From an uncultured Ruminococcus sp. (lineage in GTDB: Bacteria > Bacillota > Clostridia > Oscillospirales > Acutalibacteraceae), in NCBI GenBank assembly GCA_902764235.1, contig CACWVH010000009.1, forward strand, positions 19,193-83,192: 64,000 nucleotides of DNA, read 5' to 3'. A model generated the notes under the pieces. The model made no database searches. It was not told the DNA's origin and saw only the letters and a list, made by a program, of their open reading frames with translations. Positions 1 to 64,000 of this stretch are shown in pieces. The position numbers were made by a program, and so were the translations under genes. How positions within the stretch are numbered: position 1 is the stretch's first letter; the number at the start of each line of letters is the position of its first letter.

Positions 1-328
1 CTATGATATTATATTTGTTTTTAAGCTCAGCAGCAATTTCCTTGCTTGTAACAGAACCGAAAAGCTTTCCTCCCTTGCCTGCCTTACCGATAATAGTAAT
101 GGTCTGATCATTGAGTTTGTCTGCATTTGCCTTTGCCTGTGCAGTTTCTGTCTCGATCTTATATTTCTTTGACTGCTCTGCATTTTTAAGCTCATTCAAT
201 GCCTTTGCATCTGCTTCTTTTGCAAGCTTTCTCGGAAAAAGAAAATTTCTTGCATATCCGTCTGATACATTGACGAGCTCTCCTTTTTTTCCTGTACCTT
301 TGATATCCTGTAAAAGCACTACCTTCAT
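1..328 (-). CDS. rplI: 50S ribosomal protein L9 (partial, C-terminus beyond window)
   Basis: L9 binds 23S rRNA near the base of the L1 stalk. The visible 109 residues begin [19 protein letters not shown] and continue with [16 protein letters not shown], the conserved N-terminal RNA-binding domain of L9, followed by the Lys/Glu/Ala-rich connecting helix. The ATG at 326-328 sits behind an AAGGAGAATTAACA ribosome site. Transcription runs off the left edge, so the C-terminal domain is missing. It lies downstream of gdpP on the same strand, an order also found in Bacillus (yybT-rplI). Identification is firm. Confidence 0.95.
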
Positions 329-463
329 TGTTAATTCTCCTTTTTTCCTTTTTCATTATAATATAATGTCGGGTTCGCACTATGCTGAGTGCGGTTCCGG
401 TACGATTCATCTGAAACAATGCCAGTTTTTAATTCGCACCTTGACTTATACTTTATCCCGGAT

Positions 464-2461
464 TTAATACGATTTTGCCTCAGTCTTTTTTGAATTGCTT
501 TCTGCCTTTGTATTGATCTCAAGATCATTTATAATTGAAAGCAAACGCTCTCTTGCCTCTTCTGTGCTGACGCCTTCAAGCTGACAGGCTGCCATTGTCT
601 GATGACCTCCGCCGCCAAGTGCCTCCATAATTACCTGAACATTGAGATCACCTAGAGAACGTGCTGATATATTGACTGTTTTCCCTGTCTTATACATTAC
701 AAATGACGCCTTGACATTTTCTATTCCGAGAAGCTCATCGGCTGCCTGAGCTGATGCGATACGTATATCGGGAGTGTTCGTATCTGCACAGGCTATTGCA
801 CAGTAGTTAAAGATCTCTGCATCGCTGACAAGCTTATATTTTACCTTGTATGTATCGATAGAGTTTGAGAAAAGTCTCTTGACCTCTACCGTATCGGCAC
901 CGCAGCTTTTCAGAAAAGCTGCCGCTTCAAAGGTTCTCACACCGGTTCTTAATACAAAATTCTTTGTATCAAGCATTATTCCCGAAAGCAATGCTTCACT
1001 TTCAAGACGGCTGAGCGAACAATCGCCAAGATACTGCACAAGCTCTGCTGTCATTTCGCAGGCAGAGGATGCATACGGCTCATGGTAAAACACAACCGCA
1101 TTATCTATATGATTTACCATCATTCTGTGGTGATCTATTACAACTACCCTTTTGCATTTTTCATATACAGCCTTTGACTCAACAAAATTCGGTGAATGTG
1201 TATCTACTATTATAAGAAGTGTATGATCGTCAATGAGATCATAAGCTTCCATTTCATTTTTAAAGATACTTTCAAAGCCTGCCTTTTCAAAGCTTTTTAC
1301 AAGCGGCTTTGCAAGCGTCTGCTGTCTGTCGATACAGATATAGGCATTTCTGTGCAGTCCCTTTACTACTGCACTCCACATACCTATACAAGCGCCTACA
1401 CTGTCAAGGTCGGAATACCTGTGACCCATGATTATTACATTGCTGCTGTTATTTACATGGTTTGTAAGCGTTGCAGCGATAACCCTTGTCCTGACCTTAT
1501 CACGTTTTTCAATACCCTTGGAAAGACCGCCGAAAAACTGGTAGGCCTCGTTCTTCTTAACTGCCGCCTGATCTCCGCCTCGTCCGAGTGCCATTTCAAG
1601 CGCCTGTCGTGCCCACATTTCGCTTTCCTTGAAGCTTCCGGCACCTCTTCCGATACCTATCGAAATAGTTGCATTGATCCTGTCATCTATCTCGATCTGT
1701 CTGATCTCCTCAAGTATCCTGAATTTCTCATCAATGAACTGCTTGATATTCCTGTCCTCAAAAACTGCAAGATATCTTCCGCCTGAAAGCTTTTTATAAA
1801 ATCCCTTTGTCTTGGACACCCATCCGGCAATTGCTTTTTCCACAAGCACCTTTATCCTGCTTGCCTCGCCCTCCTCGCTGTCACGCTCCAGCTCTTCTTT
1901 GTTATCAAAGGCTATAAGTGCAACAGCCGGTCTTGAATCAAGAAATTCATCTGAATTAACCTTATAGGTATCATCATCAACGAAATATACAACAAGACTC
2001 TCACCTGATCTTACAGCAAATGCTATATACCATTTTCCGTTGATAAAGGTATCTGTACCGTTTTCATTAAAGAGTGAATCCGGATTGCTGTCAGACAGGA
2101 ATTTTTCAATAAAATCACCTGTCGGATCTTCGTCACTGATAAGATTCTTTTTGAAGATATCATTGACCATCACTATTTCGTTGTTCTCCCCAAGAACAGC
2201 AACGGGCATTGCTATACTGTTGATACGCTCGATATCTACATCCTCAGCAGAGTTTGCTGCATCAGAAACGATCTTCGTGAGATATTTCTTATAATTCATC
2301 ATGCTTACAAAAACAGCTGCAAGAGCTGCAATTGCAAAAATCAGCTCAGCGACAAAAATATAATGATCCCACCAGTATGACACCAGTGCCATTATAAACA
2401 TAGCCACAGTCAGAATAACGAACAAGGGTGTTATAAATATGCTGTTTTTTCTTTTACCCAT
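464..2461 (-). CDS. gdpP: GdpP/YybT-type cyclic-di-AMP phosphodiesterase
   Basis: This membrane-bound DHH/DHHA1 phosphoesterase hydrolyses c-di-AMP and so affects cell-wall and potassium homeostasis. The 665-residue protein has two N-terminal membrane helices (about 8-29 and 33-55), a PAS-like segment (about 80-140) and a degenerate GGDEF domain (about 165-300). The DHH domain has GHRYSDLDSVG at 346-356 and DHH at 443-445, and the DHHA1 domain ends with GGGGH at 616-620. All metal-binding motifs are present, and length and domain order match the family. It lies 41 bp downstream of the RNase J gene and upstream of rplI, probably in one transcript. Assignment is by motif recognition. Confidence 0.93.
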   Translation of the reverse strand: MGKRKNSIFITPLFVILTVAMFIMALVSYWWDHYIFVAELIFAIAALAAVFVSMMNYKKYLTKIVSDAANSAEDVDIERINSIAMPVAVLGENNEIVMVNDIFKKNLISDEDPTGDFIEKFLSDSNPDSLFNENGTDTFINGKWYIAFAVRSGESLVVYFVDDDTYKVNSDEFLDSRPAVALIAFDNKEELERDSEEGEASRIKVLVEKAIAGWVSKTKGFYKKLSGGRYLAVFEDRNIKQFIDEKFRILEEIRQIEIDDRINATISIGIGRGAGSFKESEMWARQALEMALGRGGDQAAVKKNEAYQFFGGLSKGIEKRDKVRTRVIAATLTNHVNNSSNVIIMGHRYSDLDSVGACIGMWSAVVKGLHRNAYICIDRQQTLAKPLVKSFEKAGFESIFKNEMEAYDLIDDHTLLIIVDTHSPNFVESKAVYEKCKRVVVIDHHRMMVNHIDNAVVFYHEPYASSACEMTAELVQYLGDCSLSRLESEALLSGIMLDTKNFVLRTGVRTFEAAAFLKSCGADTVEVKRLFSNSIDTYKVKYKLVSDAEIFNYCAIACADTNTPDIRIASAQAADELLGIENVKASFVMYKTGKTVNISARSLGDLNVQVIMEALGGGGHQTMAACQLEGVSTEEARERLLSIINDLEINTKAESNSKKTEAKSY

Positions 2462-2502
2462 ACCTCAACACCAACTTCTGCGCTGTTATACCACAGCGTC
2501 AT

Positions 2503-4470
2503 TTATACCTCCATTATTATCGGAAGGATCATAGGACTTCTTCTGGTCTTATCATAAAGCTCCTTTGAAAGCTCGTCCTTGATTGTACTCTTTATTACGC
2601 TCCATTCATGTATGCCCTGTCTGTCACAGCTGTCAAGGGCACGAAGAACAGAATCTCTCGCTGCCTCCATAAGAGGTTCGCTTTCTCTTACATAGACAAA
2701 GCCTCTTGATACTATATCAGGACCTGCACAGACCTGCCCTGTTGCACTGTCAAGAGTTACAACTACAACAATAAGTCCATCCTGTCCGAGATGCTTTCTG
2801 TCACGAAGAACAATACTTCCTACATCACCAACTCCGAGACCGTCAACAAGCACCTTGCCTGCCGGTACGCTTGGAAGCTGCTTCATTGAGCTTTTGCTCA
2901 GCTCAACAACATTTCCTATATCGCCGATAAAGATATTCTCCCTCGGCATTCCCATTCCCATAGCAAGCTCAGAATGCTTTACAAGATGCTTCTGTTCGCC
3001 GTGGACAGGAATAAAATACTTAGGCTTTGTAAGACCCTGAATTATCTTCAGCTCTTCCCTGCAGGCATGGCCTGATACATGAACCTCATACATTGATTCA
3101 GAAGCTATCTTGCAGCCGTGCTTCATAAGCTCGTTTACAACGGTGCTTACCATTTTTTCATTTCCCGGTATCGGGTTAGCTGATATTATGATATAATCGT
3201 CAGGACCGACAGCGACCTTTCTGTGGTCGGAATATGCCATCCTTGACAGAGCTGACATAGGCTCGCCCTGACTTCCGGTGGTGATAAGAACGATCTGATC
3301 CTTTGTATACTGACCGAGCATATCAATATCAATGATAAGTCCGTCCGGAACATCTATATATCCAAGCTCAGAAGCTATAGTCATATTGTTTATCATACTG
3401 CGTCCGGAAAAAGCAACCTTTCGTCCGTATTTTTCAGCACATGTGAGTATCTGACGTATCCTTCCGAGATTTGAGGCAAAGGTTGCAATAATGATCCTGC
3501 TGTCCTCGGCTTCCTTGAAAAGCATATCAAAGGTATGTCCGATATTCTGTTCTGTCATTGTATAACCAGGTCTTTCAGCGTTTGTTGAATCAGCCATAAG
3601 TGCAAGTACACCCTGCTTGCCAAGCTCAGCAAAGCGTGAAAGGTCAATCATTTCACCTGTTGTAGGAGTACAGTCTATTTTGAAATCTCCGGTATGAACG
3701 ATAGTTCCTGCGCTTGTATGGATCGCAACTCCGACTGCATCAGGAATGGAATGATTTACATGAATGAATTCAATACCTATCCTGCCAAGCTTTATTCTCT
3801 GACCTGCCTTTACAACATTCAGCTTAGCTTTGCTCTGCAGTCCATGCTCCTTGAGCTTGCTGCTCACAAGACCTAAGGTCAGTGCAGTGCCGTATACGGG
3901 AAGATTCATTTTTTTAAGAAGATACGGTACTGCTCCGATATGATCCTCATGACCGTGAGTCAGTACAATACCCTTTATTTTATCTTTATTCCTCTCAAGA
4001 TATGTGAAATCAGGGATTACAAGGTCAACGCCAAGCATATCCCCGTCAGGGAATGCCATTCCACAATCAAGAAGGAACATATCATCATCACATTCAAACA
4101 AGGTGATATTTTTTCCTATTTCATTAAGACCACCGAGGAAGGTTATCTTCACACTCGGCTCCTTTTTATTGTTTTTTTGCTGCTGAACAGGTCTGTACTC
4201 TGTTCTCCTTTTATAATTCTGAGATGCCTTTCTCTCTTCCATTACTCTGCCTGTGCTGACTGTAAGAGCGTCAGTAACTGTTACAGTATCTCCGCCAAGT
4301 CTCTGATCAGATATTTTCTGCGGCTTCATGATACGGTCAAAAAGCTTTGAATTTTCTACCTGACGGGGTCTTGTTCTTTTTATCTGTGATGGCTTGCCGT
4401 ACCTTGTTCTCTGCAGCCTTTTATTTTTTCCGTCCTTAGCTGCATTTCTTCTGTTATACTCTGAGATCAC
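2503..4470 (-). CDS. rnj: Ribonuclease J with long basic N-terminal extension
   Basis: RNase J is a metallo-beta-lactamase/beta-CASP nuclease with endonuclease and 5'-3' exonuclease activity in mRNA decay and rRNA maturation. The core starts near residue 106 (KITFLGGLNEIGKN) and carries the zinc motif HGHEDH at 172-177. A beta-CASP domain and the C-terminal domain follow. The protein has 655 residues, about 100 more than Bacillus RNase J1. The excess is a Lys/Arg-rich, low-complexity N-terminal tail that could bind RNA or partner proteins (inference). The start is a GTG at 4468-4470 behind GGAGGTAATTAA. A promoter at 4922-4950 implies a leader of roughly 445 nt. It heads the transcript leading to gdpP and rplI. 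Confidence 0.93.
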   Translation of the reverse strand: MISEYNRRNAAKDGKNKRLQRTRYGKPSQIKRTRPRQVENSKLFDRIMKPQKISDQRLGGDTVTVTDALTVSTGRVMEERKASQNYKRRTEYRPVQQQKNNKKEPSVKITFLGGLNEIGKNITLFECDDDMFLLDCGMAFPDGDMLGVDLVIPDFTYLERNKDKIKGIVLTHGHEDHIGAVPYLLKKMNLPVYGTALTLGLVSSKLKEHGLQSKAKLNVVKAGQRIKLGRIGIEFIHVNHSIPDAVGVAIHTSAGTIVHTGDFKIDCTPTTGEMIDLSRFAELGKQGVLALMADSTNAERPGYTMTEQNIGHTFDMLFKEAEDSRIIIATFASNLGRIRQILTCAEKYGRKVAFSGRSMINNMTIASELGYIDVPDGLIIDIDMLGQYTKDQIVLITTGSQGEPMSALSRMAYSDHRKVAVGPDDYIIISANPIPGNEKMVSTVVNELMKHGCKIASESMYEVHVSGHACREELKIIQGLTKPKYFIPVHGEQKHLVKHSELAMGMGMPRENIFIGDIGNVVELSKSSMKQLPSVPAGKVLVDGLGVGDVGSIVLRDRKHLGQDGLIVVVVTLDSATGQVCAGPDIVSRGFVYVRESEPLMEAARDSVLRALDSCDRQGIHEWSVIKSTIKDELSKELYDKTRRSPMILPIIMEV

Positions 4471-4921
4471 TTAATTACCTCCATTAATAATAAAATTGCT
4501 GACAGAAAAGAACACAAAGCTTTACATTAAAAAATAAAGTTTTGCATCCGGCTCTGCCTGTACTTCACGATAGTTCCGGACAATTATAGGTTACACACTA
4601 TGTATACAAAGGTTGATCCCGGCATTTTTATTCAGCAATACTTGTTTTTAAAGCCTGCAACAGCTTTGCATCAAAATGCATCAGCTTTCTGAAAAGAAAA
4701 AACAGGCTTAATAAATTATAATATCTTATCTTTTACATAAGCAGAATATCAGAGCCGCTGTTCCGGAATTCCGATCTCCCGGGACTATGCTCATTAAAAT
4801 ATAATTACCCTGAGGGTCACAGCTCATACAGCAATTCCATTAACTTTCCGAACTCACAGAAATGCCGTAAAGCCAGGATCAATAACAGCCAATGTAATAA
4901 TCCGAACACAACTATATAGTT
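4471..4921 (-). other. Long 5' leader of the RNase J operon
   Basis: No gene is visible in this stretch. From the promoter at 4922-4950 it would form an unusually long untranslated leader. It contains short inverted repeats, for example an AAGCCTG...CAGGCTT pair around 4651-4710, which encloses TGCAT/ATGCA, and CGGAATTCCG near 4765. Autoregulated nuclease mRNAs (E. coli rne, for example) also have long structured leaders, so autoregulation is a possibility. That is inference only. Confidence 0.4.
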
Positions 4922-4950
4922 ATTTTACTCTTACTGAGCAAATCTGTCAA
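4922..4950 (-). promoter_or_regulatory. Predicted sigma-A promoter of rnj-gdpP-rplI
   Basis: On the minus strand TTGACA (4945-4950) is separated by 17 bp from TAAAAT (4922-4927). This is a near-consensus housekeeping promoter pointing at the RNase J gene, whose start codon is about 450 bp downstream. Confidence 0.7.
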
Positions 4951-5011
4951 TAGTATTTTTAGCAAATAAAGATCATAAATTCTCAAAAGTGAAATTTTTT
5001 ATAACTATTTA

Positions 5012-5040
5012 TTGAATTCTCCGTTTGATTTATATATAAT
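5012..5040 (+). promoter_or_regulatory. Predicted promoter of rnhA
   Basis: TTGAAT (5012-5017), a 17-bp spacer and TATAAT (5035-5040) lie upstream of the RNase H gene. The expected start of transcription near 5047 leaves almost no leader for the ATG at 5055. That favours the downstream TTG start at 5094. Confidence 0.7.
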
Positions 5041-5093
5041 TAACATATGTATATATGGATAAAACAATTTGCAGAATTTCGGGAGTGATAGTA

Positions 5094-5531
5094 TTGAAAA
5101 ATGTAGAAATATATACAGACGGTGCCTGCAAGGGCAATCCCGGTCCGGGAGGCTGGGGAACTATACTTCGATATGGCGGACACGAAAAAGAGCTCTCCGG
5201 CGGCGAAGCTTCAACTACAAATAACAGAATGGAGCTTATGGCTGTAATCGAAGGACTGAAGGCTCTTAAAGAGCCGTGCAATGTCACCCTGACAAGTGAT
5301 TCACAATATGTATGCAATGGTATAAACAAGGGCTGGGCTGCAAAATGGAAAAAAAGCAACTGGATAAAATCAGATAAATCAAAAGCAAAAAATATTGAGC
5401 TGTGGGATGAGCTGCTTTCTCTTCTTGAAAAGCATAATGTAAAGATAATATGGGTGCGCGGACACAACGGTCATCCAGAAAATGAACGCTGTGACAGACT
5501 CGCTGTGAGTCAGGCAGAGAAATTTCTTTGA
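5094..5531 (+). CDS. rnhA: Ribonuclease HI
   Basis: This enzyme cleaves the RNA strand of RNA:DNA hybrids, removing primers and R-loops. The 145 residues begin [20 protein letters not shown] after a TTG start at 5094, with GGAG eight bases upstream. An in-frame ATG at 5055 lacks a ribosome site and would add 13 residues not typical of the family. The catalytic carboxylates are visible in [24 protein letters not shown] and ERCD, and the catalytic-loop histidine is in RGHNGHPE. Length and motif order match E. coli RNase HI. It stands alone between its own promoter and a hairpin terminator. Confidence 0.93.
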
Positions 5532-5660
5532 TATAAAAACAGCCTGAAATACAGTCTTATCCTATGATTAAATCTGATGTGAAGATAATAGCAAACCGGT
5601 TCTGTCTCCTCTGCTTTAATTTAAAAAGCGATGTATTAGCAATATTGATATTATTACAAA

Positions 5661-5702
5661 AATATGCACAAGTATTTCTGCTGATACTTGTGCATATTTT
5701 AT
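5661..5702 (+). terminator. Intrinsic terminator after rnhA
   Basis: A perfect 15-bp stem is formed by AATATGCACAAGTAT (5661-5675) and ATACTTGTGCATATT (5684-5698) with an 8-nt loop, followed by a short T run. It lies 130 bp after the RNase H stop. The stretch between shows no gene. Confidence 0.7.
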
Positions 5703-5751
5703 GATAATAGATTTATTTCCTATTAAATCACTATGAATTTTGAAAAAGCAC

Positions 5752-5780
5752 TTGTATTTTTATTGTCTTTGGTGTATACT
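5752..5780 (+). promoter_or_regulatory. Predicted promoter of nifS-nifU
   Basis: TTGTAT (5752-5757), a 17-bp spacer and TATACT (5775-5780) are followed about 20 bp later by the palindrome TACTA-TTT-TAGTA at 5800-5812. The palindrome would lie just inside the transcript and could be an operator, for instance for an Rrf2/IscR-type regulator. No such regulator gene lies in the window, so that is inference. Confidence 0.6.
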
Positions 5781-5848
5781 TTTTAAAGCGAGTAATTCCT
5801 ACTATTTTAGTATGATATTTCGTATATTTCTTATAAAGGGTGATAATA

Positions 5849-7027
5849 TTGGATCATAGAGTCTATGCGGATAATGCAGCAACAACAAAGCTCAGTGAAA
5901 GAGCTCTTCAGGCAATGATGCCTTGTCTTACAACTATTTTCGGCAATGCATCAAGCATTTATACTGAGGGAGCTGCTTCTAGAAAAATAATTGATAAGGC
6001 AAGAGAAACCTTTGCACAATGTCTGGGTGTGAAAAATCCGAATGAAATTTATTTTCTCTCAGGCGGAAGTGAGGCTGACAACTTTGCTATCAAGGGTGCG
6101 GCAGAGCTTATGCTTAAAAAGGGTAAAAAGCATATTATTTCTACCAGATTTGAGCATCATGCTGTTCTTCATACGCTTGAATACCTTGAAAAGCACGGAT
6201 TTGAGGTTACACTGCTTGATGTTCACGAAAACGGAATTGTACGTCCTGAGGAATTCGAGGCAGCTATACGTGAGGATACCGGACTTGCTACTATAATGTT
6301 CGCAAATAATGAGATCGGAACTATACAGCCGATCAAGGAGCTTGCTTCAATCGCAAAAAAACATGGAGTTCTGTTCCATACTGACGCTGTACAGGCTGTC
6401 GGTACTATTCCGGTTAATATTGAGGATCTCGGTGTAGATATGCTTTCTCTTTCAGCTCATAAATTTCACGGACCGAAGGGCGTCGGAGCTATTTACATCA
6501 AAAAAGGCATCAGACTGCCTAACCTTATTCACGGCGGTGCACAGGAAAGAGGATACAGGGCTGGAACAGAAAATATCGCCGGTATTGCCGGAGCTGCAGA
6601 AGCTCTGAAGGAATCCTGTGAGGTCATGCAGGAAAGAAATGCAAGACTTGAACGTCTGCGTGACAAGCTTATTGATTCACTTCTGAAGATCGAACGGTCA
6701 AGAATAAACGGCGACAGAATTCACAGACTTCCCGGCAATGTAAATATGTGCTTTGAGGGCGTTGAAGGTGAAGCAATGCTTTTATGCCTTGATCTTCAGG
6801 GAGTCGCCGCTTCATCAGGATCTGCCTGCACATCAGGCTCTCTTGATCCGAGTCATGTTCTGCTTGCCATCGGACTGCCGCATGAGATCGCTCACGGCTC
6901 GGTAAGGCTTACTTTCAGCACAGAAACAACAGAGGAGGATATAGACCATATTATCTCGGTCCTTCCCCCTATCATTAAACGACTCAGGGATATGTCACCG
7001 CTCTGGGAAAAAATCGTTAACGGCTGA
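5849..7027 (+). CDS. nifS: Cysteine desulfurase (NifS/IscS class)
   Basis: This PLP enzyme takes sulfur from cysteine as a persulfide for Fe-S cluster assembly. The best start is the TTG at 5849, eight bases after AAAGGG; a GTG at 5840 overlaps that ribosome site. The 392-residue product begins MDHRVYADNAATTKLSE, typical of the family. The PLP lysine is in SLSAHKFHGPKG (about residue 205), and the persulfide cysteine is in SGSACTSGS (about residue 327). The adjacent scaffold gene begins 29 bp downstream, forming a two-gene assembly unit. Confidence 0.92.
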   Translation: MDHRVYADNAATTKLSERALQAMMPCLTTIFGNASSIYTEGAASRKIIDKARETFAQCLGVKNPNEIYFLSGGSEADNFAIKGAAELMLKKGKKHIISTRFEHHAVLHTLEYLEKHGFEVTLLDVHENGIVRPEEFEAAIREDTGLATIMFANNEIGTIQPIKELASIAKKHGVLFHTDAVQAVGTIPVNIEDLGVDMLSLSAHKFHGPKGVGAIYIKKGIRLPNLIHGGAQERGYRAGTENIAGIAGAAEALKESCEVMQERNARLERLRDKLIDSLLKIERSRINGDRIHRLPGNVNMCFEGVEGEAMLLCLDLQGVAASSGSACTSGSLDPSHVLLAIGLPHEIAHGSVRLTFSTETTEEDIDHIISVLPPIIKRLRDMSPLWEKIVNG

Positions 7028-7056
7028 TAACAATTAAAACAGAAAGGTTGATAGAT

Positions 7057-7488
7057 ATGGCATACAGCGAAAAGGTAATGGATCATTTTGCAAATCCAAG
7101 AAATGTCGGTGAAATGGAAGATGCCGACGGTATCGGTGAAGTAGGAAACTCCAAATGCGGAGATATTATGAAAATGTACATTAAAGTCAGAGATGATATA
7201 ATTACTGACGTAAGCTTCAAGACCTTCGGCTGCGGTGCAGCTATTGCTACAAGCTCAATGGCAACTGAGCTTGTCAAGGGTCATTCGATCAAAGAAGCTT
7301 TGCAGCTGACAAACAAGGCTGTTATGGAGGCACTTGACGGTCTTCCGCCGGTAAAGGTACATTGCTCTGTTCTTGCAGAGCAGGCTATCAAAGCTGCCGT
7401 TTCTGACTATTACGAAAAACAGGGTATCGATCCGAAGGATATCGTTGGTGAGATACCGGAGCCTATTGAATGTCATCTTGAGGATTAA
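7057..7488 (+). CDS. nifU: Fe-S cluster scaffold protein NifU/IscU
   Basis: This small scaffold holds nascent iron-sulfur clusters made with sulfur from NifS. It has 143 residues from the ATG at 7057, with AAAGG nine bases upstream; an upstream TTG at 7048 directly abuts that site. The cluster-binding cysteines are in NSKCGD (about residue 34), TFGCGAA (about 59) and KVHCSV (about 103), and the Asp of KCGD is present. Only the U-type N-terminal domain is present, without the ferredoxin-like or NFU domains of nitrogen-fixer NifU. It follows the desulfurase in an operon. Confidence 0.93.
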   Translation: MAYSEKVMDHFANPRNVGEMEDADGIGEVGNSKCGDIMKMYIKVRDDIITDVSFKTFGCGAAIATSSMATELVKGHSIKEALQLTNKAVMEALDGLPPVKVHCSVLAEQAIKAAVSDYYEKQGIDPKDIVGEIPEPIECHLED

Positions 7489-7507
7489 AAATTCAATATA
7501 AACACGA

Positions 7508-7545
7508 ACCCCGGCTGAGCATTTTCAGTCGGGGTAATTTTATTT
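7508..7545 (+). terminator. Terminator after nifU
   Basis: ACCCCGGCTGA (7508-7518) pairs with TCAGTCGGGGT (7525-7535), with one G-U pair, and AATTTTATTTAT follows. It lies about 20 bp after the nifU stop. Confidence 0.75.
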
Positions 7546-7603
7546 ATATCTATGTAAGCAAGATGGCTTAGAATAAAATTTTCCTGGTTTTTTGATTCGG
7601 ATA

Positions 7604-7632
7604 TTGACATAATGATATTAATATGATATCAT
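7604..7632 (+). promoter_or_regulatory. Predicted promoter of the SPFH gene cluster
   Basis: Consensus TTGACA (7604-7609) lies 17 bp from TATCAT (7627-7632), about 75 bp upstream of the SPFH start. It is the only clear promoter before the four-gene cluster. Confidence 0.65.
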
Positions 7633-7708
7633 TCAGATATAGAAACAATATGTGGCATCCTTAACATAGTTTTACACAGGATCCATAATATCAGAGGAGG
7701 TAATCTTT

Positions 7709-8734
7709 ATGAAAGAAAAAATCTATACTAAAAGAAAAATTGGTCTGCCTATGCTTTTTGTGGTACTGATAGTTTTTGCAGGTACAGTCGCAGGACTAAT
7801 CGCAAGCATTTCTGAATTTTCATATGCTGAGGATAACGGTCTTGATGCAAACCCGGTTTATATCGTTTTATTTATCGTATGTATTACTTTATTTATTTTC
7901 AATTGTATTCTCTGCTCCGGGTTTAAAATGCTTAATCCTAATGAAGCTCTGGTACTGACGCTCTTCGGCAAATACAAAGGTACGTTGAAGGAAGCCGGCT
8001 TTTATTTTGTTAATCCGTTCTGTACGGCATTCAATCCGGCAGCCTCAACAAAGCTTCGTCAGAGTGATGATATCAGCGGAAATAAGCCTGCAAGGGAAAA
8101 TAATAAGGAGGCTGTTACCAATAAAAAAATATCTCTCAAGATGATGACTCTTAATAACAATAAGCAGAAAATCAATGACTGCCTTGGTAATCCTGTCGAG
8201 ATCGGGATCGCTGTTATCTGGAAGGTCGTTGACACTGCAAAAGCAGTCTTTGACGTTGACAATTATATGGAATTTCTCTCTTTGCAGTGTGATGCTGCGC
8301 TTCGCGAAATAGTTCGTAATTATCCGTATGACGTAGCTCAGAATGTTGACACAACCGGCGATGGTGTTGCTGACGAAGGAAGTCTGAGAGGATCAAGCGA
8401 GGTAGTCGCCGGAAGAATTAAAGACGAAATACAAAAAAGAGTTGCTCAGGCAGGTCTGGAAATTGCCGAAGCAAGGATAACCTATCTCGCCTATGCGCCG
8501 GAGATCGCAGCTGCAATGCTTCAAAGACAGCAGGCTTCAGCTATTGTTGACGCACGAAAGCTCATTGTTGACGGTGCTGTCGGAATGGTTCAGATGGCTC
8601 TTGACAGTCTTAGCGAAAAAGAAATAGTCGATCTCGATGATGAAAGAAAAGCTGCTATGGTTTCTAATCTTCTTGTTGTTCTTTGCGGAAATCATGATGC
8701 ACAGCCTATTGTAAATTCCGGATCTTTATATTAA
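7709..8734 (+). CDS. SPFH-domain (stomatin/prohibitin-like) membrane protein
   Basis: SPFH proteins form oligomeric rings or cages on membranes and often work with proteases. The 341 residues have two N-terminal membrane helices (about 14-34 and 49-72). An SPFH domain follows, starting FKMLNPNEALVLTLFGKYKG, with GFYFVNPFC and the later VIWKVVDTAKAVFDVDNY and LREIVRNYP. A helical stretch (AEARITYLAYAPEIAAAMLQ) then leads to a short C-terminal tail. The ATG at 7709 follows AGAGGAGG. A predicted intramembrane protease gene follows after 77 bp, and a ribbon-helix-helix gene comes next. The family call is firm; the specific cellular role is unknown. Confidence 0.85.
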   Translation: MKEKIYTKRKIGLPMLFVVLIVFAGTVAGLIASISEFSYAEDNGLDANPVYIVLFIVCITLFIFNCILCSGFKMLNPNEALVLTLFGKYKGTLKEAGFYFVNPFCTAFNPAASTKLRQSDDISGNKPARENNKEAVTNKKISLKMMTLNNNKQKINDCLGNPVEIGIAVIWKVVDTAKAVFDVDNYMEFLSLQCDAALREIVRNYPYDVAQNVDTTGDGVADEGSLRGSSEVVAGRIKDEIQKRVAQAGLEIAEARITYLAYAPEIAAAMLQRQQASAIVDARKLIVDGAVGMVQMALDSLSEKEIVDLDDERKAAMVSNLLVVLCGNHDAQPIVNSGSLY

Positions 8735-8811
8735 AATATTATAAAGGCAAATGATGAAGAGGAATGTACTGCGTCATCATAAAATTCAGGCTATGTTAAG
8801 GAGGTATGGAT

Positions 8812-9639
8812 ATGGAAAACCTTCATTTCAGTGATTCTGCGTTTTTCAATATAGGCTTATGCGGTGCTTTTATGATATTAATACCAGCGGTGCTGCTGAT
8901 TATATTCAAAATAAAAACAAAAGCACCGATCGCACCAGTTATTGCGGGAGCTGTGACCTTTTTTCTGTTTGCGATTGTACTAAAAAGCCCCTTAGCCTAT
9001 TTGCTTTATCAGTTTGATAGTCCGGTTTCTGAGGCCATCAATTCAAGCCCCTTGCTATATTATATGATTGCAGGACTTCTGGCAGGTATATTTGAGGAAA
9101 CAGGAAGATTCCTGGCTTTTAAAACAGCACTGAAAAAATATGACGGAAAAATCAACTCTCTTGCCTACGGAATCGGTCACGGCGGTTTTGAAAGCATCTA
9201 TATAGCTGTTTCAGTTCTTTCCTTTATTCCATTAGGAATAATGATAAACAGCGGTGACACAGCCCAGCTTACGCAAGGACTTTCACAAGAATCTGAGGCT
9301 GCCGCTATACAGCAGATATCTCAGTATGCTTCAATGACAACAGAATATGCTTTATTATCAATAATCGAAAGGATAAGCGCAATAGCTATTCATATTTCAT
9401 TGTCTGTACTTGTATTCAAGGCAGCACGGGAGAAAAGCAGATTCTGGCTTTATCCTCTTGCAGTTTTAATTCATGCGCTGATCGATTTCAGCTTAGTCTT
9501 ATCATCATATGGTATGCCGCTGTGGGGGGTTGAGATAATACTTGCCGTAATGTCCTTCACTCTGCTTATACTGAGCATCAGGCTTGTTTATAAGCGAACA
9601 GAAAACAGTGATATATCAGAACATATTTCAGACGATTAA
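8812..9639 (+). CDS. YhfC-family predicted intramembrane metalloprotease
   Basis: This polytopic membrane protein of 275 residues has about seven hydrophobic helices. It carries motifs like those of CAAX/YhfC-type glutamic or metallo intramembrane proteases: EETGRF in one helix, GIGHGGFES in the next, and HALIDFS near the C-terminus. These would supply the conserved Glu, His and Asp residues. The start is the second ATG (8812), seven bases after AAGGAGG; the ATG at 8806 touches the ribosome site. Substrates are not known. Its position directly after an SPFH gene resembles other SPFH-protease pairings, such as HflKC with FtsH or stomatin with NfeD, so joint function is inferred. Confidence 0.75.
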   Translation: MENLHFSDSAFFNIGLCGAFMILIPAVLLIIFKIKTKAPIAPVIAGAVTFFLFAIVLKSPLAYLLYQFDSPVSEAINSSPLLYYMIAGLLAGIFEETGRFLAFKTALKKYDGKINSLAYGIGHGGFESIYIAVSVLSFIPLGIMINSGDTAQLTQGLSQESEAAAIQQISQYASMTTEYALLSIIERISAIAIHISLSVLVFKAAREKSRFWLYPLAVLIHALIDFSLVLSSYGMPLWGVEIILAVMSFTLLILSIRLVYKRTENSDISEHISDD

Positions 9640-9666
9640 AACCATTCAGATTAAAAGGAGCACAAC

Positions 9667-9861
9667 ATGAGCGAAAAAAAACAAGTACCACTCCGACTAA
9701 AAAAAGAATTATATGATGCATTATGCTCCTGGGCAGAGGATGATTTCCGCAGCCTGAACGGTCAGATAGAATATCTGCTGACAGAATGTGTCCGTCAACA
9801 TAGAAAAAACGGCAAATATGTTTCCGAAAAACTTGACAAACCTCTGGATATTGATATCTGA
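9667..9861 (+). CDS. Arc-like ribbon-helix-helix DNA-binding protein
   Basis: A 64-residue protein starts 27 bp after the protease gene, behind AAAAGGAG. The N-terminal [20 protein letters not shown] followed by [18 protein letters not shown] matches the strand-helix-helix of Arc/MetJ-type repressors. In those proteins the basic strand (VPLRLKK) enters the DNA major groove. Such proteins act as dimers, often as antitoxins or autorepressors. No toxin-like partner with recognisable features lies next to it. It could regulate the SPFH cluster itself, which is inference. Confidence 0.7.
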
Positions 9862-9891
9862 AATTAAAATTTCTGACAGGAGAATACAATT

Positions 9892-10188
9892 ATGGATAGC
9901 ATTATAGAAATTATTCTTGAAATTATAGGTGAAATATTTTTCAGTGCTGCAGCTGAAGGTGCTCAAAACAAATCGGTTCCGCATCCTTTGCGAATAATTC
10001 TTAATGTGATATTATTTTTGTTCAGTGCTGCTATATGCATCGCTTCAATCATCCTTGGTGTTTTGTTACTGACAAGCGGCAAAGAAAACTTTGGTGTTTA
10101 CTCTCTCCCATTAGGCTTACTTTTACTTATCTTCGGAGCATTTATTATATTTATATTCATCAGAAAGCTTATCAGGTTAATCAGATGA
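9892..10188 (+). CDS. Small membrane protein of unknown function
   Basis: The 98 residues start behind GACAGGAGAATACAATT, 30 bp after the ribbon-helix-helix gene. There is an amphipathic N-terminal segment (about 1-25), then two strongly hydrophobic segments (about 41-63 and 67-89), and a basic end (RKLIRLIR). I do not recognise a family. Tight spacing and the shared terminator at 10214 suggest it is the last member of the SPFH cluster. Confidence 0.6.
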   Translation: MDSIIEIILEIIGEIFFSAAAEGAQNKSVPHPLRIILNVILFLFSAAICIASIILGVLLLTSGKENFGVYSLPLGLLLLIFGAFIIFIFIRKLIRLIR

Positions 10189-10213
10189 TCCTGATGCTAT
10201 ATTCATTTCAACC

Positions 10214-10249
10214 AAAAACTCCCCTCACGTCTTTGTGAAGGGAGTTTTG
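10214..10249 (+). terminator. Terminator of the SPFH cluster
   Basis: AAAACTCCCCTCAC pairs with GTGAAGGGAGTTTT with one G-U pair and is followed by GAATTATTTTT. From here to 10460 I see no gene. Confidence 0.8.
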
Positions 10250-10460
10250 AATTATTTTTGAATTGAAGCTATTAAATTATACCTGAATCCGTGAAACTCA
10301 TTATTGATTGTTCTGAAAAACCCAGAGATAATGCGTTGTTTTATGCATTTCAGGTTTTTAAGTTGTTCACCCAGCTCATAAAACTGCCTTATAACCTGAT
10401 ATAAAAAATAAAAAACCGTACGAATACCATCTTTCAGAATTCATACGGCTTTCACTTGAG

Positions 10461-10547
10461 CGGAGGACAAGGGATTCGAACCCTCGCGCCGGTTTCCCGA
10501 CCTAATCCCTTAGCAGGGGATCCCCTTCACCACTTGGGTAATCCTCC
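10461..10547 (-). tRNA. tRNA-Ser (GCT anticodon)
   Basis: On the minus strand the acceptor arm GGAGGAT pairs with GTCCTCC. The anticodon loop CTGCTAA gives GCT, reading AGC/AGU. A long variable arm (TAGGTCGGGAAACCGGCG region) and the T arm GGGTTCGAATCCC complete the class II serine tRNA. CCA is not encoded. It lies 48 bp after another tRNA-Ser on the same strand. Confidence 0.93.
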
Positions 10548-10595
10548 AGAAGCGAATTATTTCCCCGACACATTTCTGTATCGGGGGATAATTTA

Positions 10596-10684
10596 TGGCG
10601 GAGAGGATGGGATTCGAACCCATGTGTCCTTGCGGACAAACGGTTTTCAAGACCGCCTCGTTATGACCACTTCGATACCTCTCC
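10596..10684 (-). tRNA. tRNA-Ser (TGA anticodon)
   Basis: On the minus strand GGAGAGG pairs with CCTCTCC. The anticodon loop CTTGAAA gives TGA, reading UCA and related codons. The long variable arm TTTGTCCGCAAGGACACA and T arm GGGTTCGAATCCC fit class II tRNA-Ser. CCA is encoded (10596-10598). It is the promoter-proximal of two serine tRNA genes. Confidence 0.94.
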
Positions 10685-10716
10685 GTATTTTTTTAATCTG
10701 TCCTGACGACTTCATT

Positions 10717-10745
10717 ATAATACCATATTATTGATACATTGTCAA
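10717..10745 (-). promoter_or_regulatory. Promoter of the tRNA-Ser pair
   Basis: Minus-strand TTGACA (10740-10745) with a 17-bp spacer and TATTAT (10717-10722) lies 33 bp before the first tRNA base. This is close to consensus, as expected for tRNA genes. Confidence 0.8.
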
Positions 10746-10890
10746 GTCTTTTTTTGAATTTTTTTAATTATTTCTGAAAAATAATAATGCACAATCATGC
10801 TTTTTAAAACATAATGAAAACCGTCAGGACTGTTACTGTTCCATAAGGTATGTTACAAATCATTTCAGCTCAGAGAATATCTGAGTTATT

Positions 10891-11080
10891 TAGCCGATTG
10901 TAAATTGGCGAGTGTTTTTTTGCCGCCGCAGGCGGCAAAAAAACCGCCCCCTAAGATATAAGTAGTTATTTTCTGCACCGTCGGCGGAGAAAATAACGGA
11001 TGGCGGCGGAGAAAAAATTGTAAAATACAAAGCTGTTTATCAGCATAAACAGAAGATTTTTTGACTTTAACAATCAGCTA
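10891..11080. repeat. Element with terminal inverted repeats, copy 1 (MITE-like)
   Basis: The left end TAGCCGATTGTAAATTGG and the right end TTTAACAATCAGCTA are imperfect inverted repeats. Inside are a perfect 14-bp hairpin of GTTTTTTTGCCGCC / GGCGGCAAAAAAAC (10914-10944, loop GCA), a second hairpin built on GTTATTTTCT / AGAAAATAAC (about 10970-11000), and a GGCGGCGGAGAAAAAATTG segment. A related element lies inverted at 44363-44516. The TAG stop of the acetyltransferase gene falls in the right terminal repeat. The element accounts for about half of the gene-free stretch 10685-11077; the rest holds the tRNA promoter. Confidence 0.55.
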
Positions 11081-11755
11081 TCTGAATGATTTATAAGGAG
11101 ATTCCGGGAAAGTATCAGGATCATTTTTTTCTTCGATCATTCTTTTTATCTCTTCTGCTGCTTCATCATCAGGTCTCATATCCTTGAAATAAAATTCCAT
11201 ATCCTTCTGCGTTATCTTCCTTATCACCCTACACGGGTTTCCGGCAGCAACCGTCCACGAGGGTATATCCTTTGTAACAACAGAACCTGCACCTACCACA
11301 ACATTATCACCAATCGTTACTCCCGGACATACTACTACATTTCCTCCGAGCCAGACATTATTCCCGATAGTTACATCAATACCGTATTCATAATATGTAT
11401 TTCTCATTGCAGGATGTACAGGATGACCGGCTGTATAGATAGAAACATTCGGTGCAAAAAGACAGTTATCCCCTATCTTTACCTTTCCTACGTCAAGTAT
11501 CGTACAGTTATAATTGCAGAAAAAATGCTTCCCTACCTCGATATTGAATCCGTAATCGCAATAAAACGGCGGATTAACGAATGCCGGTCCATCTGTGCAT
11601 AGCAGTTCGCTTACAACCTTCATTATCCCCTCAAAATCAGATCTGTCCATAGTATTCAGCTTTTGTGTAAGCTTTCTTGCTCTTGCCTGCTGAGCCATAA
11701 GCTCATCATCTGTTCTGTATAACATTCTGCTGTCACGTCTTTGCTTATTATCCAT
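11078..11755 (-). CDS. Sugar O-acetyltransferase, LacA/Maa type
   Basis: This acetyl-CoA-dependent enzyme acetylates a sugar hydroxyl (maltose/galactoside acetyltransferase class). It has 225 residues from the ATG at 11755, nine bases after GAGGGGG; an upstream in-frame extension has no ribosome site. The N-terminal helical Mac domain (DELMAQQARARKLTQKLN) is followed by left-handed beta-helix hexapeptide repeats. The segments TAGHPVHPAMRN (catalytic His), IGNNVWLGGNVVVCPGVTIG and VTKDIPSWTVAAGNPCRVIR are typical. The C-terminus runs to the edge of a repeat element. It stands alone, with no sugar-catabolic neighbours. Confidence 0.9.
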   Translation of the reverse strand: MDNKQRRDSRMLYRTDDELMAQQARARKLTQKLNTMDRSDFEGIMKVVSELLCTDGPAFVNPPFYCDYGFNIEVGKHFFCNYNCTILDVGKVKIGDNCLFAPNVSIYTAGHPVHPAMRNTYYEYGIDVTIGNNVWLGGNVVVCPGVTIGDNVVVGAGSVVTKDIPSWTVAAGNPCRVIRKITQKDMEFYFKDMRPDDEAAEEIKRMIEEKNDPDTFPESPYKSFR

Positions 11756-12100
11756 AGTTTCCCCCTCTGTTCTGTTCGTACCTTGGTTCTGATATACCAT
11801 GTTCTTATATTATAATCAGGATTTTACCATATAACTCCAGCATTATAATCACATAAAAGAAATATAAAACGCCAGCGGTAAATATAAGATTCGTCATCAA
11901 TAAATGTATATTTACTTTTCAGCAGATCATTTTTTGAATTTACGGTGAACCAATAACTTTACACTATTAGTCCTGTTTCATGCGGTCAGACTCAGGTATC
12001 TGTGTCATACGAAGCATAAAAGAAAAAGTCTTTAATTGAACAGAAGAAGTATTTGTGGTAGAATGGTATCAGATAGAATAAATATAAAGGAGGTTTCACT
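11756..12100. other. Divergent intergenic region
   Basis: AT-rich spacer between the divergent acetyltransferase and zinc-ribbon genes. Apart from the promoter at 12036-12064 and the acetyltransferase ribosome site, I see no gene or strong structure. Confidence 0.5.
12036..12064 (+). promoter_or_regulatory. Predicted promoter of the zinc-ribbon protein gene
   Basis: TTGAAC (12036-12041), a 17-bp spacer and TAGAAT (12059-12064), about 37 bp upstream of the start codon. Confidence 0.6.
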
Positions 12101-13471
12101 ATGACTAAATATAATATTATCTGCAGCAAATGTAAGAAAAGAATTATTCTTGAAGCTGATGACTCAGAAAGACCCGGTTTCTGTCCGTTCTGCGCCTGTG
12201 CTGTTTCCTATGAAAGGATCAATAACAGTGTCAATTCTGATTATACAGATGAAAATGTGAATATGAAAAATGTCACCTTTGTTACTGCTGACGGTCAGCC
12301 CTGTGCTCTTGGAAGGATCCCGGGTAATTATTCTCCGACAGGAAGAATTGAGCCTTATATGGAAAATGCAGATTCTCCACTGCTTATCTGGGCTGCTGCT
12401 TCCGGGCCTTCCGGCAGAAGATTGTTCTGCCGACCGCTGAAATGCTTCTATTATCCGAAAGCTGCAATAACTGAAGAAAACCGTTTTCTTGATCTTCAGG
12501 AATATCTCGACAGCAATGCCGTCAGTCTTCTCGGAACAAATAATATTCAGCTGATAAAAAAGTTCCAGCTTCCCGAAAAGGATCAGCAAATACTTCGTGC
12601 TGAGATTGATAAGGATATAGAAAATGTTGAGGCTCAATGCCGTGGTGATCTGAATCAGACCGTGATACAATCTGTTTACGGCGGAGGCGGAGCAAAGCTT
12701 TATTGCACTAAGACAAACGGTAAAACAAGGTATCTCCTGCTCAATGCAGTTATTCATGGAATTGAATATGGAAGCTACAGCCCGATGTCAAGGCAGCTCC
12801 TTCAAAGAAGTATCGCTTCACAGCAAAGAGTACAGATGATGGGCTTTAACCCGCCGACTAACCCTTATCAGAATCAGATAAATAACGCTTTCCTGCCTGT
12901 TGACACAAATCCCAAGACTCCCTTTGGAATGCACCGAACAGACGGACTTGATAATGCTTACCTTGCATGGAATATAACTTCTTTTGCAGGCTTTTTAACC
13001 GATAAAAAGCCGACTGAAAAGGAAATATCAGATTTCTTTGAATTTGTTTATTCTATAAAGCTTCACAGGAATGTTACTGAAAAGATAGAGCAGATACAGA
13101 AAAGATTTCTTGCTCAGAAGATGGAGGAAGAAAACATTGCCTTTAATGCTGTTCAGCAGATGGCAAAGGATAATCAGAGAAGCTGGGACAGACAGCGTGA
13201 TACCATACAGTCACTTAATGAAACAAGAGATCGTATCAGTGCGGAAATGCGTGAATCAGCAAATGCTGATTTTGAACATCGCTCAAGACTTCAGCATGAA
13301 TCAATGATGGGTGTCAACACCTTCGGTACAACCGACGGTTCGACCGTTGAGCATTCCATAAACTATGACAGAGTGTTTCAATCAGACAGTCAGCCGGATA
13401 TCACTGTCGGAGTAAGTGGTTATTATGGTGAAGCACCTCTCGACTGGACTGAACTGGAGAAGCTTAAATAA
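12101..13471 (+). CDS. Zinc-ribbon protein of unknown function
   Basis: I do not recognise the family of this 456-residue protein. The N-terminus has a zinc ribbon with Cys8, Cys11, Cys28 and Cys31 (CSKC and CPFC). The middle (about 60-230) is globular, with GRIPGNYSPTGRIEPYMEN and a glycine-rich VYGGGGAKLYCTK. A polar Pro/Asn/Gln region follows (about 240-275). A long charged helix, probably coiled coil (about 320-400, EKIEQIQKRFLAQKMEEENI), leads to a short C-terminal domain ending DWTELEKLK. There is no signal peptide or membrane helix, so it is probably cytoplasmic. The start follows AAAGGAGG. Neighbours give no functional hint. Confidence 0.75.
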   Translation: MTKYNIICSKCKKRIILEADDSERPGFCPFCACAVSYERINNSVNSDYTDENVNMKNVTFVTADGQPCALGRIPGNYSPTGRIEPYMENADSPLLIWAAASGPSGRRLFCRPLKCFYYPKAAITEENRFLDLQEYLDSNAVSLLGTNNIQLIKKFQLPEKDQQILRAEIDKDIENVEAQCRGDLNQTVIQSVYGGGGAKLYCTKTNGKTRYLLLNAVIHGIEYGSYSPMSRQLLQRSIASQQRVQMMGFNPPTNPYQNQINNAFLPVDTNPKTPFGMHRTDGLDNAYLAWNITSFAGFLTDKKPTEKEISDFFEFVYSIKLHRNVTEKIEQIQKRFLAQKMEEENIAFNAVQQMAKDNQRSWDRQRDTIQSLNETRDRISAEMRESANADFEHRSRLQHESMMGVNTFGTTDGSTVEHSINYDRVFQSDSQPDITVGVSGYYGEAPLDWTELEKLK

Positions 13472-13578
13472 CCGCTCTGTCATTAATTGTACAGCAAAGC
13501 TGAGCTTAAGAATACGAAGTCCGTTCCGGTTCGTGCGGATCAATTAATTACATAAATAATAATATTAAGGATGATAAA

Positions 13579-14508
13579 ATGAAAAAACTACAAGGTTCAT
13601 TACTGCTGCTGCTTACTACGCTGTTATGGGGGCTGGCGTTTGTCGCACAGTCAACTGCTGCTGAAAGTATAGGACCTCTTACATTTAATTTTACCCGTTG
13701 TCTGCTTGCAGCTGCATTTCTTTTTGCAGTGCTTCTTATAAGAAACAGTGCATTACGTATCACAAAAAAACGATCTCCTGTTCTGAGCAGGAAAAGACTT
13801 CTTCTCGGCGGTGTTCTCTGTGGAATCACCCTTTTTTCAGGAATGTATCTTCAGCAGGCAGGTATCGCTGCCTATCCCCCGGACGCCGCCTCCTCCGGCA
13901 GAGCAGGATTTCTTACGGCAACCTACGTTATTATGATACCAGTTGCTGAGAGAGTGTCCGGGAAGAAATTCAGGCTTCCTGTAATTCTCGCAGTGATCGG
14001 CTGCATTTTCGGTATGTATCTGTTATGTATGTCCGGCGGCTTTGAAGGTATCTATCTCGGAGATATACTTGAGCTTGGATGTGCAGTAGGCTTTACAAGC
14101 TATATTCTTGTTGTGGACAGGTTTACTGATCTTGACGGTCTGTCTCTTTCGTGTGTACAGTTTGTCGTCTGCGGTATGATCTGCAGTGCCGGTATGCTGA
14201 TTTTTGAAAAGCCCGACTCAGGAGCTTTATTACAGGCTTGGCTGCCTGTTGTTTATGCAGGCATTGTTTCAAGCGGTATCGGTTATACGCTTCAGATTCT
14301 CGGACAAAAAAATGCCGAGCCTGCCGTTGCCTCAGTCATTATGAGTCTTGAATCTGTTTTTGCAGCTGTATTCGGCTGGATAATTCTCGGTGAAGGACTA
14401 AGTATCCGAGAGATCATTGGCTGTGCACTTGTATTTGCTTCTGTAATTGCCGCACAGCTTCCTGATCTTATTCCTCGTAAAAAACCGCTTTCCTCAGATA
14501 ATGAATAA
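13579..14508 (+). CDS. EamA-family DMT-superfamily transporter
   Basis: Likely a small-metabolite exporter of the drug/metabolite transporter superfamily. The 309 residues form about ten membrane helices in two EamA repeats. The first opens with LLLLLTTLLWGLAFVAQSTA and the second with ELGCAVGFTSYILVVDRF. The C-terminal repeat has the typical SVIMSLESVFAAVFGWIILGE motif. The start follows AAGGATGATAAA. Substrate cannot be read from sequence. It is transcribed alone and ends at a strong two-way terminator shared with pyrE. Confidence 0.87.
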   Translation: MKKLQGSLLLLLTTLLWGLAFVAQSTAAESIGPLTFNFTRCLLAAAFLFAVLLIRNSALRITKKRSPVLSRKRLLLGGVLCGITLFSGMYLQQAGIAAYPPDAASSGRAGFLTATYVIMIPVAERVSGKKFRLPVILAVIGCIFGMYLLCMSGGFEGIYLGDILELGCAVGFTSYILVVDRFTDLDGLSLSCVQFVVCGMICSAGMLIFEKPDSGALLQAWLPVVYAGIVSSGIGYTLQILGQKNAEPAVASVIMSLESVFAAVFGWIILGEGLSIREIIGCALVFASVIAAQLPDLIPRKKPLSSDNE

Positions 14509-14555
14509 AATAATACCCGGAAACAGTATTGGAACTACTGTTTCCGGGTATTATT
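14509..14555. terminator. Bidirectional terminator between eamA-type gene and pyrE
   Basis: A perfect 20-bp stem (14509-14528 with 14536-14555; core TACCCGGAAACAGTA / TACTGTTTCCGGGTA) with a 7-nt loop has AATAAT / ATTATT flanks. It can serve both converging genes. Confidence 0.85.
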
Positions 14556-14581
14556 AATAAGCTAAACAAGAGAGTCAATTA

Positions 14582-15259
14582 TTATTCTTCTGCACCATAC
14601 TGCTCATAATATGCATCTATAGCAGCCTTGAGCTGATCGTCAATAATGACCTTACCTTTATATTCTCTGTTATAAAGATGCTCTATAATCTCAGCCATTG
14701 TTACAATTGCCGTGGTTTTGAGACCGTATTTTTCCTCGATCTCCTTCAGGGCGCTCTTTTTTCCCTGACCTCTTTCCATTCTGTCAACGGAGACAACAAG
14801 TCCCATTGGAGTTACATCCCCCTGAGCCTTGATAATCGGGAGAGTTTCCTCAATTGATGTACCTGCAGTTGTAACATCCTCTATAATTACGACCTTGTCG
14901 CCGTCATTTATCGGGCTGCCAAGAAGAATACCCTTATCACCGTGATCCTTTACTTCCTTACGGTTTGAGCAATAACGGATATCTGTGTCATATTTCTCGC
15001 TGATTGCAATCGTTGCAGCAACACTGAGCGGAATTCCTTTGTACGCAGGTCCGAAAAGTACATCAAAATCAAGACCGAATTTTTCTTTGATAGCCTCTGC
15101 ATAATAACCGCCGAGACGTCTGAGCTGAGCACCTGTGCGATAGAAACCTGTGTTTACAAAAAACGGAGTTTTTCTTCCGCTTTTCGTAACAAAATCTCCG
15201 AATTTAAGCACCTGACAATCAACCATGAATTCAATAAATTCCTTTTTATAATTTTCCAT
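14582..15259 (-). CDS. pyrE: Orotate phosphoribosyltransferase
   Basis: This enzyme joins orotate and PRPP to give OMP in pyrimidine synthesis. It has 225 residues from the ATG at 15259 behind CGGAGGTATAACGAA; a longer upstream reading would start inside a repeat element. The PRPP-binding loop VVIIEDVTTAGTS is clear, as are FGPAYKGIPLSVA and the N-terminal FGDFVTKSGRKTPFFVNTG. It is separated from other pyr genes. No PyrR-type attenuator was recognised upstream, where a repeat begins about 80 bp from the start codon. Confidence 0.94.
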   Translation of the reverse strand: MENYKKEFIEFMVDCQVLKFGDFVTKSGRKTPFFVNTGFYRTGAQLRRLGGYYAEAIKEKFGLDFDVLFGPAYKGIPLSVAATIAISEKYDTDIRYCSNRKEVKDHGDKGILLGSPINDGDKVVIIEDVTTAGTSIEETLPIIKAQGDVTPMGLVVSVDRMERGQGKKSALKEIEEKYGLKTTAIVTMAEIIEHLYNREYKGKVIIDDQLKAAIDAYYEQYGAEE

Positions 15260-15339
15260 TTCGTTATACCTCCGAAGCTTTTTTTCTGTTACACAACAGA
15301 CTTTATTATAATATAACATATTTTCTTTCTTTTCGCAAC

Positions 15340-15594
15340 CCGCCAGCGGCGGAGTGCCTCCGCTGTCAAAATTGCGGGGTCGCTTCGCATACGCTCCGCT
15401 CTTGCCCACTATCCAATACTGTCGAAGTCGCGGCTCAGTATTTCTTCTGACAAAAACTTTTATATCGGCTGATTATAGTTTCCTCAAAACTCCCAGAAAT
15501 ATTTTACACGAACCATACCACTGGACCCTTGATTCACGTCTTATCAGTCTGAAAGAGTTTTACTCGGACACCGCCGGATTTTTTCAGCCTGAAT
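15340..15594 (+). repeat. Interspersed palindromic repeat, copy at 15 kb
   Basis: The copy opens with CCGCCAGCGGCGGAGTGCC. It contains GGCTGATTATAGTTTCCTC and CTCCCAGAAATATTTTACAC, then the core CTGGACCCTTGATTCACG, CAGTCTGAAAGAGTTTTAC and TTTTTTCAGCCTGAA. These segments recur at 27494, 28609, 30857, 36809, 37084, 54236 and 60146. Short translations across it are artefacts of the repeat. Confidence 0.75.
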
Positions 15595-15649
15595 TGCTAA
15601 AACCATTTCTTCTTTAATAGTACCAAAACTATTATACAATTAACCGTTA

Positions 15650-15805
15650 TCAGTATAAGATAAAGCCTATATTAATAAAAGCAATGAAACAGACTTCCTC
15701 GATCAATGCACTATCTCCATTTCCAGTAGGATCTGTCTCTGGACATAAGTAATTTTTCAGTTTCTTGATCTGATATCTATTTTTCAGGAGTATTCCTTTT
15801 CCTTC
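15650..15805 (-). pseudogene. Short reading frame without a start, probable gene remnant
   Basis: A minus-strand frame of 52 codons runs from an in-frame stop at 15806-15808 to the TGA at 15650-15652. It has no ATG, GTG or TTG near its beginning. The encoded stretch (KNRYQIKKLKNYLCPETD, then SALIEEVCFIAFINIGFILY) looks protein-like with a hydrophobic end. It directly follows the frameshifted frame at 15814-16174. Both may be decay products of one small-membrane-protein locus. Weakly supported. Confidence 0.3.
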
Positions 15806-15813
15806 TTATCAGA

Positions 15814-16174
15814 TCAACAAAAACTTAATATTATCACAATAAAATAAATGAACATAATGATCATCATAAATGTCTGAGGTTTTGCTTTCGGATATGTTGT
15901 AAGCCTAACATCTGTAGGGTTTGATGGTTCAACATATATTTTCAGGTGATCCCCATTTTTTTGTTTTGCTTCTTATTCCGAGCCATAATGCACGGTCCTG
16001 ATTGATCTCAGCAGTCCATGTATCATATGAAAAGCCTTCAGAATAATTCCCGCTCCGATCAAAATCGTCAACTGAATTATCATTACTGAACAAATCTTCC
16101 CCATTCATAAATTTATCAAAATTATCTTTTTTGATCTCTATATTACAATACCTACTATTTTTATGTTTAATCAT
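15814..16174 (-). pseudogene. Frameshifted small membrane protein gene (DUF3592-like C-terminus)
   Basis: From the ATG at 16174 one frame encodes 81 residues and stops at 15929. Just before that stop, a run of seven A's (minus strand, 15957-15963) separates it from a second frame. If the run is read as six, translation continues as SKTKNGDHLKIYVEPSNPTD and ends in the hydrophobic segment MMIIMFIYFIVIILSF, giving about 119 residues with a stop at 15814. The GD-x-LKIYVEPSNP pattern followed by a membrane helix resembles the end of DUF3592 proteins. No clear ribosome site precedes the ATG. It is either a broken gene or one read by slippage at the A run. Confidence 0.45.
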
Positions 16175-16251
16175 ATACTCTGATTACTCTGTAATAATTT
16201 AAACAATATAAGGTTATTATAAATTATAACTGATAAGTTATGTTATTTCAA

Positions 16252-16287
16252 CAAAAAACTCTGCATCAACCATAGTCAATGCAGAGT
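16252..16287 (-). terminator. Terminator of the str operon after tuf
   Basis: On the minus strand ACTCTGCAT and ATGCAGAGT form a 9-bp stem followed by TTTTTTG, about 40 bp after the EF-Tu stop codon. Confidence 0.8.
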
Positions 16288-16327
16288 AATTTATTAATTT
16301 ATTGCGAAAGAAATATTCCGCTTAAAA

Positions 16328-17530
16328 TTATTCGTAGATCTTGGAAACAACGCCTGAACCTACTGTATGACCACCCTCACGGATAGCGAAACGAAGTCCC
16401 TCTTCCATAGCTACGGGCTTGATAAGCTCAACGTCCATATCTACGTTATCGCCAGGCATACACATGTCTGTTCCCTCGGGAAGTGTGATAACGCCTGTAA
16501 CGTCTGTTGTTCTGAAGTAGAACTGCGGACGATAGTTGCTGAAGAAAGGTGTTGAACGACCACCCTCGTCCTTTGTCAGTACATATACGTGACCCTGGAA
16601 CTTAGTGTGGGGATGAACTGAACCCGGCTTTGCAATAACCTGTCCACGCTCGATCTCTGTCTTTGTGATACCACGAAGAAGAACACCTACGTTGTCACCA
16701 GCCTCTGCAAAGTCAAGAGTCTTTCTGAACATCTCAAGACCTGTAACAACTGACTTCTTCTTCTCTTCCTGGAGACCAACGATCTCAACTTCCTCAGAAG
16801 TCTTGATCTGACCTCTCTCAACTCTACCTGTAGCAACTGTACCACGACCAGAGATTGTGAATACGTCCTCAACAGGCATAAGGAAAGGAAGATCTGTTGT
16901 TCTTTCAGGAGTAGGAATGTACTCGTCAACTGCAGCCATAAGCTCATGGATGCAAGCGTACTCAGGAGCCTGAGGATCCTTGCTTGCGCTGTCAAGAGCC
17001 TTGAAAGCTGAACCACGAATGATCGGAATATCATCGCCCGGGAACTCATACTCGTTAAGAAGCTCACGGATCTCCATCTCTACGAGATCGAGAAGCTCTT
17101 CATCGTCAACCTGGTCAGTCTTGTTCATGAATACAACGATGTAAGGAACGCCAACCTGACGAGAAAGAAGGATGTGCTCTCTTGTCTGAGGCATAGGACC
17201 ATCAGCAGCAGATACAACGAGGATAGCACCGTCCATCTGAGCTGCACCTGTGATCATGTTCTTTACATAGTCAGCATGACCGGGGCAGTCAACGTGTGCA
17301 TAGTGACGCTTAGCTGTTTCATACTCAACGTGAGCTGTGTTGATTGTGATACCACGCTCTCTCTCTTCGGGAGCCTTATCGATGTTAGCGTAATCAACGA
17401 AATCAGCGTCGCCCTCGAGGTTGAGAACCTTTGTGATAGCAGCTGTAAGTGTAGTTTTACCGTGGTCAACGTGGCCGATTGTACCAATGTTAACGTGCGG
17501 CTTATTTCTTTCAAATTTTTCCTTAGCCAT
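16328..17530 (-). CDS. tuf: Elongation factor Tu
   Basis: This GTPase delivers aminoacyl-tRNA to the ribosome. It has 400 residues beginning [20 protein letters not shown], with the ATG at 17530 behind AGGAGGTACATTCCA. The P-loop GHVDHGKT is at 19-26, and the switch region has [21 protein letters not shown] and NKTDQVDD are the G3 and G4 motifs. The C-terminal barrels end in GVVSKIYE. It is the last gene of rpsL-rpsG-fusA-tuf, 132 bp after fusA, and is followed by a terminator. Confidence 0.97.
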
Positions 17531-17662
17531 TGGAATGTACCTCCTAATATAATTATTTTTAAAGCATTGCACCTTGGTCTTATTTTAACAATAATAAGAC
17601 CAAAATGCAAGTGTTTTTGAGGAAATTTATAGAAAATTAATAATCACACATCAGTGCACTTA

Positions 17663-19768
17663 TTAATCTTCCTTCTTTACACGAGCGGAAATTATACCGT
17701 CAGCAATATTCTTCGGAACCTCAGCATAGTTGTTAGGCTCCATTACATACTGACCTCTGCCCTGTGTCTTTGAACGCATATCTGTTGCATAACCGAACAT
17801 TTCTGAAAGCGGAACCATTGCTACGATTCTCTGAGCGCCTGCAACTGCCTCCATACCCTGGATCATACCACGGCGTGAGTTAAGGTCGCCGATAACATCG
17901 CCCATGTACTCCTCGGGAACGGTTACTGTAACCTTCATGATAGGCTCAAGAATTACCGGATCAGCCTTCTTCATACCGCTCTTGAACGCCATTGAACCAG
18001 CGATCTTGAACGCCATTTCTGAAGAGTCGACCTCATGGTATGAACCGTCGAAAAGTGTTACCTTTACGTCAACAACATTGTAGTTAGCAAGTACACCGCT
18101 GAGCATTGCGCCCTGGATACCTGCGTCTACTGCCGGGATATACTCCTTCGGGATTGCACCGCCGACAACAGCGTTTACGAATTCGTAGCCCTTGCCCGGG
18201 TTCGGCTCCATTCTGATCTTTACATGACCATACTGACCCTTACCACCTGACTGACGAGCGTACTTCTCATCAACCTCTGCGTTCTTGCGGATTGTCTCCT
18301 TATAAGCAACCTGCGGCTTACCAATATGTGCTTCAACCTTGAATTCACGGAGAAGTCTGTCAACGATGATCTCCAGGTGAAGCTCACCCATGCCGGCGAT
18401 GATCGTCTGACCTGTTTCTTCATCAGTGTATGCCTTGAAGGTCGGGTCTTCTTCCGCAAGCTTTGCAAGAGCGATACCCATCTTCTCCTGACCTGCTTTT
18501 GTCTTAGGCTCGATAGCAACACGGATAACAGGCTCCGGGAATTCCATTGATTCAAGAATTACAGGCTTACTCTCATCGCAGAGTGTATCACCTGTAGTTG
18601 TATTTTTAAGACCAACAGCAGCAGCGATATCGCCTGCATATACAGTTTCGATATCCTTTCTGTGGTTAGAGTGCATCTGAAGAATACGTCCGATTCTCTC
18701 GGAATTATCCTTTGTACTGTTATATACAGTTGAACCAGCGTTAAGCTTACCTGCATATACACGGAAGAAGCACAGCTTACCTACAAACGGGTCTGTTGCG
18801 ATCTTGAATGCGAGTGCTGCGAAGGGAAGATCATCGCTTGATTCGATCTCAATCTCCTCTTCTGTGTCCGGATTGATGCCCTTGATTGCAGGAACATCTG
18901 TCGGAGCGGGCATATAGTCAACGATAGCATCAAGGAGCTTCTGAACACCCTTGTTACGGTAGGATGTACCGCAGGTTACAGGAACCATTGTATTGTCGAT
19001 TGTGGATTTACGGATTACTCTCTTAATGTCCTCGATTGACGGCTCCTCGCCTTCCTCGAGATATTTCTCCATGAGCTCCTCATCCTGCTCAACAACGTGC
19101 TCGATAAGCTCTGAATGATACTTCTCTGCAAGCTCCTTCATGTCCTCAGGGATCTCTTCAACTCTCATATCCTTACCGAGATCATCATAATAGATGTCTG
19201 CGTTCATTTCAATGAGGTCAACGATACCCTTGAAGGTATCCTCTGAACCGATCGGAAGCTGGATCGGAACAGCGTTACATTTAAGTCTGTCTCTCATCAT
19301 GGAAACAACACGGTAGAAGTCAGCACCCATAATATCCATCTTATTGACATAAGCCATACGCGGAACTCTGTACTTATCAGCCTGACGCCATACTGTTTCT
19401 GACTGAGGCTCAACGCCGCCCTTTGCACAAAGAACTGTTACAGAACCGTCAAGTACACGGAGTGAACGCTCAACTTCTACTGTAAAGTCAACGTGACCGG
19501 GGGTGTCGATGATATTGATTCTGTGCTTCGGCTTGTCATTTTTACTGCCGTGCCAATAACAAGTTGTAGCAGCAGATGTAATTGTAATACCTCTTTCCTG
19601 CTCCTGTACCATCCAGTCCATCGTTGAAGCACCGTCATGTGTTTCACCGATCTTATGATTGATACCTGTGTAGAAAAGGATACGCTCTGTTGTAGTTGTT
19701 TTACCGGCATCGATATGAGCCATGATACCGATATTTCTGGTTTGTTCGAGAGAAACTTCTCTTGCCAT
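17663..19768 (-). CDS. fusA: Elongation factor G
   Basis: This translocation GTPase moves tRNAs and mRNA after peptide-bond formation and helps recycle ribosomes. The 701 residues begin [20 protein letters not shown]. The P-loop AHIDAGKTT, the switch [19 protein letters not shown] and NKMD are all present. Domain IV carries [18 protein letters not shown]. The ATG at 19768 follows AAGGAGGATACAT. Its length is normal for housekeeping EF-G, and the str-operon context excludes a tetracycline-protection paralogue. Confidence 0.97.
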
Positions 19769-19854
19769 ATGTATCCTCCTTAATATATCAATGCTGCGGC
19801 ACTATGTGCCATCGTTTAGCCTTCATATCGCCTTACGCAGCACTTAGACAGCAA

Positions 19855-20325
19855 TTACCATCTGTAGTGTGCGAATGCCTTGTTAGCCTCTGCCATTCTG
19901 TGTGTTTCGTCACACTTCTTGGCAGCTCCGCCTACGCCGTTCACAGCATCAAGGATCTCTCCTGCAAGTCTCTCTTTCATTGTCTTCTCAGATCTCTCTC
20001 TGGAGTATCTTGAGATCCAACGCAGTCCGAGTGTCTGTCTTCTCTCAGGACGTACCTCCATAGGTACCTGGTATGTAGCACCGCCCACACGGCGAGCCTT
20101 TACCTCAAGAGTAGGCATTACTCTCTCCATAGCCTCCTCGAAAACCTCGAGCGGCTCTTTGCCTGTTTTCTCGCTGATGATATCAAAAGCTCCGTATACG
20201 ATCTTCTGGGCTACACCCTTTTTGCCGTCATACATGATATTATTGATAAGACGAGTGACAAGCTTTGAATTATAGACAGGATCCGGCAAAACGTCACGTT
20301 TTGCAACATTACCTCTTCTTGGCAC
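19855..20325 (-). CDS. rpsG: 30S ribosomal protein S7
   Basis: S7 is a primary 16S rRNA-binding protein of the 30S head near the E site. It has 156 residues, the usual length, from a GTG at 20323-20325 behind GGAGGGAAGTAAA. The start (M)[19 protein letters not shown] and the body segments [19 protein letters not shown] and [20 protein letters not shown]-type end are typical. Third codon choices match the other str genes. Confidence 0.96.
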
Positions 20326-20478
20326 TTTACTTCCCTCCTTCACAATAGTGGTGATTTCATAGGTACTCGAAAGGATCAGCTTTCGTCAGCACAACAGAGG
20401 CATTTCATATATATAAACAAAATACATCTCTGTATTGCTAAATCTGATTAATCCTTAAGAATTTCCGATGCAGCTTTA

Positions 20479-20901
20479 TTATTTCTTGCCTGCCTTCGGA
20501 CGCTTAGCTCCGTACTTTGATCTTGCCTGCATACGCTTTGCAACACCCTGAGCATCAAGTGTTCCTCTGATGATGTGATAACGTACACCAGGGAGATCCT
20601 TTACACGGCCGCCTCTGATAAGAACAACGCTGTGCTCCTGAAGGTTATGACCGATACCGGGAATATAGGATGTAACCTCAATTCCGTTTGAAAGTCTTAC
20701 TCTGGCGATCTTTCTGATAGCTGAGTTAGGCTTTTTAGGTGTAGCAGTCTTTACAGCTGTGCACACGCCTCTCTTCTGCGGAGAGTTCTGGTCAATTGCT
20801 CTTCTCTTCTTTGAGTTCCAGCCCTTGAGCAGTGCGGGAGCTTTTGCTTTCTTCTCAGAAACTTCTCTTCCCTTACGAACTAACTGGTTAAACGTTGGCA
20901 T
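20479..20901 (-). CDS. rpsL: 30S ribosomal protein S12
   Basis: S12 sits at the decoding centre and controls accuracy; streptomycin-resistance changes arise in it. It has 140 residues from the ATG at 20901, behind AAGGAGGTGCAGGA. The start is [18 protein letters not shown]. Conserved [11 protein letters not shown] (containing the Lys often changed in resistant strains) and [18 protein letters not shown] are wild type. It is the first gene of the str operon, about 170 bp from the predicted promoter. Confidence 0.97.
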
Positions 20902-21073
20902 TCCTGCACCTCCTTGCTTATATAATAAAAATTTATGTTTAACAGGCATAATCCATTATACCCAATAAACAGCACTTTATACAAATTCGCTGTAATTTTC
21001 AACGATTCACATGGAATTTTGTTGTTAATTACGACGAATTTACTTATTGCAGGCTTCTTGCCTACAATTTTAG

Positions 21074-21103
21074 ATTTTAACACAGATCTGCTCTGTTTGT
21101 CAA
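21074..21103 (-). promoter_or_regulatory. Predicted promoter of the str operon
   Basis: Minus-strand TTGACA (21098-21103), an 18-bp spacer and TAAAAT (21074-21079). About 170 bp of untranslated AT-rich leader follows before rpsL. The remainder of 20902-21232 holds only this promoter and the hairpin after gatB. Confidence 0.65.
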
Positions 21104-21192
21104 GCTTTTTTTCACTTTTTTTCCGGCAAAAAAGCTGATGATATACCGGAAAACCTATATATTTACTTACCCTGTACTCTGCAAAGAAATAC

Positions 21193-21222
21193 AGCTTGCC
21201 GGGGGGTATTTTCCGGCAAGCT
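21193..21222 (-). terminator. Hairpin after gatB
   Basis: AGCTTGCCGG (21193-21202) and CCGGCAAGCT (21213-21222) form a perfect 10-bp stem just after the gatB stop. The T-rich tail on the minus strand is weak (GTATTTCTTTG), so it may act as a 3' end stabiliser rather than a full terminator. Confidence 0.55.
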
Positions 21223-21232
21223 TTTCTTTGAT

Positions 21233-22651
21233 TTATGAATTTTTTATCAATCCTATTATCTTCTGCTCTGCGAGTGCAGCATCGGCTTTTCCGCGACTGT
21301 TTTTCATAACAAATCCGACCATAGCCTTGACAGCCTTTTCCTTGCCTGCAAGATAGTCCTTTACAGCCTTCGGGTTACTGTCAACTGCCTGTCTGCAAAG
21401 CTCATCCAGTGCATTTTCATCAAGTCCGCCCATATCGCTTTCATCTATAAGCTCGCTTGCCTTTTTGCCTGTTTCAAGCATCTTGTCAAGCGTGGACTTT
21501 GCAAGATTCATTCTGATCTTTCCGCCGTCAAGAAGCTTTATCAGTTCATTAAGGTTTTCAGCAGAAACATTTATATCAAACTGTTCCTTTTCACTTTCTG
21601 TCTCAACACTACGGAAAATCTGACCTATTATGAAATTAGCTGCTGTTTTCGGAGTTTTTGTTCCTTCGATAGCCTTTTCAAAATATTCAGCGATCCTTCT
21701 GTATTTTGTCAGGAGAAGTGCGTCTGCTTCGGGAAGCTCAAGCTCATCAATATAACGGTTCTTCTTATCCTCGGGAAGCTCAGGAAGCTGCTGACGGATA
21801 TCCTCTACCATTTCTCTCGGTACATTTATAGTAACAAGGTCAGGGTCACGGAAATATCTGTAATCGTTTGCGTCCTCCTTGCCTCTCATGCTTGAGGTTG
21901 TATTTGTGACGTCATCATATCTCAGTGTTTCCTGAATGACCTTTTCTCCGCTTTCGATAAGATCGACCTGACGGTTATATTCATATTCCATCGCCTTAGC
22001 TATGAAAGTAATGGAGTTCATGTTTTTGATCTCTGTTCTTGTGCCGAGCTTTTCGCTGCCCTCGGGACGAACGGAAATATTAACATCACAGCGCATAGAA
22101 CCTTCCTGCATCTTACAGTCAGATACTCCGATATAACGCATTATCATCTGAAGCTTCTCCACATATTCCTTTGCTTCATCAACGCTTCTGAAATCAGGCT
22201 CTGTTACGATCTCAACAAGCGGAACTCCGCCTCTGTTATAATCGACAAGCGTATCACCTCTGCGGTGTACAAGCTTACCTGCATCCTCCTCGATATGTAT
22301 TCTCAGGATTCTTATCCTTCTGCCGTTTGAAAGCTGTATATAACCATGCTCGCAGAGTGGCTTATCATACTGTGAAATCTGATATGCCTTCGGAAGATCA
22401 GGATAGCAGTAATTCTTTCTGTCCATCTTCGATATCTCTGCGATCTCACAGTTTGTTGCAAGTCCTGCTCTGATTGCATACTCGACTACCTTTTTATTAA
22501 GCTTCGGAAGTGTTCCGGGAAGTCCTATGCATATAGGGCAGCAATGTGTATTTGGCTCTCCGCCGAACTCTGTCGTACAGGAGCAGAAAATTTTTGTATT
22601 TGTTGCAAGCTCCACATGGGTTTCAAAGCCTGCGACCAGTTCATATTTCAT
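21233..22651 (-). CDS. gatB: Aspartyl/glutamyl-tRNA(Asn/Gln) amidotransferase subunit B
   Basis: GatB binds mischarged Asp-tRNA(Asn) or Glu-tRNA(Gln) and carries the kinase-like site that activates the side chain. The 472 residues begin MKYELVAGFETHVELATNTK. The conserved FCSCTTEFGGEPNTHCCPIC contains the zinc cysteines, and the cradle continues with RIHIEEDAGKLVH. The C-terminal YqeY/tail domain (KAVKAMVGFVMKNSRGKADA) is complete. The ATG at 22651 follows AGGAAAGGAAG. It is the last gene of aspS-gatC-gatA-gatB. Confidence 0.96.
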   Translation of the reverse strand: MKYELVAGFETHVELATNTKIFCSCTTEFGGEPNTHCCPICIGLPGTLPKLNKKVVEYAIRAGLATNCEIAEISKMDRKNYCYPDLPKAYQISQYDKPLCEHGYIQLSNGRRIRILRIHIEEDAGKLVHRRGDTLVDYNRGGVPLVEIVTEPDFRSVDEAKEYVEKLQMIMRYIGVSDCKMQEGSMRCDVNISVRPEGSEKLGTRTEIKNMNSITFIAKAMEYEYNRQVDLIESGEKVIQETLRYDDVTNTTSSMRGKEDANDYRYFRDPDLVTINVPREMVEDIRQQLPELPEDKKNRYIDELELPEADALLLTKYRRIAEYFEKAIEGTKTPKTAANFIIGQIFRSVETESEKEQFDINVSAENLNELIKLLDGGKIRMNLAKSTLDKMLETGKKASELIDESDMGGLDENALDELCRQAVDSNPKAVKDYLAGKEKAVKAMVGFVMKNSRGKADAALAEQKIIGLIKNS

Positions 22652-22677
22652 CTGTTATCTTCCTTTCCTGTATTATA

Positions 22678-24138
22678 TCAGAGCTTTACGCCGAAATCAG
22701 CTGCTCTGAACTGATTTGCTGCATTTTCATACTGCCATGCCGCATTGAGTATCTTTGCCTCAGCAAAGCTGTTGCCGATAAGCTGCATACCGATGGGAAG
22801 TCCCTTATCGTCAAAGCCGCAGGGCACAGAAACAGCCGGAAGTCCGCAGATATTTACCGGTACTGTACAGATATCTGTCTGATATGTCTCAACGGGGTCG
22901 CTGACTGCGTGGCCGTTTTCAAAGGCTGTCATCGGAACAGTCGGTGCAAGAACCACGTCACATCCGCTGAATACATTCCTGAATTCCTGAACGATCTTAC
23001 CTCTGAGGTTCTGTGCCTTTTTGTAGTATGCATCATAGTATCCGGAGCTGAGAACATAAGTTCCGAGAAGAATCCTTTTCTTGACCTCAGCACCGAAGCC
23101 TGTGCTTCTTGTCTTTTTTATCATATCGTTAACATCTTTATAGTTTTCAGCCTTATAGCCGTAACGGATACCGTCGTATCTGCCAAGGTTTGAAGAAGCC
23201 TCTGCGCAGGCTATTATATAGTAAACAGGAAGAGCGTATTTAAGAGAGGGCAGATCAAATTCAACTATCTCTGCACCGAGTGATCTGTATACATCTATTG
23301 CCTGTTCAACACTCTTTCTCACATCATCACGGATGCCCTCAAAGTATTCCTTTGCAATGCCTATCTTCATGCCCTTGATATCATTTTTCAGTGTATTACA
23401 GGCAGCAGCACCCTTTCTTCCCTGAGAGGTAGAATCCATTTTGTCATACTGAGCGATAGCATCGAATACCATTGCACAGTCCTCAACGCTGGTCGTGATA
23501 GGTCCGATCTGGTCAAGACTTGAAGCGTAAGCGATAAGACCGTATCTTGAAACTGCACCATATGTGGGCTTCATACCAACTATGCCGCAGAAGCTTGCAG
23601 GCTGTCTGATTGATCCGCCTGTATCAGATCCGAGTCCGTAAGCAGCGATATTTCCGCCGACTGCACTCGCAACACCGCCCGAGCTTCCTCCGGCAACATG
23701 ACCGGTATTATGCGGATTTTTTGCTCCCCCGAAATATGAATTTTCGCAGGATGAACCCATTGCGAATTCGTCCATATTTGTTTTTCCGAGAAGTACAGCA
23801 TTCTGCTTTTTGAGGATATCCCATACAGTAGCATCATATATCGGAGTATAATCCTCAAGTATCTTTGAGCAGCAGGTAGTGCGGATACCGTCTGTTGAGA
23901 TATTATCCTTGAGAGTCATCGGTATACCCTCAAGAAGTCCTATCTTCTCACCGGCTGCGATCTTCTTATCCACCTTTTCCGCAGCTACAAGCGCTGTTTC
24001 CGGTGTTACGGTCACATACGCATTCAGTGCTTCATTGTCCTTTTCTATTGCATCAATATATTTTTCAGTAAGCTCCTTACAGGAAAATTCCTTATCTGCA
24101 AGTCCCTGATGAAGCTTTGCGATCTTACTTTCGCTCAT
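22678..24138 (-). CDS. gatA: Aspartyl/glutamyl-tRNA amidotransferase subunit A
   Basis: GatA is the amidase-signature subunit that frees ammonia from glutamine and channels it to GatB. It has 486 residues from the ATG at 24138, seven bases after AAGGCGG; a GTG three codons upstream overlaps that site. The catalytic Ser-cisSer-Lys elements are visible: LKDNISTDG (Lys), HVAGGSSGGVASAVGG and GSDTGGSIRQPASFCG (nucleophile region). It overlaps no neighbour and lies 13 bp after gatC and 26 bp before gatB. Confidence 0.96.
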   Translation of the reverse strand: MSESKIAKLHQGLADKEFSCKELTEKYIDAIEKDNEALNAYVTVTPETALVAAEKVDKKIAAGEKIGLLEGIPMTLKDNISTDGIRTTCCSKILEDYTPIYDATVWDILKKQNAVLLGKTNMDEFAMGSSCENSYFGGAKNPHNTGHVAGGSSGGVASAVGGNIAAYGLGSDTGGSIRQPASFCGIVGMKPTYGAVSRYGLIAYASSLDQIGPITTSVEDCAMVFDAIAQYDKMDSTSQGRKGAAACNTLKNDIKGMKIGIAKEYFEGIRDDVRKSVEQAIDVYRSLGAEIVEFDLPSLKYALPVYYIIACAEASSNLGRYDGIRYGYKAENYKDVNDMIKKTRSTGFGAEVKKRILLGTYVLSSGYYDAYYKKAQNLRGKIVQEFRNVFSGCDVVLAPTVPMTAFENGHAVSDPVETYQTDICTVPVNICGLPAVSVPCGFDDKGLPIGMQLIGNSFAEAKILNAAWQYENAANQFRAADFGVKL

Positions 24139-24151
24139 CGGTGTCACCGCC

Positions 24152-24433
24152 TTATTTCATAATATTCTTTACCATAAAGCAGCCTTCATCGCTGTCCTTG
24201 GCATTTCTGAGTATCTTTTCTCTGTCAAGCGAGGGCACTACCTCGTCATCTCTGAGAACATTGGAAAGATTATTGATATTATCAAAATCGCTCTCAACAT
24301 CTGCTGCGTTATTGATAGTATCTGCGAAGGATATAATCTCGCTCATATCCTCGGTAAGCTGATCTATTTCATCATCGCCGACTGAAAGCTTTGAAAGTAT
24401 TGCGATCTTCATTATTTCTTCCTTTGTTACCAT
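24152..24433 (-). CDS. gatC: Aspartyl/glutamyl-tRNA amidotransferase subunit C
   Basis: This small subunit wraps around GatA and GatB and stabilises the complex. The 93 residues begin MVTKEEIMKIAILSKLSVGD, the usual N-terminal helix, and continue with the extended DNINNLSNVLRDDEVVPSLD that threads between the other subunits. The ATG at 24433 follows AGAAGGAGGAAGAATA. It opens the gat gene group, about 195 bp after aspS. Confidence 0.93.
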   Translation of the reverse strand: MVTKEEIMKIAILSKLSVGDDEIDQLTEDMSEIISFADTINNAADVESDFDNINNLSNVLRDDEVVPSLDREKILRNAKDSDEGCFMVKNIMK

Positions 24434-24474
24434 TATTCTTCCTCCTTCTGGTATAAAATTGCTTATTCTGTGCT

Positions 24475-24536
24475 CTTTGGTGTATGTCCGATTTTCGGGA
24501 ATACACCAAAGAACACCAGGGGGCTATGCCCCCTGG
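24475..24536 (-). promoter_or_regulatory. Two adjacent hairpins between aspS and gatC
   Basis: The first hairpin pairs CTTTGGTGTAT with ATACACCAAAG around an inner CCGA/TCGG stem (24475-24511). The second is CCAGGGGGC-TAT-GCCCCCTGG (24516-24536). Neither has a clear U tract. They could be processing sites, partial terminators that set the ratio of aspS to gatCAB, or a small repeat. Confidence 0.55.
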
Positions 24537-24628
24537 ACCTATGTCTTACTATTCATACAGATATATTACTACGCTATATCAGGATAATTTATTTCCTGTG
24601 TAATCAGTTCAGAACTGCCGCTCTGTAA

Positions 24629-26374
24629 TTATCTGATCTTTATATGAACCTCACGGAGCTGCTGCTCAGTTACCTCTGTAGGTGAGCCAAGGAGAAGATC
24701 CTGTGCATTGCTGTTCATCGGGAACGCGATAACCTCACGGATGTTTTCTTCTCCTGCAAGGAGCATGAGCATTCTGTCAAGTCCGGGTGCCATACCTGCA
24801 TGCGGCGGTGCACCGTATCTGAATGCTGTGTAAAGTGAACCGAATTTATCCTTGAGCGTCTGCTCGTCATAGCCTGCGATCTCAAATGCCTTTATCATTA
24901 TATCAAGATCATGGTTTCTTACTGCGCCAGAGCTCAGCTCAACACCGTCACAAACTATATCATACTGATATGCAAGTACCTCAGCAGGATCCTTTTCAAG
25001 AAGTGCCTGCATTCCGCCCTGAGGCATTGAGAACGGGTTATGCGTGAATATAACATCTCCGTTTTCATCACGCTCGAACATCGGGAAGTCTGTGATGAAG
25101 CAAAGCTCAAAACGGCTTTTATCGATCATATCGAGACGGGTCGCAACCTCTGTTCTGATCTGACCTGCAAGCTTAGGAGCTGCATCTGCACTGTCAGCGA
25201 TAAAGTAAATTACATCACCTGCTTTTGAACCGTTGATCTCAATAAGCTTTTCTCTGTCTCCCTCTTTGAGGAATTTATCAATAGGACCGTCAAATGTAAG
25301 ATCGTCTCTTACCTTGACATAGCCGAGTCCTTTCATGCCGATGGAAAGGGCAAACTCTTCCATATTCTTGAACCATTTCTTTGACTGAGCTGCTGCACCA
25401 GGTACATTGATGCTGCGTACTGTCTTTTTCCTGAACGGAGCAAAGTCAGTTTCCTCAAACATCGGACTGATATCCTTGATAAGAAGCGGATTACGAAGGT
25501 CGGGCTTGTCAGTACCATAAGTGAGCATTGCCTCTGCAAAAGGTATCCTTCTGAACGGCGGCTTTGAGACTTCTTTATCAGAGAACTTTGTGAAGGTCTC
25601 ATAAAGAACCTCCTCAGCAACTGCAAAAACATCCTCCTGCTCTGCAAATCCCATCTCAAAGTCAAGCTGATAAAATTCTCCGGGTGAACGATCAGCTCTT
25701 GCATCCTCATCACGGAAGCAGGGTGCTATCTGGAAATATTTATCAAAGCCTGACACCATAAGCAGCTGCTTGAAGATCTGCGGTGCCTGCGGAAGGGCAT
25801 AGAACATTCCCTTATGCTTTCTGCTGGGGATAAGATAATCTCTTGCGCCCTCAGGAGAAGAACATGAAAGGATAGGCGTCTGTATTTCAAGGAAGCCCAT
25901 TTCTGTCATTTTATTTCTGAGGAAAGATATAAGCTCGGCACGCATTACTATATTGTTATGCACCTTGCGGTTACGAAGATCGAGGAAACGGTATTTAAGT
26001 CTTACATCCTCCTTGACCTCGGTTGATGTCTGTATCTCAAAGGGAAGCGCCTGGGGTGCTTTACCGAGAACTGTTATATTTTCAGAATGTATCTCAACAG
26101 TACCGGTTGCAATCTTAGGATTTATAGTATCCTCGTCACGCTTCGTTACCTTACCGCTGACAGTTACGGTACATTCCTTATTTATATTCTCAAGGAGCTT
26201 CTCATCATGTACTACAACCTGTACTACACCATAATGATCTCTGATATCAAGGAACATTACACCGCCGTGGTCACGGATATTTTCAACCCATCCGGCTACT
26301 CTTACATCATTACCGATATCTGTTTCTCTCAGCTCACCGCAGTATTTTGTGCGGTAAATGTTTTCTCTAAGCAT
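24629..26374 (-). CDS. aspS: Aspartyl-tRNA synthetase (bacterial type)
   Basis: This class II synthetase charges tRNA(Asp) and, if non-discriminating, tRNA(Asn). The 581 residues have an N-terminal OB fold (VAGWVENIRDHGGVMFLDIRD), motif 2 (FRDEDARADRSPGEFYQLD), the bacterial GAD insertion (about 290-410) and motif 3 (GMAPGLDRMLMLL). Length and insertion are typical of bacterial enzymes. The gat genes follow on the same strand, which suggests the indirect transamidation route to Asn-tRNA. Whether it mischarges tRNA(Asn) cannot be read from sequence alone. Confidence 0.95.
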   Translation of the reverse strand: MLRENIYRTKYCGELRETDIGNDVRVAGWVENIRDHGGVMFLDIRDHYGVVQVVVHDEKLLENINKECTVTVSGKVTKRDEDTINPKIATGTVEIHSENITVLGKAPQALPFEIQTSTEVKEDVRLKYRFLDLRNRKVHNNIVMRAELISFLRNKMTEMGFLEIQTPILSCSSPEGARDYLIPSRKHKGMFYALPQAPQIFKQLLMVSGFDKYFQIAPCFRDEDARADRSPGEFYQLDFEMGFAEQEDVFAVAEEVLYETFTKFSDKEVSKPPFRRIPFAEAMLTYGTDKPDLRNPLLIKDISPMFEETDFAPFRKKTVRSINVPGAAAQSKKWFKNMEEFALSIGMKGLGYVKVRDDLTFDGPIDKFLKEGDREKLIEINGSKAGDVIYFIADSADAAPKLAGQIRTEVATRLDMIDKSRFELCFITDFPMFERDENGDVIFTHNPFSMPQGGMQALLEKDPAEVLAYQYDIVCDGVELSSGAVRNHDLDIMIKAFEIAGYDEQTLKDKFGSLYTAFRYGAPPHAGMAPGLDRMLMLLAGEENIREVIAFPMNSNAQDLLLGSPTEVTEQQLREVHIKIR

Positions 26375-26402
26375 TCTATCTTATCCTTTCGCCTTTATAA
26401 AG

Positions 26403-26439
26403 TAAAGCGGCTTCGGCTTGTTAATCGCCTCAAAGCCGC
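26403..26439 (-). promoter_or_regulatory. Hairpin before aspS
   Basis: Minus-strand GCGGCTT and AAGCCGC form a 7-bp stem around an 18-nt loop, followed by TTTACTTT. It lies between the kinase-like gene and aspS, so it could attenuate read-through. No T-box features were recognised. Confidence 0.35.
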
Positions 26440-26460
26440 AATTATTATGTACTGCTGTTA

Positions 26461-27054
26461 TTATTCGTATTCACCGAAGAAGCTCATAAGCTTGTCAAAG
26501 GACTCGGCAGCAAGTTCATCAGTACTGTTATGATATAGCAGAAGACTGTTCTCATCCTCGGGGTCACGAAGGTTTTCAGGAATGTTGAAATTAACAGTGC
26601 TGAGATACTGATCCCAGTTTTCAAGCTTCCATGTATCTCTGTCAGAGGCTCTGTCGATCATTCTCTGATGGCATACCTCCGGATCTGTTACGATCCAGAT
26701 AACTGTAAGCTTTGCACCATAACCCTTGAGCTTTTCTCTGAGTGAGGCGATATATTCATCGTCACGTATCTCTCTTGTAAAAGGAGCATTGACCATTACA
26801 AGATCCTCATACTTTATTGCTTCAAAAGCAAGATCCATGATAACGTCGTATTCATAGTCACGGATCTCCTTTTCAAAAAATTCAGAGCTTCTGTTATAAG
26901 GCTGTCCTGCAACTGCAAAGATCTGCTTTGAAAGCGGAATAAGTGTATCCTTATCAAGATAAACGATATGCTTGATAGCTGTCGCAAGCTTCTTGGACAG
27001 CTTGGTCTTTCCGCACGCAGGCGGTGATGTAACAAAAATCATTCTTTTTTCCAT
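26461..27054 (-). CDS. P-loop NTPase, nucleoside/nucleotide kinase-like
   Basis: The 197-residue cytoplasmic protein has a Walker A motif SPPACGKTKLSKKLA at 10-24 (GxxxxGK-T/S type) and a Walker B-like LVMVNAPF near residue 89. A lid-like Arg-rich segment (CHQRMIDRASDRDTWK) follows. The overall pattern fits AAA_33-type kinases acting on small molecules or tRNA. The start follows AAGGGAGATTTAATAAT. It precedes aspS on the same strand, and co-transcription is possible. The substrate is unknown. Confidence 0.75.
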   Translation of the reverse strand: MEKRMIFVTSPPACGKTKLSKKLATAIKHIVYLDKDTLIPLSKQIFAVAGQPYNRSSEFFEKEIRDYEYDVIMDLAFEAIKYEDLVMVNAPFTREIRDDEYIASLREKLKGYGAKLTVIWIVTDPEVCHQRMIDRASDRDTWKLENWDQYLSTVNFNIPENLRDPEDENSLLLYHNSTDELAAESFDKLMSFFGEYE

Positions 27055-27493
27055 ATTATTAAATCTCCCTTAACATTTTTATCAGCAGGAAAAAACACAG
27101 AACCATGATCTGATACCTCAGTTATAGTACGAATATACAGTACATCCGCGCTTTGAATCATGCTGACAATTTATATACGTTCCGCTAAGCGGAAATCAAG
27201 TATTAGATAAACTCAAACTAAATACCACCATAGATAATAACATATTTTTCAAGAAAAATCCATACATTTTTTTAATAAATTATATTAAATCACGTTTTTT
27301 TTTTGGCTTGTTTTACTAATTATTATATATCACAATTATTATTTCTTATTTTTAGTTATTTTTACTAACAATGAAGCTCTTTTCATTTTACGTCCCTATA
27401 ATTGATGATTTTACAGATGTTTCCTTAGGGAATCACTGAATAAATCACGCCTTACAGCTCAGCACGTGTCTTGCTTGCCTTTTTTCCGTCATC
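27055..27493. other. Gene-free AT-rich region upstream of the kinase-like gene
   Basis: No gene is seen. A short palindrome TTCCGC-TAA-GCGGAA lies at about 27180-27194. Long A/T tracts (27250-27370) follow, then the start of a repeat copy. Confidence 0.5.
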
Positions 27494-27654
27494 TTGCCGG
27501 CGTGCCGCCGGTGTCGCAACTCGCTATCACTTCACTACGTTTCGCTCTGGGGTCAGAACTTCAGCTTTTATTCCCGCACCTCTGATTTTTCTAATCAGAA
27601 CCTTCATGCGGCTGATTATAGTTTCTTCAAAAACTCCAGATATATTTTATACTA
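27494..27654 (+). repeat. Interspersed palindromic repeat, copy at 27.5 kb
   Basis: It contains CTTGCCGGCGTGCCGCCGG, then CGCTATCAC-TTCACTACGTTTCGCTCTG, closely matching 37220-37265. The shared end GGCTGATTATAGTTTCTTC with AAAACTCCAGATATATTTTA follows. It ends exactly where a protein-like remnant (27661-27801) begins. Confidence 0.7.
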
Positions 27655-27660
27655 ACTCTT

Positions 27661-27801
27661 GTACAAAAAGCCCTTGACAACCGTCAGGCTGCCTGCGATC
27701 TTTTTGCACAACCTGACGAAAAGATTGCTGACGCAATACATGCACTGGATTTAATCAGTGCTTCCTTAGAAATAATACATTCTGATTTCCTTCATAAATG
27801 A
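27661..27801 (+). pseudogene. C-terminal remnant of an unidentified gene
   Basis: A plus-strand frame encodes VQKALDNRQAACDLFAQPDE, continues as KIADAIHALDLISASLEIIH and ends SDFLHK with a TGA at 27799-27801. The composition looks like real helical protein, with codon use like the neighbours. It has no start codon or ribosome site, because the repeat copy ending near 27654 directly abuts it. Probably the 3' end of a gene whose upstream part has been lost. The parent family is not recognised. Confidence 0.4.
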
Positions 27802-27807
27802 TATCAT

Positions 27808-28542
27808 TCAATATCCGAAGCACTTAAGCTTTATAAAGTATAACACAAGCATATGTGCAGGATAAATCATGTAATAGATATACTGGAGAGGTCTTCCTTT
27901 TATGAAGCCCCTTTCTCCGTTATACAGGTTTATGAGTGCAAATGCAGGAATTACGGATAGAGGTCTCGAAAAGAAGCAGCAGCCAATAAAACCGGAAAGC
28001 AGTCTGCTTTTTCTCATCACAAACAAAAATAACAAAAATCCAACACCCATTATCCCATAGTCAGCTTTCAGAAAAAATGCTGTAACAAATACGATCACCA
28101 GTCCGGGCACAAGCTTTGATCTGCTGCTCCTGAAGTTATCATATATATATATCGCACACAATCCCAGAAAAAGTGTAAAAAATACATTCTGTCCGTTGGA
28201 AAAGAGTTTTCCGCTATGCTCAAGATCCCATGGTATTTCAGATATCACTGAAAAAACAAGAAGTCTGAGGGCATATTTTTCTTTACTTTTTGTATGAAGA
28301 TATCCCTCGACAAGCAAAAAACAGTATATCGGAAAGGCAGTTCTCCCGATAAGTCTGAATACATAATACCATGTGATACCATACCCCATTACAGTTACAA
28401 AGGGAGTAACAAAGTAATTGATATTTCTAAGCACGATCGAAGTTGTATGATCTAAAAGCATTGTAAGCAAAGCTATTGTTTTCAGCACACTGCCTGACAG
28501 CAGCTTTGTGCTGAACTCTCCGGATCTCTGAACGGACGTCAT
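27808..28542 (-). CDS. TraX-family integral membrane protein
   Basis: The 244 residues form about seven or eight membrane helices. The N-terminal SVLKTIALLTMLLDHTTSIV (with conserved LDH), FRLIGRTAFPIYCFLLVEGY with GRTAFPIF-like spacing, SEIPWDLEHSG, and the late YYMIYPAHMLVLYFIKL (YPxH) are hallmarks of TraX. In F plasmid TraX acetylates pilin; chromosomal relatives in Firmicutes are of unknown target and may acylate surface molecules. The start chosen (28542) has GAGGGAG upstream; a longer reading would begin in the promoter. Confidence 0.83.
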   Translation of the reverse strand: MTSVQRSGEFSTKLLSGSVLKTIALLTMLLDHTTSIVLRNINYFVTPFVTVMGYGITWYYVFRLIGRTAFPIYCFLLVEGYLHTKSKEKYALRLLVFSVISEIPWDLEHSGKLFSNGQNVFFTLFLGLCAIYIYDNFRSSRSKLVPGLVIVFVTAFFLKADYGIMGVGFLLFLFVMRKSRLLSGFIGCCFFSRPLSVIPAFALINLYNGERGFIKGRPLQYIYYMIYPAHMLVLYFIKLKCFGY

Positions 28543-28578
28543 ATACACTCCCTCTTTTCCATCATTACTTTCTATTGT

Positions 28579-28608
28579 ATTATAACATTGATTAACCCTA
28601 TTTTTCAA
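28579..28608 (-). promoter_or_regulatory. Predicted promoter of the TraX-like gene
   Basis: Minus-strand TTGAAA (28603-28608), an 18-bp spacer and TATAAT (28579-28584), about 37 bp before the start codon. A repeat copy begins directly upstream at 28609. Confidence 0.65.
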
Positions 28609-28904
28609 CCCTCCAGCACGCCGCCAGCATCACGCTGGACCCTTGATTCACAGCTTATCAGTCTGAAAAAGTTTCCCCGGGTACCGCTAAGCTTATTCAG
28701 CCTGAACTGCATCAGAATTATTATCCTAAGCTGATTGCAAATTATTATTATACGCTTACGACTGCCTCCGCTGTCAGTCTCGCATCGTCGCTGCTCTCTT
28801 GTACACCAGCCGCTGATGTCAAGCTGCGGTTCAGACTTTCTTCTGACCATTAATTTCGTGTCTGCTGATTTTTAGTTCCCTCAAAGCTCCCTGAAATATT
28901 TGAC
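28609..28904 (+). repeat. Interspersed palindromic repeat, copy at 28.6 kb
   Basis: It starts with a GCCGCCAGCATCACGCTGG palindrome, then ACCCTTGATTCACAGCTTA, CAGTCTGAAAAAGTTTCCCC and TATTCAGCCTGAACTGCATC. After AGCTGATTGCAAATTATT comes a GCCTCCGCTGTCAG module and a degenerate TTTTTAGTTCCCTC end with CTCCCTGAAATATTTGAC. It is one of the longest copies and shares its order with 37084-37368. From 28905 to 29178 I see only AT-rich upstream sequence of the next gene. Confidence 0.75.
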
Positions 28905-29178
28905 TCGCCCGCCTATCACCACGACGGCACAGTCAGATTTATATATTGTATTATGTGAATTAATATGATAAAATTATAATATCAGTATAATTTATTGATT
29001 TTTTTATTAAGGGTTGCTAAATCAATGAATATAAAATGAGACTATATTTTTAACCTGTTTAAAAAGTCCTATAAATTCATAAGATCCGGCTTTATAGTTA
29101 TCTTATGATTCAGAAATATAGTTTTATATCTTCGTATAGTTTACGAATAATCTACAAAAAAAGAAAGATGGTGCAAAT

Positions 29179-30804
29179 TTGAATAAAAGAAAAGAATCGT
29201 CATTCAGCTCCGGTGACACTGAAAAAGTTGAAATTCATGAAAATAATGTTAAAAAACATTTGTCCGGCAGCAATATGAAACTGAGTAATGGCATCCATAA
29301 TAATCCGGATAAAACTGAAACATACACAATTGATGATCTTGACAACAGTAAAGATTACTACTATCTGAATTACGATAATGATTCTGATTCAGCAAAAAAG
29401 AAGAAAAACATAAAAATAATAACTGCTGCTATGATAACTGTCTTTGTTATTGCAGGGCCAGTTGCCGGGGTTATATTGTTCTCAAATGGTTCTGATAATA
29501 CAGAACCACCGGCGGAAGCTGTAAATTCAGCCTCAGATATAGTGCAGAAAAGTACAAATAGTGAAACTGAAAGCACTGTTTCTGAAAGCAAAACTGATCA
29601 GGTTGTATCAGAAAATGTTATCAATTCATCTGTAACCGATTTGTCTTCATCTGATTCAACTGTAAGCGATCTGACTGAAGGTAATTCTGATGCAAATGAA
29701 TCATTTGTAAGTCAGACAATAGTTTCTTCAACAGATACTTCTCAGGAAGAATCTGTTGAAGAGACCGGAAGTATCGGCTCTCTCGAATACGTACTGAAAA
29801 GTAACGGATACCTTGAGATAACAGGCTCTGGTTCTGTTGAAAGAGCTGATCTTCTGGCTAAGTTTCAGGCGGCTGATATTTCAAGTGTCAGTATTGGAGA
29901 TGGAGTTACAAAAATAGGCGACAGTGCCTTTTTCGGCTTTACAAATTTAAAAAGCATCACAATAGCAGATAGTGTTGAAACAATTGGTAAAAATTCTTTC
30001 AAGAGCTGCAGAAGTCTTGAAAAAATAAAGCTTCCGGATTCTGTAGAATTAATAGGAGCCTGGTCATTTGCAAGTTGTAAAAATCTTTCGGAAATATATT
30101 TACCGAAGTCTCTGACAAGAATTTCGGAATATGCCTTTAGTAATTGTTCAGCTCTGAGTGAAATAATTCTTCCGGATGGACTCGAAAGTATCGGCGACTC
30201 AGCATTTTCAAGCTGCTCGGGTATAAAGGAACTGAATATCCCTGCAAATGTTGAGAACATAAGTGATTACGCCTTCTGTGCTTGTTCCTCACTTGAAAAA
30301 ATCACAATTGATGATGGATTGGAAACTATTGAGGAAAATACGTTTTCCGATTGTATAAAACTTAAAGAGGTAAATCTTCCTGAAAGTATCAAGGTAATCA
30401 AAAGTTCCGCATTCAGTAACTGTACAGGATTAAAAAATTTAATACTGCCCGATAGTGTAAAAGAACTTCGCGGAAATGTATTTGACGGCTGTGGGAATCT
30501 TGAATCGGTAAAATTACCTGATGGATTGACGATGCTTGGAGAAAAAGTTTTTGAAAACTGTAAGAATCTCAAAGAGATCACAATCCCTTATACTGTTACA
30601 AGTATAGGTGAATATGCATTCTGTTCTTGCAAAGCTATGACAGAAATAACTATTCCTGAAAATGTATCAGATGTAGGTCATAACGTGTTTGTCAAATGCA
30701 TTAATCTGAAGACTATACGCGTTAAAGGAAAATCTTCTGCACCCGAGAACTGGAATAGTAACTGGAACAGCGATTGCAATGCAGATGTAATCTGGAATTC
30801 ATAA
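29179..30804 (+). CDS. Membrane-anchored BspA-type leucine-rich-repeat protein
   Basis: The 541 residues start at a TTG (29179) with a weak AAGATGG ribosome site. A polar cytoplasmic head (1-78) precedes one membrane helix (about 79-102). A Ser/Thr/Asp/Glu-rich extracellular linker (about 103-200) follows, then about ten LRR_5 repeats of 23 residues with the pattern LPDSVxxIGxxAFxxCxxLxxI. A short tail ends NADVIWNS. BspA-type repeats occur in secreted and surface proteins of gut and oral bacteria and can bind host or microbial ligands. The large cytoplasmic head is unusual, since most such proteins have cleaved signal peptides. It is a single gene with a repeat copy downstream. Confidence 0.85.
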   Translation: MNKRKESSFSSGDTEKVEIHENNVKKHLSGSNMKLSNGIHNNPDKTETYTIDDLDNSKDYYYLNYDNDSDSAKKKKNIKIITAAMITVFVIAGPVAGVILFSNGSDNTEPPAEAVNSASDIVQKSTNSETESTVSESKTDQVVSENVINSSVTDLSSSDSTVSDLTEGNSDANESFVSQTIVSSTDTSQEESVEETGSIGSLEYVLKSNGYLEITGSGSVERADLLAKFQAADISSVSIGDGVTKIGDSAFFGFTNLKSITIADSVETIGKNSFKSCRSLEKIKLPDSVELIGAWSFASCKNLSEIYLPKSLTRISEYAFSNCSALSEIILPDGLESIGDSAFSSCSGIKELNIPANVENISDYAFCACSSLEKITIDDGLETIEENTFSDCIKLKEVNLPESIKVIKSSAFSNCTGLKNLILPDSVKELRGNVFDGCGNLESVKLPDGLTMLGEKVFENCKNLKEITIPYTVTSIGEYAFCSCKAMTEITIPENVSDVGHNVFVKCINLKTIRVKGKSSAPENWNSNWNSDCNADVIWNS

Positions 30805-30856
30805 CATTGAGGCTTAAAGTCCAGTGTAAAGGTAAAGCTTGCTACGCTGAGGATTC

Positions 30857-31090
30857 GTGTAAAATAATTCTGGGACTTTTAAATCAGAAATGATGTCAGC
30901 AGTTCAGCCTGAAAAAGACCGGCGATGCCGAGAAAAACTATTTCAGGCTGACTAAGCCGTGAATTGCGCCACCGGCGGCACGCCGGTGGGTCACGGAAAT
31001 CAATTTTTAAAATCTTCTCATATATTATTATCTTTTTTGATACCGAAGGGGTGCGGGGGCGACCGGAAAGCCCCCGCATTTCGCTTCAAA
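30857..31090 (-). repeat. Interspersed palindromic repeat with extra 3' module, copy at 31 kb
   Basis: Inverted relative to most copies. It begins GTGTAAAATAATTCTGGGAC, followed by TTCAGCCTGAAAAAGACCGG, TTTCAGGCTGACTAAGCCGT and the palindrome ACCGGCGGCACGCCGGTGGG. An additional module runs ATCAATTTTTAAAATCTTC, TTTTTTGATACCGAAGGGG and the hairpin GCGGGGGC...GCCCCCGC (31052-31076). This module is nearly identical at 60451-60547. It ends 12 bp before the promoter of the next gene. Confidence 0.8.
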
Positions 31091-31102
31091 GGTGGAAAAT
31101 TG

Positions 31103-31132
31103 TTGACATATCAGTTGGAATTGTGATATTAT
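31103..31132 (+). promoter_or_regulatory. Predicted promoter of the two DUF4190-like genes
   Basis: TTGACA (31103-31108), an 18-bp spacer and TATTAT (31127-31132), about 52 bp upstream of the ATG at 31184. Confidence 0.7.
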
Positions 31133-31183
31133 AAATTTGTAAAATTGTGTTCAGATCAGATGAATTTTTGGGGTGAAAAAACT

Positions 31184-31861
31184 ATGGATAACAATCCTAA
31201 TAATTTTTATGGATCAGGAAATAATACAGGCGACTTTCAGGGACTTGAACAGACCTACGGCTCTGATTCAGCCAGCGAATATAATAATCATAATGATACG
31301 TCTTATTCGTCTGCATACAACAGCAGCCGGCAAATACCTGGTGTAAACTATAATCAGGGTGTTCAGCAGCCATATCAGCAGGTACAGAACGCACCTTACA
31401 ATTATAATCCTTACAGTCAGGGTTCATATAATACCCCGGCTTCTCCATATCCTCCTTTTCAGCAGCCATATCAGAATACCGGATACGTAAATAATATCCA
31501 GTATGGTATGCCAATGATGGTTCCTGTAAATAATACGCCCGGCTTTGCACTTGGTATTTGTTCTATTATATTTTCTGAGTTACCGTTTGTCGGTCTTATC
31601 TGCTCTGTTGTAGGTCTTATACTTTCTATCAAAGCCAAATCTGATTCAAACAAACCGGGAAATATTCAAGGAAATCTGATCACACCGGGTATTGTTTGCT
31701 CTATCATTGGTCTCATACTCAGCCTCTTTGTTACTATCGTGCTTGCCATCGGAATCATCGCAGCTATTAATGAAGCTGCGGATTCTCTGGATGATTTCGG
31801 CGGTTATGACGAATACGGTTATTATGACGATTACAATTGGGGCGGCGGAGAAGCAACTTGA
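31184..31861 (+). CDS. Membrane protein with disordered Tyr/Gln/Asn-rich N-terminus and DUF4190-like C-terminus
   Basis: It has 225 residues from the ATG at 31184, behind GGGGTGAAAAAACT. Residues 1-110 are low complexity, rich in Asn, Gln, Tyr, Ser and Pro (PYQQVQNAPYNYNPYSQGSY). Two membrane helices follow: FALGICSIIFSELPFVGLIC then SLFVTIVLAIGIIAAI. Between them is SIKAKSDSNKPGNIQGNLIT, as in DUF4190 proteins. The tail is acidic and Tyr/Gly-rich (GGYDEYGYYDDYNWGGG). Function is unknown; the head probably lies in the cytoplasm. The next gene has the same architecture. Confidence 0.7.
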   Translation: MDNNPNNFYGSGNNTGDFQGLEQTYGSDSASEYNNHNDTSYSSAYNSSRQIPGVNYNQGVQQPYQQVQNAPYNYNPYSQGSYNTPASPYPPFQQPYQNTGYVNNIQYGMPMMVPVNNTPGFALGICSIIFSELPFVGLICSVVGLILSIKAKSDSNKPGNIQGNLITPGIVCSIIGLILSLFVTIVLAIGIIAAINEAADSLDDFGGYDEYGYYDDYNWGGGEAT

Positions 31862-31870
31862 TTTATCTTC

Positions 31871-31901
31871 ACCGGCATTTTTCTGAATGCCGGTTTTTTT
31901 C
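31871..31901 (+). terminator. Terminator after the first DUF4190-like gene
   Basis: ACCGGCATT (31871-31879) pairs with AATGCCGGT (31886-31894), followed by a run of T. The next gene therefore may have its own promoter or depend on read-through. Confidence 0.8.
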
Positions 31902-31972
31902 TTATACACCTATATTTGAAAAAATACAATTAGGAATTGTTTGATACAGATTAATAAAGGACGGTGCAGACA

Positions 31973-32743
31973 ATGAAAAAAAATATTACTGAAATGTCTT
32001 TCGATGAAATTTTTCCGGAAGCAAAGCCGCCTTCCGGTTCTTCGTTCAGCTCAGACACCGGAAATATCAGCTTTGATGATACTACCTTCGGAACAGATGA
32101 CGATTTTACTTATAACTATGACGATTACGGAAGCGATATCTCTTCTATCGGCAGCCCGGACAGTCAGAAAAATGAGTATACCGATCTTTCATCTGACATC
32201 ATGACCGGTTACTCACAGCCTGCTGCTCCTCAGTCGTCACAAGGCTTTTCTGCTGCACCTGTGCAATATCAGGCGCAGAGCTTTCATCAGACCGGCACTG
32301 TGCAGCAGAATCAGGGAAATTATCCGTATCCGGAAATGGTTCCGGGTCCTGAGCTTGGCAATAACAACTGGCAGACTACTGTCAATGTTTATGAACCGTC
32401 AGCGAAATTTCCGGGTCAGCAAAATGCAGGCTCCGGCAGCAACTCTGATTTCTACTCCTCACCAAACAGAAGAAATGCCGGAAATAAAATGCCTACTCCG
32501 ATTATACTGGGACTACTGTCTGTTTTATTTTCCATGATGTTCCCGATCAGCTTAACGCTTGCCATCGCAGGACTTGTAATATGTAATAAAGAAACCAAAA
32601 AAGCCCGTGAAACCGGTACTCAGCCTCCTGCATCGGGCGGTGCAAGGATATTATGCATTATGGGACTGATTTTCAGTATTATTTCAGCGTTACCTACCGT
32701 TATTGGTTTTTTACTGCCGCTTTTTGGAGTTCCTGTCTCATAA
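31973..32743 (+). CDS. Second DUF4190-like membrane protein with disordered N-terminus
   Basis: It has 256 residues from the ATG at 31973, with AAAGGACGG upstream. The head opens KKNITEMSFDEIFPEAKPPS and has an acidic Phe/Asp/Tyr segment (about 20-60). A Gln/Ser/Pro-rich stretch (about 80-165) follows. The C-terminal part has two membrane helices (TPIILGLLSVLFSMMFPISL and RILCIMGLIFSIISALPTVI) with a CNKETKKAR loop. It is a diverged paralogue of the preceding gene. The SFDEIFPE motif might be a docking segment, which is inference. Function unknown. Confidence 0.7.
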   Translation: MKKNITEMSFDEIFPEAKPPSGSSFSSDTGNISFDDTTFGTDDDFTYNYDDYGSDISSIGSPDSQKNEYTDLSSDIMTGYSQPAAPQSSQGFSAAPVQYQAQSFHQTGTVQQNQGNYPYPEMVPGPELGNNNWQTTVNVYEPSAKFPGQQNAGSGSNSDFYSSPNRRNAGNKMPTPIILGLLSVLFSMMFPISLTLAIAGLVICNKETKKARETGTQPPASGGARILCIMGLIFSIISALPTVIGFLLPLFGVPVS

Positions 32744-32764
32744 AATATTTCTGATAAAATATCT

Positions 32765-32800
32765 GAGCTGCCGCAGAATTAATATTGCGGCAGCTCGTTT
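32765..32800. terminator. Bidirectional terminator between DUF4190-like gene and mreB paralogue
   Basis: GAGCTGCCGCA (32765-32775) and TGCGGCAGCTC (32786-32796) form a perfect 11-bp stem between converging genes, followed by GTTTTC on the plus strand. Confidence 0.8.
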
Positions 32801-32804
32801 TCTA

Positions 32805-33818
32805 TTAATATCTGTCTGTGATCGGACTTACTCCGAGAGTATCCTTTCTGAGAAGATCAATATATTTCAAAGATTCTCCACAGCCGTTTACAACACAGTC
32901 AGAGGCATTCTCTGCAACTCTGACTTTAAGATCTGTCGCTGCGGAAATAAGCTTATCAAAGCCTGCTATTCTTGACGCTCCGCCGGTCATTATGATTCCG
33001 TCGGAATGAATATCACCGATAAGCTCCGGAGGAGTTTCCTCAAGAACATCCTGGATATGGCGCACGATCACGTCAGCTGTTTCTCTTAGCGGCTCGATCA
33101 TCTCCTCTGCATCAATATCAGCCCATGCAGGCATTCCTGTTACGATACTTCTGCCTTTAATTCTGTATTTGCCGATAACCGCACCCTTCACCACACAGCC
33201 GACAGCCATTTTTGCTTCCTCTGCCATGCGCTTGCCTATAAGCATGTTATATCTTCTTTTGACGTACTTTATTATTTCCTCATCCATAATATTTCCTGCC
33301 TGCTTTACAGAACGTGATACAGCAATACCGCTGAGAGATATAACAGCCATATCAGTTGTTCCGCCGCCTATATCCACTACAAAGGAACCGTGAGGGCTGC
33401 TGATATCGATTCCTGCACCAATAGCTGCTGCTACCGGTTCTTCTATAAGGCAGACCCTTCTTATTCCTGCGCAGCTGATGGCGTTTACAACAGCTCTTTT
33501 TTCAACCTCTGTTATCTCTCCGGGCACACACGCTACTGCTCTGGGCATACCTATTCTCGCACTGACCACCCTTTTGAGAAGCGTGGAGATCATGGCTTCA
33601 ACAAGACCGAGATCGGATATTACTCCTCCGCTGAGCGGATAGATCGTGCTGTATCTTGTAGATGTGCGTCCGAGCATTTTATAGGCTTCTTCTCCTACTG
33701 CTACAATGCTTTCATTGTCATGGTTGATCGTTATTATTGATGGCTCATCGACCACCTTGCCCTTATTCTGAAGGTAAATTCTTGTTCTTGAGGTTCCGAG
33801 ATCAATTGCTATATCCAT
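32805..33818 (-). CDS. MreB/Mbl-family actin-like protein (second copy)
   Basis: This bacterial actin homologue probably organises cell-wall synthesis. The 337 residues show the phosphate-1 loop IDLGTSRTRIYLQNKGK, the phosphate-2 motif [15 protein letters not shown] and the adenosine motif IIMTGGASRIAGF. It is clearly MreB-like but diverged from the copy at 42691-43692, which sits in a classical mre operon. The position after recD2 and comF suggests an Mbl/MreBH-type role or a specialised one. The start follows CAGGGTGAACAGAAA. Confidence 0.88.
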   Translation of the reverse strand: MDIAIDLGTSRTRIYLQNKGKVVDEPSIITINHDNESIVAVGEEAYKMLGRTSTRYSTIYPLSGGVISDLGLVEAMISTLLKRVVSARIGMPRAVACVPGEITEVEKRAVVNAISCAGIRRVCLIEEPVAAAIGAGIDISSPHGSFVVDIGGGTTDMAVISLSGIAVSRSVKQAGNIMDEEIIKYVKRRYNMLIGKRMAEEAKMAVGCVVKGAVIGKYRIKGRSIVTGMPAWADIDAEEMIEPLRETADVIVRHIQDVLEETPPELIGDIHSDGIIMTGGASRIAGFDKLISAATDLKVRVAENASDCVVNGCGESLKYIDLLRKDTLGVSPITDRY

Positions 33819-33909
33819 TTTCTGTTCACCCTGTCCTTTCTTTCCCTGATATTATCTGAGATCACTCGACAATTTGTCTGTTAAATGAGCTTCGGAATAT
33901 TTTTTTGCT

Positions 33910-34545
33910 TTATCTCCTTTTTGTTATTGCTGTAACGGCACAGAATATTCTCTGCGCACCAGCGTCCATCAGCACCTCGCTGCAGCCGGACAGCGTTGAG
34001 CCTGAGGTCATTATATCATCAATAAGAAGTATCTTTTTATTTCTGACAGACTCTCTGTCTATTATACTGTAATAGCTTTTATCATGCTTTTTTCGTTCCT
34101 CCTGTCCAAGATAATGCTGATAAACAGTATCCACATCTCTGACAAGAAGCTCTTTATAGCCGGTTCCTGTCATTTCTGCTACATATCTTGCAATAAGCTC
34201 AGCCTGATTATATCCGCGCTGCCGTTTTCTTTTCTTTGTAGCAGGCACGCTGGTAATTACTTCAAAATCCATATCTTTGAAATATGTTTTTTTCATGGCT
34301 GCAACTATTGCACCGGCAAAGCTTTTTGAATTGAATCTGACACCTCTGAATTTAAAATCCTTTATTGCGGCTGCAATAACGCCGTCATAGCTGAAGGGTG
34401 CAATACATATATCGCCCCTCGGAGTTACTTCTATCCTGGGTGTTGAAGGATAGGCTGCCCTGCACGCAAGACATTCGGTCATATCAAAACCGATCCTTTT
34501 GCGGCAATAGGGACACCTTCTGATCCATATACTGTCTATAATCAT
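33910..34545 (-). CDS. comF: ComF-family protein (phosphoribosyltransferase fold)
   Basis: ComF proteins take part in DNA uptake or processing of single-stranded DNA in transformation. The 211 residues begin with a zinc-finger-like CPYCRKR...CLACRA. The phosphoribosyltransferase core follows with TSVPATKKRKRQRGYNQAEL and the PRPP-like loop KILLIDDIMTSGSTLSGC. Its ATG directly follows the recD2 stop (TGAATG), so translation is probably coupled. In Firmicutes comF is often near helicase or late competence genes. No other competence genes are in the window. Confidence 0.88.
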   Translation of the reverse strand: MIIDSIWIRRCPYCRKRIGFDMTECLACRAAYPSTPRIEVTPRGDICIAPFSYDGVIAAAIKDFKFRGVRFNSKSFAGAIVAAMKKTYFKDMDFEVITSVPATKKRKRQRGYNQAELIARYVAEMTGTGYKELLVRDVDTVYQHYLGQEERKKHDKSYYSIIDRESVRNKKILLIDDIMTSGSTLSGCSEVLMDAGAQRIFCAVTAITKRR

Positions 34546-36753
34546 TCAAGGCTCACTCCTTTCGAGAAAGGACCTGAGTCCCGAATATCTGGCTGTTCGT
34601 TTATTATTATCGACCATTTTTTTCAGAGTCGGTATATTCCCTACCATTATCAAAAGTTTTTTTGCTCTCGTAACAGCTGTATACAGAAGATTTCTGTAAT
34701 ACAGCTGCGGCGCTCCGTAATACATAGGCATGATAACGGCTGTGAATTCATTTCCCTGACTCTTATGTACTGTTGTCGCATATGCAAGCTCTACATTGAT
34801 AAGATTATCTGAATTGTACGTAACGACCTTGTCGTCGAATCGTATCTCAGCTGTTTTTGCAGCTCTGTCAATTTTTTCAATTATACCTATATCTCCGTTG
34901 AAAACACCGCTTCCGTCGCTGCCGTCATCCTTTTCCCAGGGAAGGTCATAATTATTCTTCGTCTGCATGACCTTATCACCCTCACGAAGGGTATATACCG
35001 GCATTCGTATCTCGCTTTTTTCGTCATTCTTTGGGTTAAGCGCCTGCTGAAGTCTTTTATTAAGCTCTGTGACCCCAAGCTCACCCTTTCTTCCGGGAGA
35101 CAGCACCTGTATATCTGTCAGCGGTGAATATCCGTATGCATCCGGCAGCCGCTTTGAGCAAAGCTCTGTTATCGTTTCGGAAATAGCATTCTTATCGCTG
35201 TTTGCCATGAAAAAGAAATCGCCGTCTGTCCGTCTGACCTCCGGCATTTCGCCGTGCACTATCTTATGTGCATTTGTGACGATAAGGCTTTCCATTGATT
35301 GTCTGAATATTTCTGTCAGAGCGATCACAGGTATCTTTCCGGAAGCTATGAGATCACCGAGTACATTTCCCGCTCCGACTGAGGGGAGCTGATCGCTGTC
35401 ACCTACCATTATCAGTCTGCATCCGAGAGGCAGCGCTCTCAGAACACTTTCAAAAAGCACCGCATCGACCATTGACATCTCATCAAGTATCAGTGCGTCA
35501 CAGTCGAGCGGATTCCGTTCATTTCTTACAAATCTTGGCTTGTCATTATTATCCCACTCAACTTCAAGCAGTCTGTGTATTGTCTTTGCCTGACAGCCTG
35601 TAACATCAGACATTCTCTGTGCTGCCCTTCCCGTGGGCGCAGCAAGAAGAACCTTCAGTCCGCTTTGTTTATAAAGTGATATTATCGCATTGAGAGTTGT
35701 TGTTTTTCCTGTTCCGGGGCCGCCTGTCAGGATCAGAAGTCCGCCTGACATTGCTTCGGTTATGGCTTTTCTTTGTTTTTCGGCGTATGTTATGCCATGC
35801 TCGTTTTCAAATGTCTCAAGTGCAAGCTCTATCCCTCTGAGGCTTTCGCACGGAAACTGACGCATCATCATTATACGCTCTGCAGAATATATCTCGCTTT
35901 TGTACAGCTCAGGAAGAAAAATAAAGCTTTTGTCTCCGAGTTTTTCTTCAATAAGACTCGTATCATCTGTCATTTTCTCAAGTGTTTCTGAAATACGGCT
36001 CTGATCAAGCCTGAGAAATGATGATGTTACAGCAAGCAGCTTGTCCTTCGGGAGGCAGGTATGTCCGTTTCCGGCGTTATATGAGATGATATAGATCACA
36101 CCGGCCCTGATACGGCATTCATCGTCAGCCGGTCTTTTCATATCAGCTGCGATCAGGTCTGCTCTCTCAAAGGATACAGCTATTTCCTGATCGCATAGTA
36201 CATATGGATTTTCTTCTATAATATTTATCGAACTGTCTCCGAAGCTTTTCCATATCCTTACTGCTTCAAGAGCAGATATATGATATTTCTCAAGATACAG
36301 CATTACTTCCTTCATACCAAAGATACGGCGTATATCTGTACTTATTTTCTGAGCCTTTTCTGATGTTATACCCTTTATTTCAGTCAGTCTTTCAGGCTGC
36401 TCCTGCATTATCTCAAGGGTTTTTTCCCCGAAAGCATCAACGAGCTTTTTTGCTGTTGATCTTCTTATTCCCTTCACAGCACCGGAGGAAAGGTATTTTA
36501 GTATTGATGAAGCTGTTGACGGCATTTCATGCTCATAGTAACTGAAAGAAAACTGTTCTCCATATCCGGGATGATTTTTCCATACACCGACAAGCCTGAG
36601 ATCATCACCGATATTTACGTCTGTCATTATTCCAACAGCTGTTGCTGCAACACCGTCACAGTACATTGTAAGTACGCTGTAACCATTCTGGTTATTGCGG
36701 AAAATGATATCCTCCACTGAACCCTTCAGTTCAAGAAGCTGCTGCTCAGACAT
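34546..36753 (-). CDS. recD2: RecD2-type SF1B DNA helicase
   Basis: RecD2 is a 5'-3' DNA helicase acting in replication-fork maintenance and repair, without RecBC. It has 735 residues from the ATG at 36753 behind GAAAGGAGG. The N-terminal OB and helix-hairpin-helix region (about 1-320, with IKGITSEKAQKIS) is typical of RecD2 and absent from RecD. The helicase core has Walker A GGPGTGKTTT, LLAAPTGRAAQRM, DEMSMVD, GDSDQLPSVGAG and the late ELAYATTVHKSQGNEF. It is first in recD2-comF-mreB and has a predicted 290-nt leader that contains a repeat copy. Confidence 0.94.
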   Translation of the reverse strand: MSEQQLLELKGSVEDIIFRNNQNGYSVLTMYCDGVAATAVGIMTDVNIGDDLRLVGVWKNHPGYGEQFSFSYYEHEMPSTASSILKYLSSGAVKGIRRSTAKKLVDAFGEKTLEIMQEQPERLTEIKGITSEKAQKISTDIRRIFGMKEVMLYLEKYHISALEAVRIWKSFGDSSINIIEENPYVLCDQEIAVSFERADLIAADMKRPADDECRIRAGVIYIISYNAGNGHTCLPKDKLLAVTSSFLRLDQSRISETLEKMTDDTSLIEEKLGDKSFIFLPELYKSEIYSAERIMMMRQFPCESLRGIELALETFENEHGITYAEKQRKAITEAMSGGLLILTGGPGTGKTTTLNAIISLYKQSGLKVLLAAPTGRAAQRMSDVTGCQAKTIHRLLEVEWDNNDKPRFVRNERNPLDCDALILDEMSMVDAVLFESVLRALPLGCRLIMVGDSDQLPSVGAGNVLGDLIASGKIPVIALTEIFRQSMESLIVTNAHKIVHGEMPEVRRTDGDFFFMANSDKNAISETITELCSKRLPDAYGYSPLTDIQVLSPGRKGELGVTELNKRLQQALNPKNDEKSEIRMPVYTLREGDKVMQTKNNYDLPWEKDDGSDGSGVFNGDIGIIEKIDRAAKTAEIRFDDKVVTYNSDNLINVELAYATTVHKSQGNEFTAVIMPMYYGAPQLYYRNLLYTAVTRAKKLLIMVGNIPTLKKMVDNNKRTARYSGLRSFLERSEP

Positions 36754-36808
36754 ATGAAAACCTCCTTTCATTATACTATATCAACAACATTTTTTCTGTC
36801 ATATCATC

Positions 36809-36970
36809 AGACGCAGTGCCTGCGCTGTCAATTACGCAGGGTTTGCTGCGCACACGCTCCGCTCTTGCCTACCAGCCGATACTGTCGAAGCCGCGGTTCA
36901 GGCTTTCTTCTGACATAAACTTTTATACCGACTGATTATGTTCCCAAAAACTCCCAGAAGTATTTTACAC
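36809..36970 (+). repeat. Interspersed palindromic repeat inside the recD2 leader
   Basis: GACGCAGTGCCTGCGCTGTC opens the copy, followed by CGCACACGCTCCGCTCTTGC, GCCGCGGTTCAGGCTTTCTT and the shared end GACTGATTATGTTCCC with CTCCCAGAAGTATTTTACAC. It lies between the predicted promoter (37049-37077) and the recD2 start, so it would be transcribed as its reverse complement. Confidence 0.7.
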
Positions 36971-37048
36971 CATCTCAGACGATTCCGTCAGAGCGATATT
37001 TCTGTGCAAAAGCAAAGTCATTTAAACCATACACTATCCCGATTTAAT

Positions 37049-37077
37049 ATTTTAACCCTAAATCCTTCCATTGTCAA
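37049..37077 (-). promoter_or_regulatory. Predicted promoter of recD2-comF-mreB
   Basis: Minus-strand TTGACA (37072-37077), a 17-bp spacer and TAAAAT (37049-37054). No other minus-strand gene lies between it and recD2. It sits between two repeat copies. Confidence 0.6.
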
Positions 37078-37083
37078 GGACTA

Positions 37084-37368
37084 CACCGCCAGCGTGACGC
37101 TGGACCCTTGATTCACGGCTTAGTCAGCATGATAAAGATTTCCCGGGCACTGCCATACCTTTTCAGCCTGAACGGCATCAGAATTATTATCCAATGCTGA
37201 TTGCCAATTTTACACATAGTACAGCCGGTGTCGCAATGCGCTATCGTTTCACTACGTTTCGCTCTGTATTCAGAACTTCTGTTTTTATTCCTGCGGCTCT
37301 GATTTCTTCTGACCAAAACTTTTATGTCTGTTGATTATAGTTTCTAAAAAACTTCCAGTAATATTTTT
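37084..37368 (+). repeat. Interspersed palindromic repeat, copy at 37 kb
   Basis: It opens with CCGCCAGCGTGACGCTGGAC and TTGATTCACGGCTTAGTCAG, then CTTTTCAGCCTGAACGGCAT and GCTGATTGCCAATTTTACAC. The second half matches the 27.5-kb copy (ATCGTTTCACTACGTTTCGC, then GTTGATTATAGTTTC and CTTCCAGTAATATTTTT). Together with 36809-36970 it brackets the recD2 promoter. From 37369 to 37579 I see only AT-rich sequence. Confidence 0.75.
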
Positions 37369-37579
37369 CATATAGAACGCTGGGTACAATATGTCAGGAA
37401 ATTGCATAATGATTGTTTTTCCGATCAATATGTCTGAAAGCATAATATTCGTTTATTGTTATTCATTCGCACATTCCTTAGATTAAATATTAATTATTGT
37501 CAGTGTTTCTGCTAAGGCAATAATTGTTAAAATTTCATAGTTTATTTGTATCAATTGTGTAAAAATTATGAATTTGCTA

Positions 37580-37608
37580 TTGACTTTATTTAAATTGTGT
37601 GCTATTTT
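37580..37608 (+). promoter_or_regulatory. Predicted promoter of the MinD-like gene and mgsA
   Basis: TTGACT (37580-37585), a 17-bp spacer and TATTTT (37603-37608), about 20 bp before the start codon, with the AAGAGG ribosome site between. Confidence 0.6.
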
Positions 37609-37628
37609 TATAAAGAGGTAATTGAAAA

Positions 37629-38363
37629 ATGGGTAAAGTGACAGTAATAACTTCTGGAAAAGGCGGCACAGGTAAATCTACGGTGACTGCAGGACTCGGT
37701 GCGGCTCTTGCAAGACGCGGAAACCGTGTGCTTATTATAGATTGTGATGCCGGTATGAGAGGGATCGATCTTATGCTCGGAGTAAGCGGTGAGCTTGTTT
37801 TCGATATCGCTGATATCGTCGGCGGAAACTGCCCTCCTGCAAGTGCGATCTATCCCTGTAAAACTGTGCCTGAGCTTTATATCCTGCCTGCTCCGCAAAA
37901 TGTTCGTGACGAGATAAGCCCTTTCATTATGAAGCAGCTTGTTTCTGTTCTGAAAAAATATTATGATCATATCCTGATCGATTGTCCTGCCGGTATCGGG
38001 TCGGGTACAACGGCTGCGGCAGCTGCTGCTGACAGAGCTGCACTTGTGGCAAATACTGAACCGCTTACTTTAAGAGGCTGTGATAAGGTTCGTCAGCTTC
38101 TTTCTGATTATAGTATTCCTGAGATCAGACTGATTATCAACCGGTTCAGCGAAAAAAGCTTCAAAAAGCTTAATGCCTTCCCTGATCTTGATGCTGTTAT
38201 CGACAAGGCAGGTGCAAGACTTCTCGGAATCGTTCCTGAGGATCCTGTGAGCGCAGGTCTGGCTCAGAAAGGTCTGCCTATCGAAGGAAAAAGCAAAGCT
38301 GTTCCTGCTTTCGACAGGATAGCTGCAAGACTGGACGGAATACATGTTCCGCTTGATCTTTAA
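37629..38363 (+). CDS. minD: MinD/ParA-family ATPase
   Basis: The 244 residues begin MGKVTVITSGKGGTGKSTVT with the deviant Walker A of the MinD/ParA group. RVLIIDCDAGMRGIDLMLGV and HILIDCPAGIGSGT follow, as in MinD. MinD normally carries a C-terminal amphipathic helix that binds membrane and activates MinC. Here the protein ends FDRIAARLDGIHVPLDL, with no basic amphipathic tail, and is about 20 residues short. No minC or minE is nearby. It is either a truncated MinD or a relative with another role. The context next to the mre-PBP2 genes supports a cell-shape or division link. Confidence 0.8.
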   Translation: MGKVTVITSGKGGTGKSTVTAGLGAALARRGNRVLIIDCDAGMRGIDLMLGVSGELVFDIADIVGGNCPPASAIYPCKTVPELYILPAPQNVRDEISPFIMKQLVSVLKKYYDHILIDCPAGIGSGTTAAAAAADRAALVANTEPLTLRGCDKVRQLLSDYSIPEIRLIINRFSEKSFKKLNAFPDLDAVIDKAGARLLGIVPEDPVSAGLAQKGLPIEGKSKAVPAFDRIAARLDGIHVPLDL

Positions 38364-38405
38364 TTAAGTATTTTTATATTTTTATCACAAATGGAGGAGA
38401 TATAT

Positions 38406-38804
38406 ATGAATATAGCGTTGATAGCCCATGACGCAAAAAAAGAGCTTATGGTTCAGTTCTGCATCGCATACTGCGGAATCCTGAGCAGACACAATCTCTG
38501 TGCGACAGGTACAACCGGTAAGATGGTTGCAGAAGCAACCGGTCTGGAAATACAGAGATTTCTTGGCGGGAGTCAGGGCGGCGATCAGCAGATAGCAGCA
38601 AGAATAGCATTCAATGAGATAGATATGCTCATTTTCCTTCGTGATCCGCTTAACCCAAAGCCGCATGAACCGAACGACATGAATCTTCTCAGACTTTGTG
38701 ATATGCATAATATCCCTGTCGCTACTAATATTGCTACCGGAGAGGTTCTTATCCACGGTCTTGAAAGAGGAGACCTTGACTGGCGTAATATTGTCAGAGC
38801 ATAA
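38406..38804 (+). CDS. mgsA: Methylglyoxal synthase
   Basis: This enzyme turns dihydroxyacetone phosphate into methylglyoxal, an overflow bypass of glycolysis under phosphate limitation. It has 132 residues from the ATG at 38406, with GGAGG upstream; an in-frame ATG five codons earlier overlaps that site. [18 protein letters not shown] and the catalytic Asp60 in GSQGGDQQI are intact, and [14 protein letters not shown] is typical. It lies 42 bp after the MinD-like gene and is followed by a strong terminator. In many clostridia mgsA also lies at the end of the mre/min cluster. Confidence 0.95.
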
Positions 38805-38853
38805 TATGTTTCTTGTTCTGGCTATTGAATATTTTTTGCTTTAATAATTTTAA

Positions 38854-38898
38854 ATCCCGGATATTCCATCAATGAGGATATCCGGGATATTTTTTTGC
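38854..38898 (+). terminator. Terminator after mgsA
   Basis: ATCCCGGATAT (38854-38864) pairs with ATATCCGGGAT (38878-38888) and is followed by ATTTTTTT. It also separates this unit from the converging PBP2 gene. Confidence 0.85.
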
Positions 38899-38922
38899 TG
38901 TATCTCTTCGCTGCTTTATAAA

Positions 38923-40923
38923 TTATTCTGATTTTTTATCGTCCTCGGTTTTGAGATCAAAATATTCTGTCATTATCTTCTTTGCAACATTTACGGCAAC
39001 ATAGCTTTTTGCACCATGTTCAACCATGACTGCTATCGCAATCTGCGGCTTATCATACGGAGCAAAGCAGATAAAATTCGCATGGTCCGAGCCTGAGTTT
39101 TCTGCTGTTCCCGTTTTGCCGCCTATCTGCATCGGGAAGCCTGCCATTGAATCATAGCTGTTTGTAGCCATATTCATTGCCTTGCGGACCTCCTTGAGGT
39201 TCTCTTCGCTTACGCCCATATTATCTGCTTCCTCAGCCTCGCTCTGATATACTACCTTTTTTCCGGAAAAATCTGTGATCTTATCAACTATATGTGTTTT
39301 CAGCCTTACGCCGTTGTTGGCGATCGTTGCAACATATGAAGCAAGCTGCAGAGGTGTAAACTGGTTATCTGACTGACCGATTCCGGCTGGAGACACCGAT
39401 GTCTCAAACCAGTCAGATCCCATCAGCTCACTGTATTCCGGTCCTGCAAGAGTACCTGAGCTTTCTCCTATCTCAACACCTGTTTTTACTCCCAGTCCGC
39501 AGCGTCTGGAGTAGGTATTCATCTTCTCAATCCCCAGAAGTCTCGCTGTCTCTGCAAAGAAAACATTGCACGAATCACGTATGCCCTCGTATACATTGAG
39601 AGAGCCGTGAACGTTCATGCATCTTAGCTTCAGACCGCCCTTTGTATATATACCTTCACAGTTTATCCTTGTCTTTGTTGTGATAGCACCCTCCTCAAGT
39701 GCCGCTGACGCTACCATCGGCTTGAAGGTTGAACCGGGGGCAAGCGCTCCGTTAAAAGCCCGGTTTACCAGCGGATCGCCCTTTGTTTCAATCAGCTTAT
39801 CATAATTCTTATAATAATCTGCAAGATCATAGCTCGGATAATTCGCTGCGCACAAAACTGAAAAATCCTTGATATTCAGAACAACAACTGCTGCACCTAC
39901 ACAATCCTCACCCGAATATTTTTCTCCGGTGGATTTTGCATATGCATGAGCCTCATCCACTGCTTCCTTGAGTGCTTTTTGAGCTATTTCCTGATATTTT
40001 GTATCAACGGTAAGATAAACAGAATTTCCCGGCTGAGAATCCTGTGTGGATTTCAGTGAGGCTGTACCGTCAGGACTGACCTCATAGGTCCTGCTGCCCT
40101 CTTTTCCCTTGAGCTGATCCTCGTAGGCATATTCTATACCAAGCTTGCCAACATAATCATTATATGCATATCCTTTTTTCTCAAGTTCGTCGTATTCCTC
40201 TGCAGAAATGAGGCCTGTTACTCCTACAAGATGCGGAGCTGCCTTTCCGTTTACATACTTTCTGACTGCTCCTGCAATTATCTCAACACCGGGATAGCTC
40301 TGAACATTTTCTGTGATGATATTCATCGATGTCTCGTCAAGATCCTCAGAAAAAACATATGGCTTACTTCTGGAATATCCGTTTTTATCCATATTGTATC
40401 TGACGCTTATTATATCATGCTGAAGCTTTTTGTCAGATATTTTACAGTCATATTTTTCAATAAGCCTTGCCATGCATTCCTCCGCTGTTGAATACGGATT
40501 CATATTCAGGTTTTCCTTGCTTTTCAGATCTTCTATATCAGCTTCCCTTTTTTCTTCAAAGACATAGCTGCTGCCGTCAAGCTTTATAGGAAGCTCGTCA
40601 AACCATTTACAGCCGCATTTTTCCGTCAGGGTTATAAGCTTATGAATACAATCATTCAGCTTATCATCTGGCGTGAATATCTTATTTATCGTTATTTTAT
40701 AGCCAGTCTGATTCTGCGCAAGAGGTACGCCGTTCACATCGAATATCTCTCCCCTTACCGCATCTGTTTTTATCGTATATTCTGTTGAAGTCAGCGCTAT
40801 ATCCTCATAAATGACGTTTTCTCTTATCTGCCACTGAAAAAGCCTTGCGCAAAAGACTGCTGTGACGACAAGTATTATTATCATTATCAGGGCATAACGC
40901 CATTTTTCGAGTCTGGTTCCCAT
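38923..40923 (-). CDS. mrdA: Penicillin-binding protein 2 (class B transpeptidase)
   Basis: This transpeptidase cross-links peptidoglycan in the elongation machinery with MreBCD and RodA. The 666 residues have one N-terminal membrane helix (about 10-30), a dimerisation domain with RGEIFDVNGVPLAQN, and the catalytic domain. Active-site motifs are STFK at 398-401, SCN at 451-453 and KTG at 603-605. The ATG at 40923 follows AGAAGGAGTAGGGCAT. It is the last gene of mreB-mreC-mreD-PBP2, 24 bp after mreD. Confidence 0.93.
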   Translation of the reverse strand: MGTRLEKWRYALIMIIILVVTAVFCARLFQWQIRENVIYEDIALTSTEYTIKTDAVRGEIFDVNGVPLAQNQTGYKITINKIFTPDDKLNDCIHKLITLTEKCGCKWFDELPIKLDGSSYVFEEKREADIEDLKSKENLNMNPYSTAEECMARLIEKYDCKISDKKLQHDIISVRYNMDKNGYSRSKPYVFSEDLDETSMNIITENVQSYPGVEIIAGAVRKYVNGKAAPHLVGVTGLISAEEYDELEKKGYAYNDYVGKLGIEYAYEDQLKGKEGSRTYEVSPDGTASLKSTQDSQPGNSVYLTVDTKYQEIAQKALKEAVDEAHAYAKSTGEKYSGEDCVGAAVVVLNIKDFSVLCAANYPSYDLADYYKNYDKLIETKGDPLVNRAFNGALAPGSTFKPMVASAALEEGAITTKTRINCEGIYTKGGLKLRCMNVHGSLNVYEGIRDSCNVFFAETARLLGIEKMNTYSRRCGLGVKTGVEIGESSGTLAGPEYSELMGSDWFETSVSPAGIGQSDNQFTPLQLASYVATIANNGVRLKTHIVDKITDFSGKKVVYQSEAEEADNMGVSEENLKEVRKAMNMATNSYDSMAGFPMQIGGKTGTAENSGSDHANFICFAPYDKPQIAIAVMVEHGAKSYVAVNVAKKIMTEYFDLKTEDDKKSE

Positions 40924-40947
40924 ATGCCCTACTCCTTCTGTTCATAA

Positions 40948-41454
40948 TCATTCGGCTGCAGTCCTTGCAGCAATAAATCTGTTTATCCAGAACACAACAG
41001 GTACAAATGCCCATGTGTAAATTATTCTTGAGATATAATGTGCTGTAAAATACTCTACTGCATTCTGATAACCCGCTGCGATATAGAACATAAGAAACTG
41101 TCCTGCAATTATCAGCGGTATGCTGAGCGTCGATATTATCATTACAGTAAGAAGATTTGTATGGATGTAATTTGCCATCAGGACACTTACTGTGTAACAC
41201 AGTACAGCAAGTGTTATTGCGTAATATCCAACCGGTCCGCTGTAGCCTGAATCTGAAAGAAGCCCGCATATCACTCCGAAGAAGATAGCCGGTATCTCCT
41301 CCTCAAAGGCTGCAAATGCTATTGCAAGGGGTATCAGAGGCACCGGACGTCCGCCGAATACCTCAAGAGTCAGTCCCGGTGTGGTCTGTATTATATAGCA
41401 AAGTATTATTTCAAGAAAAAAAGCAAGATATCTTAATACCCTGTATCTGTTCAT
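40948..41454 (-). CDS. mreD: Rod shape-determining protein MreD
   Basis: This small membrane protein of the elongasome has 168 residues and about five or six membrane helices. It begins RYLAFFLEIILCYIIQTTPG and includes FGGRPVPLIPLAIAFAAFEE and FGVICGLLSDSGYSGPVGYY, the conserved G-DS-G region of MreD. The start is weakly supported by AAAGAGAGAGCATT. It lies 38 bp after mreC and 24 bp before the PBP2 gene. Confidence 0.87.
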   Translation of the reverse strand: MNRYRVLRYLAFFLEIILCYIIQTTPGLTLEVFGGRPVPLIPLAIAFAAFEEEIPAIFFGVICGLLSDSGYSGPVGYYAITLAVLCYTVSVLMANYIHTNLLTVMIISTLSIPLIIAGQFLMFYIAAGYQNAVEYFTAHYISRIIYTWAFVPVVFWINRFIAARTAAE

Positions 41455-41492
41455 AATGCTCTCTCTTTCGGTTTCTTACATTTCTGAAGCCG

Positions 41493-42362
41493 TCAGCTTT
41501 CCGGCTTTTCCTGTGAGGGCTTTTTATATTCATTTATCTCGCCCTTGCCGCTGAAGCTTGTTATCACTGCTGCTGAGGTAATATTCCTGATATCCTCAGA
41601 CGGATCAATGAGTGCAACCGGCATCCCGTCATAGTCATATTTCAATTCACGAATAGTTCCTATCCTCACATTTTTCGGGAAAAGACCGCCATAGCCCGAG
41701 GTTACAACGATTTCTCCCTTTTTCATCTCATTCTGTGCAGAGATATTTTTCATTACCGTGATATTATCATCGCAGTATTCGGGAGAACCGGTTATTATAC
41801 CCTGATTTTCAGTTTTCTTATCAACAGAGCCGATCTTTGCATCAGGCGACAAAAGTGTGGTCACCTTGCAGGATTTCAGATTTACTTCGCTTACAAAGCC
41901 TACAAGTCCGTTTTCTGTCATTACCGGATCCTTTTCTGATATTCCGTCCTGTGAACCTTTATCAAGTATGAAGCCATAAAAGTTTTCATTCGGATCTCTT
42001 GATATTACTGTTGACGGTACAAGGGAAAAATCATCATTATCCTTTTTTATGTTATAGAATTTATATAACTCTTCATTTTCCTTTTTAAGATCATAGTATT
42101 CTACAAGCATACTGCTCAGCTTATTGTTTTCTTCTCTGAGCTTCTTATTTTCCTTTTCAAGCTCTTCTGCATCTGCGGGGGAACTCAGACCTTCGCCTGC
42201 ACTTGTAGTGAAGCCAGCCGCTGCTTTCTGGAGCGGCGCAAAGATCAGTCCGGTAAAAAGACCGTTCATTGTACTGTTACCGGCAGTTACAAGTGCAACA
42301 ACAAGCAATACGCATACCGTAAGAACAAGCACCTTCATGCCGTTTGCAGATCTCCTTTTCAT
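41493..42362 (-). CDS. mreC: Rod shape-determining protein MreC
   Basis: MreC is a bitopic protein whose periplasm-facing barrels contact PBP2. The 289 residues have a membrane helix (about 9-28) and a coiled coil (about 60-100, EELEKENKKLREENNKLSSM). The beta-domains include STVISRDPNENFYGFILDKG, VMTENGLVGFVSEV and TSGYGGLFPKNVRIGTI. The ATG at 42362 follows GCAGGAGGGGAGCAA. It is 328 bp from mreB, a gap filled by strong hairpins. Confidence 0.93.
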   Translation of the reverse strand: MKRRSANGMKVLVLTVCVLLVVALVTAGNSTMNGLFTGLIFAPLQKAAAGFTTSAGEGLSSPADAEELEKENKKLREENNKLSSMLVEYYDLKKENEELYKFYNIKKDNDDFSLVPSTVISRDPNENFYGFILDKGSQDGISEKDPVMTENGLVGFVSEVNLKSCKVTTLLSPDAKIGSVDKKTENQGIITGSPEYCDDNITVMKNISAQNEMKKGEIVVTSGYGGLFPKNVRIGTIRELKYDYDGMPVALIDPSEDIRNITSAAVITSFSGKGEINEYKKPSQEKPES

Positions 42363-42445
42363 TTGCTCCCCTCCTGCTGTTTTAATAACTTACTTGAACT
42401 TCCCACTTGATATTATACTGTGAAATAGTTGGCTTATTATCAGGC

Positions 42446-42490
42446 GTTTTCTTTTCGCCGCCCGCCGGAGGCGGGCGGCGAAAAGAAAAC
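42446..42490. repeat. Perfect 21-bp palindrome between mreB and mreC
   Basis: Arms 42446-42466 and 42470-42490 are exact reverse complements (GTTTTCTTTTCGCCGCCCGC plus one C on the left), with a 3-nt loop GGA. The design, a T-rich flank followed by a GC block, matches the hairpin at 10914-10944 (GTTTTTTTGCCGCC). It ends with an A tract rather than a U tract on both strands, except for the arm itself, so it may act as a terminator in either direction. It lies within the mre transcript. Confidence 0.75.
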
Positions 42491-42616
42491 AACCAAAGTT
42501 GTTGAAAGTACGATTAATACTTGGATTGAACAGTAAAATGGTATGGATCCTAAAATTTTTCTCCCATTATGTTCTCCATCCATTCATACAAGGCTTATTT
42601 CCGATGATGAGAACCG

Positions 42617-42684
42617 AACCTTTTACAATCTTTCAATTGCAAAAGGTTTCATCCGTATGCCTTCTGAAAGCACGGACGAAACCT
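42617..42684 (-). promoter_or_regulatory. Overlapping hairpins after mreB, attenuator-like
   Basis: Read on the minus strand, AGGTTTCGTCCG (42673-42684) can pair with CGGATGAAACCT (within 42636-42655). The next part, CCTTTTGCAAT, can instead pair with ATTGTAAAAGGTT (42617-42629). The middle segment is shared, so the two hairpins compete. The first lies 9 bp after the mreB stop and looks like a terminator with a short TTTT tail. Confidence 0.4.
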
Positions 42685-42690
42685 GTGTGT

Positions 42691-43692
42691 TTATCTTCTT
42701 CTGCCGAAGCTTGCAGCACCAAAGGTCTCAAGTCTCAAGCCTGTTCCGTCAACAACACAGTCAAGCGGGCTGTCGGCAGTTCTTACCGGCATTCCTGTTT
42801 CCTGTGATACAAGAAGGTCAAGTCCCCTGAGCAATGCCCCTCCGCCAGTCAGTGTGATCCCGTTATCAATAATATCGGCTGAAAGCTCGGGCGGTGTCTG
42901 CTCAAGTGTTGTCTTGATTGCTTCGATTATTACAAGCAGCGGATCAGCAAGCGCATCTCTTATCTCAGCAGCAGCGATCTCCACATCCTTCGGAAGTCCG
43001 TCAGCAAGATTTCTTCCTTTAACTTTCATAGTGCCCTCGCCCTCATAGGGATATGCCGAGCCTATGCCAATCTTGATTTCCTCTGCTGTACGTTCTCCGA
43101 TCAGAAGATTATATTTCTTTTTGACATACTGTATTATGGATTCGTCAAATTTATCTCCTGCGACCCTTACTGAGCAGGCTGTTACTATATCATCAAAAGA
43201 TATTACAGCTACCTCAGAGGTGCCGCCGCCGATATCAACTACCATACTGCCCTCAGGCTCACTTACAGGAAGTCCTGCTCCCATTGCAGCTGCCATCGGT
43301 TCTTCGATAAGCTCAACCTGTTTTATTCCTGCACGATGCATTGCATCAGTAACTGCCCTTCTCTCAACGTCTGTTACGCCGGACGGGATACACACTATTA
43401 CCCTTGGTTTTGCAAGAAAGGTCGATTTGACGACCATTCTGATAAATCTGTTCAGCATTGTCGCTGTGATGTCAAAATCAGCTATAACACCATCCTTTAG
43501 CGGTCTCACGGCTACAATTGAGCCGGGGGTCCTTCCAATCATTTCCTTTGCGTCTGTTCCAACTGCGACCACCTTATCATTTCTGACATCGACTGCAACA
43601 ACAGACGGCTCTCTCATAACGATACCCTTGCCCTTGATATACACAAGAGTATTCGCTGTTCCGAGATCTATTCCTATATCCTTTGAAAACAT
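42691..43692 (-). CDS. mreB: Rod shape-determining protein MreB
   Basis: This actin-like protein guides lateral wall synthesis. The 333 residues begin [20 protein letters not shown]. Phosphate motif 2 is [15 protein letters not shown], with the adenosine-binding [28 protein letters not shown]-type and [16 protein letters not shown] segments are classical MreB. The ATG at 43692 follows AGAGGGATAGAGAT. It heads mreB-mreC-mreD-PBP2 and is more canonical than the copy at 32805-33818. Confidence 0.95.
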
Positions 43693-43770
43693 ATCTCTAT
43701 CCCTCTTCCAAGCATCAGCTTAATATCTGACGATCTTCCGTCCTCATACTTCCAAAAAATCTCAACTTAT

Positions 43771-43799
43771 ATTATACCCTTTTACCAAATCAATAACAA
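43771..43799 (-). promoter_or_regulatory. Predicted promoter of the mre operon
   Basis: Minus-strand TTGTTA (43794-43799), a 17-bp spacer and TATAAT (43771-43776), about 80 bp before the mreB start. Confidence 0.6.
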
Positions 43800-43887
43800 T
43801 AAAAATTTTGTAATAATTAAACTTTTGTTTTTTATACACAAATAATAATAGTGGACGGAGTAAATTTTTGTTTCACAAATCTTCCTT

Positions 43888-44334
43888 TCATGCCTTTCCC
43901 GTGGATCCGAAGCCGCCGCTTCCTCTTTCAGTTTCATCAAGCTCCTGCACCTGAACGAATTGTGCGCATACAACAGGCATTATGACCATCTGAGCTATTC
44001 TTTCACCCGGCATGACTGTATATTCCTTGTCGGACACATTGCAAAGACCCACACATATTTCTCCGCGGTAATCACTGTCAACTACGCCGACACCGTTCGC
44101 AAGACAGATGCCGTGCTTTACGCCAAGTCCGCTTCTTGCAAAAAGAAATGCAGCAAGCTCCTTTTCAGGCAGCTCAATTGCAATTCCGGTCGGTATCATT
44201 GCAAGCGAGCCGGGTCTGATTGCAACCGGCTCATCACAGCAGGCATAAAGGTCTGCTCCAGCCGAACCGGCTGTCGCCCTTTTCGGTACTACTGCGTTTT
44301 CTCTCAGCTTCTTTATTTTAACTGTACTATTCAT
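43888..44334 (-). CDS. dut: dUTP diphosphatase (trimeric dUTPase)
   Basis: This enzyme hydrolyses dUTP to dUMP and pyrophosphate, keeping uracil out of DNA and feeding dTMP synthesis. It has 148 residues from the ATG at 44334 behind AAGGAGATAAGAAA. All five trimeric dUTPase motifs are visible: AGADLYA, RSGLGVKHG, NGVGVVDSDYRGEI, PGERIAQMV and ERGSGGFGSTG. It stands alone; a terminal-inverted-repeat element lies directly upstream. Confidence 0.95.
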   Translation of the reverse strand: MNSTVKIKKLRENAVVPKRATAGSAGADLYACCDEPVAIRPGSLAMIPTGIAIELPEKELAAFLFARSGLGVKHGICLANGVGVVDSDYRGEICVGLCNVSDKEYTVMPGERIAQMVIMPVVCAQFVQVQELDETERGSGGFGSTGKA

Positions 44335-44362
44335 TTTCTTATCTCCTTGAGTTGAATTTATA

Positions 44363-44516
44363 TCAGCTGATTGTAAAATCAAAAAAGGCTTTTATTTATG
44401 CGGATTTTTGTATTTGCAATTTTACATTTTCTCCGCTTTTTAAAAGCTTTTCGGGTTTGGGCGAGGTGTCCGCCCGTCTGAGACTGTAGAAATACTCGTC
44501 AGTTTACAATCGGCTA
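44363..44516. repeat. Element with terminal inverted repeats, copy 2 (MITE-like)
   Basis: Left end TCAGCTGATTGTAAAATC and right end GTTTACAATCGGCTA mirror the ends of 10891-11080 in the opposite orientation. Shared inner parts are TTTTGTATTTGCAATTTTAC / TTTTCTCCGC and ACTCGTCAGTTTACAATCGG. The GC-rich centre differs (GGGCGAGGTGTCCGCCC). It lies in the 5' region of dut. Confidence 0.5.
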
Positions 44517-44540
44517 TTGTATTTATCTATGCTGACTGAA

Positions 44541-46604
44541 TTATTCTACTCCTCTGTAATATAGTCCTCTTGTAAATCCTCCGGACGGAGTATTCTGCTG
44601 ACGATGCATTTTCAGAAGCTCTTCCCTTTCCTCAGGGCTTTCTGTACTGAATCTGATTACCTCAAAATCTATACCGTGCATTTCATGTCTTCTGTCCGCC
44701 ATGAAAAGCGGTACGCTGTTCAGGATCTCTGTACAGCTGCCGAAGCACTTCATCGGGAAATCTATTCCCTTTCTGTCACGCAGAACAGGTGCTTTTCTGC
44801 AATGCTTGCAGCCCTTGCCGTCATTCATCACAGGGCAGTTCCTTGTAAGCATAAGCGGAAGCCTGCCTGAGGATATTATGCCAAGCGGGATTTCTCCGCC
44901 AAGCTTTGATATCTGCTCAAGAGTCAGCTCAAAGGATACCTCACAATCGAGCATTCCTTGTTTTTGCGCCCATATAACAGATTCTGTATTTGCAATATTC
45001 AGACCAAAACCGCCATGAATATCCATTCCCAGCTCATGTGCCATTTCAATTACGGCAACATTATTGGCAAGAACCTCATTTATTCCAAGCCGCTGTATTT
45101 TTTTCAGCCTTTCAAAAACAATTTTTTCTATACAGAAAAGACCTCTCGGCACATCTATCGCAACGGCAAAGCCTCTGTCCAAAAGCTCATCAAGCTTTTT
45201 GTCGATGAGCGTAAACGGAACATAGATCAGCTCACTGTCAAGAAAGCTGTCGGATATATTATCATCAGGAAAGCGTACCCTATAGCTATCCGGCAAAGCC
45301 GCTGACCGACTGTTATTCCACTGACGTTCAGCTTTCTTATATGCACAGGGTCTTTTATTCTCTCTTTTTTTATCAAGTATCGTAAGGCACTGCGAACGCA
45401 TTGCATTAAGTGCAGAACCGGGTACAGATAAACCGCTGTCTATCTCACACTCAAGCTTATCAAGCAGATACGGCGTACCGCCTGTTTTAGCAAGACTTTT
45501 TTCGCAGCGCTCCCTGTCAGTCGCCGTCCTCAGAGCGGTCTCAGGTACAGGGCCCGAGGCTTCGGCTTTATTACCGTCGCAGTCCCTTGCGGAAAGTGTG
45601 ACCGGGCTGCCTTCTTTTATCTTTATTTCAAAGCATACCGGAATATGTTGTTTTTCATTTTTATAAAGCTCGTGAATTTCAGCAAAAACCTTGCTGTCGG
45701 CTGCTTCCACATTATCCTTTGAACGTATGCCGAACATTTCCCTGCCAATTTTATTTTCATAATAGCCGTCTGTAAATCCGGAGCGTGAAAAAACCGATGT
45801 CAGTCTTTGTCTTGATTTTTCGGAAACAAAACCGTTATCAAGACTTTCACGGCAGGCTGTAACGGCTGCTGCGACATATTCAGGTCTTTTCATCCTGCCC
45901 TCGATTTTCGCCGAGGAAATACCCATCTGCTCAAGCTCCCTGAGATGTTCTATGATCGAAAGATCCTTCAGGCTAAGGTCATGACCTGTTCCGCCCCTGA
46001 CAGAAAACGGAAGTCTGCACGGCTGAGCGCAGGAACCTCTGTTTCCGCTTCTTGATCCAAGCATTGCGCTGAAATAGCATTGTCCCGACACACTCATGCA
46101 CAGCGCACCGTGGACGAAAACCTCAAGCTCGATAGGGCTTGTCTTTGCAATTTCTTCTATCTGCTCTCTCGAAAGCTCCCTTGACAAAACTGCCCTTGTC
46201 AGACCAAGCCCTGCAAGATATTGAACACCCTTCGGTGTATGCACTGAAAGCTGGGTAGAGCCATGTATAGGCATATCTGGTGCATTATTCCGTACAAGTG
46301 AGATAAGCCCTGTATCCTGCATAATAAGTGCATCTACTCCGATACTGCAGGCAAATTCAATAAGCTCCATTGCAGCGTCTGTTTCATCGTCATGCACAAG
46401 AGTATTGCAGGCAAGATGAACAGCTGTTCCGCACCGGTGACAATACTGCACTACACGTTCAAGCTGTTCATTGTCAAAATTATGAGCTGATGTTCTTGCG
46501 CTGAAGCGTGAAGCTCCTATATATATCGCATCTGCTCCTGTTCTGACGGCTGGATATACCGATTCCTCTCCGCCGGCAGGAGCAAGTATCTCAAGCCTTG
46601 CCAT
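44541..46604 (-). CDS. U32 peptidase-family protein with DUF3656-like insert
   Basis: Bacterial U32 proteins of this type were named collagenase-like, but several are now known to be RNA-hydroxylating enzymes (TrhP, RlhA). The 687 residues begin MARLEILAPAGGEESVYPAV. They include DAIYIGASRFSARTSAHNFD, the family signature ELEVFVHGALCMSVSGQCYF, and cysteines in GNRGSCAQPCR and NDGKGCKHCRKAP. The middle (about 300-470) is a DUF3656-like insertion, so the length is normal for this subgroup. It overlaps zapA by 14 bp (ATGGCAAGGCTTGA), indicating coupled translation. Confidence 0.9.
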   Translation of the reverse strand: MARLEILAPAGGEESVYPAVRTGADAIYIGASRFSARTSAHNFDNEQLERVVQYCHRCGTAVHLACNTLVHDDETDAAMELIEFACSIGVDALIMQDTGLISLVRNNAPDMPIHGSTQLSVHTPKGVQYLAGLGLTRAVLSRELSREQIEEIAKTSPIELEVFVHGALCMSVSGQCYFSAMLGSRSGNRGSCAQPCRLPFSVRGGTGHDLSLKDLSIIEHLRELEQMGISSAKIEGRMKRPEYVAAAVTACRESLDNGFVSEKSRQRLTSVFSRSGFTDGYYENKIGREMFGIRSKDNVEAADSKVFAEIHELYKNEKQHIPVCFEIKIKEGSPVTLSARDCDGNKAEASGPVPETALRTATDRERCEKSLAKTGGTPYLLDKLECEIDSGLSVPGSALNAMRSQCLTILDKKRENKRPCAYKKAERQWNNSRSAALPDSYRVRFPDDNISDSFLDSELIYVPFTLIDKKLDELLDRGFAVAIDVPRGLFCIEKIVFERLKKIQRLGINEVLANNVAVIEMAHELGMDIHGGFGLNIANTESVIWAQKQGMLDCEVSFELTLEQISKLGGEIPLGIISSGRLPLMLTRNCPVMNDGKGCKHCRKAPVLRDRKGIDFPMKCFGSCTEILNSVPLFMADRRHEMHGIDFEVIRFSTESPEEREELLKMHRQQNTPSGGFTRGLYYRGVE

Positions 46605-47091
46605 TGTTTTTCTTATTTCTGCTTCCGAAGAAGGTCACCTGCTCGGCTCCTTCATCCTCGGCTTCAGCAGCTGCTGATTTTCTTACTGCCTTGACTGCCG
46701 GTGAGACAGGAGACGGCTCGCTTGCTATCTTTGCCTTTTCGCCGAGACGCTTTCTGAGCGTTTCAATATCCTTTTTCAGTCTTGCGTTTTCCCTGTCTGC
46801 TTCTTCAAAGGAGCTGCGGTATTTTGCAGCCTCATTCAGATAATCCTTGATCTGATGACGGAGACTGTCTGCTGCCTCCTCAGATTTCATAAGCTGGTCG
46901 CATATATTGAGTGATGCAAGCAGCACTGCTGAATTTGCAGAAAGACCTGGAGCTGCACGCCTTACCGAATTTATCTCGCTGTTGAGTCTTTCGGCAACAG
47001 ATCTTGTATAAAGCTCGCTTTCCTCACTTATTACTGTGAAGCGGGTTCCTGCTATATCTACTTTTACACGGTTCCTGTTATTATTTTCCAT
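46591..47091 (-). CDS. zapA: Cell division protein ZapA
   Basis: ZapA bundles FtsZ filaments at the division site. The 166 residues have the N-terminal ZapA domain (VKVDIAGTRFTVISEESELY, VAERLNSEINSV, LASLNICDQLMK) and a coiled coil (about 70-120). A longer Ala/Glu/Pro-rich tail ends in EQVTFFGSRNKKNNGKA. The tail makes it longer than the usual 85-110 residues. The ATG at 47091 follows AGAGGTGTATCCAG. Confidence 0.87.
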   Translation of the reverse strand: MENNNRNRVKVDIAGTRFTVISEESELYTRSVAERLNSEINSVRRAAPGLSANSAVLLASLNICDQLMKSEEAADSLRHQIKDYLNEAAKYRSSFEEADRENARLKKDIETLRKRLGEKAKIASEPSPVSPAVKAVRKSAAAEAEDEGAEQVTFFGSRNKKNNGKA

Positions 47092-47298
47092 CTGGATACA
47101 CCTCTGTTTTTACTTTCAGATCATTAGTCTTTAAGACATGATTCTCCTGATACTGATTATAATACATTTTTGTCAATTATTAAAGGTTTAAAGCTTAATT
47201 ATTACTAAAATTTCTGAATTATTGTAAATACGTTCTGCTTTTTTGGTATTCTTTGGAAATAATACACATATATTCGTAAATATTTTTTGTTATTATAG
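47092..47298. other. Divergent spacer between zapA and glgP
   Basis: AT-rich sequence with no gene. TTGACA and TATAAT both occur on the minus strand near 47150-47175 but are only about 9 bp apart, so I do not call a promoter for zapA there. Confidence 0.4.
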
Positions 47299-47327
47299 TT
47301 GAAAATTAAGCAAAGATGTTATATAAT
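47299..47327 (+). promoter_or_regulatory. Predicted promoter of glycogen phosphorylase
   Basis: TTGAAA (47299-47304), a 17-bp spacer and TATAAT (47322-47327). A leader of about 125 nt follows, containing imperfect CCGGCA/TGCCGG repeats (around 47396-47435) before the GGAGGG ribosome site. Confidence 0.7.
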
Positions 47328-47459
47328 GTTCCTGTATTGTTTTTACATGCATACAATCGGAAGGTTATTTCCGACACGTTCTCCTGCCGGCAATATGCTG
47401 ATTTATCACAGTGTTACCGTTTTCCGGCAGCCGGGAACTCATATTAAGGAGGGTTTTTT

Positions 47460-49886
47460 ATGTCAAAGTCCAAGCTGACACCGAGCGAGGCAAGAGAGCT
47501 TATCATCGCTAAGCTTTCACACAATTTCGGTGTATCACCCGCTGATGCAACCTACGAGCATTACTACAAAGCTGTTGCTCTTATGCTTCGTGATATCATG
47601 CGTCAGAATCACAAGGATTTTGTTGCAGCTGCTGAAAAGCAGAACAGCAAGACAGTTTACTATCTGTGTATGGAATTTCTTATGGGTCGTTCTCTCAGGA
47701 ACAATCTGTATAACCTCGGACTTGAGGAAACTGTTCAGCAGGCTCTCAAAAGCCTGAATATCAAGCTCGATAATATATATGAGCAGGAGCCTGATGCAGG
47801 TCTCGGAAACGGCGGTCTCGGAAGACTTGCTGCCTGCTTCCTTGATGGTCTTGCTACTCAGAATTACAGCTCTATGGGCTATTCACTCAGATATGAATAC
47901 GGTATCTTCCGTCAGAAGCTTGTTGACGGATGGCAGACTGAGCTTCCCGATTTCTGGCTTCCGGGCGGTTCTATCTGGCTTCAGCCGCATCCCGAAAAGA
48001 GCATCCCCGTTTATTTTGACGGAAAAATAAAGGAAACCTGGCACGAAACTCATCATTCGATCGAATATGAAAATGCTACAAAGATTATCGCTACTCCCTA
48101 TGATATGCTTGTTCCCGGTGACGGCGGCAAGGGCATAAGCAGACTTCGTCTCTGGGCAGCTACATCTGACAACTTTGATATGAAGCTGTTTAATTCAGGC
48201 GATTATGTCCGTTCAATGGAACAGAAGGCTCTTGCTGAGAGTATCACCAGAGTGCTTTATCCCGAGGACAATCATTCCGAGGGCAAAAGTCTCCGTCTGA
48301 CTCAGCAGTATTTCCTTGTATCTGCTACTATTCAGGATATCATACAGCGTCATCTCAGACATCATAATTCTCTTGACAATCTCCCTGAGCTTGTTGCTAT
48401 TCACCTTAATGATACTCATCCTGTCCTTGCTATCCCTGAGCTTATGAGAATAATGCTTGACGAATGCGGATACGGCTGGGATCAGTCATGGGATATCGTA
48501 ACAAGAACTGTTGCATATACCAACCACACAGTTATGAGCGAGGCTCTTGAGTGCTGGCAGGTGGATATGTTCCAGAGAAAGCTGCCGAGAATCTATCAGA
48601 TCGTTGAGGAGATCAACAGACGCTTCTGTGAGGAAATGAGCAAAAACGGTGTGGACGGCTGGAAGATCGGCAGAATGGCTATTATCAATGACGGTATCGT
48701 AAGAATGGCTAACCTTGCAGTTATCGCTTCTCACTCTGTAAACGGCGTTTCAAAGCTTCACAGTGAGATCCTCAAGGACAGCGTTTTCAATGATTTCTAT
48801 ACAGTAACTCCCGAGAAATTCAAGAATGTTACTAATGGTATTGCTCACCGCCGCTGGCTCAACCAGAGCAACCCCGGTCTTGCAAAGCTCATCACAGAGC
48901 TTATCGGCGATAAGTTCGTAAGAGATGCCAATGCTCTTGATGGTCTTATGGCTTACAAGAGTGATGCAGTTGTTCTTGCAAAGCTCGCTGCCATCAAGAA
49001 ACAGAACAAGGAGCGCATGGCTAAGTATATTCTTGAAAACAATGGTATCAAGGTCAGCCCTGATTCTATCTTCGATGTTCAGGTAAAGCGTCTGCATGAG
49101 TACAAGCGTCAGCTGCTCAATGCTCTCCATATTTACAGCACATATCAGTGGCTCAGAGAAAATCCGAATGCTGAATATACACCAAAAACCTATATTTTTG
49201 GTGCAAAGGCTGCTCCCGGATATTATTTTGCTAAGCAGATCATTCAGTTCATAGTTGCTCTTGCTGACAAGATCAACAACGACCCGAGAGTCAACAAAAA
49301 GCTCAAGGTCGTCTATCTTGAGGATTACAGAGTGTCTGTTGCTGAAAAGCTTATACCTGCCGCAGAGATCAGCGAACAGATCTCACTTGCAGGAACTGAA
49401 GCTTCCGGTACTTCAAACATGAAGTTTATGATTAACGGTGCAATCACTCTCGGTACTCTTGACGGTGCAAATGTTGAGATACATGATGTTGTCGGCGACA
49501 CAAACTCTCTTATCTTCGGTATGACTACACCTGAGGTCAACCAGCTTAAGAAAAACGGCTACAATCCGTCTATCCCCTACAACAATAACCACATTATCAA
49601 GGCTGCTGTTGACGGAATCAGCTCAGAGTTCGGCGAGCGCTTCAGCGATATCGTGAATTCTCTTCGTACTATCGATCCTTATATGGTTCTTGCTGACTTC
49701 GCTGATTATGCAAATACTCAGCAGAAGGCTTCAAGGCTTTATGATGATAAGAAGGTATGGAACAAGATGTCTCTTATCAATATTGCAAAGGCAGGCAGAT
49801 TTGCTTCTGACAGATCCATCAGGGATTATGCAGAAACGATCTGGTATGCTAAACCAGTTATTCTTAACAATAACAATAATGCATAA
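47460..49886 (+). CDS. glgP: Glycogen/starch phosphorylase
   Basis: This enzyme removes glucose from alpha-1,4-glucans as glucose-1-phosphate. The 808 residues show DAGLGNGGLGRLAACFLDGL, HLNDTHPVLAIPELMR, QVKRLHEYKRQLLNALH and the PLP-lysine motif EASGTSNMKF (Lys about 655). The ATG at 47460 follows AAGGAGGG. It is a single gene rather than part of a glg operon. Strong ribosome site and C/G-rich third codons suggest high expression. Confidence 0.96.
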   Translation: MSKSKLTPSEARELIIAKLSHNFGVSPADATYEHYYKAVALMLRDIMRQNHKDFVAAAEKQNSKTVYYLCMEFLMGRSLRNNLYNLGLEETVQQALKSLNIKLDNIYEQEPDAGLGNGGLGRLAACFLDGLATQNYSSMGYSLRYEYGIFRQKLVDGWQTELPDFWLPGGSIWLQPHPEKSIPVYFDGKIKETWHETHHSIEYENATKIIATPYDMLVPGDGGKGISRLRLWAATSDNFDMKLFNSGDYVRSMEQKALAESITRVLYPEDNHSEGKSLRLTQQYFLVSATIQDIIQRHLRHHNSLDNLPELVAIHLNDTHPVLAIPELMRIMLDECGYGWDQSWDIVTRTVAYTNHTVMSEALECWQVDMFQRKLPRIYQIVEEINRRFCEEMSKNGVDGWKIGRMAIINDGIVRMANLAVIASHSVNGVSKLHSEILKDSVFNDFYTVTPEKFKNVTNGIAHRRWLNQSNPGLAKLITELIGDKFVRDANALDGLMAYKSDAVVLAKLAAIKKQNKERMAKYILENNGIKVSPDSIFDVQVKRLHEYKRQLLNALHIYSTYQWLRENPNAEYTPKTYIFGAKAAPGYYFAKQIIQFIVALADKINNDPRVNKKLKVVYLEDYRVSVAEKLIPAAEISEQISLAGTEASGTSNMKFMINGAITLGTLDGANVEIHDVVGDTNSLIFGMTTPEVNQLKKNGYNPSIPYNNNHIIKAAVDGISSEFGERFSDIVNSLRTIDPYMVLADFADYANTQQKASRLYDDKKVWNKMSLINIAKAGRFASDRSIRDYAETIWYAKPVILNNNNNA

Positions 49887-49927
49887 AAACAGACCGGTAA
49901 CGATCTTCTCGTTACCGGTCTGTTTTT
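49885..49927. terminator. Bidirectional terminator after glgP
   Basis: A perfect 19-bp stem (AAAAACAGACCGGTAACGA with TCGTTACCGGTCTGTTTTT) and a 5-nt loop. The T tract serves glgP, and the A tract serves the converging ABC gene. Confidence 0.9.
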
Positions 49928-49963
49928 ATGTCTTATGCTGACATGTATGAAACTATGTTATGA

Positions 49964-51877
49964 TCACGAAAGCTCAAAGGCACCGATATAAAGCTGATAA
50001 TATTTGCCTTTCTGGGCAATCAGCTCATCATGTGTGCCGCGCTCTATTATTCTTCCAAGCTCAAGCACCATTATCACATCGGAATTCCGTACTGTGCTCA
50101 GCCGATGAGCTATTACAAATACTGTCCTGCCGAACATGAGTCCGTCCATGCCCTTTTGTACAAGTGCTTCTGTTCTGGTATCAATGCTTGAAGTTGCTTC
50201 GTCAAGTATCATTACAGGCGGATCAGCAACTGCTGCTCTTGCAATGGAAATAAGCTGGCACTGTCCCTGAGAAAGCTGTCCGCCGTCTCCGGTTATCACT
50301 GTGTCATAGCCGTCCGGCAGCATCATAATGAAGTCATGTGCATTTGCAAGCTTTGCCGCCTCTATACATTCCTCGTCCGTTGCGTCAAGCTTTCCGTAAC
50401 GGATATTTTCCATAACCGTTCCTGTGAACAGGTGTACATCCTGAAGTACAACTCCGAGGGATCTTCTCAGATCTTGTTTTTTTATCTTATTGATATTTAT
50501 GCCATCATAACGTATCTTTCCGTCCGCTATATCATAGAAACGGTTGATAAGATTAGTGATCGTTGTTTTGCCTGCTCCAGTTGCTCCGACAAAAGCAACC
50601 TTCTGTCCCCTTTCTGCATGAAGCGACACGTCATGCAATACGGTTTTTTCTTCCGTATAGCCGAAATCAACTTCCTTCATAACGATATTTCCGTCCAGCT
50701 TTGTAAATGTTACCGTACCGTCACCGTGAGGATGCTTCCATGCCCACATTTCAGTGCGCTCTTCTGCTTCCACAAGGTTATCATCCTTATCATACTTTGC
50801 ATTTACAAGGGTAACATAGCCCTCATCCTTTTCGCTTTCCTCATCCATAAGCTCAAAGATACGCTCTGCACCTGCAAGAGCCATTATTACAGCATTCAGC
50901 TGCTGGGATATTTCACTGAAGGGCCTTGAAAAGTTCTTGGAAAGCTGAAGGAAGGATGCTATGACACCTGCTGTGATAGGACTGAGTCCGAAAATCGAAA
51001 GTGCTCCGCCTACCATTGCGATGAGAACATACTGAAGATTGCCCAGATTATTCATAATAGGCATAAGGATATTCGCATAAGTATTCGCAGCTGTCGCACT
51101 TTCACAGAGAGCCTCGTTTTTCTTGTCAAATTCCTTCTTTGAAGCCTCCTCATGGCAGAACACCTTTACGACCTTCTGTCCATTAATCATTTCCTCAATA
51201 TAGCCGTTGACCTCACCAAGCTCCTTCTGCTGCTTTATGAAATTGACTGCACTGCCGCCTGCAATCTTGCCTGTAACCACCAGCATTATGCCGACAAATA
51301 CAAGTACGAACAGCGTCAGATACAGATTCATTGAGATCATTGCAACAAATACTGTTATTATAGTTATCAATGATGAAAACATCTGCGGAAGGCTTACCGA
51401 CATCATCTGTCTGAGTGTATCGATATCATTTGTATACCGGCTCATTATATCACCGTGAGAATGAGTGTCGAAATATTTTATCGGAAGTGTCTGCATATGG
51501 GCAAAAAGCTCATCACGGATCTTTTTCTGTATTCCCTGAGAGATAGTTACCATCATTCTGTTATATGCAAGCCCTGTAAGTACTCCTGTCAGAAGTATTC
51601 CTCCCACAGTCAGAAGCATTATCAGAAGCCCGGTAAAATCTGGATTTTTCTGTCCCATCATCGGAACAATATAATTATCGATCAGCAGCTGTATGAACAT
51701 AGCACTGAATGCGCTCGCACCCGCACTTATCACAATACAAACAAGTACAATAATAAATCTCACAGTGTAGCCCTTGAGATAGCTGAGTAGTCTTTTTATT
51801 ACCTTTGCAGGATCCCTGAGTCTCGGAGCCTTTTTCATATCAGGCATACCTGCACTCTGTTTTTTCTTTTCAGACAT
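49964..51877 (-). CDS. Heterodimeric ABC exporter, subunit with catalytic Glu
   Basis: A 637-residue half-transporter with six membrane helices and a C-terminal ATPase. Walker A is VGATGAGKTT and Walker B VMILDEATSSID, with the catalytic Glu; the H-loop is FVIAHRLSTV. Its signature is LSQGQCQL rather than LSGGQ. The partner subunit shows the reverse defects, as in BmrCD/TM287-288-type pairs. About 50 extra residues (KYDKDDNLVEAEERTEMWAW) sit between the membrane and ATPase parts. The ATG at 51877 overlaps the upstream stop by 8 bp (ATGTCTGA). The start chosen drops a 17-residue upstream reading. Confidence 0.92.
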   Translation of the reverse strand: MSEKKKQSAGMPDMKKAPRLRDPAKVIKRLLSYLKGYTVRFIIVLVCIVISAGASAFSAMFIQLLIDNYIVPMMGQKNPDFTGLLIMLLTVGGILLTGVLTGLAYNRMMVTISQGIQKKIRDELFAHMQTLPIKYFDTHSHGDIMSRYTNDIDTLRQMMSVSLPQMFSSLITIITVFVAMISMNLYLTLFVLVFVGIMLVVTGKIAGGSAVNFIKQQKELGEVNGYIEEMINGQKVVKVFCHEEASKKEFDKKNEALCESATAANTYANILMPIMNNLGNLQYVLIAMVGGALSIFGLSPITAGVIASFLQLSKNFSRPFSEISQQLNAVIMALAGAERIFELMDEESEKDEGYVTLVNAKYDKDDNLVEAEERTEMWAWKHPHGDGTVTFTKLDGNIVMKEVDFGYTEEKTVLHDVSLHAERGQKVAFVGATGAGKTTITNLINRFYDIADGKIRYDGININKIKKQDLRRSLGVVLQDVHLFTGTVMENIRYGKLDATDEECIEAAKLANAHDFIMMLPDGYDTVITGDGGQLSQGQCQLISIARAAVADPPVMILDEATSSIDTRTEALVQKGMDGLMFGRTVFVIAHRLSTVRNSDVIMVLELGRIIERGTHDELIAQKGKYYQLYIGAFELS

Positions 51878-53603
51878 CCTCTTCACTTCCCTTCTTCTGT
51901 GAGTTATATACTTCCCTGTATATCTCATTCTTTTTCAGCAGTTCTTCGTGTGTGCCAAAATCACAGACGCTGCCCTTATCCATTACTATGATCTTATCGG
52001 CATCCTCAATAGATGAGATCCGCTGTGCAATGATTATCTTTGTTGTATCCGGTATCTCCTCAAGAAATGCCTTTCGTATCAGCTTATCCGTTTTTGTATC
52101 AACTGCACTTGTCGAGTCATCAAGGATAAGTATTTTCGGCTTTTTCAGAAGTGCCCTTGCGATACAAAGTCTTTGTCTCTGTCCGCCGGAAACATTTGTT
52201 CCTCCCTGTTCTATATATGTATCGTATTTATCGGGCATATTTTCAATAAATTCCTCAGCCTGGGCAAGACGACAGACCCTTTTTATATCCTCGTCGGTTG
52301 CCTGCGGATCACCCCAACGGAGATTTTCCTTTATTGTTCCGGAGAAAAGTACATTCTTCTGAAGAACCATTGCTACGCTGTCACGGATAGTTTCTATATC
52401 ATAATCCTTTACGTTTTCACCGCCGACAAACACAGTTCCCTGTGTCACATCATACAGTCTCGGTATAAGCTGAACAAGGCTTGATTTTGATGATCCTGTT
52501 CCTCCGATTATGCCTATTGTTTCACCTGAGTTGATTTTCAGGTTGATATCTTTCAGACAGAGCTTATTCATATCCTTTGCATAGCTGAAGGATACATTAT
52601 CAAATACAATGCTTCCGTCCTTAACCTCTTTGAGAGCCTTTTCGTTGTTTTTCAGATCGGGTATTTCATTCAGCACCTCAGCAACACGGTCGCCGGAAGC
52701 CTTTGAAAGAGTAACCATTACCATTATCATTGATAAGAACATAAGGCTCATAAGTATCTGGAATACATATGTCATCATGCTGATAAGCTCACCAGTTGTC
52801 ATTGTTCCGCCTACTATCTGATGCGTAGCGATCCATGCAATGATAAGGATACAGCCGTAAACACTAAGCTGCATTACCGGCATATTGAAGGCTACAATTT
52901 TTTCTGCTTTAGAAAAATCGCTGTATATCTCGCCGGAGACCTTTCCGAATTTTCCGACCTCATGCTCCTCACGTACAAAGGATTTTACGACTCTTATTCC
53001 GTGAAGATTCTCCTGTACAATATTATTGAGCTTATCATAAGTTTTGAACACCCTTCTGAATATTGGATGTGCAAATTTTATCACAAGTCCCAGAGCAATT
53101 GCAATAAATGGAATAAAGGCAACAAAAACAAATGAAAGCTCTACATTCACATTGAATGACATTATCATTGCAAATATCATCATAAAGGGTGCTCTGACCG
53201 CAACACGTATTATCATCTGATAAGAGTTCTGAATATTTGTAATATCGGTTGTCAGTCTTGTGACAAGACTTGAGGTCGAAAATTTATCTATATTCAGAAA
53301 GGAATACTCCTGTATTTTATAGAAAAGATCGTGCCTCAGGTTTTTTGCAAAGCCTGCACTTGCCTTTGCCGCAAATTTTCCGGATAAAGCACCGAAAACC
53401 AATGCTGCGAAAGCAACAGCTGCAAGTATCAGTCCTGTTTTTACGATATACTCAATATCGCCTTTATTAACTCCATCATCTATCATAGTAGCCATCAGGA
53501 AGGGCAGTATTACCTCCATGACAACCTCCAATGTTACGAATATCGGCGCAAGTATTGACGGAAGCTTATACTCCCTTATACTTTTTGCCAGGGTTTTAAT
53601 CAT
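51870..53603 (-). CDS. Heterodimeric ABC exporter, subunit with degenerate ATP site
   Basis: A 577-residue half-transporter beginning MIKTLAKSIREYKLPSILAP, with six membrane helices. The signature VSGGQRQRL is canonical. Walker A is IGGTGSSKSSL, Walker B reads ILILDDSTSAVD with Asp in place of the catalytic Glu, and the H-loop reads IIAQRISSI with Gln in place of His. The pair would therefore have one working and one degenerate ATP site. The MarR gene lies 24 bp upstream, so multidrug export under MarR control is likely. The substrate is unknown. Confidence 0.92.
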   Translation of the reverse strand: MIKTLAKSIREYKLPSILAPIFVTLEVVMEVILPFLMATMIDDGVNKGDIEYIVKTGLILAAVAFAALVFGALSGKFAAKASAGFAKNLRHDLFYKIQEYSFLNIDKFSTSSLVTRLTTDITNIQNSYQMIIRVAVRAPFMMIFAMIMSFNVNVELSFVFVAFIPFIAIALGLVIKFAHPIFRRVFKTYDKLNNIVQENLHGIRVVKSFVREEHEVGKFGKVSGEIYSDFSKAEKIVAFNMPVMQLSVYGCILIIAWIATHQIVGGTMTTGELISMMTYVFQILMSLMFLSMIMVMVTLSKASGDRVAEVLNEIPDLKNNEKALKEVKDGSIVFDNVSFSYAKDMNKLCLKDINLKINSGETIGIIGGTGSSKSSLVQLIPRLYDVTQGTVFVGGENVKDYDIETIRDSVAMVLQKNVLFSGTIKENLRWGDPQATDEDIKRVCRLAQAEEFIENMPDKYDTYIEQGGTNVSGGQRQRLCIARALLKKPKILILDDSTSAVDTKTDKLIRKAFLEEIPDTTKIIIAQRISSIEDADKIIVMDKGSVCDFGTHEELLKKNEIYREVYNSQKKGSEEDV

Positions 53604-53626
53604 GTATTTTCACTCCTTATTTTTAA

Positions 53627-54067
53627 TTAACCTTGTCCGAGATTATGCTTGATCTTATCCAGTGTCCTGAGAAATGCATCAAGCTCCTCATCTGACAGAC
53701 CGCTCCGGAGTTTTTCTTCATGTTCATCAACCTTTTCCATGGTTTTGCTTACATAATCCCATGCCTTTTCAGTCAGAGTAAGCTTTTTTAATCTTGCATC
53801 ATAGCTTACTCCCTCTCTGATGATATAGCCTTTTTTCTCCATAAGCTTGAGTATTCCGGAAACAGTAGATCGTCTGATTACAAAATAATTTTCTATATCC
53901 TTCTGAAAAATCTCCTTATCCTTATTTTCAGCGATATATCCAATTATCCAGCCATTTTTACCGGTCAGCTCATCGTCGCTGTCATTGATCTCATCAAGCT
54001 TCCGGTAATTTCTTTTCATAATATTATTGATCTTACTCAGCTCAATTCCTACATATCTTTCATACAT
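53627..54067 (-). CDS. MarR-family transcriptional regulator
   Basis: It has 146 residues from the ATG at 54067 behind CAGGGGGGTGAAAAA. The winged helix is clear: IFQKDIENYFVIRRSTVSGI (recognition helix) and KLMEKKGYIIREGVSYDARL (wing with the DxRxK-type motif), followed by the dimerisation helix. MarR proteins usually repress a neighbouring exporter and are released by small phenolic or drug-like ligands. It is first in the operon with the two ABC genes, so autoregulation is likely. Confidence 0.9.
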   Translation of the reverse strand: MYERYVGIELSKINNIMKRNYRKLDEINDSDDELTGKNGWIIGYIAENKDKEIFQKDIENYFVIRRSTVSGILKLMEKKGYIIREGVSYDARLKKLTLTEKAWDYVSKTMEKVDEHEEKLRSGLSDEELDAFLRTLDKIKHNLGQG

Positions 54068-54134
54068 TTTTTCACCCCCCTGATATGTAAACAAGCTGAC
54101 TGACTTCTATCCTGATGATCTGATAACAGGAATT

Positions 54135-54163
54135 ATACTATTCAGAAACCGTTCTTGTTTCAA
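54135..54163 (-). promoter_or_regulatory. Predicted promoter of the marR-ABC operon
   Basis: Minus-strand TTGAAA (54158-54163), a 17-bp spacer and TAGTAT (54135-54140). The downstream CCTG...CAGG segment (about 54111-54130) is only weakly symmetric but is where a MarR operator would be expected. Confidence 0.45.
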
Positions 54164-54235
54164 TAACACAGGATTGTCAGCAAGCTTATTGTTAGTACAC
54201 TTACATTTTACTACTATCCCCACAGTATGTCAATA

Positions 54236-54470
54236 CCGCCGCCAGCGCCGGCGTGCCGTCGGTGTCACGATTCACGGCTTAGTCAGTCTGAAAAAGTTTT
54301 ACTCGGGCACCGCCGGACTTTTTGAGCCTGAACTATTGACATCATTTTTGCTTCAGATGTCCAAGAAATATTTTACACTAATGTGGCGGAGTGCCTCCGC
54401 TGTCAATTTTGTGGGGAGGTCGCTGCGCTCTTGCCCACCAGCCCGATGATCTTGAAGCTGCTGCACAATG
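54236..54470 (+). repeat. Interspersed palindromic repeat, copy at 54 kb
   Basis: GCCGCCAGCGCCGGCGTGCC opens it, followed by TTCACGGCTTAGTCAGTCTG, TACTCGGGCACCGCCGGAC and TTTTTGAGCCTGAA, whose CTGAAAAAGT/ACTTTTTGAG arms can form a stem. A GTGGCGGAGTGCCTCCGCTG module follows, as at 15340. The remaining gap 54068-54235 holds only the marR promoter region. Confidence 0.75.
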
Positions 54471-54471
54471 T

Positions 54472-54496
54472 AAAACACCCCGGCACAGCCGGGGTG
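54472..54496 (-). terminator. Terminator of the orphan solute-binding protein gene
   Basis: CACCCCGGC (54476-54484) and GCCGGGGTG (54488-54496) form a 9-bp stem, with TTTTA following on the minus strand, 20 bp after the gene. Confidence 0.7.
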
Positions 54497-54515
54497 ACAT
54501 TTTCAGCGTTTTCTA

Positions 54516-55985
54516 TCAATTTAATGACTCATTATTCAATGTTTCACTGCCTGTACTTTCTTCGTTTACAACCGGTATTTTCAAAGGTATTTCTGACAAA
54601 TAGGTTATCAGCTGCTCCTCACTGTAATTTCCATTGTTTTCTACTATCTCGCTTCCGATGTTTTTCTGTGTAAGCATATTATAAAACTCCGAGCTGACAG
54701 AGTTTGCTATTATGTGCTCATACTGCCTCTGATCGTTCCATGCGCTGTAGAATATATCATTTGATATATCAGAGTATTCATTAAGTGCTGCCGCAGGTAC
54801 TACTCCGCAAGCATAGTACAATGCACTCTGTGATCTTTCACTGCTGAGATAGTATGCAAGAAGCTGTGATGTGAAGGGAAATTTTGAATACGGATTCACT
54901 CCGACTGCTTCATAGCATGAAAACGAATGTATCTGTGTCTTTGTATCTGATATATTCATAGCAGGAAGCTTAGCAATTCCTGTATTTTCCTCACCGATTA
55001 TATTTCTGATCTGAAAAGCTGTTTGTTTCTCAGTGATCGCTGCACATATCGTTCCATTGGAAAAACCAACAATGATCTTATCTTCATCTCCGCTTCCGAT
55101 AAAGCCCTTTCCCTGTAGATTTGCAAGTGAACATATGGCTTTTGCAGCAGCAACACCGTTTTTGCTGTTATATTCAATAGTCTGCATCGTACCGTCATTT
55201 TCAAGTGAACATCCTGCCGCAAGAAAAACTCCGGCGCTGTAATATGGATCATCAAGTGCATACAATACATTTTTTGAATATCTGGAGGCAATATTTATCA
55301 TTCTTTCAAGGTCGCTGATATCATTTTCTCCATAGATCCTTTTGTCATATACAAGAAATGTACCCTCAGCAGATGCTGTCGGCATTCCGTAAAGCTTATC
55401 ATTCATTGTAAAAGCTTTTATGCTTTCAGCTGTATCTGTATCAAGAGCAAATTTTCTGAGGTTATCATTGATACGTGCAGTAGCTCCTGAGCTTACAGCC
55501 TTTTCAAGCTTACTGTCATTATAGAAAAAAATATCAGGTGCATTCTGCGGAGAACTGATGTTTTTCTCTGAAGGATCGTCTGAGGTAAATATTTCAATAT
55601 TCAGATTGAACCTTTTATCGTCAGCAAAAAGCCAGACAAATTCACCTGCTATGCTCTTATACTCCTCAGCCCTTGATTTGCTGCATATAAGCTTTATATT
55701 TATTCTGTTATTATCAGCTTCGCTTTCCATCGCCTGCTTTATGGACTCAACCATTGAATCTCCGTACAGATCTCCTGGAGATTTACTGACTGCCTCATTG
55801 AAGATCTTCCAGCTTTTCATAATACTGTTGAGGTCATCACGGTTTTCAGCTGCCTTTTCAGTCTTGTTAGATGCTGAGTTTTCGGGAAAGATATCATATT
55901 TCTCTGTGCTCTCTGTACATCCTGCAAGGCTGAAAACACCTATCAAAGCGGAAAGAATAAAGCATATAATATTTTTAATTTTCAT
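54516..55985 (-). CDS. Extracellular solute-binding lipoprotein (orphan)
   Basis: It has 489 residues from the ATG at 55985, with CAGGAGCTGG upstream; a longer upstream reading starts before that site. A lipoprotein signal peptide ends FSLAGCTES (lipobox LAGC, Cys about 23). An acidic linker follows (about 24-60), then a two-lobe fold typical of family 1 solute-binding proteins. Motifs include PDIFFYNDS, KLYGMPTASAEGTFLVYDKR and AVGVNPYSKFPFTSQLLAYY. No permease or ATPase gene of the sugar type is adjacent, so the partner transporter is elsewhere. Ligand unknown; carbohydrate is the family default. Confidence 0.8.
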   Translation of the reverse strand: MKIKNIICFILSALIGVFSLAGCTESTEKYDIFPENSASNKTEKAAENRDDLNSIMKSWKIFNEAVSKSPGDLYGDSMVESIKQAMESEADNNRINIKLICSKSRAEEYKSIAGEFVWLFADDKRFNLNIEIFTSDDPSEKNISSPQNAPDIFFYNDSKLEKAVSSGATARINDNLRKFALDTDTAESIKAFTMNDKLYGMPTASAEGTFLVYDKRIYGENDISDLERMINIASRYSKNVLYALDDPYYSAGVFLAAGCSLENDGTMQTIEYNSKNGVAAAKAICSLANLQGKGFIGSGDEDKIIVGFSNGTICAAITEKQTAFQIRNIIGEENTGIAKLPAMNISDTKTQIHSFSCYEAVGVNPYSKFPFTSQLLAYYLSSERSQSALYYACGVVPAAALNEYSDISNDIFYSAWNDQRQYEHIIANSVSSEFYNMLTQKNIGSEIVENNGNYSEEQLITYLSEIPLKIPVVNEESTGSETLNNESLN

Positions 55986-56114
55986 TATTGACCAGCTCCT
56001 GTTGATACCCTGGTGTTTTTTCATTTATCTTCCACTGTTTATTATTGTATATTTCTTTGTCGAAATTATCATTCCGGTAATGTATATATTTAAAGCTTAT
56101 TTATACCTGACTAA

Positions 56115-56143
56115 ATTATAACATAACTTTATCATTTTCTCAA
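56115..56143 (-). promoter_or_regulatory. Predicted promoter of the orphan solute-binding protein gene
   Basis: Minus-strand TTGAGA (56138-56143), a 17-bp spacer and TATAAT (56115-56120), about 130 bp upstream of the start codon. Confidence 0.65.
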
Positions 56144-56192
56144 GAACTGCTGAGTATATTACTGTTATTTTTCAGCAGACTGCTGTTTATCT

Positions 56193-57107
56193 TCATTGTC
56201 CTTTTTTCTTATTATGTGTAAGCAGCCATGTACTGAATCTTCTTATCGGATGTTTTTTAACACTGATAGAGGTTATGGCCTCATAATATACAACATTTAC
56301 CTCTGCACCGAACATCAGGAATAATATGCACATATTAAGCCACACCATTATTACTGCTAATCTTGTAAGACCTCCATAAATTGAAAAGCCATTGAAATCA
56401 TCCACGTAAACCGAAATTCCGACTGATAATATAAACCATGCTGTCGCACTGAGTATTGCTCCGGGAAACTGAGTGATAAGACCGTATTTTTTCCTGACCT
56501 CCTTATCAAGATTAGGTACATTTTTATATATAAGTGCAAAAATGAAAACAAGATAAATATATACGATAAAATACCTCAGGTCATAAAGCAAATTATAGAA
56601 TTCCGGCAGGGATTTTATATACGGCGTAAGCAATTCGTTAAGAGTTCTGCCGAGAACAAATACACTCATAGTCACGAATAATATCAGCACAAGGATGAAT
56701 GTTATTATCATTGCCCGGAATCTCAGAATCAGCCAGTTTCTGTTTTCGTGGGTGTTATGCACTCTGTTCAGACCATTTATTATAGCATGGATTCCCTGAG
56801 CTGCCGACCATAGAGTCACGATCAGCGTTATCACTGAAATACCTGACGAATCCTTATACATATTGCTCAGAAAGGACGACATATATGCTGAATAATCTTC
56901 ATTCAGAACAAGTCCGAGGAAATCCTCGAGTGTTTCTTCAGGAATATGAAGATTCTGAAGTATTGATACTGCGAACATTGTCAGCGGCACAACAGCGAGT
57001 ATGAAATAGAACGAGCTTTGGCCGGCAATTGCAAAGATATTATCGTCCTGTATCTTGTTGTAAAAAGGGAGAAATGCATCCCGGAGCTTTTTCATTTTTT
57101 TCAGCAT
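56193..57107 (-). CDS. YihY/BrkB-family integral membrane protein
   Basis: It has 304 residues from the ATG at 57107 behind GAGGGGATAGTGAGTTT. About six membrane helices include IAGQSSFYFILAVVPLTMFA, SAAQGIHAIINGLNRVHNT and QFPGAILSATAWFILSVGIS, the family's typical segments. A polar C-terminus (KKHPIRRFSTWLLTHNKKKG) follows. The family was once called ribonuclease BN, but that activity belongs to another protein; transport or flippase roles are suggested. It follows the amino-acid ABC operon after a few bases on the same strand. Confidence 0.88.
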   Translation of the reverse strand: MLKKMKKLRDAFLPFYNKIQDDNIFAIAGQSSFYFILAVVPLTMFAVSILQNLHIPEETLEDFLGLVLNEDYSAYMSSFLSNMYKDSSGISVITLIVTLWSAAQGIHAIINGLNRVHNTHENRNWLILRFRAMIITFILVLILFVTMSVFVLGRTLNELLTPYIKSLPEFYNLLYDLRYFIVYIYLVFIFALIYKNVPNLDKEVRKKYGLITQFPGAILSATAWFILSVGISVYVDDFNGFSIYGGLTRLAVIMVWLNMCILFLMFGAEVNVVYYEAITSISVKKHPIRRFSTWLLTHNKKKGQ

Positions 57108-57114
57108 AAACTCA

Positions 57115-57996
57115 CTATCCCCTCTCAGAACAACAGTAATAAATATTATTATACAATACAAGCCTTGACCTGACGGTATCATATTTTGTCAGGACAAGGC
57201 TATGTATAAACCGGCGTACCGGATGCTTAAACTTTTTTCGGAGGACACTGCCAAGAAAACCCTTGAGTCTCTCTGTCTTTGGATTTGTAAATACGTTTTC
57301 AGGAGTATCATCCTCACGTATTTTTCCTCCGTCAATAAATATCGCTCTTGTTGAAACACCTTTCGCAAAGCCCATTTCATGTGTCACAACAACCATTGTC
57401 ATACCCTCACGGGCAAGGCGGTTCATTATATTGAGTACCTCATTTACCATTTCCGGATCAAGCGCCGAGGTAGGCTCGTCAAAAAGCATTACATCAGGAT
57501 TCATTGCAAGTGAGCGGGCAATCGCTACTCTTTGCTTCTGACCTCCGGAAAGCTGTGACGGATAGGAATCTGCTTTGTCCGCCAAACCTACCATTTCAAG
57601 CAGCTCCATTGCTTTTTGCTCTGCCTCAGCTTTTGACATAAGCTTAAGCTTTACAGGTGCAAGCATAATATTTTTTTTGACTGTCATATTATCAAAAAGA
57701 TTGAACTGCTGAAACACCATTCCTATCTTTTCTCTTACAAGTCGTCTGTCTACTCCTCTTTCTGTTATATCCTCACCCTTGAAAAATATACTTCCGCCCG
57801 TCGGTTCCTCAAGAAGATTGAGTGAACGGATAAAAGTCGATTTTCCGCAGCCTGACGGTCCTATTACAGAAATAACCTCTCCTCTGTGTATCTCCATGGA
57901 GATATCATCAAGAACTACATTATCACCAAAGGATTTGCTTAGATTTTCAACACGTATCAGCACTTCATCTGACGGAGTTTTTTTCTTATCGCTCAT
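57115..57996 (-). CDS. Polar amino-acid ABC transporter ATPase with C-terminal extension
   Basis: The ATPase drives uptake with the permease and binding protein upstream. Walker A is GPSGCGKST, the signature [15 protein letters not shown] and Walker [13 protein letters not shown], all canonical. The usual family end ([12 protein letters not shown]) is reached near residue 251. About 40 more residues follow ([16 protein letters not shown], ending YYCCSERG), encoded partly by a hairpin at 57161-57201. This suggests loss of the original stop codon. The ATG overlaps the permease stop by 11 bp (ATGAGCGATAA). Confidence 0.92.
57161..57201 (-). other. Hairpin inside the 3' coding extension of the ABC ATPase
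   Basis: AGCCTTGACCTGAC (57161-57174) and GTCAGGACAAGGCT (57188-57201) form a 14-bp stem with one mismatch. On the minus strand it is followed by TGTATTGTATAATAATATTT. It looks like a former terminator now inside the reading frame. Confidence 0.5.
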
Positions 57997-58954
57997 TTTT
58001 CTTCAATCTCCTCTCAAGCTTTGATACGCCTGCCGAGAGCAGGACTACGATAATAAGATATATCAATGCGACTGCTATAAGCGGAATGAATGCTTCATAT
58101 GTCAGGCTTCGGATAATATCTCCGCCTTTTGTCAGATCCATAAGTCCGATATAGCCTGAAATTGAAGTTTCCTTCAGGAGTGAAATAAACTCATTTCCAA
58201 GTGCAGGAAGGATATTTTTGAATGCCTGAGGCAGAATGATATTTATCATTGTCGTCGGGAAGCTCAGTCCAAGACTTTTGCCTGCTTCAAACTGTCCGTT
58301 ATCTATTGACATTATACCCGAACGAACCACCTCTGAAACATATGCTGCGGAATTTATACCAAATGCAATAATGGCAACGATCACCTTATCAATATCAACA
58401 GATGCAAAAATGACAAAATAAATAATAAGAAGCTGTATCATAACCGGAGTTCCTCTGATAACAGTGATGTACAGCTTTGCGATAAGATTCAGAACCGGGA
58501 GTGAGCCGTTTTTATCATATGCTACCCGGATGATTGCAAGCAGGAAGCCTATTACAATACCGATTATCATGGCAAAGAAAGTAATTATAACCGTATTGAG
58601 AAGACCCCATGCAAGGAATGTCCATCTGTTATCCTTGATAAAGTTATCATACATTCTCTGAATAAATTCCGGCTGAAGCTCTCCTGCGTCACCAAGGCTG
58701 TAAAAATCATCACCAACGGAGCTTTCTTCCACAGACTGCTCTGCCTTTTTTGCGTCATCCGCCGATTCTTTCTTTTCAGCACTCTTTGATGAGTCATCTG
58801 ATGCTTCCGTTTGTTTTTCAGCGGATGCTATATTCTGCACAGCTGACACCTCAGGCTCTGAAACGTCTGACGTTGCGCTTACGCCAAAGGACATAAGACA
58901 GAACAGAGCAGCTACTGAAATAATGACAGCTATAACCTTTTTTAACTTACTCAT
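57986..58954 (-). CDS. Polar amino-acid ABC permease with signal-like N-terminus and linker
   Basis: The core (about 110-322) is a HisM/GlnP-type permease with five helices: [20 protein letters not shown], the [20 protein letters not shown] motif, and the EAA loop [20 protein letters not shown]. Before it lie a hydrophobic signal-like segment (7-27, ending SFGVSATSD) and about 70 residues of Glu/Ser/Lys/Asp-rich linker. Typical permeases lack this part. It resembles the leader and linker of permeases fused to a binding domain, but no binding domain is present. The ATG at 58954 follows ACGGAGGAATACAAAAA. Confidence 0.9.
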
Positions 58955-58983
58955 TTTTTGTATTCCTCCGTTTTAAGAGAAAT

Positions 58984-59015
58984 GTTTTCCCGTACAGTTT
59001 AAGGTACGGGAAAAC
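58984..59015 (-). promoter_or_regulatory. Hairpin between binding-protein and permease genes
   Basis: GTTTTCCCGTAC (58984-58995) and GTACGGGAAAAC (59004-59015) form a perfect 12-bp stem in the 146-bp gap. Such hairpins often protect or partly end the upstream mRNA, giving more binding protein than permease. Confidence 0.6.
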
Positions 59016-59100
59016 AAATATGAAGCAAAGTAACCATGCTTATCCAAAACGGAAAACATCTGATACTAGGCATTTCTATTATTCTTTTTCCTGTTCAGGA

Positions 59101-59934
59101 TCATTTCTTTACAATGATAACCTGCTTGGAATTAGTGTAGCTTTCTGAGAAATTGATCTGCTTCTTTCTGTCCTCTGTTACAGTAAAGCCTGCAAGACCG
59201 ATATCAGCCTTGCCAGAATTAACTGCGCTGATGATAGAATCGAAAGCCATATCCTCTACCTTGAGCACCATGCCAAGCTTATCAGCAACTGCCTTGCCTA
59301 TTTCAACATCAATTCCGATTATATCGCTTGCCTCTTTATATTCATACGGCGGGAACTCTGCATTTGTTGCCATTACAAGATTATCACCCTCCTTGACTGT
59401 CTGGGTATAATGATAATCTCCGCCATTTTCGCCTTCAGCCGGAATATAGCTTGAAATGATCTTTTCAATAGTTCCGTCCTCCTTGAGTTCCTTGATAGCT
59501 TTGTTTACCTTATCAAGAAGCTCTGTGTTATCCTTTTTGATAACGGCTGCATAATCCTCATTTGCAAATTCCTCAGCAAGGATCTCGATGCCGTCATTCT
59601 GTGAAACAAAAACCTTTGCAGGCTGTTCATCAATAATAACGCAGTCGATCTTACCCTGTGTAAGTGCCATTACAGCATCAGCACCCTTATTATATCTTTC
59701 TACTGTTGCTTCCTTTACATCAGCAGCATAGATATCGCCTGTTGTTCCAAGCTGTACACCAATCTTTTTTCCTTTCAGATCATCAACTGTCTTGATCTTT
59801 GCAGAATCATCTGCAGCTGTTGTTGATGCAGCTGAGCTTTTGTCTGCCTCTGTCTTATTGCCGCAGGCGGTACATACTCCGACTGTAATCGCAAGTACAG
59901 AAGCAAGTGCCAGAATTTTTTTCATAGTTTTCAT
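59101..59934 (-). CDS. Amino-acid-binding lipoprotein, apparently circularly permuted
   Basis: It has 277 residues from the ATG at 59934 behind GGGAG; an N-terminal extension lacks a ribosome site. A lipoprotein signal ends VCTACGN (Cys 24). Residues about 47-164 match the half normally at the C-terminus of family 3 binding proteins: VDDLKGKKIGVQLGTTGDIY, CVIIDEQPAKVFV and the end LKEDGTIEKIISSYIP. After a Gly/Glu-rich linker (165-184), residues 185-277 match the normal N-terminal half: NLVMATNAEFPPYEYK, GIDVEIGKAVADKLGM and FTVTEDRKKQINFSESYTN. Both halves appear intact, so a functional permuted fold is likely. The operon includes permease and ATPase. Confidence 0.88.
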   Translation of the reverse strand: MKTMKKILALASVLAITVGVCTACGNKTEADKSSAASTTAADDSAKIKTVDDLKGKKIGVQLGTTGDIYAADVKEATVERYNKGADAVMALTQGKIDCVIIDEQPAKVFVSQNDGIEILAEEFANEDYAAVIKKDNTELLDKVNKAIKELKEDGTIEKIISSYIPAEGENGGDYHYTQTVKEGDNLVMATNAEFPPYEYKEASDIIGIDVEIGKAVADKLGMVLKVEDMAFDSIISAVNSGKADIGLAGFTVTEDRKKQINFSESYTNSKQVIIVKK

Positions 59935-59988
59935 AACTGATTCTCCCATTCAATTATTATTATCCGCAAAAAAATCACGTACATTGGC

Positions 59989-60017
59989 ATTATAGCATAG
60001 TTTTTACTCTTATTCAA
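59989..60017 (-). promoter_or_regulatory. Predicted promoter of the amino-acid ABC operon
   Basis: Minus-strand TTGAAT (60012-60017), a 17-bp spacer and TATAAT (59989-59994), about 55 bp upstream of the start codon. Confidence 0.7.
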
Positions 60018-60145
60018 GAATAATATGTAATTTTTTTCCTGATTTATATATTTTCAGTATTTTTTTATCTATAAACTTATCAAAAAAGCAAAGGACAGGT
60101 CAGCAAATATAAAAACTGCTTGCAGCGTGACGATGTAAGGGATGA

Positions 60146-60549
60146 TTAGTAAATAATTCTGCGAGTTTTGAATGAGTTGTAATCTACTGACATCAAAGTT
60201 CTGGTCTGAATAAATCAGAGCTGCGGGAATAAGAGCGGAAGTTCTGAACCCGGAGCGCAGCATAAGCGGAGCAATAGCTCATCGCAACACCGTCGGCACG
60301 CCGAGCGCTTGTTAGTATAAAATATTTCCGGGACTTTTCAATCGGAAATGATGTCAGCATTTCAGGCTCAAAAGATCCGGCGGTGCCCGAGAAAAACTAT
60401 TTCAGGCTGACTAAGCCGTGAATCAAGGGTCAAGCGTCACGCTGGCGGCACGGAAATCAATTTTTAAAATTTTCTCATATATATTTATCTTTTTTGATAC
60501 CGAAGGGGAGCGGGGGCGACCGGAAAGCCCCCGCATTTCGCTTCAAATG
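60146..60549 (-). repeat. Interspersed palindromic repeat with 3' module, copy at 60 kb
   Basis: The longest copy, inverted. It includes AATTCTGCGAGTTTT, CGGAAGTTCTGAACCCGGAG, AACACCGTCGGCACGCCGAG, GTATAAAATATTTCCGGGAC, ATTTCAGGCTCAAAAGATCC, TTTCAGGCTGACTAAGCCGT and CAAGCGTCACGCTGGCGG. It ends with the module TTTTTTGATACCGAAGGGG and hairpin GCGGGGGC...GCCCCCGC, shared with 30857-31090. Confidence 0.8.
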
Positions 60550-60579
60550 CAAGTAAAATGTAAGAAAAACGGTTAATTA

Positions 60580-60637
60580 ATATTTCTTTGTAAGAAAGTT
60601 GATTTCCGATATTTCTTTGTAAGAAAGTTGATTTCCG
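60580..60637 (+). repeat. Exact tandem duplication of 29 bp
   Basis: Two identical 29-bp units (60580-60608 and 60609-60637), each containing ATTTCTTTGTAAGAAAG and TTGATTTCCG, stand head to tail. Each unit has an internal CTTTGTAAGAAAG symmetry. GTGCGCTGGCGGCGG follows, similar to repeat-family GC blocks. Confidence 0.9.
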
Positions 60638-60657
60638 TGCGCTGGCGGCGGTTAGAC

Positions 60658-60686
60658 TTGACAATATTTTTGTATTCTGTTAATAT
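60658..60686 (+). promoter_or_regulatory. Predicted promoter of the 60.7-kb gene
   Basis: TTGACA (60658-60663), a 17-bp spacer and TAATAT (60681-60686), about 60 bp before the ATG, with AGGAGGG as ribosome site. Confidence 0.7.
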
Positions 60687-60746
60687 TATTTACAGGATAT
60701 TAATTAGTATCATTGTGAAATTTTTCATATTTCAGGAGGGCTGATT

Positions 60747-61340
60747 ATGGACGGAATGAAAAAACTTATTCTTACAACAATTGCGATCATTATTGCTGTT
60801 TCGGTTTTTGCTCTTATGCTTAATTTTACAAAAAGCGATATACAGAATCAGGTTAATGAAAATAACAATAAACCGCAGTCCTCTGCCGAAAAAAGCACTG
60901 TCGATATCGGACAGGATTACCTTTTCTTCAGCTATTATAAAAATATGTCCTATAATGCCGATGTCAAGGGATTTCTTATTGACAAAAACGGAAAAAGATT
61001 TGATTATGCACTTCTTATGAATTCTAAAGAGGTCATGCCGGAAGAAGCTCTGACCAAGGCTATTGAAAAACAGAAAGACCTGTCGGGAACTGATTTCATT
61101 CCTTCCGGAGATATTGAAAACCTTTACAGTGTTGTCAGTGAGATCAAGACTGATGCTGATTTCAAAACCGAGGAGCTCACAAAGGATCAGGGTACGACCA
61201 CTATCTACGCTCTTAAATATAATGACAATAAACCGGAGCTTGTAAAAATCTATTCCTACGGCGATAAGCTTGAAACCCCCACTGATGCAAATGCACTGGT
61301 TATAAGAAAATATTTTCTGAAAAAACTCAAAGACGAATAA
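60747..61340 (+). CDS. Membrane-anchored extracytoplasmic protein of unknown function
   Basis: The 197 residues begin MDGMKKLILTTIAIIIAVSV, an uncleaved anchor or signal segment (about 5-26). A Gln/Asn/Lys-rich linker (about 30-50) is followed by one soluble domain. That domain has ADVKGFLIDKNGKRFDYALL and a C-terminal TTTIYALKYNDNKPELVKIY. The end, ANALVIRKYFLKKLKDE, is basic. No cysteines are seen after the anchor. I do not recognise a family. It is a single gene between its own promoter and a strong terminator. Confidence 0.72.
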   Translation: MDGMKKLILTTIAIIIAVSVFALMLNFTKSDIQNQVNENNNKPQSSAEKSTVDIGQDYLFFSYYKNMSYNADVKGFLIDKNGKRFDYALLMNSKEVMPEEALTKAIEKQKDLSGTDFIPSGDIENLYSVVSEIKTDADFKTEELTKDQGTTTIYALKYNDNKPELVKIYSYGDKLETPTDANALVIRKYFLKKLKDE

Positions 61341-61368
61341 TAATCTTATATGATATCATAACAGGAAA

Positions 61369-61410
61369 ATCCTGCGGTACCATCTTCTTCGGTACCGCAG
61401 GATCTTTTTT
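61369..61410 (+). terminator. Terminator after the 60.7-kb gene
   Basis: ATCCTGCGGTACC (61369-61381) and GGTACCGCAGGAT (61391-61403) form a perfect 13-bp stem followed by CTTTTTTG. Confidence 0.9.
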
Positions 61411-61445
61411 GTTTCATAGAATTCCGATTCGGAGTCAAGCCATAA

Positions 61446-63791
61446 TCAGGTTACATTCAGATTCAATGTCTTATATGCGGTGTTGCCTGCATTGTCCTTG
61501 ATGATAACAGATATTTCATAGCCTGCAGCCTTTGTAGGAGTAAGTGTTGCTGTTGATTTGGAGCCGAATTCTGTGCCGATAAGATTCCATTTTGAATTTC
61601 CTGAGCGTCTGAAATAGAATGCATACTTATACGGTGAAATACCCTCTGACGCAATTGCTGTGATCTTCACAGCTGTTCCTGCCTTGACACTTGACGCACT
61701 AAGGGTTGAATTATTGACAAGAGCTGCATGAGTATTTACTACCCAGTTCTTTTCAGCTGTTGCGCCCTTGCTGTCCTTTACTATTACCTTTACATCATAG
61801 CTTACGTCAGCTGCTGAGGTTGTAATAGATGCTGTAGTGCTTGTTCCGTTCTCCTGACCGATAATATTCCACTTGGTGTTAGTCGTTCTCTTGAATTTGA
61901 AGGTATATGTGTACGGAGCTGTACCATAAGCAGCAGCTGCTGTTGCTGTTACCTTTTTGCCTGCTATTACATCAACTGCACTGATGCCTGACCGGTTCTC
62001 AAGCTCCTTTTCGCCGTAGATCGTATAAGTATTTGTCAGCGTTACTCCCCTGCTGTCCTTTACTGCTACCCTGACATTATAATCCTCGCTCACGGTAGGT
62101 GTGAGAGTTGCTGTGGTTTTTGAGCCGAATTCTGTGCCGATGGTGTTCCATTTTGAATTTGACGCACGTTTGAAATAATAAGCATATTTATATGGTGCAA
62201 GTCCGCCGAAGGCTTCTCCGTTGATGGTAATCGGAGAATTCTTCACGACATTTGTGCTGCTGAGTGTTGATCTGTTCTGGAGAGCATAGCAGCTCAATAC
62301 CTTGAACTGTTTTGTCGAAACAATATTATTGCTGTCCTTGACATTGACCTTGATATCAAAATATACCTGCTCTGCGCTGGTCTTGAAATTCTGATGATCG
62401 GACGCTATATAACCTGAGCTAAGCTCATTCCATTTTGAATTTGTTGACCTTTTGAAGTAATAAGCATATGTATAGGGTGCCTTGCCGCCCTCTGCTGATG
62501 CCATTATGGTAAGAGGCTGATTGGGAGCAAAGGTTTCACTTGCTGCATATGAATTGTTTTTAAGCGGTGTCGATTCCACTGTTACCCGGCAGGTTTTTGT
62601 GATACCGTTTGCTGTTACTGCCTTGATCGTTGCTGATCCGGCTTTGATTCCGGTGACTTTTCCGTTTTCTACAGTTGCTACCTTCGGATTACTTGAGGTC
62701 CAGACAAGTGTAGTATCCGTTGCATTTTCAGGAAGAATAGTTGCTGTTATTGTATCTGTCTGATCCGGAGCAAGCTTCATGCTTGTCTTATCAAAGCTGA
62801 GGCTTGTCTCACGAACGTTAGTAAGTATTGAAAATGCAAGTTGATTGTCAAAATACAGCTTCTGATCCTGCTCTCCTAGATAATATGCATTATACGGGTC
62901 GTCAAGATCGCCTATAGCTATCGAATAAGTAGTATAATACATATTGAAGCCCTTGCAGTATTTCTGCAGGTTTGAGCCTGAAGTACCATACACTGTGAAG
63001 CCAAGATATTTTGTATGTCCGAAATTATTATGCAGTGCAGTCTTTACTGATGAGAAATCATCCTCCTGCATTTTTCCGTAAACATAGTATTCCCCGTCTT
63101 CCCAGTATCCGTTTGTAAGATTCGGGCTGTATGACGTATCATGTCTGTAATAACCGAATGCAAAGGGCGCAAAATTCGCATCAGGATTCGGAATTACAAG
63201 CTTTGTCAGATTATCGCAGTAATCAAAGGCATCAGTTTCGATAAATGTACATGAATATGGAACATTGATGCTTGTCAGAGCTTTACAGTTCTTGAACAGA
63301 TTTGAAGGAAATCTGGTAACAGCTGATGACATATGAACGCTCTTCAATTTCGCACAGTTATAGAATGCACCGCTGCCAAGGCTTGTACAGGTATCGGGAA
63401 CAACCACATCAGTAAGTGCTGTCCCGCCAAATGCATAGCTGCCGATACTTTCAACACTGCCCATATCTATTGATCTGAGATTTTCGCAGCCTGAAAATGC
63501 AGAATATCCGATTCCTGTTACACCCTCGCCGAGTGTTACATACCTGATATCCTTATTTCCTGAGAATGAATAGCTGTCAATTTCGCCGTTTCCGACAATG
63601 GTAAGCTCGTCATCATCAAGCGTATAGGTAAGACCGTCTCCACAGCTGCCTGTAACTGCTTCTGCTGCTTTTACCGTAACAGTTCCCGGAAATACCTGGC
63701 TTTGCACAGCGACAAAGCCGGCAGACGCTGACATCAATGCTGCCATCGAAAATGCCAGAATCCTGTTCAGCTTTCTTATTTTCTTTTTCAT
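61446..63791 (-). CDS. Large secreted LRR / Ig-like / tyrosine-repeat surface protein
   Basis: The 781 residues begin with a signal peptide (about 1-43, MKKKIRKLNRILAFSMAAL). BspA-type LRR_5 repeats follow (about 55-205), then a linker domain (about 205-320). Next is a bacterial Ig-like Big_2 domain (about 325-405, TDTITATILPENATDTTLVW and VTGIKAGSATIKAVTANGIT). Four tandem repeats of about 92 residues complete it, each with the pattern APYxYAYYFKRxxNSKWN, resembling triple-tyrosine domains. It ends AYKTLNLNVT with no LPXTG or dockerin, so it is secreted or held by its repeats. The ATG at 63791 follows ATGGGAGG. It is probably an adhesion or binding protein. Confidence 0.87.
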   Translation of the reverse strand: MKKKIRKLNRILAFSMAALMSASAGFVAVQSQVFPGTVTVKAAEAVTGSCGDGLTYTLDDDELTIVGNGEIDSYSFSGNKDIRYVTLGEGVTGIGYSAFSGCENLRSIDMGSVESIGSYAFGGTALTDVVVPDTCTSLGSGAFYNCAKLKSVHMSSAVTRFPSNLFKNCKALTSINVPYSCTFIETDAFDYCDNLTKLVIPNPDANFAPFAFGYYRHDTSYSPNLTNGYWEDGEYYVYGKMQEDDFSSVKTALHNNFGHTKYLGFTVYGTSGSNLQKYCKGFNMYYTTYSIAIGDLDDPYNAYYLGEQDQKLYFDNQLAFSILTNVRETSLSFDKTSMKLAPDQTDTITATILPENATDTTLVWTSSNPKVATVENGKVTGIKAGSATIKAVTANGITKTCRVTVESTPLKNNSYAASETFAPNQPLTIMASAEGGKAPYTYAYYFKRSTNSKWNELSSGYIASDHQNFKTSAEQVYFDIKVNVKDSNNIVSTKQFKVLSCYALQNRSTLSSTNVVKNSPITINGEAFGGLAPYKYAYYFKRASNSKWNTIGTEFGSKTTATLTPTVSEDYNVRVAVKDSRGVTLTNTYTIYGEKELENRSGISAVDVIAGKKVTATAAAAYGTAPYTYTFKFKRTTNTKWNIIGQENGTSTTASITTSAADVSYDVKVIVKDSKGATAEKNWVVNTHAALVNNSTLSASSVKAGTAVKITAIASEGISPYKYAFYFRRSGNSKWNLIGTEFGSKSTATLTPTKAAGYEISVIIKDNAGNTAYKTLNLNVT

Positions 63792-63970
63792 TTGAATAAC
63801 CTCCCATCTGATAAGGTACTGAAAAGCATATACAGCTTAATCTCCTTATCACATACAGTACAAAAAATACGCTACAATTTAAAATAAACTGTATAATTTA
63901 GTTAGTGTCTGCTTTTTTCTCCCGAAGAGATTAGAAATACCGATAAACAGTAGAGTTTCAGGGTAAGACA

Positions 63971-63979
63971 TGGTATAAT
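63971..63979 (+). promoter_or_regulatory. Extended -10 promoter element pointing out of the window
   Basis: TGGTATAAT is a perfect extended -10 on the plus strand. The -35 region is weak. It would drive a gene starting beyond position 64000. Confidence 0.35.
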
Positions 63980-64000
63980 AAGTGCAAGGAAAAATACAGA

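Follow-up and report, generated by a model that had tools for sequence, protein, structure and literature searches.

A naturally circularly permuted family 3 substrate-binding lipoprotein and the apparent recurrence of such permutations in related gut and rumen bacteria

Introduction

Natural circular permutation is usually regarded as rare and old, and the hinge motion of the substrate-binding proteins of ABC importers has been well studied. A natural case among tethered ABC binding lipoproteins is TpMglB-2 (Tp0684) from Treponema pallidum, a circularly permuted type I sugar-binding protein; its authors describe a type I cluster B fold in which strands were moved within one lobe and a fourth hinge crossing was added, mention relatives in Gram-positive gut bacteria, and propose a subclass, Type Ic or Cluster Bc (PMC4990184). 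With regard to cluster F, to which the family 3 proteins belong, another study states that both ends of the native proteins lie on one lobe, and reports an engineered permutant, cpLAO-BP, that lacks one hinge strand, has (GGS)4 between its former termini and still bound lysine (PMC5087393). As a sensor fused to fluorescent proteins, it bound lysine at 107 µM compared to a quoted native value of 3 µM, i.e., 36 times more weakly (PMC5087393), so that a hinge-cut permutation may carry a cost. Tandem family 3 domains, SBD1-SBD2, fused to a permease are found in GlnPQ (PMC8025302). Among the matches listed in our literature searches, which covered few subscription papers, no natural permutation of a family 3 or cluster F protein was found, which does not show its absence from print.

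Here, we describe such a protein, encoded in a 64,000-nucleotide stretch of DNA from an uncultured Ruminococcus sp. (hereafter, the window), together with its relatives, whose loci are numbered with the prefix L. A natural permutation of a type I sugar-binding protein and an engineered one in cluster F are already known; what is added is recurrence and a second permuted order. Our main reading, to which we give a probability of roughly 0.9, is that the window protein is a functional binding lipoprotein, circularly permuted, that serves an amino-acid ABC importer; its lobe order, operon context and purifying selection have been shown, its fold is a prediction, and its ligand, closing, docking and transport are inferred.

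Results and Discussion

The halves of the window binding protein stand in swapped order

For comparison, the canonical protein was cut into three pieces, namely A (the N-half), B (lobe 2) and D (the hinge-2 strand plus the C-terminal helices), which makes the canonical order A-B-D and that of the window protein, cut at hinge 1, B-D-A. The positions of hinges 1 and 2 were assumed from GlnH and not computed. Signal peptide, tether, canonical C-half of SBP_bac_3, linker and canonical N-half follow each other along the protein, whose open reading frame (stop included) might alternatively start at an upstream ATG at 59949, giving a product 5 residues longer:

59101..59934, minus strand: family 3 substrate-binding lipoprotein, circularly permuted, order B-D-A, 277 aa (phmmer and Pfam)
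59866..59934, minus strand: lipoprotein signal peptide, residues 1-23, with predicted acylated Cys 24 (by eye)
59800..59865, minus strand: flexible tether, residues 24-45, the last few belonging to hinge 1 (low pLDDT; by-eye comparison with canonical L187)
59581..59799, minus strand: piece B, residues 46-118, corresponding to canonical lobe 2 (alignment and profile)
59443..59580, minus strand: piece D, hinge-2 strand and C-terminal helices of lobe 1, residues 119-164 (alignment and profile)
59383..59442, minus strand: new linker between the old C- and N-termini, residues 165-184 (linker comparison with B-D-A relatives)
59104..59382, minus strand: piece A, residues 185-277, the N-terminal portion of lobe 1, its last strand being hinge-1 QVIIVKK (alignment and profile)

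A phmmer search of the PDB aligned two blocks of the protein with AncQR (4zv1) in reversed order: residues 46-162 matched chain residues 108-229 (i-Evalue 8.4e-24) and residues 186-277 matched chain residues 12-104 (i-Evalue 1.9e-21), with only 3 chain residues, at the hinge, remaining between both blocks. The order N-half to C-half is therefore absent, since the C-half (46-162) lies ahead of the N-half (186-277). Membership of the family by profile was met, with 119.8 bits for Pfam SBP_bac_3 against a cut-off of 26.4, split into two stretches. These results bear out a sequence-only reading of this DNA, which had proposed swapped lobes behind a normal lipoprotein signal, with a linker at about residues 165-184 connecting the old termini: the SBP_bac_3 alignment, run as a check for a normal lobe order, gave the swapped one instead, the linker was found with the same extent, and residues 1-23 with a likely Cys 24 were recognized as a signal by eye, relatives showing clearer lipoboxes (e.g., LAGC in L008). 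It had further held that no conserved block was lost, and indeed both halves are kept and the conserved blocks of family 3 are retained, as judged by sequence comparison without binding data. The conserved columns within these blocks are, we presume, ligand-binding.

A profile search of the PDB (threshold 1e-5) returned 106 sequences, of which the best 60 were examined. The position of the best stretch agreed with normal lobe order in 59 of them, a few being single-domain constructs that are uninformative on order. The remaining one was 6h30 (the GlnPQ tandem SBD1-SBD2), with a collinear match spanning the boundary of its two domains; read together, the SBD1 C-half and the SBD2 N-half give the window order, although both GlnPQ domains are in normal order and fused to a permease, whereas the window protein is free-standing.

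Taken with its canonical counterparts (type II, cluster F: GlnH, HisJ, ArgBP; AncQR 4zv1), the window protein has both halves, the conserved blocks and the operon partners in common, and differs in its B-D-A order, in its ends at hinge 1 and in an extra linker on lobe 1. It resembles TpMglB-2 in being a natural permutation of a tethered ABC binding lipoprotein (PMC4990184), but it is a type II amino-acid protein whose cut removes one of two hinge crossings. It is not of Type Ic or Cluster Bc, given its SBP_bac_3 (type II) profile match and its different cut site. The closer parallel is cpLAO-BP, also of cluster F, cut at one of two hinge strands and with its old termini linked, which nevertheless is a hand-made sensor with weaker binding and a 12-residue linker, compared to mostly 19-21 residues in the natural proteins. 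Since that hinge-cut cluster F version works (PMC5087393), the natural proteins repeat an engineering trick.

The window genome contains three SBP_bac_3 loci, the window protein being one. In the other two (L038, contig 167, split over two frames; L039, contig 7), the C-half is ahead of the N-half and joined to a permease, as read partly by eye.

The predicted fold leaves a single hinge strand

An AlphaFold2 model of residues 25-277, built from 54 rows, reached a pLDDT of 90.9 and a pTM of 0.84, with pLDDT below 50 only in model residues 1-18 (protein residues 25-42). Foldseek, which is bound to sequence order, gave 508 PDB matches at 1e-3; throughout the best 50 of these 508, the TM-score to the query did not exceed 0.46, and rank 1 was the tandem GlnPQ with an rmsd of 19.5 Å. 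A canonical family 3 protein would be expected to match many PDB entries closely, although no control model was made. A viral structure library yielded no useful match.

On our reading, the chain would begin at hinge 1 with lobe 2 (B), and hinge 2 would lead it to the C-terminal lobe 1 helices (D), after which the linker of about 20 residues on lobe 1 would close the old N- and C-termini; piece A would then complete lobe 1, and the chain would end on the hinge-1 strand. A normal flytrap of two lobes should thus result, able to close on a polar amino acid that it binds, where the fold is predicted and binding and closing are inferred. The two canonical hinge crossings would be reduced to one covalent strand with both termini at hinge 1, and the lipid tether would pull on lobe 2 near the hinge instead of on lobe 1. 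By inference, the permutation may affect hinge mechanics or permease docking.

The gene heads an amino-acid importer operon

The binding protein gene is followed on the same strand by a permease gene (BPD_transp_1) and then an ATPase gene (ABC_tran), as identified with Pfam, which agrees with the ABC importer context claimed in the sequence-only reading:

58655..58954, minus strand: signal peptide and acidic linker preceding the permease domain (comparison with relatives; inference)
57989..58654, minus strand: amino-acid ABC permease transmembrane domain, permease residues 101-322 (Pfam BPD_transp_1; NCBIfam TIGR01726)
57115..57996, minus strand: ABC ATPase of the same importer (Pfam ABC_tran; best NCBIfam GlnQ)

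The permease passes the NCBIfam domain model TIGR01726 (71.0 against a cut-off of 42.2), and its nearest NCBIfam equivalogs (cystine permease, GlnP) all scored below their own cut-offs. Binding protein and permease are separate genes in the window and fused in some relatives; in L012-L016, a B-D-A binding domain occupies the position of the signal and acidic linker of the window permease, which is perhaps, by inference, a former fusion that lost its binding domain and kept the signal as a scar of domain loss. The best NCBIfam model for the ATPase is GlnQ, at 318 bits and under the cut-off of 379. We name no ligand, because all NCBIfam models of substrate-binding proteins (lysine/arginine/ornithine, glutamine, cystine and others) fell below their cut-offs. 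A riboswitch search with Rfam over 54000-64000 yielded one match up to an E-value of 1, at 26.6 bits, short of the gathering score of 66, and inside another open reading frame. At 57115-57182, the ATPase frame shares 68 bases with the start of a BrkB-like gene, whose true start may be further in.

The same order is kept in independent genomes

A search of the genus matched the window protein in 43 of 64 genomes at 1e-20. Free orthologues with the same order were found in 12 other genomes of the genus, at 69-90% identity (13 with the window protein). We also read the best 80 of at least 549 relatives retrieved from the genome_contigs collection: the C-half came first in 79 of these 80, as free copies, permease fusions or arrays, although this sample is biased toward B-D-A because the query itself is permuted. 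These 80 best loci included 62 free C-N open reading frames; in 78 loci a permease part lay within that gene or followed it, and an ATPase followed in 75, none being found in the remaining few within the stretch examined. The same order beside permease genes, the sign that had been proposed for related genomes, was hence encountered. Named strains among the C-half-first loci were Roseburia porci (L053), Acetitomaculum ruminis (L068) and R. inulinivorans DSM 16841 (L076); the start of L076 may be broken, since only 2 residues precede the C-half in frame. In a phylum-wide scan at 1e-40, the profile of the window protein matched in only 9 of 398 genomes, which weakens our reading.

The window protein is under strong purifying selection, with dN/dS values of 0.03-0.06 against five orthologues, two of the five pairs being near dS saturation, where one of two methods gave no value. 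This bears on two rival explanations. The first, already named in the sequence-only reading as what would overturn it, is that two halves were joined in the wrong order by an assembly or binning error. The window does lie within a draft assembly of 254 contigs, 90.65% complete, but independent genomes contradict this explanation, comprising the 12 free orthologues of the genus and a closed chromosome with the same order, NZ_CP074197.1 (Ruminococcus sp. FMBCY1, L086), and the reading frame has no internal stop in addition to its low dN/dS; we thus consider assembly error ruled out, with a negligible chance of being right. The second is that the gene is what remains of a tandem array, its two half domains having ceased to make a binding protein. 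Arrays of such units exist, and several triple ones have a diverged N-half in the first unit; nonetheless, the free copies in scores of genomes, the strong purifying selection together with a confidently predicted fold, and the conserved columns in the presumed ligand-binding blocks make a decayed remnant highly improbable and leave a working permuted protein as our reading.

Three cyclic orders occur within one subfamily

Besides A-B-D and B-D-A, the same subfamily has proteins in the order D-A-B, in which the cut separates B from D immediately ahead of hinge 2. This third order came to light through proteins that matched only D through A in a class-level search (341 genomes, 162 matching at 1e-30), and was found in 29 loci from 29 of the 341 class genomes (L159, L178-L186, L189-L207). 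A permease gene follows in 28 of these 29 loci (none was found in L182), an ATPase gene lies within the stretch examined in 26, being upstream in L194 and L201, and all 7 D-A-B proteins inspected by eye, from 7 of the 29 loci, start with a lipoprotein signal. Core B-D-A copies were found in 19 of the 341 class genomes, so permuted copies of either order occur in at least 48 of those sampled; the figures of 29 and 19 are minimum values because only retrieved loci were read. Locus counts per order are not frequencies, since queries and retrieved regions favoured some orders.

The gap between A and B in canonical proteins is mostly 3-5 residues, and the D-to-A linker is mostly 19-21 residues (15-49) in B-D-A and 17-25 in D-A-B proteins. 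Over reordered pieces, the window protein is 67% identical to its nearest canonical relative, L187, and pairs of different order reach 79% identity (A-B-D L240 and D-A-B L185). The window genus itself also has canonical proteins, one free (L284) and others fused (L292-L296, L298-L302, L304-L306), in which piece B was unmatched by profile; their presence there also weakens our reading.

More distant B-D-A lines comprise L155, L160, L229 and L231-L235, where piece D was inferred from a gap in L231 and L235. L255-L257, L259 and L260 resemble B-D-A proteins ending slightly past hinge 1; the profile found D and A only, and piece B was recognized by eye in the three of them inspected. The profile of the distant group matched 123 of 249 genomes in a phylum search, which is no measure of permutation because 16 of the 30 loci returned were read as canonical.

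Two minor observations concern further loci. L253 and L254 show an apparent third cut site, inside lobe 2, with the order B2-D-A-B1; the profiles located D, A and the initial portion of B, and the rest of B, which precedes D, was recognized only by eye. In L209, L210, L212, L213, L215, L219 and L220, permeases beside canonical proteins have 238-265 residues before the transmembrane part that are unmatched by the piece profiles.

The tree of the core subfamily requires at least six order changes

The units compared numbered 264 (182 B-D-A, 52 A-B-D and 30 D-A-B), and 248 of them entered the alignment; those left out were short or clashed in name with a second open reading frame of their locus. 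From 111 representatives, 110 were placed in a quick tree and 82 in a careful one, after removal of 28 long-branched, misread or distant rows; owing to this removal, the counts of origins apply to the core subfamily alone. The more distant B-D-A lines (L155, L160, L229 and L231-L235) were not part of the careful tree. Two apparent units were rejected: L032 as A-B-D was a misreading from a broken frame, excluded from both whole-unit trees and still within the linker counts, and L230 as D-A-B was an artefact of a missing piece, kept in the linker counts and the quick tree and left out of the careful tree.

The careful tree of 82 reordered units required at least 6 order changes. The D-A-B rows formed three clades, each beside canonical sequences, namely L218 (100/100), L223 plus L240 (100/100) and L236 (95/84), the last joined over long branches, and a single D-A-B clade was rejected with a p-AU of 1.4e-80. 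The window protein fell into a clade of 27 B-D-A rows with moderate support (86/78), a second B-D-A clade (L170, L172, L175, L176) adjoined canonical L242 (97/86), and three further B-D-A rows were unresolved; a single B-D-A clade was rejected more weakly (p-AU 0.013). Several points weaken our reading. The bootstrap of this tree was not settled (correlation 0.987), and L066 moved from beside D-A-B and canonical rows in the quick tree to within B-D-A in the careful one. Both half-trees, with few columns, placed the window protein nearest to B-D-A rows; the A-half tree alone leaves the origins unresolved, and its starred branches force only 1 change per group.

These data suggest that permutation of this kind arose several times among related bacteria of the gut and rumen, at two or more cut sites. 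The converse history would be a single ancient permutation, after which canonical order was recovered by slippage within arrays. No direction can be assigned to the order changes on the tree, an array could slip from B-D-A to A-B-D as easily as the other way round, and a single B-D-A origin was only modestly rejected; this history is nevertheless unlikely, though not to be dismissed, given the three separate D-A-B clades, each beside canonical sequences, the rejection of a single D-A-B clade, and the normal order of 59 of the best 60 PDB rows (of 106). Several separate permutations remain the preferred account.

Tandem arrays suggest a route to permutation

Arrays of two or three B-D-A units fused to a permease are common in the window genus, and arrays are known in both phases, either as three canonical N-C units plus permease (L078) or as two to three permuted C-N units plus permease. 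L078, the one canonical locus among the 80 best, reads N-C-N-C-N-C-permease; its units are very similar by eye, suggesting a recent duplication and a possible intermediate. As a separate observation, the N-half of the first unit is strongly diverged in the triple arrays L017, L020-L022, L024, L028, L029 and L031, and its ligand binding may be lost or changed.

The occurrence of arrays in both phases makes duplication followed by trimming a likely route. We lean, short of confidence, towards an inferred origin in which the binding domain was duplicated into a tandem array and the first N-half and last C-half were then lost, which left phase-shifted units; the same route with another boundary would yield D-A-B. 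No lineage passing from canonical array through permuted array to free protein was seen among the loci read.

Arrays also raise the question of which halves fold together. Gaps between array units measure 4-27 residues, and the D-to-A linker within a unit is mostly about 20. If halves paired between neighbours, the N-half would join the C-half of the next unit in arrays, and free copies would form a domain-swapped dimer. In triple arrays, one gap from N-half to next C-half is only 4-11 residues, near the canonical hinge gap; however, the other gap of the same arrays is 18-27 residues, and the within-unit linker is mostly 19-21. An AlphaFold2 model of a two-unit array (L095), built from 8 rows that were overlapping excerpts of 5 loci, had a pLDDT of 86.5 and a pTM of 0.51. 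Canonical 4zv1 was superposed on it over 235 columns with an rmsd of 27.1 Å and a TM-score to the target of 0.49; as the first N-half and second C-half are the sole collinear canonical stretch, we infer that they are not one domain in this model. Pairing between neighbours is accordingly a poor candidate, and hidden canonical proteins, suggested by inter-unit gaps of 3-4 residues, were given little weight because other gaps are long and the L095 model is against them. Array units are instead inferred, on a predicted structure, to be beads of permuted proteins whose halves across a unit boundary lie apart. A swap between chains is not excluded for the window protein.

A broader hypothesis, which we put forward tentatively and at slightly less than even odds, is that, in Clostridia of the gut and rumen and in related bacteria, the family 3 binding proteins form an evolutionary ring: arrays on a permease would let the unit boundary slip, and every cyclic order (A-B-D, B-D-A, D-A-B and perhaps the lobe-2 cut in L253 and L254) would have emerged time and again as a working protein, either free or fused, while ends at the hinge would put the tether or permease on the moving part, possibly altering closing, release or docking and being selected for it. 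With natural homologues in all three orders (A-B-D, B-D-A and D-A-B), it can be tested directly whether hinge connectivity determines affinity, docking and the rate of closing, and the duplication route can be tested on arrays of either phase. In annotation, permuted binding proteins are split or scored too low by profiles and structure searches that follow sequence order, and natural templates now exist for biosensors that are at present built on hand-made permutants.

Neighbouring sequence

Two further features of the window lie beyond the operon. A 781-residue protein at 61446-63791, with apparent leucine-rich and Ig-like repeats, matched the NCBIfam model of adhesin HupY only weakly, scoring 42 bits where the cut-off is 1250. 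A 29-base unit (atatttctttgtaagaaagttgatttccg) occurs twice in tandem at 60580-60637, between the binding protein gene and an open reading frame at 60747.
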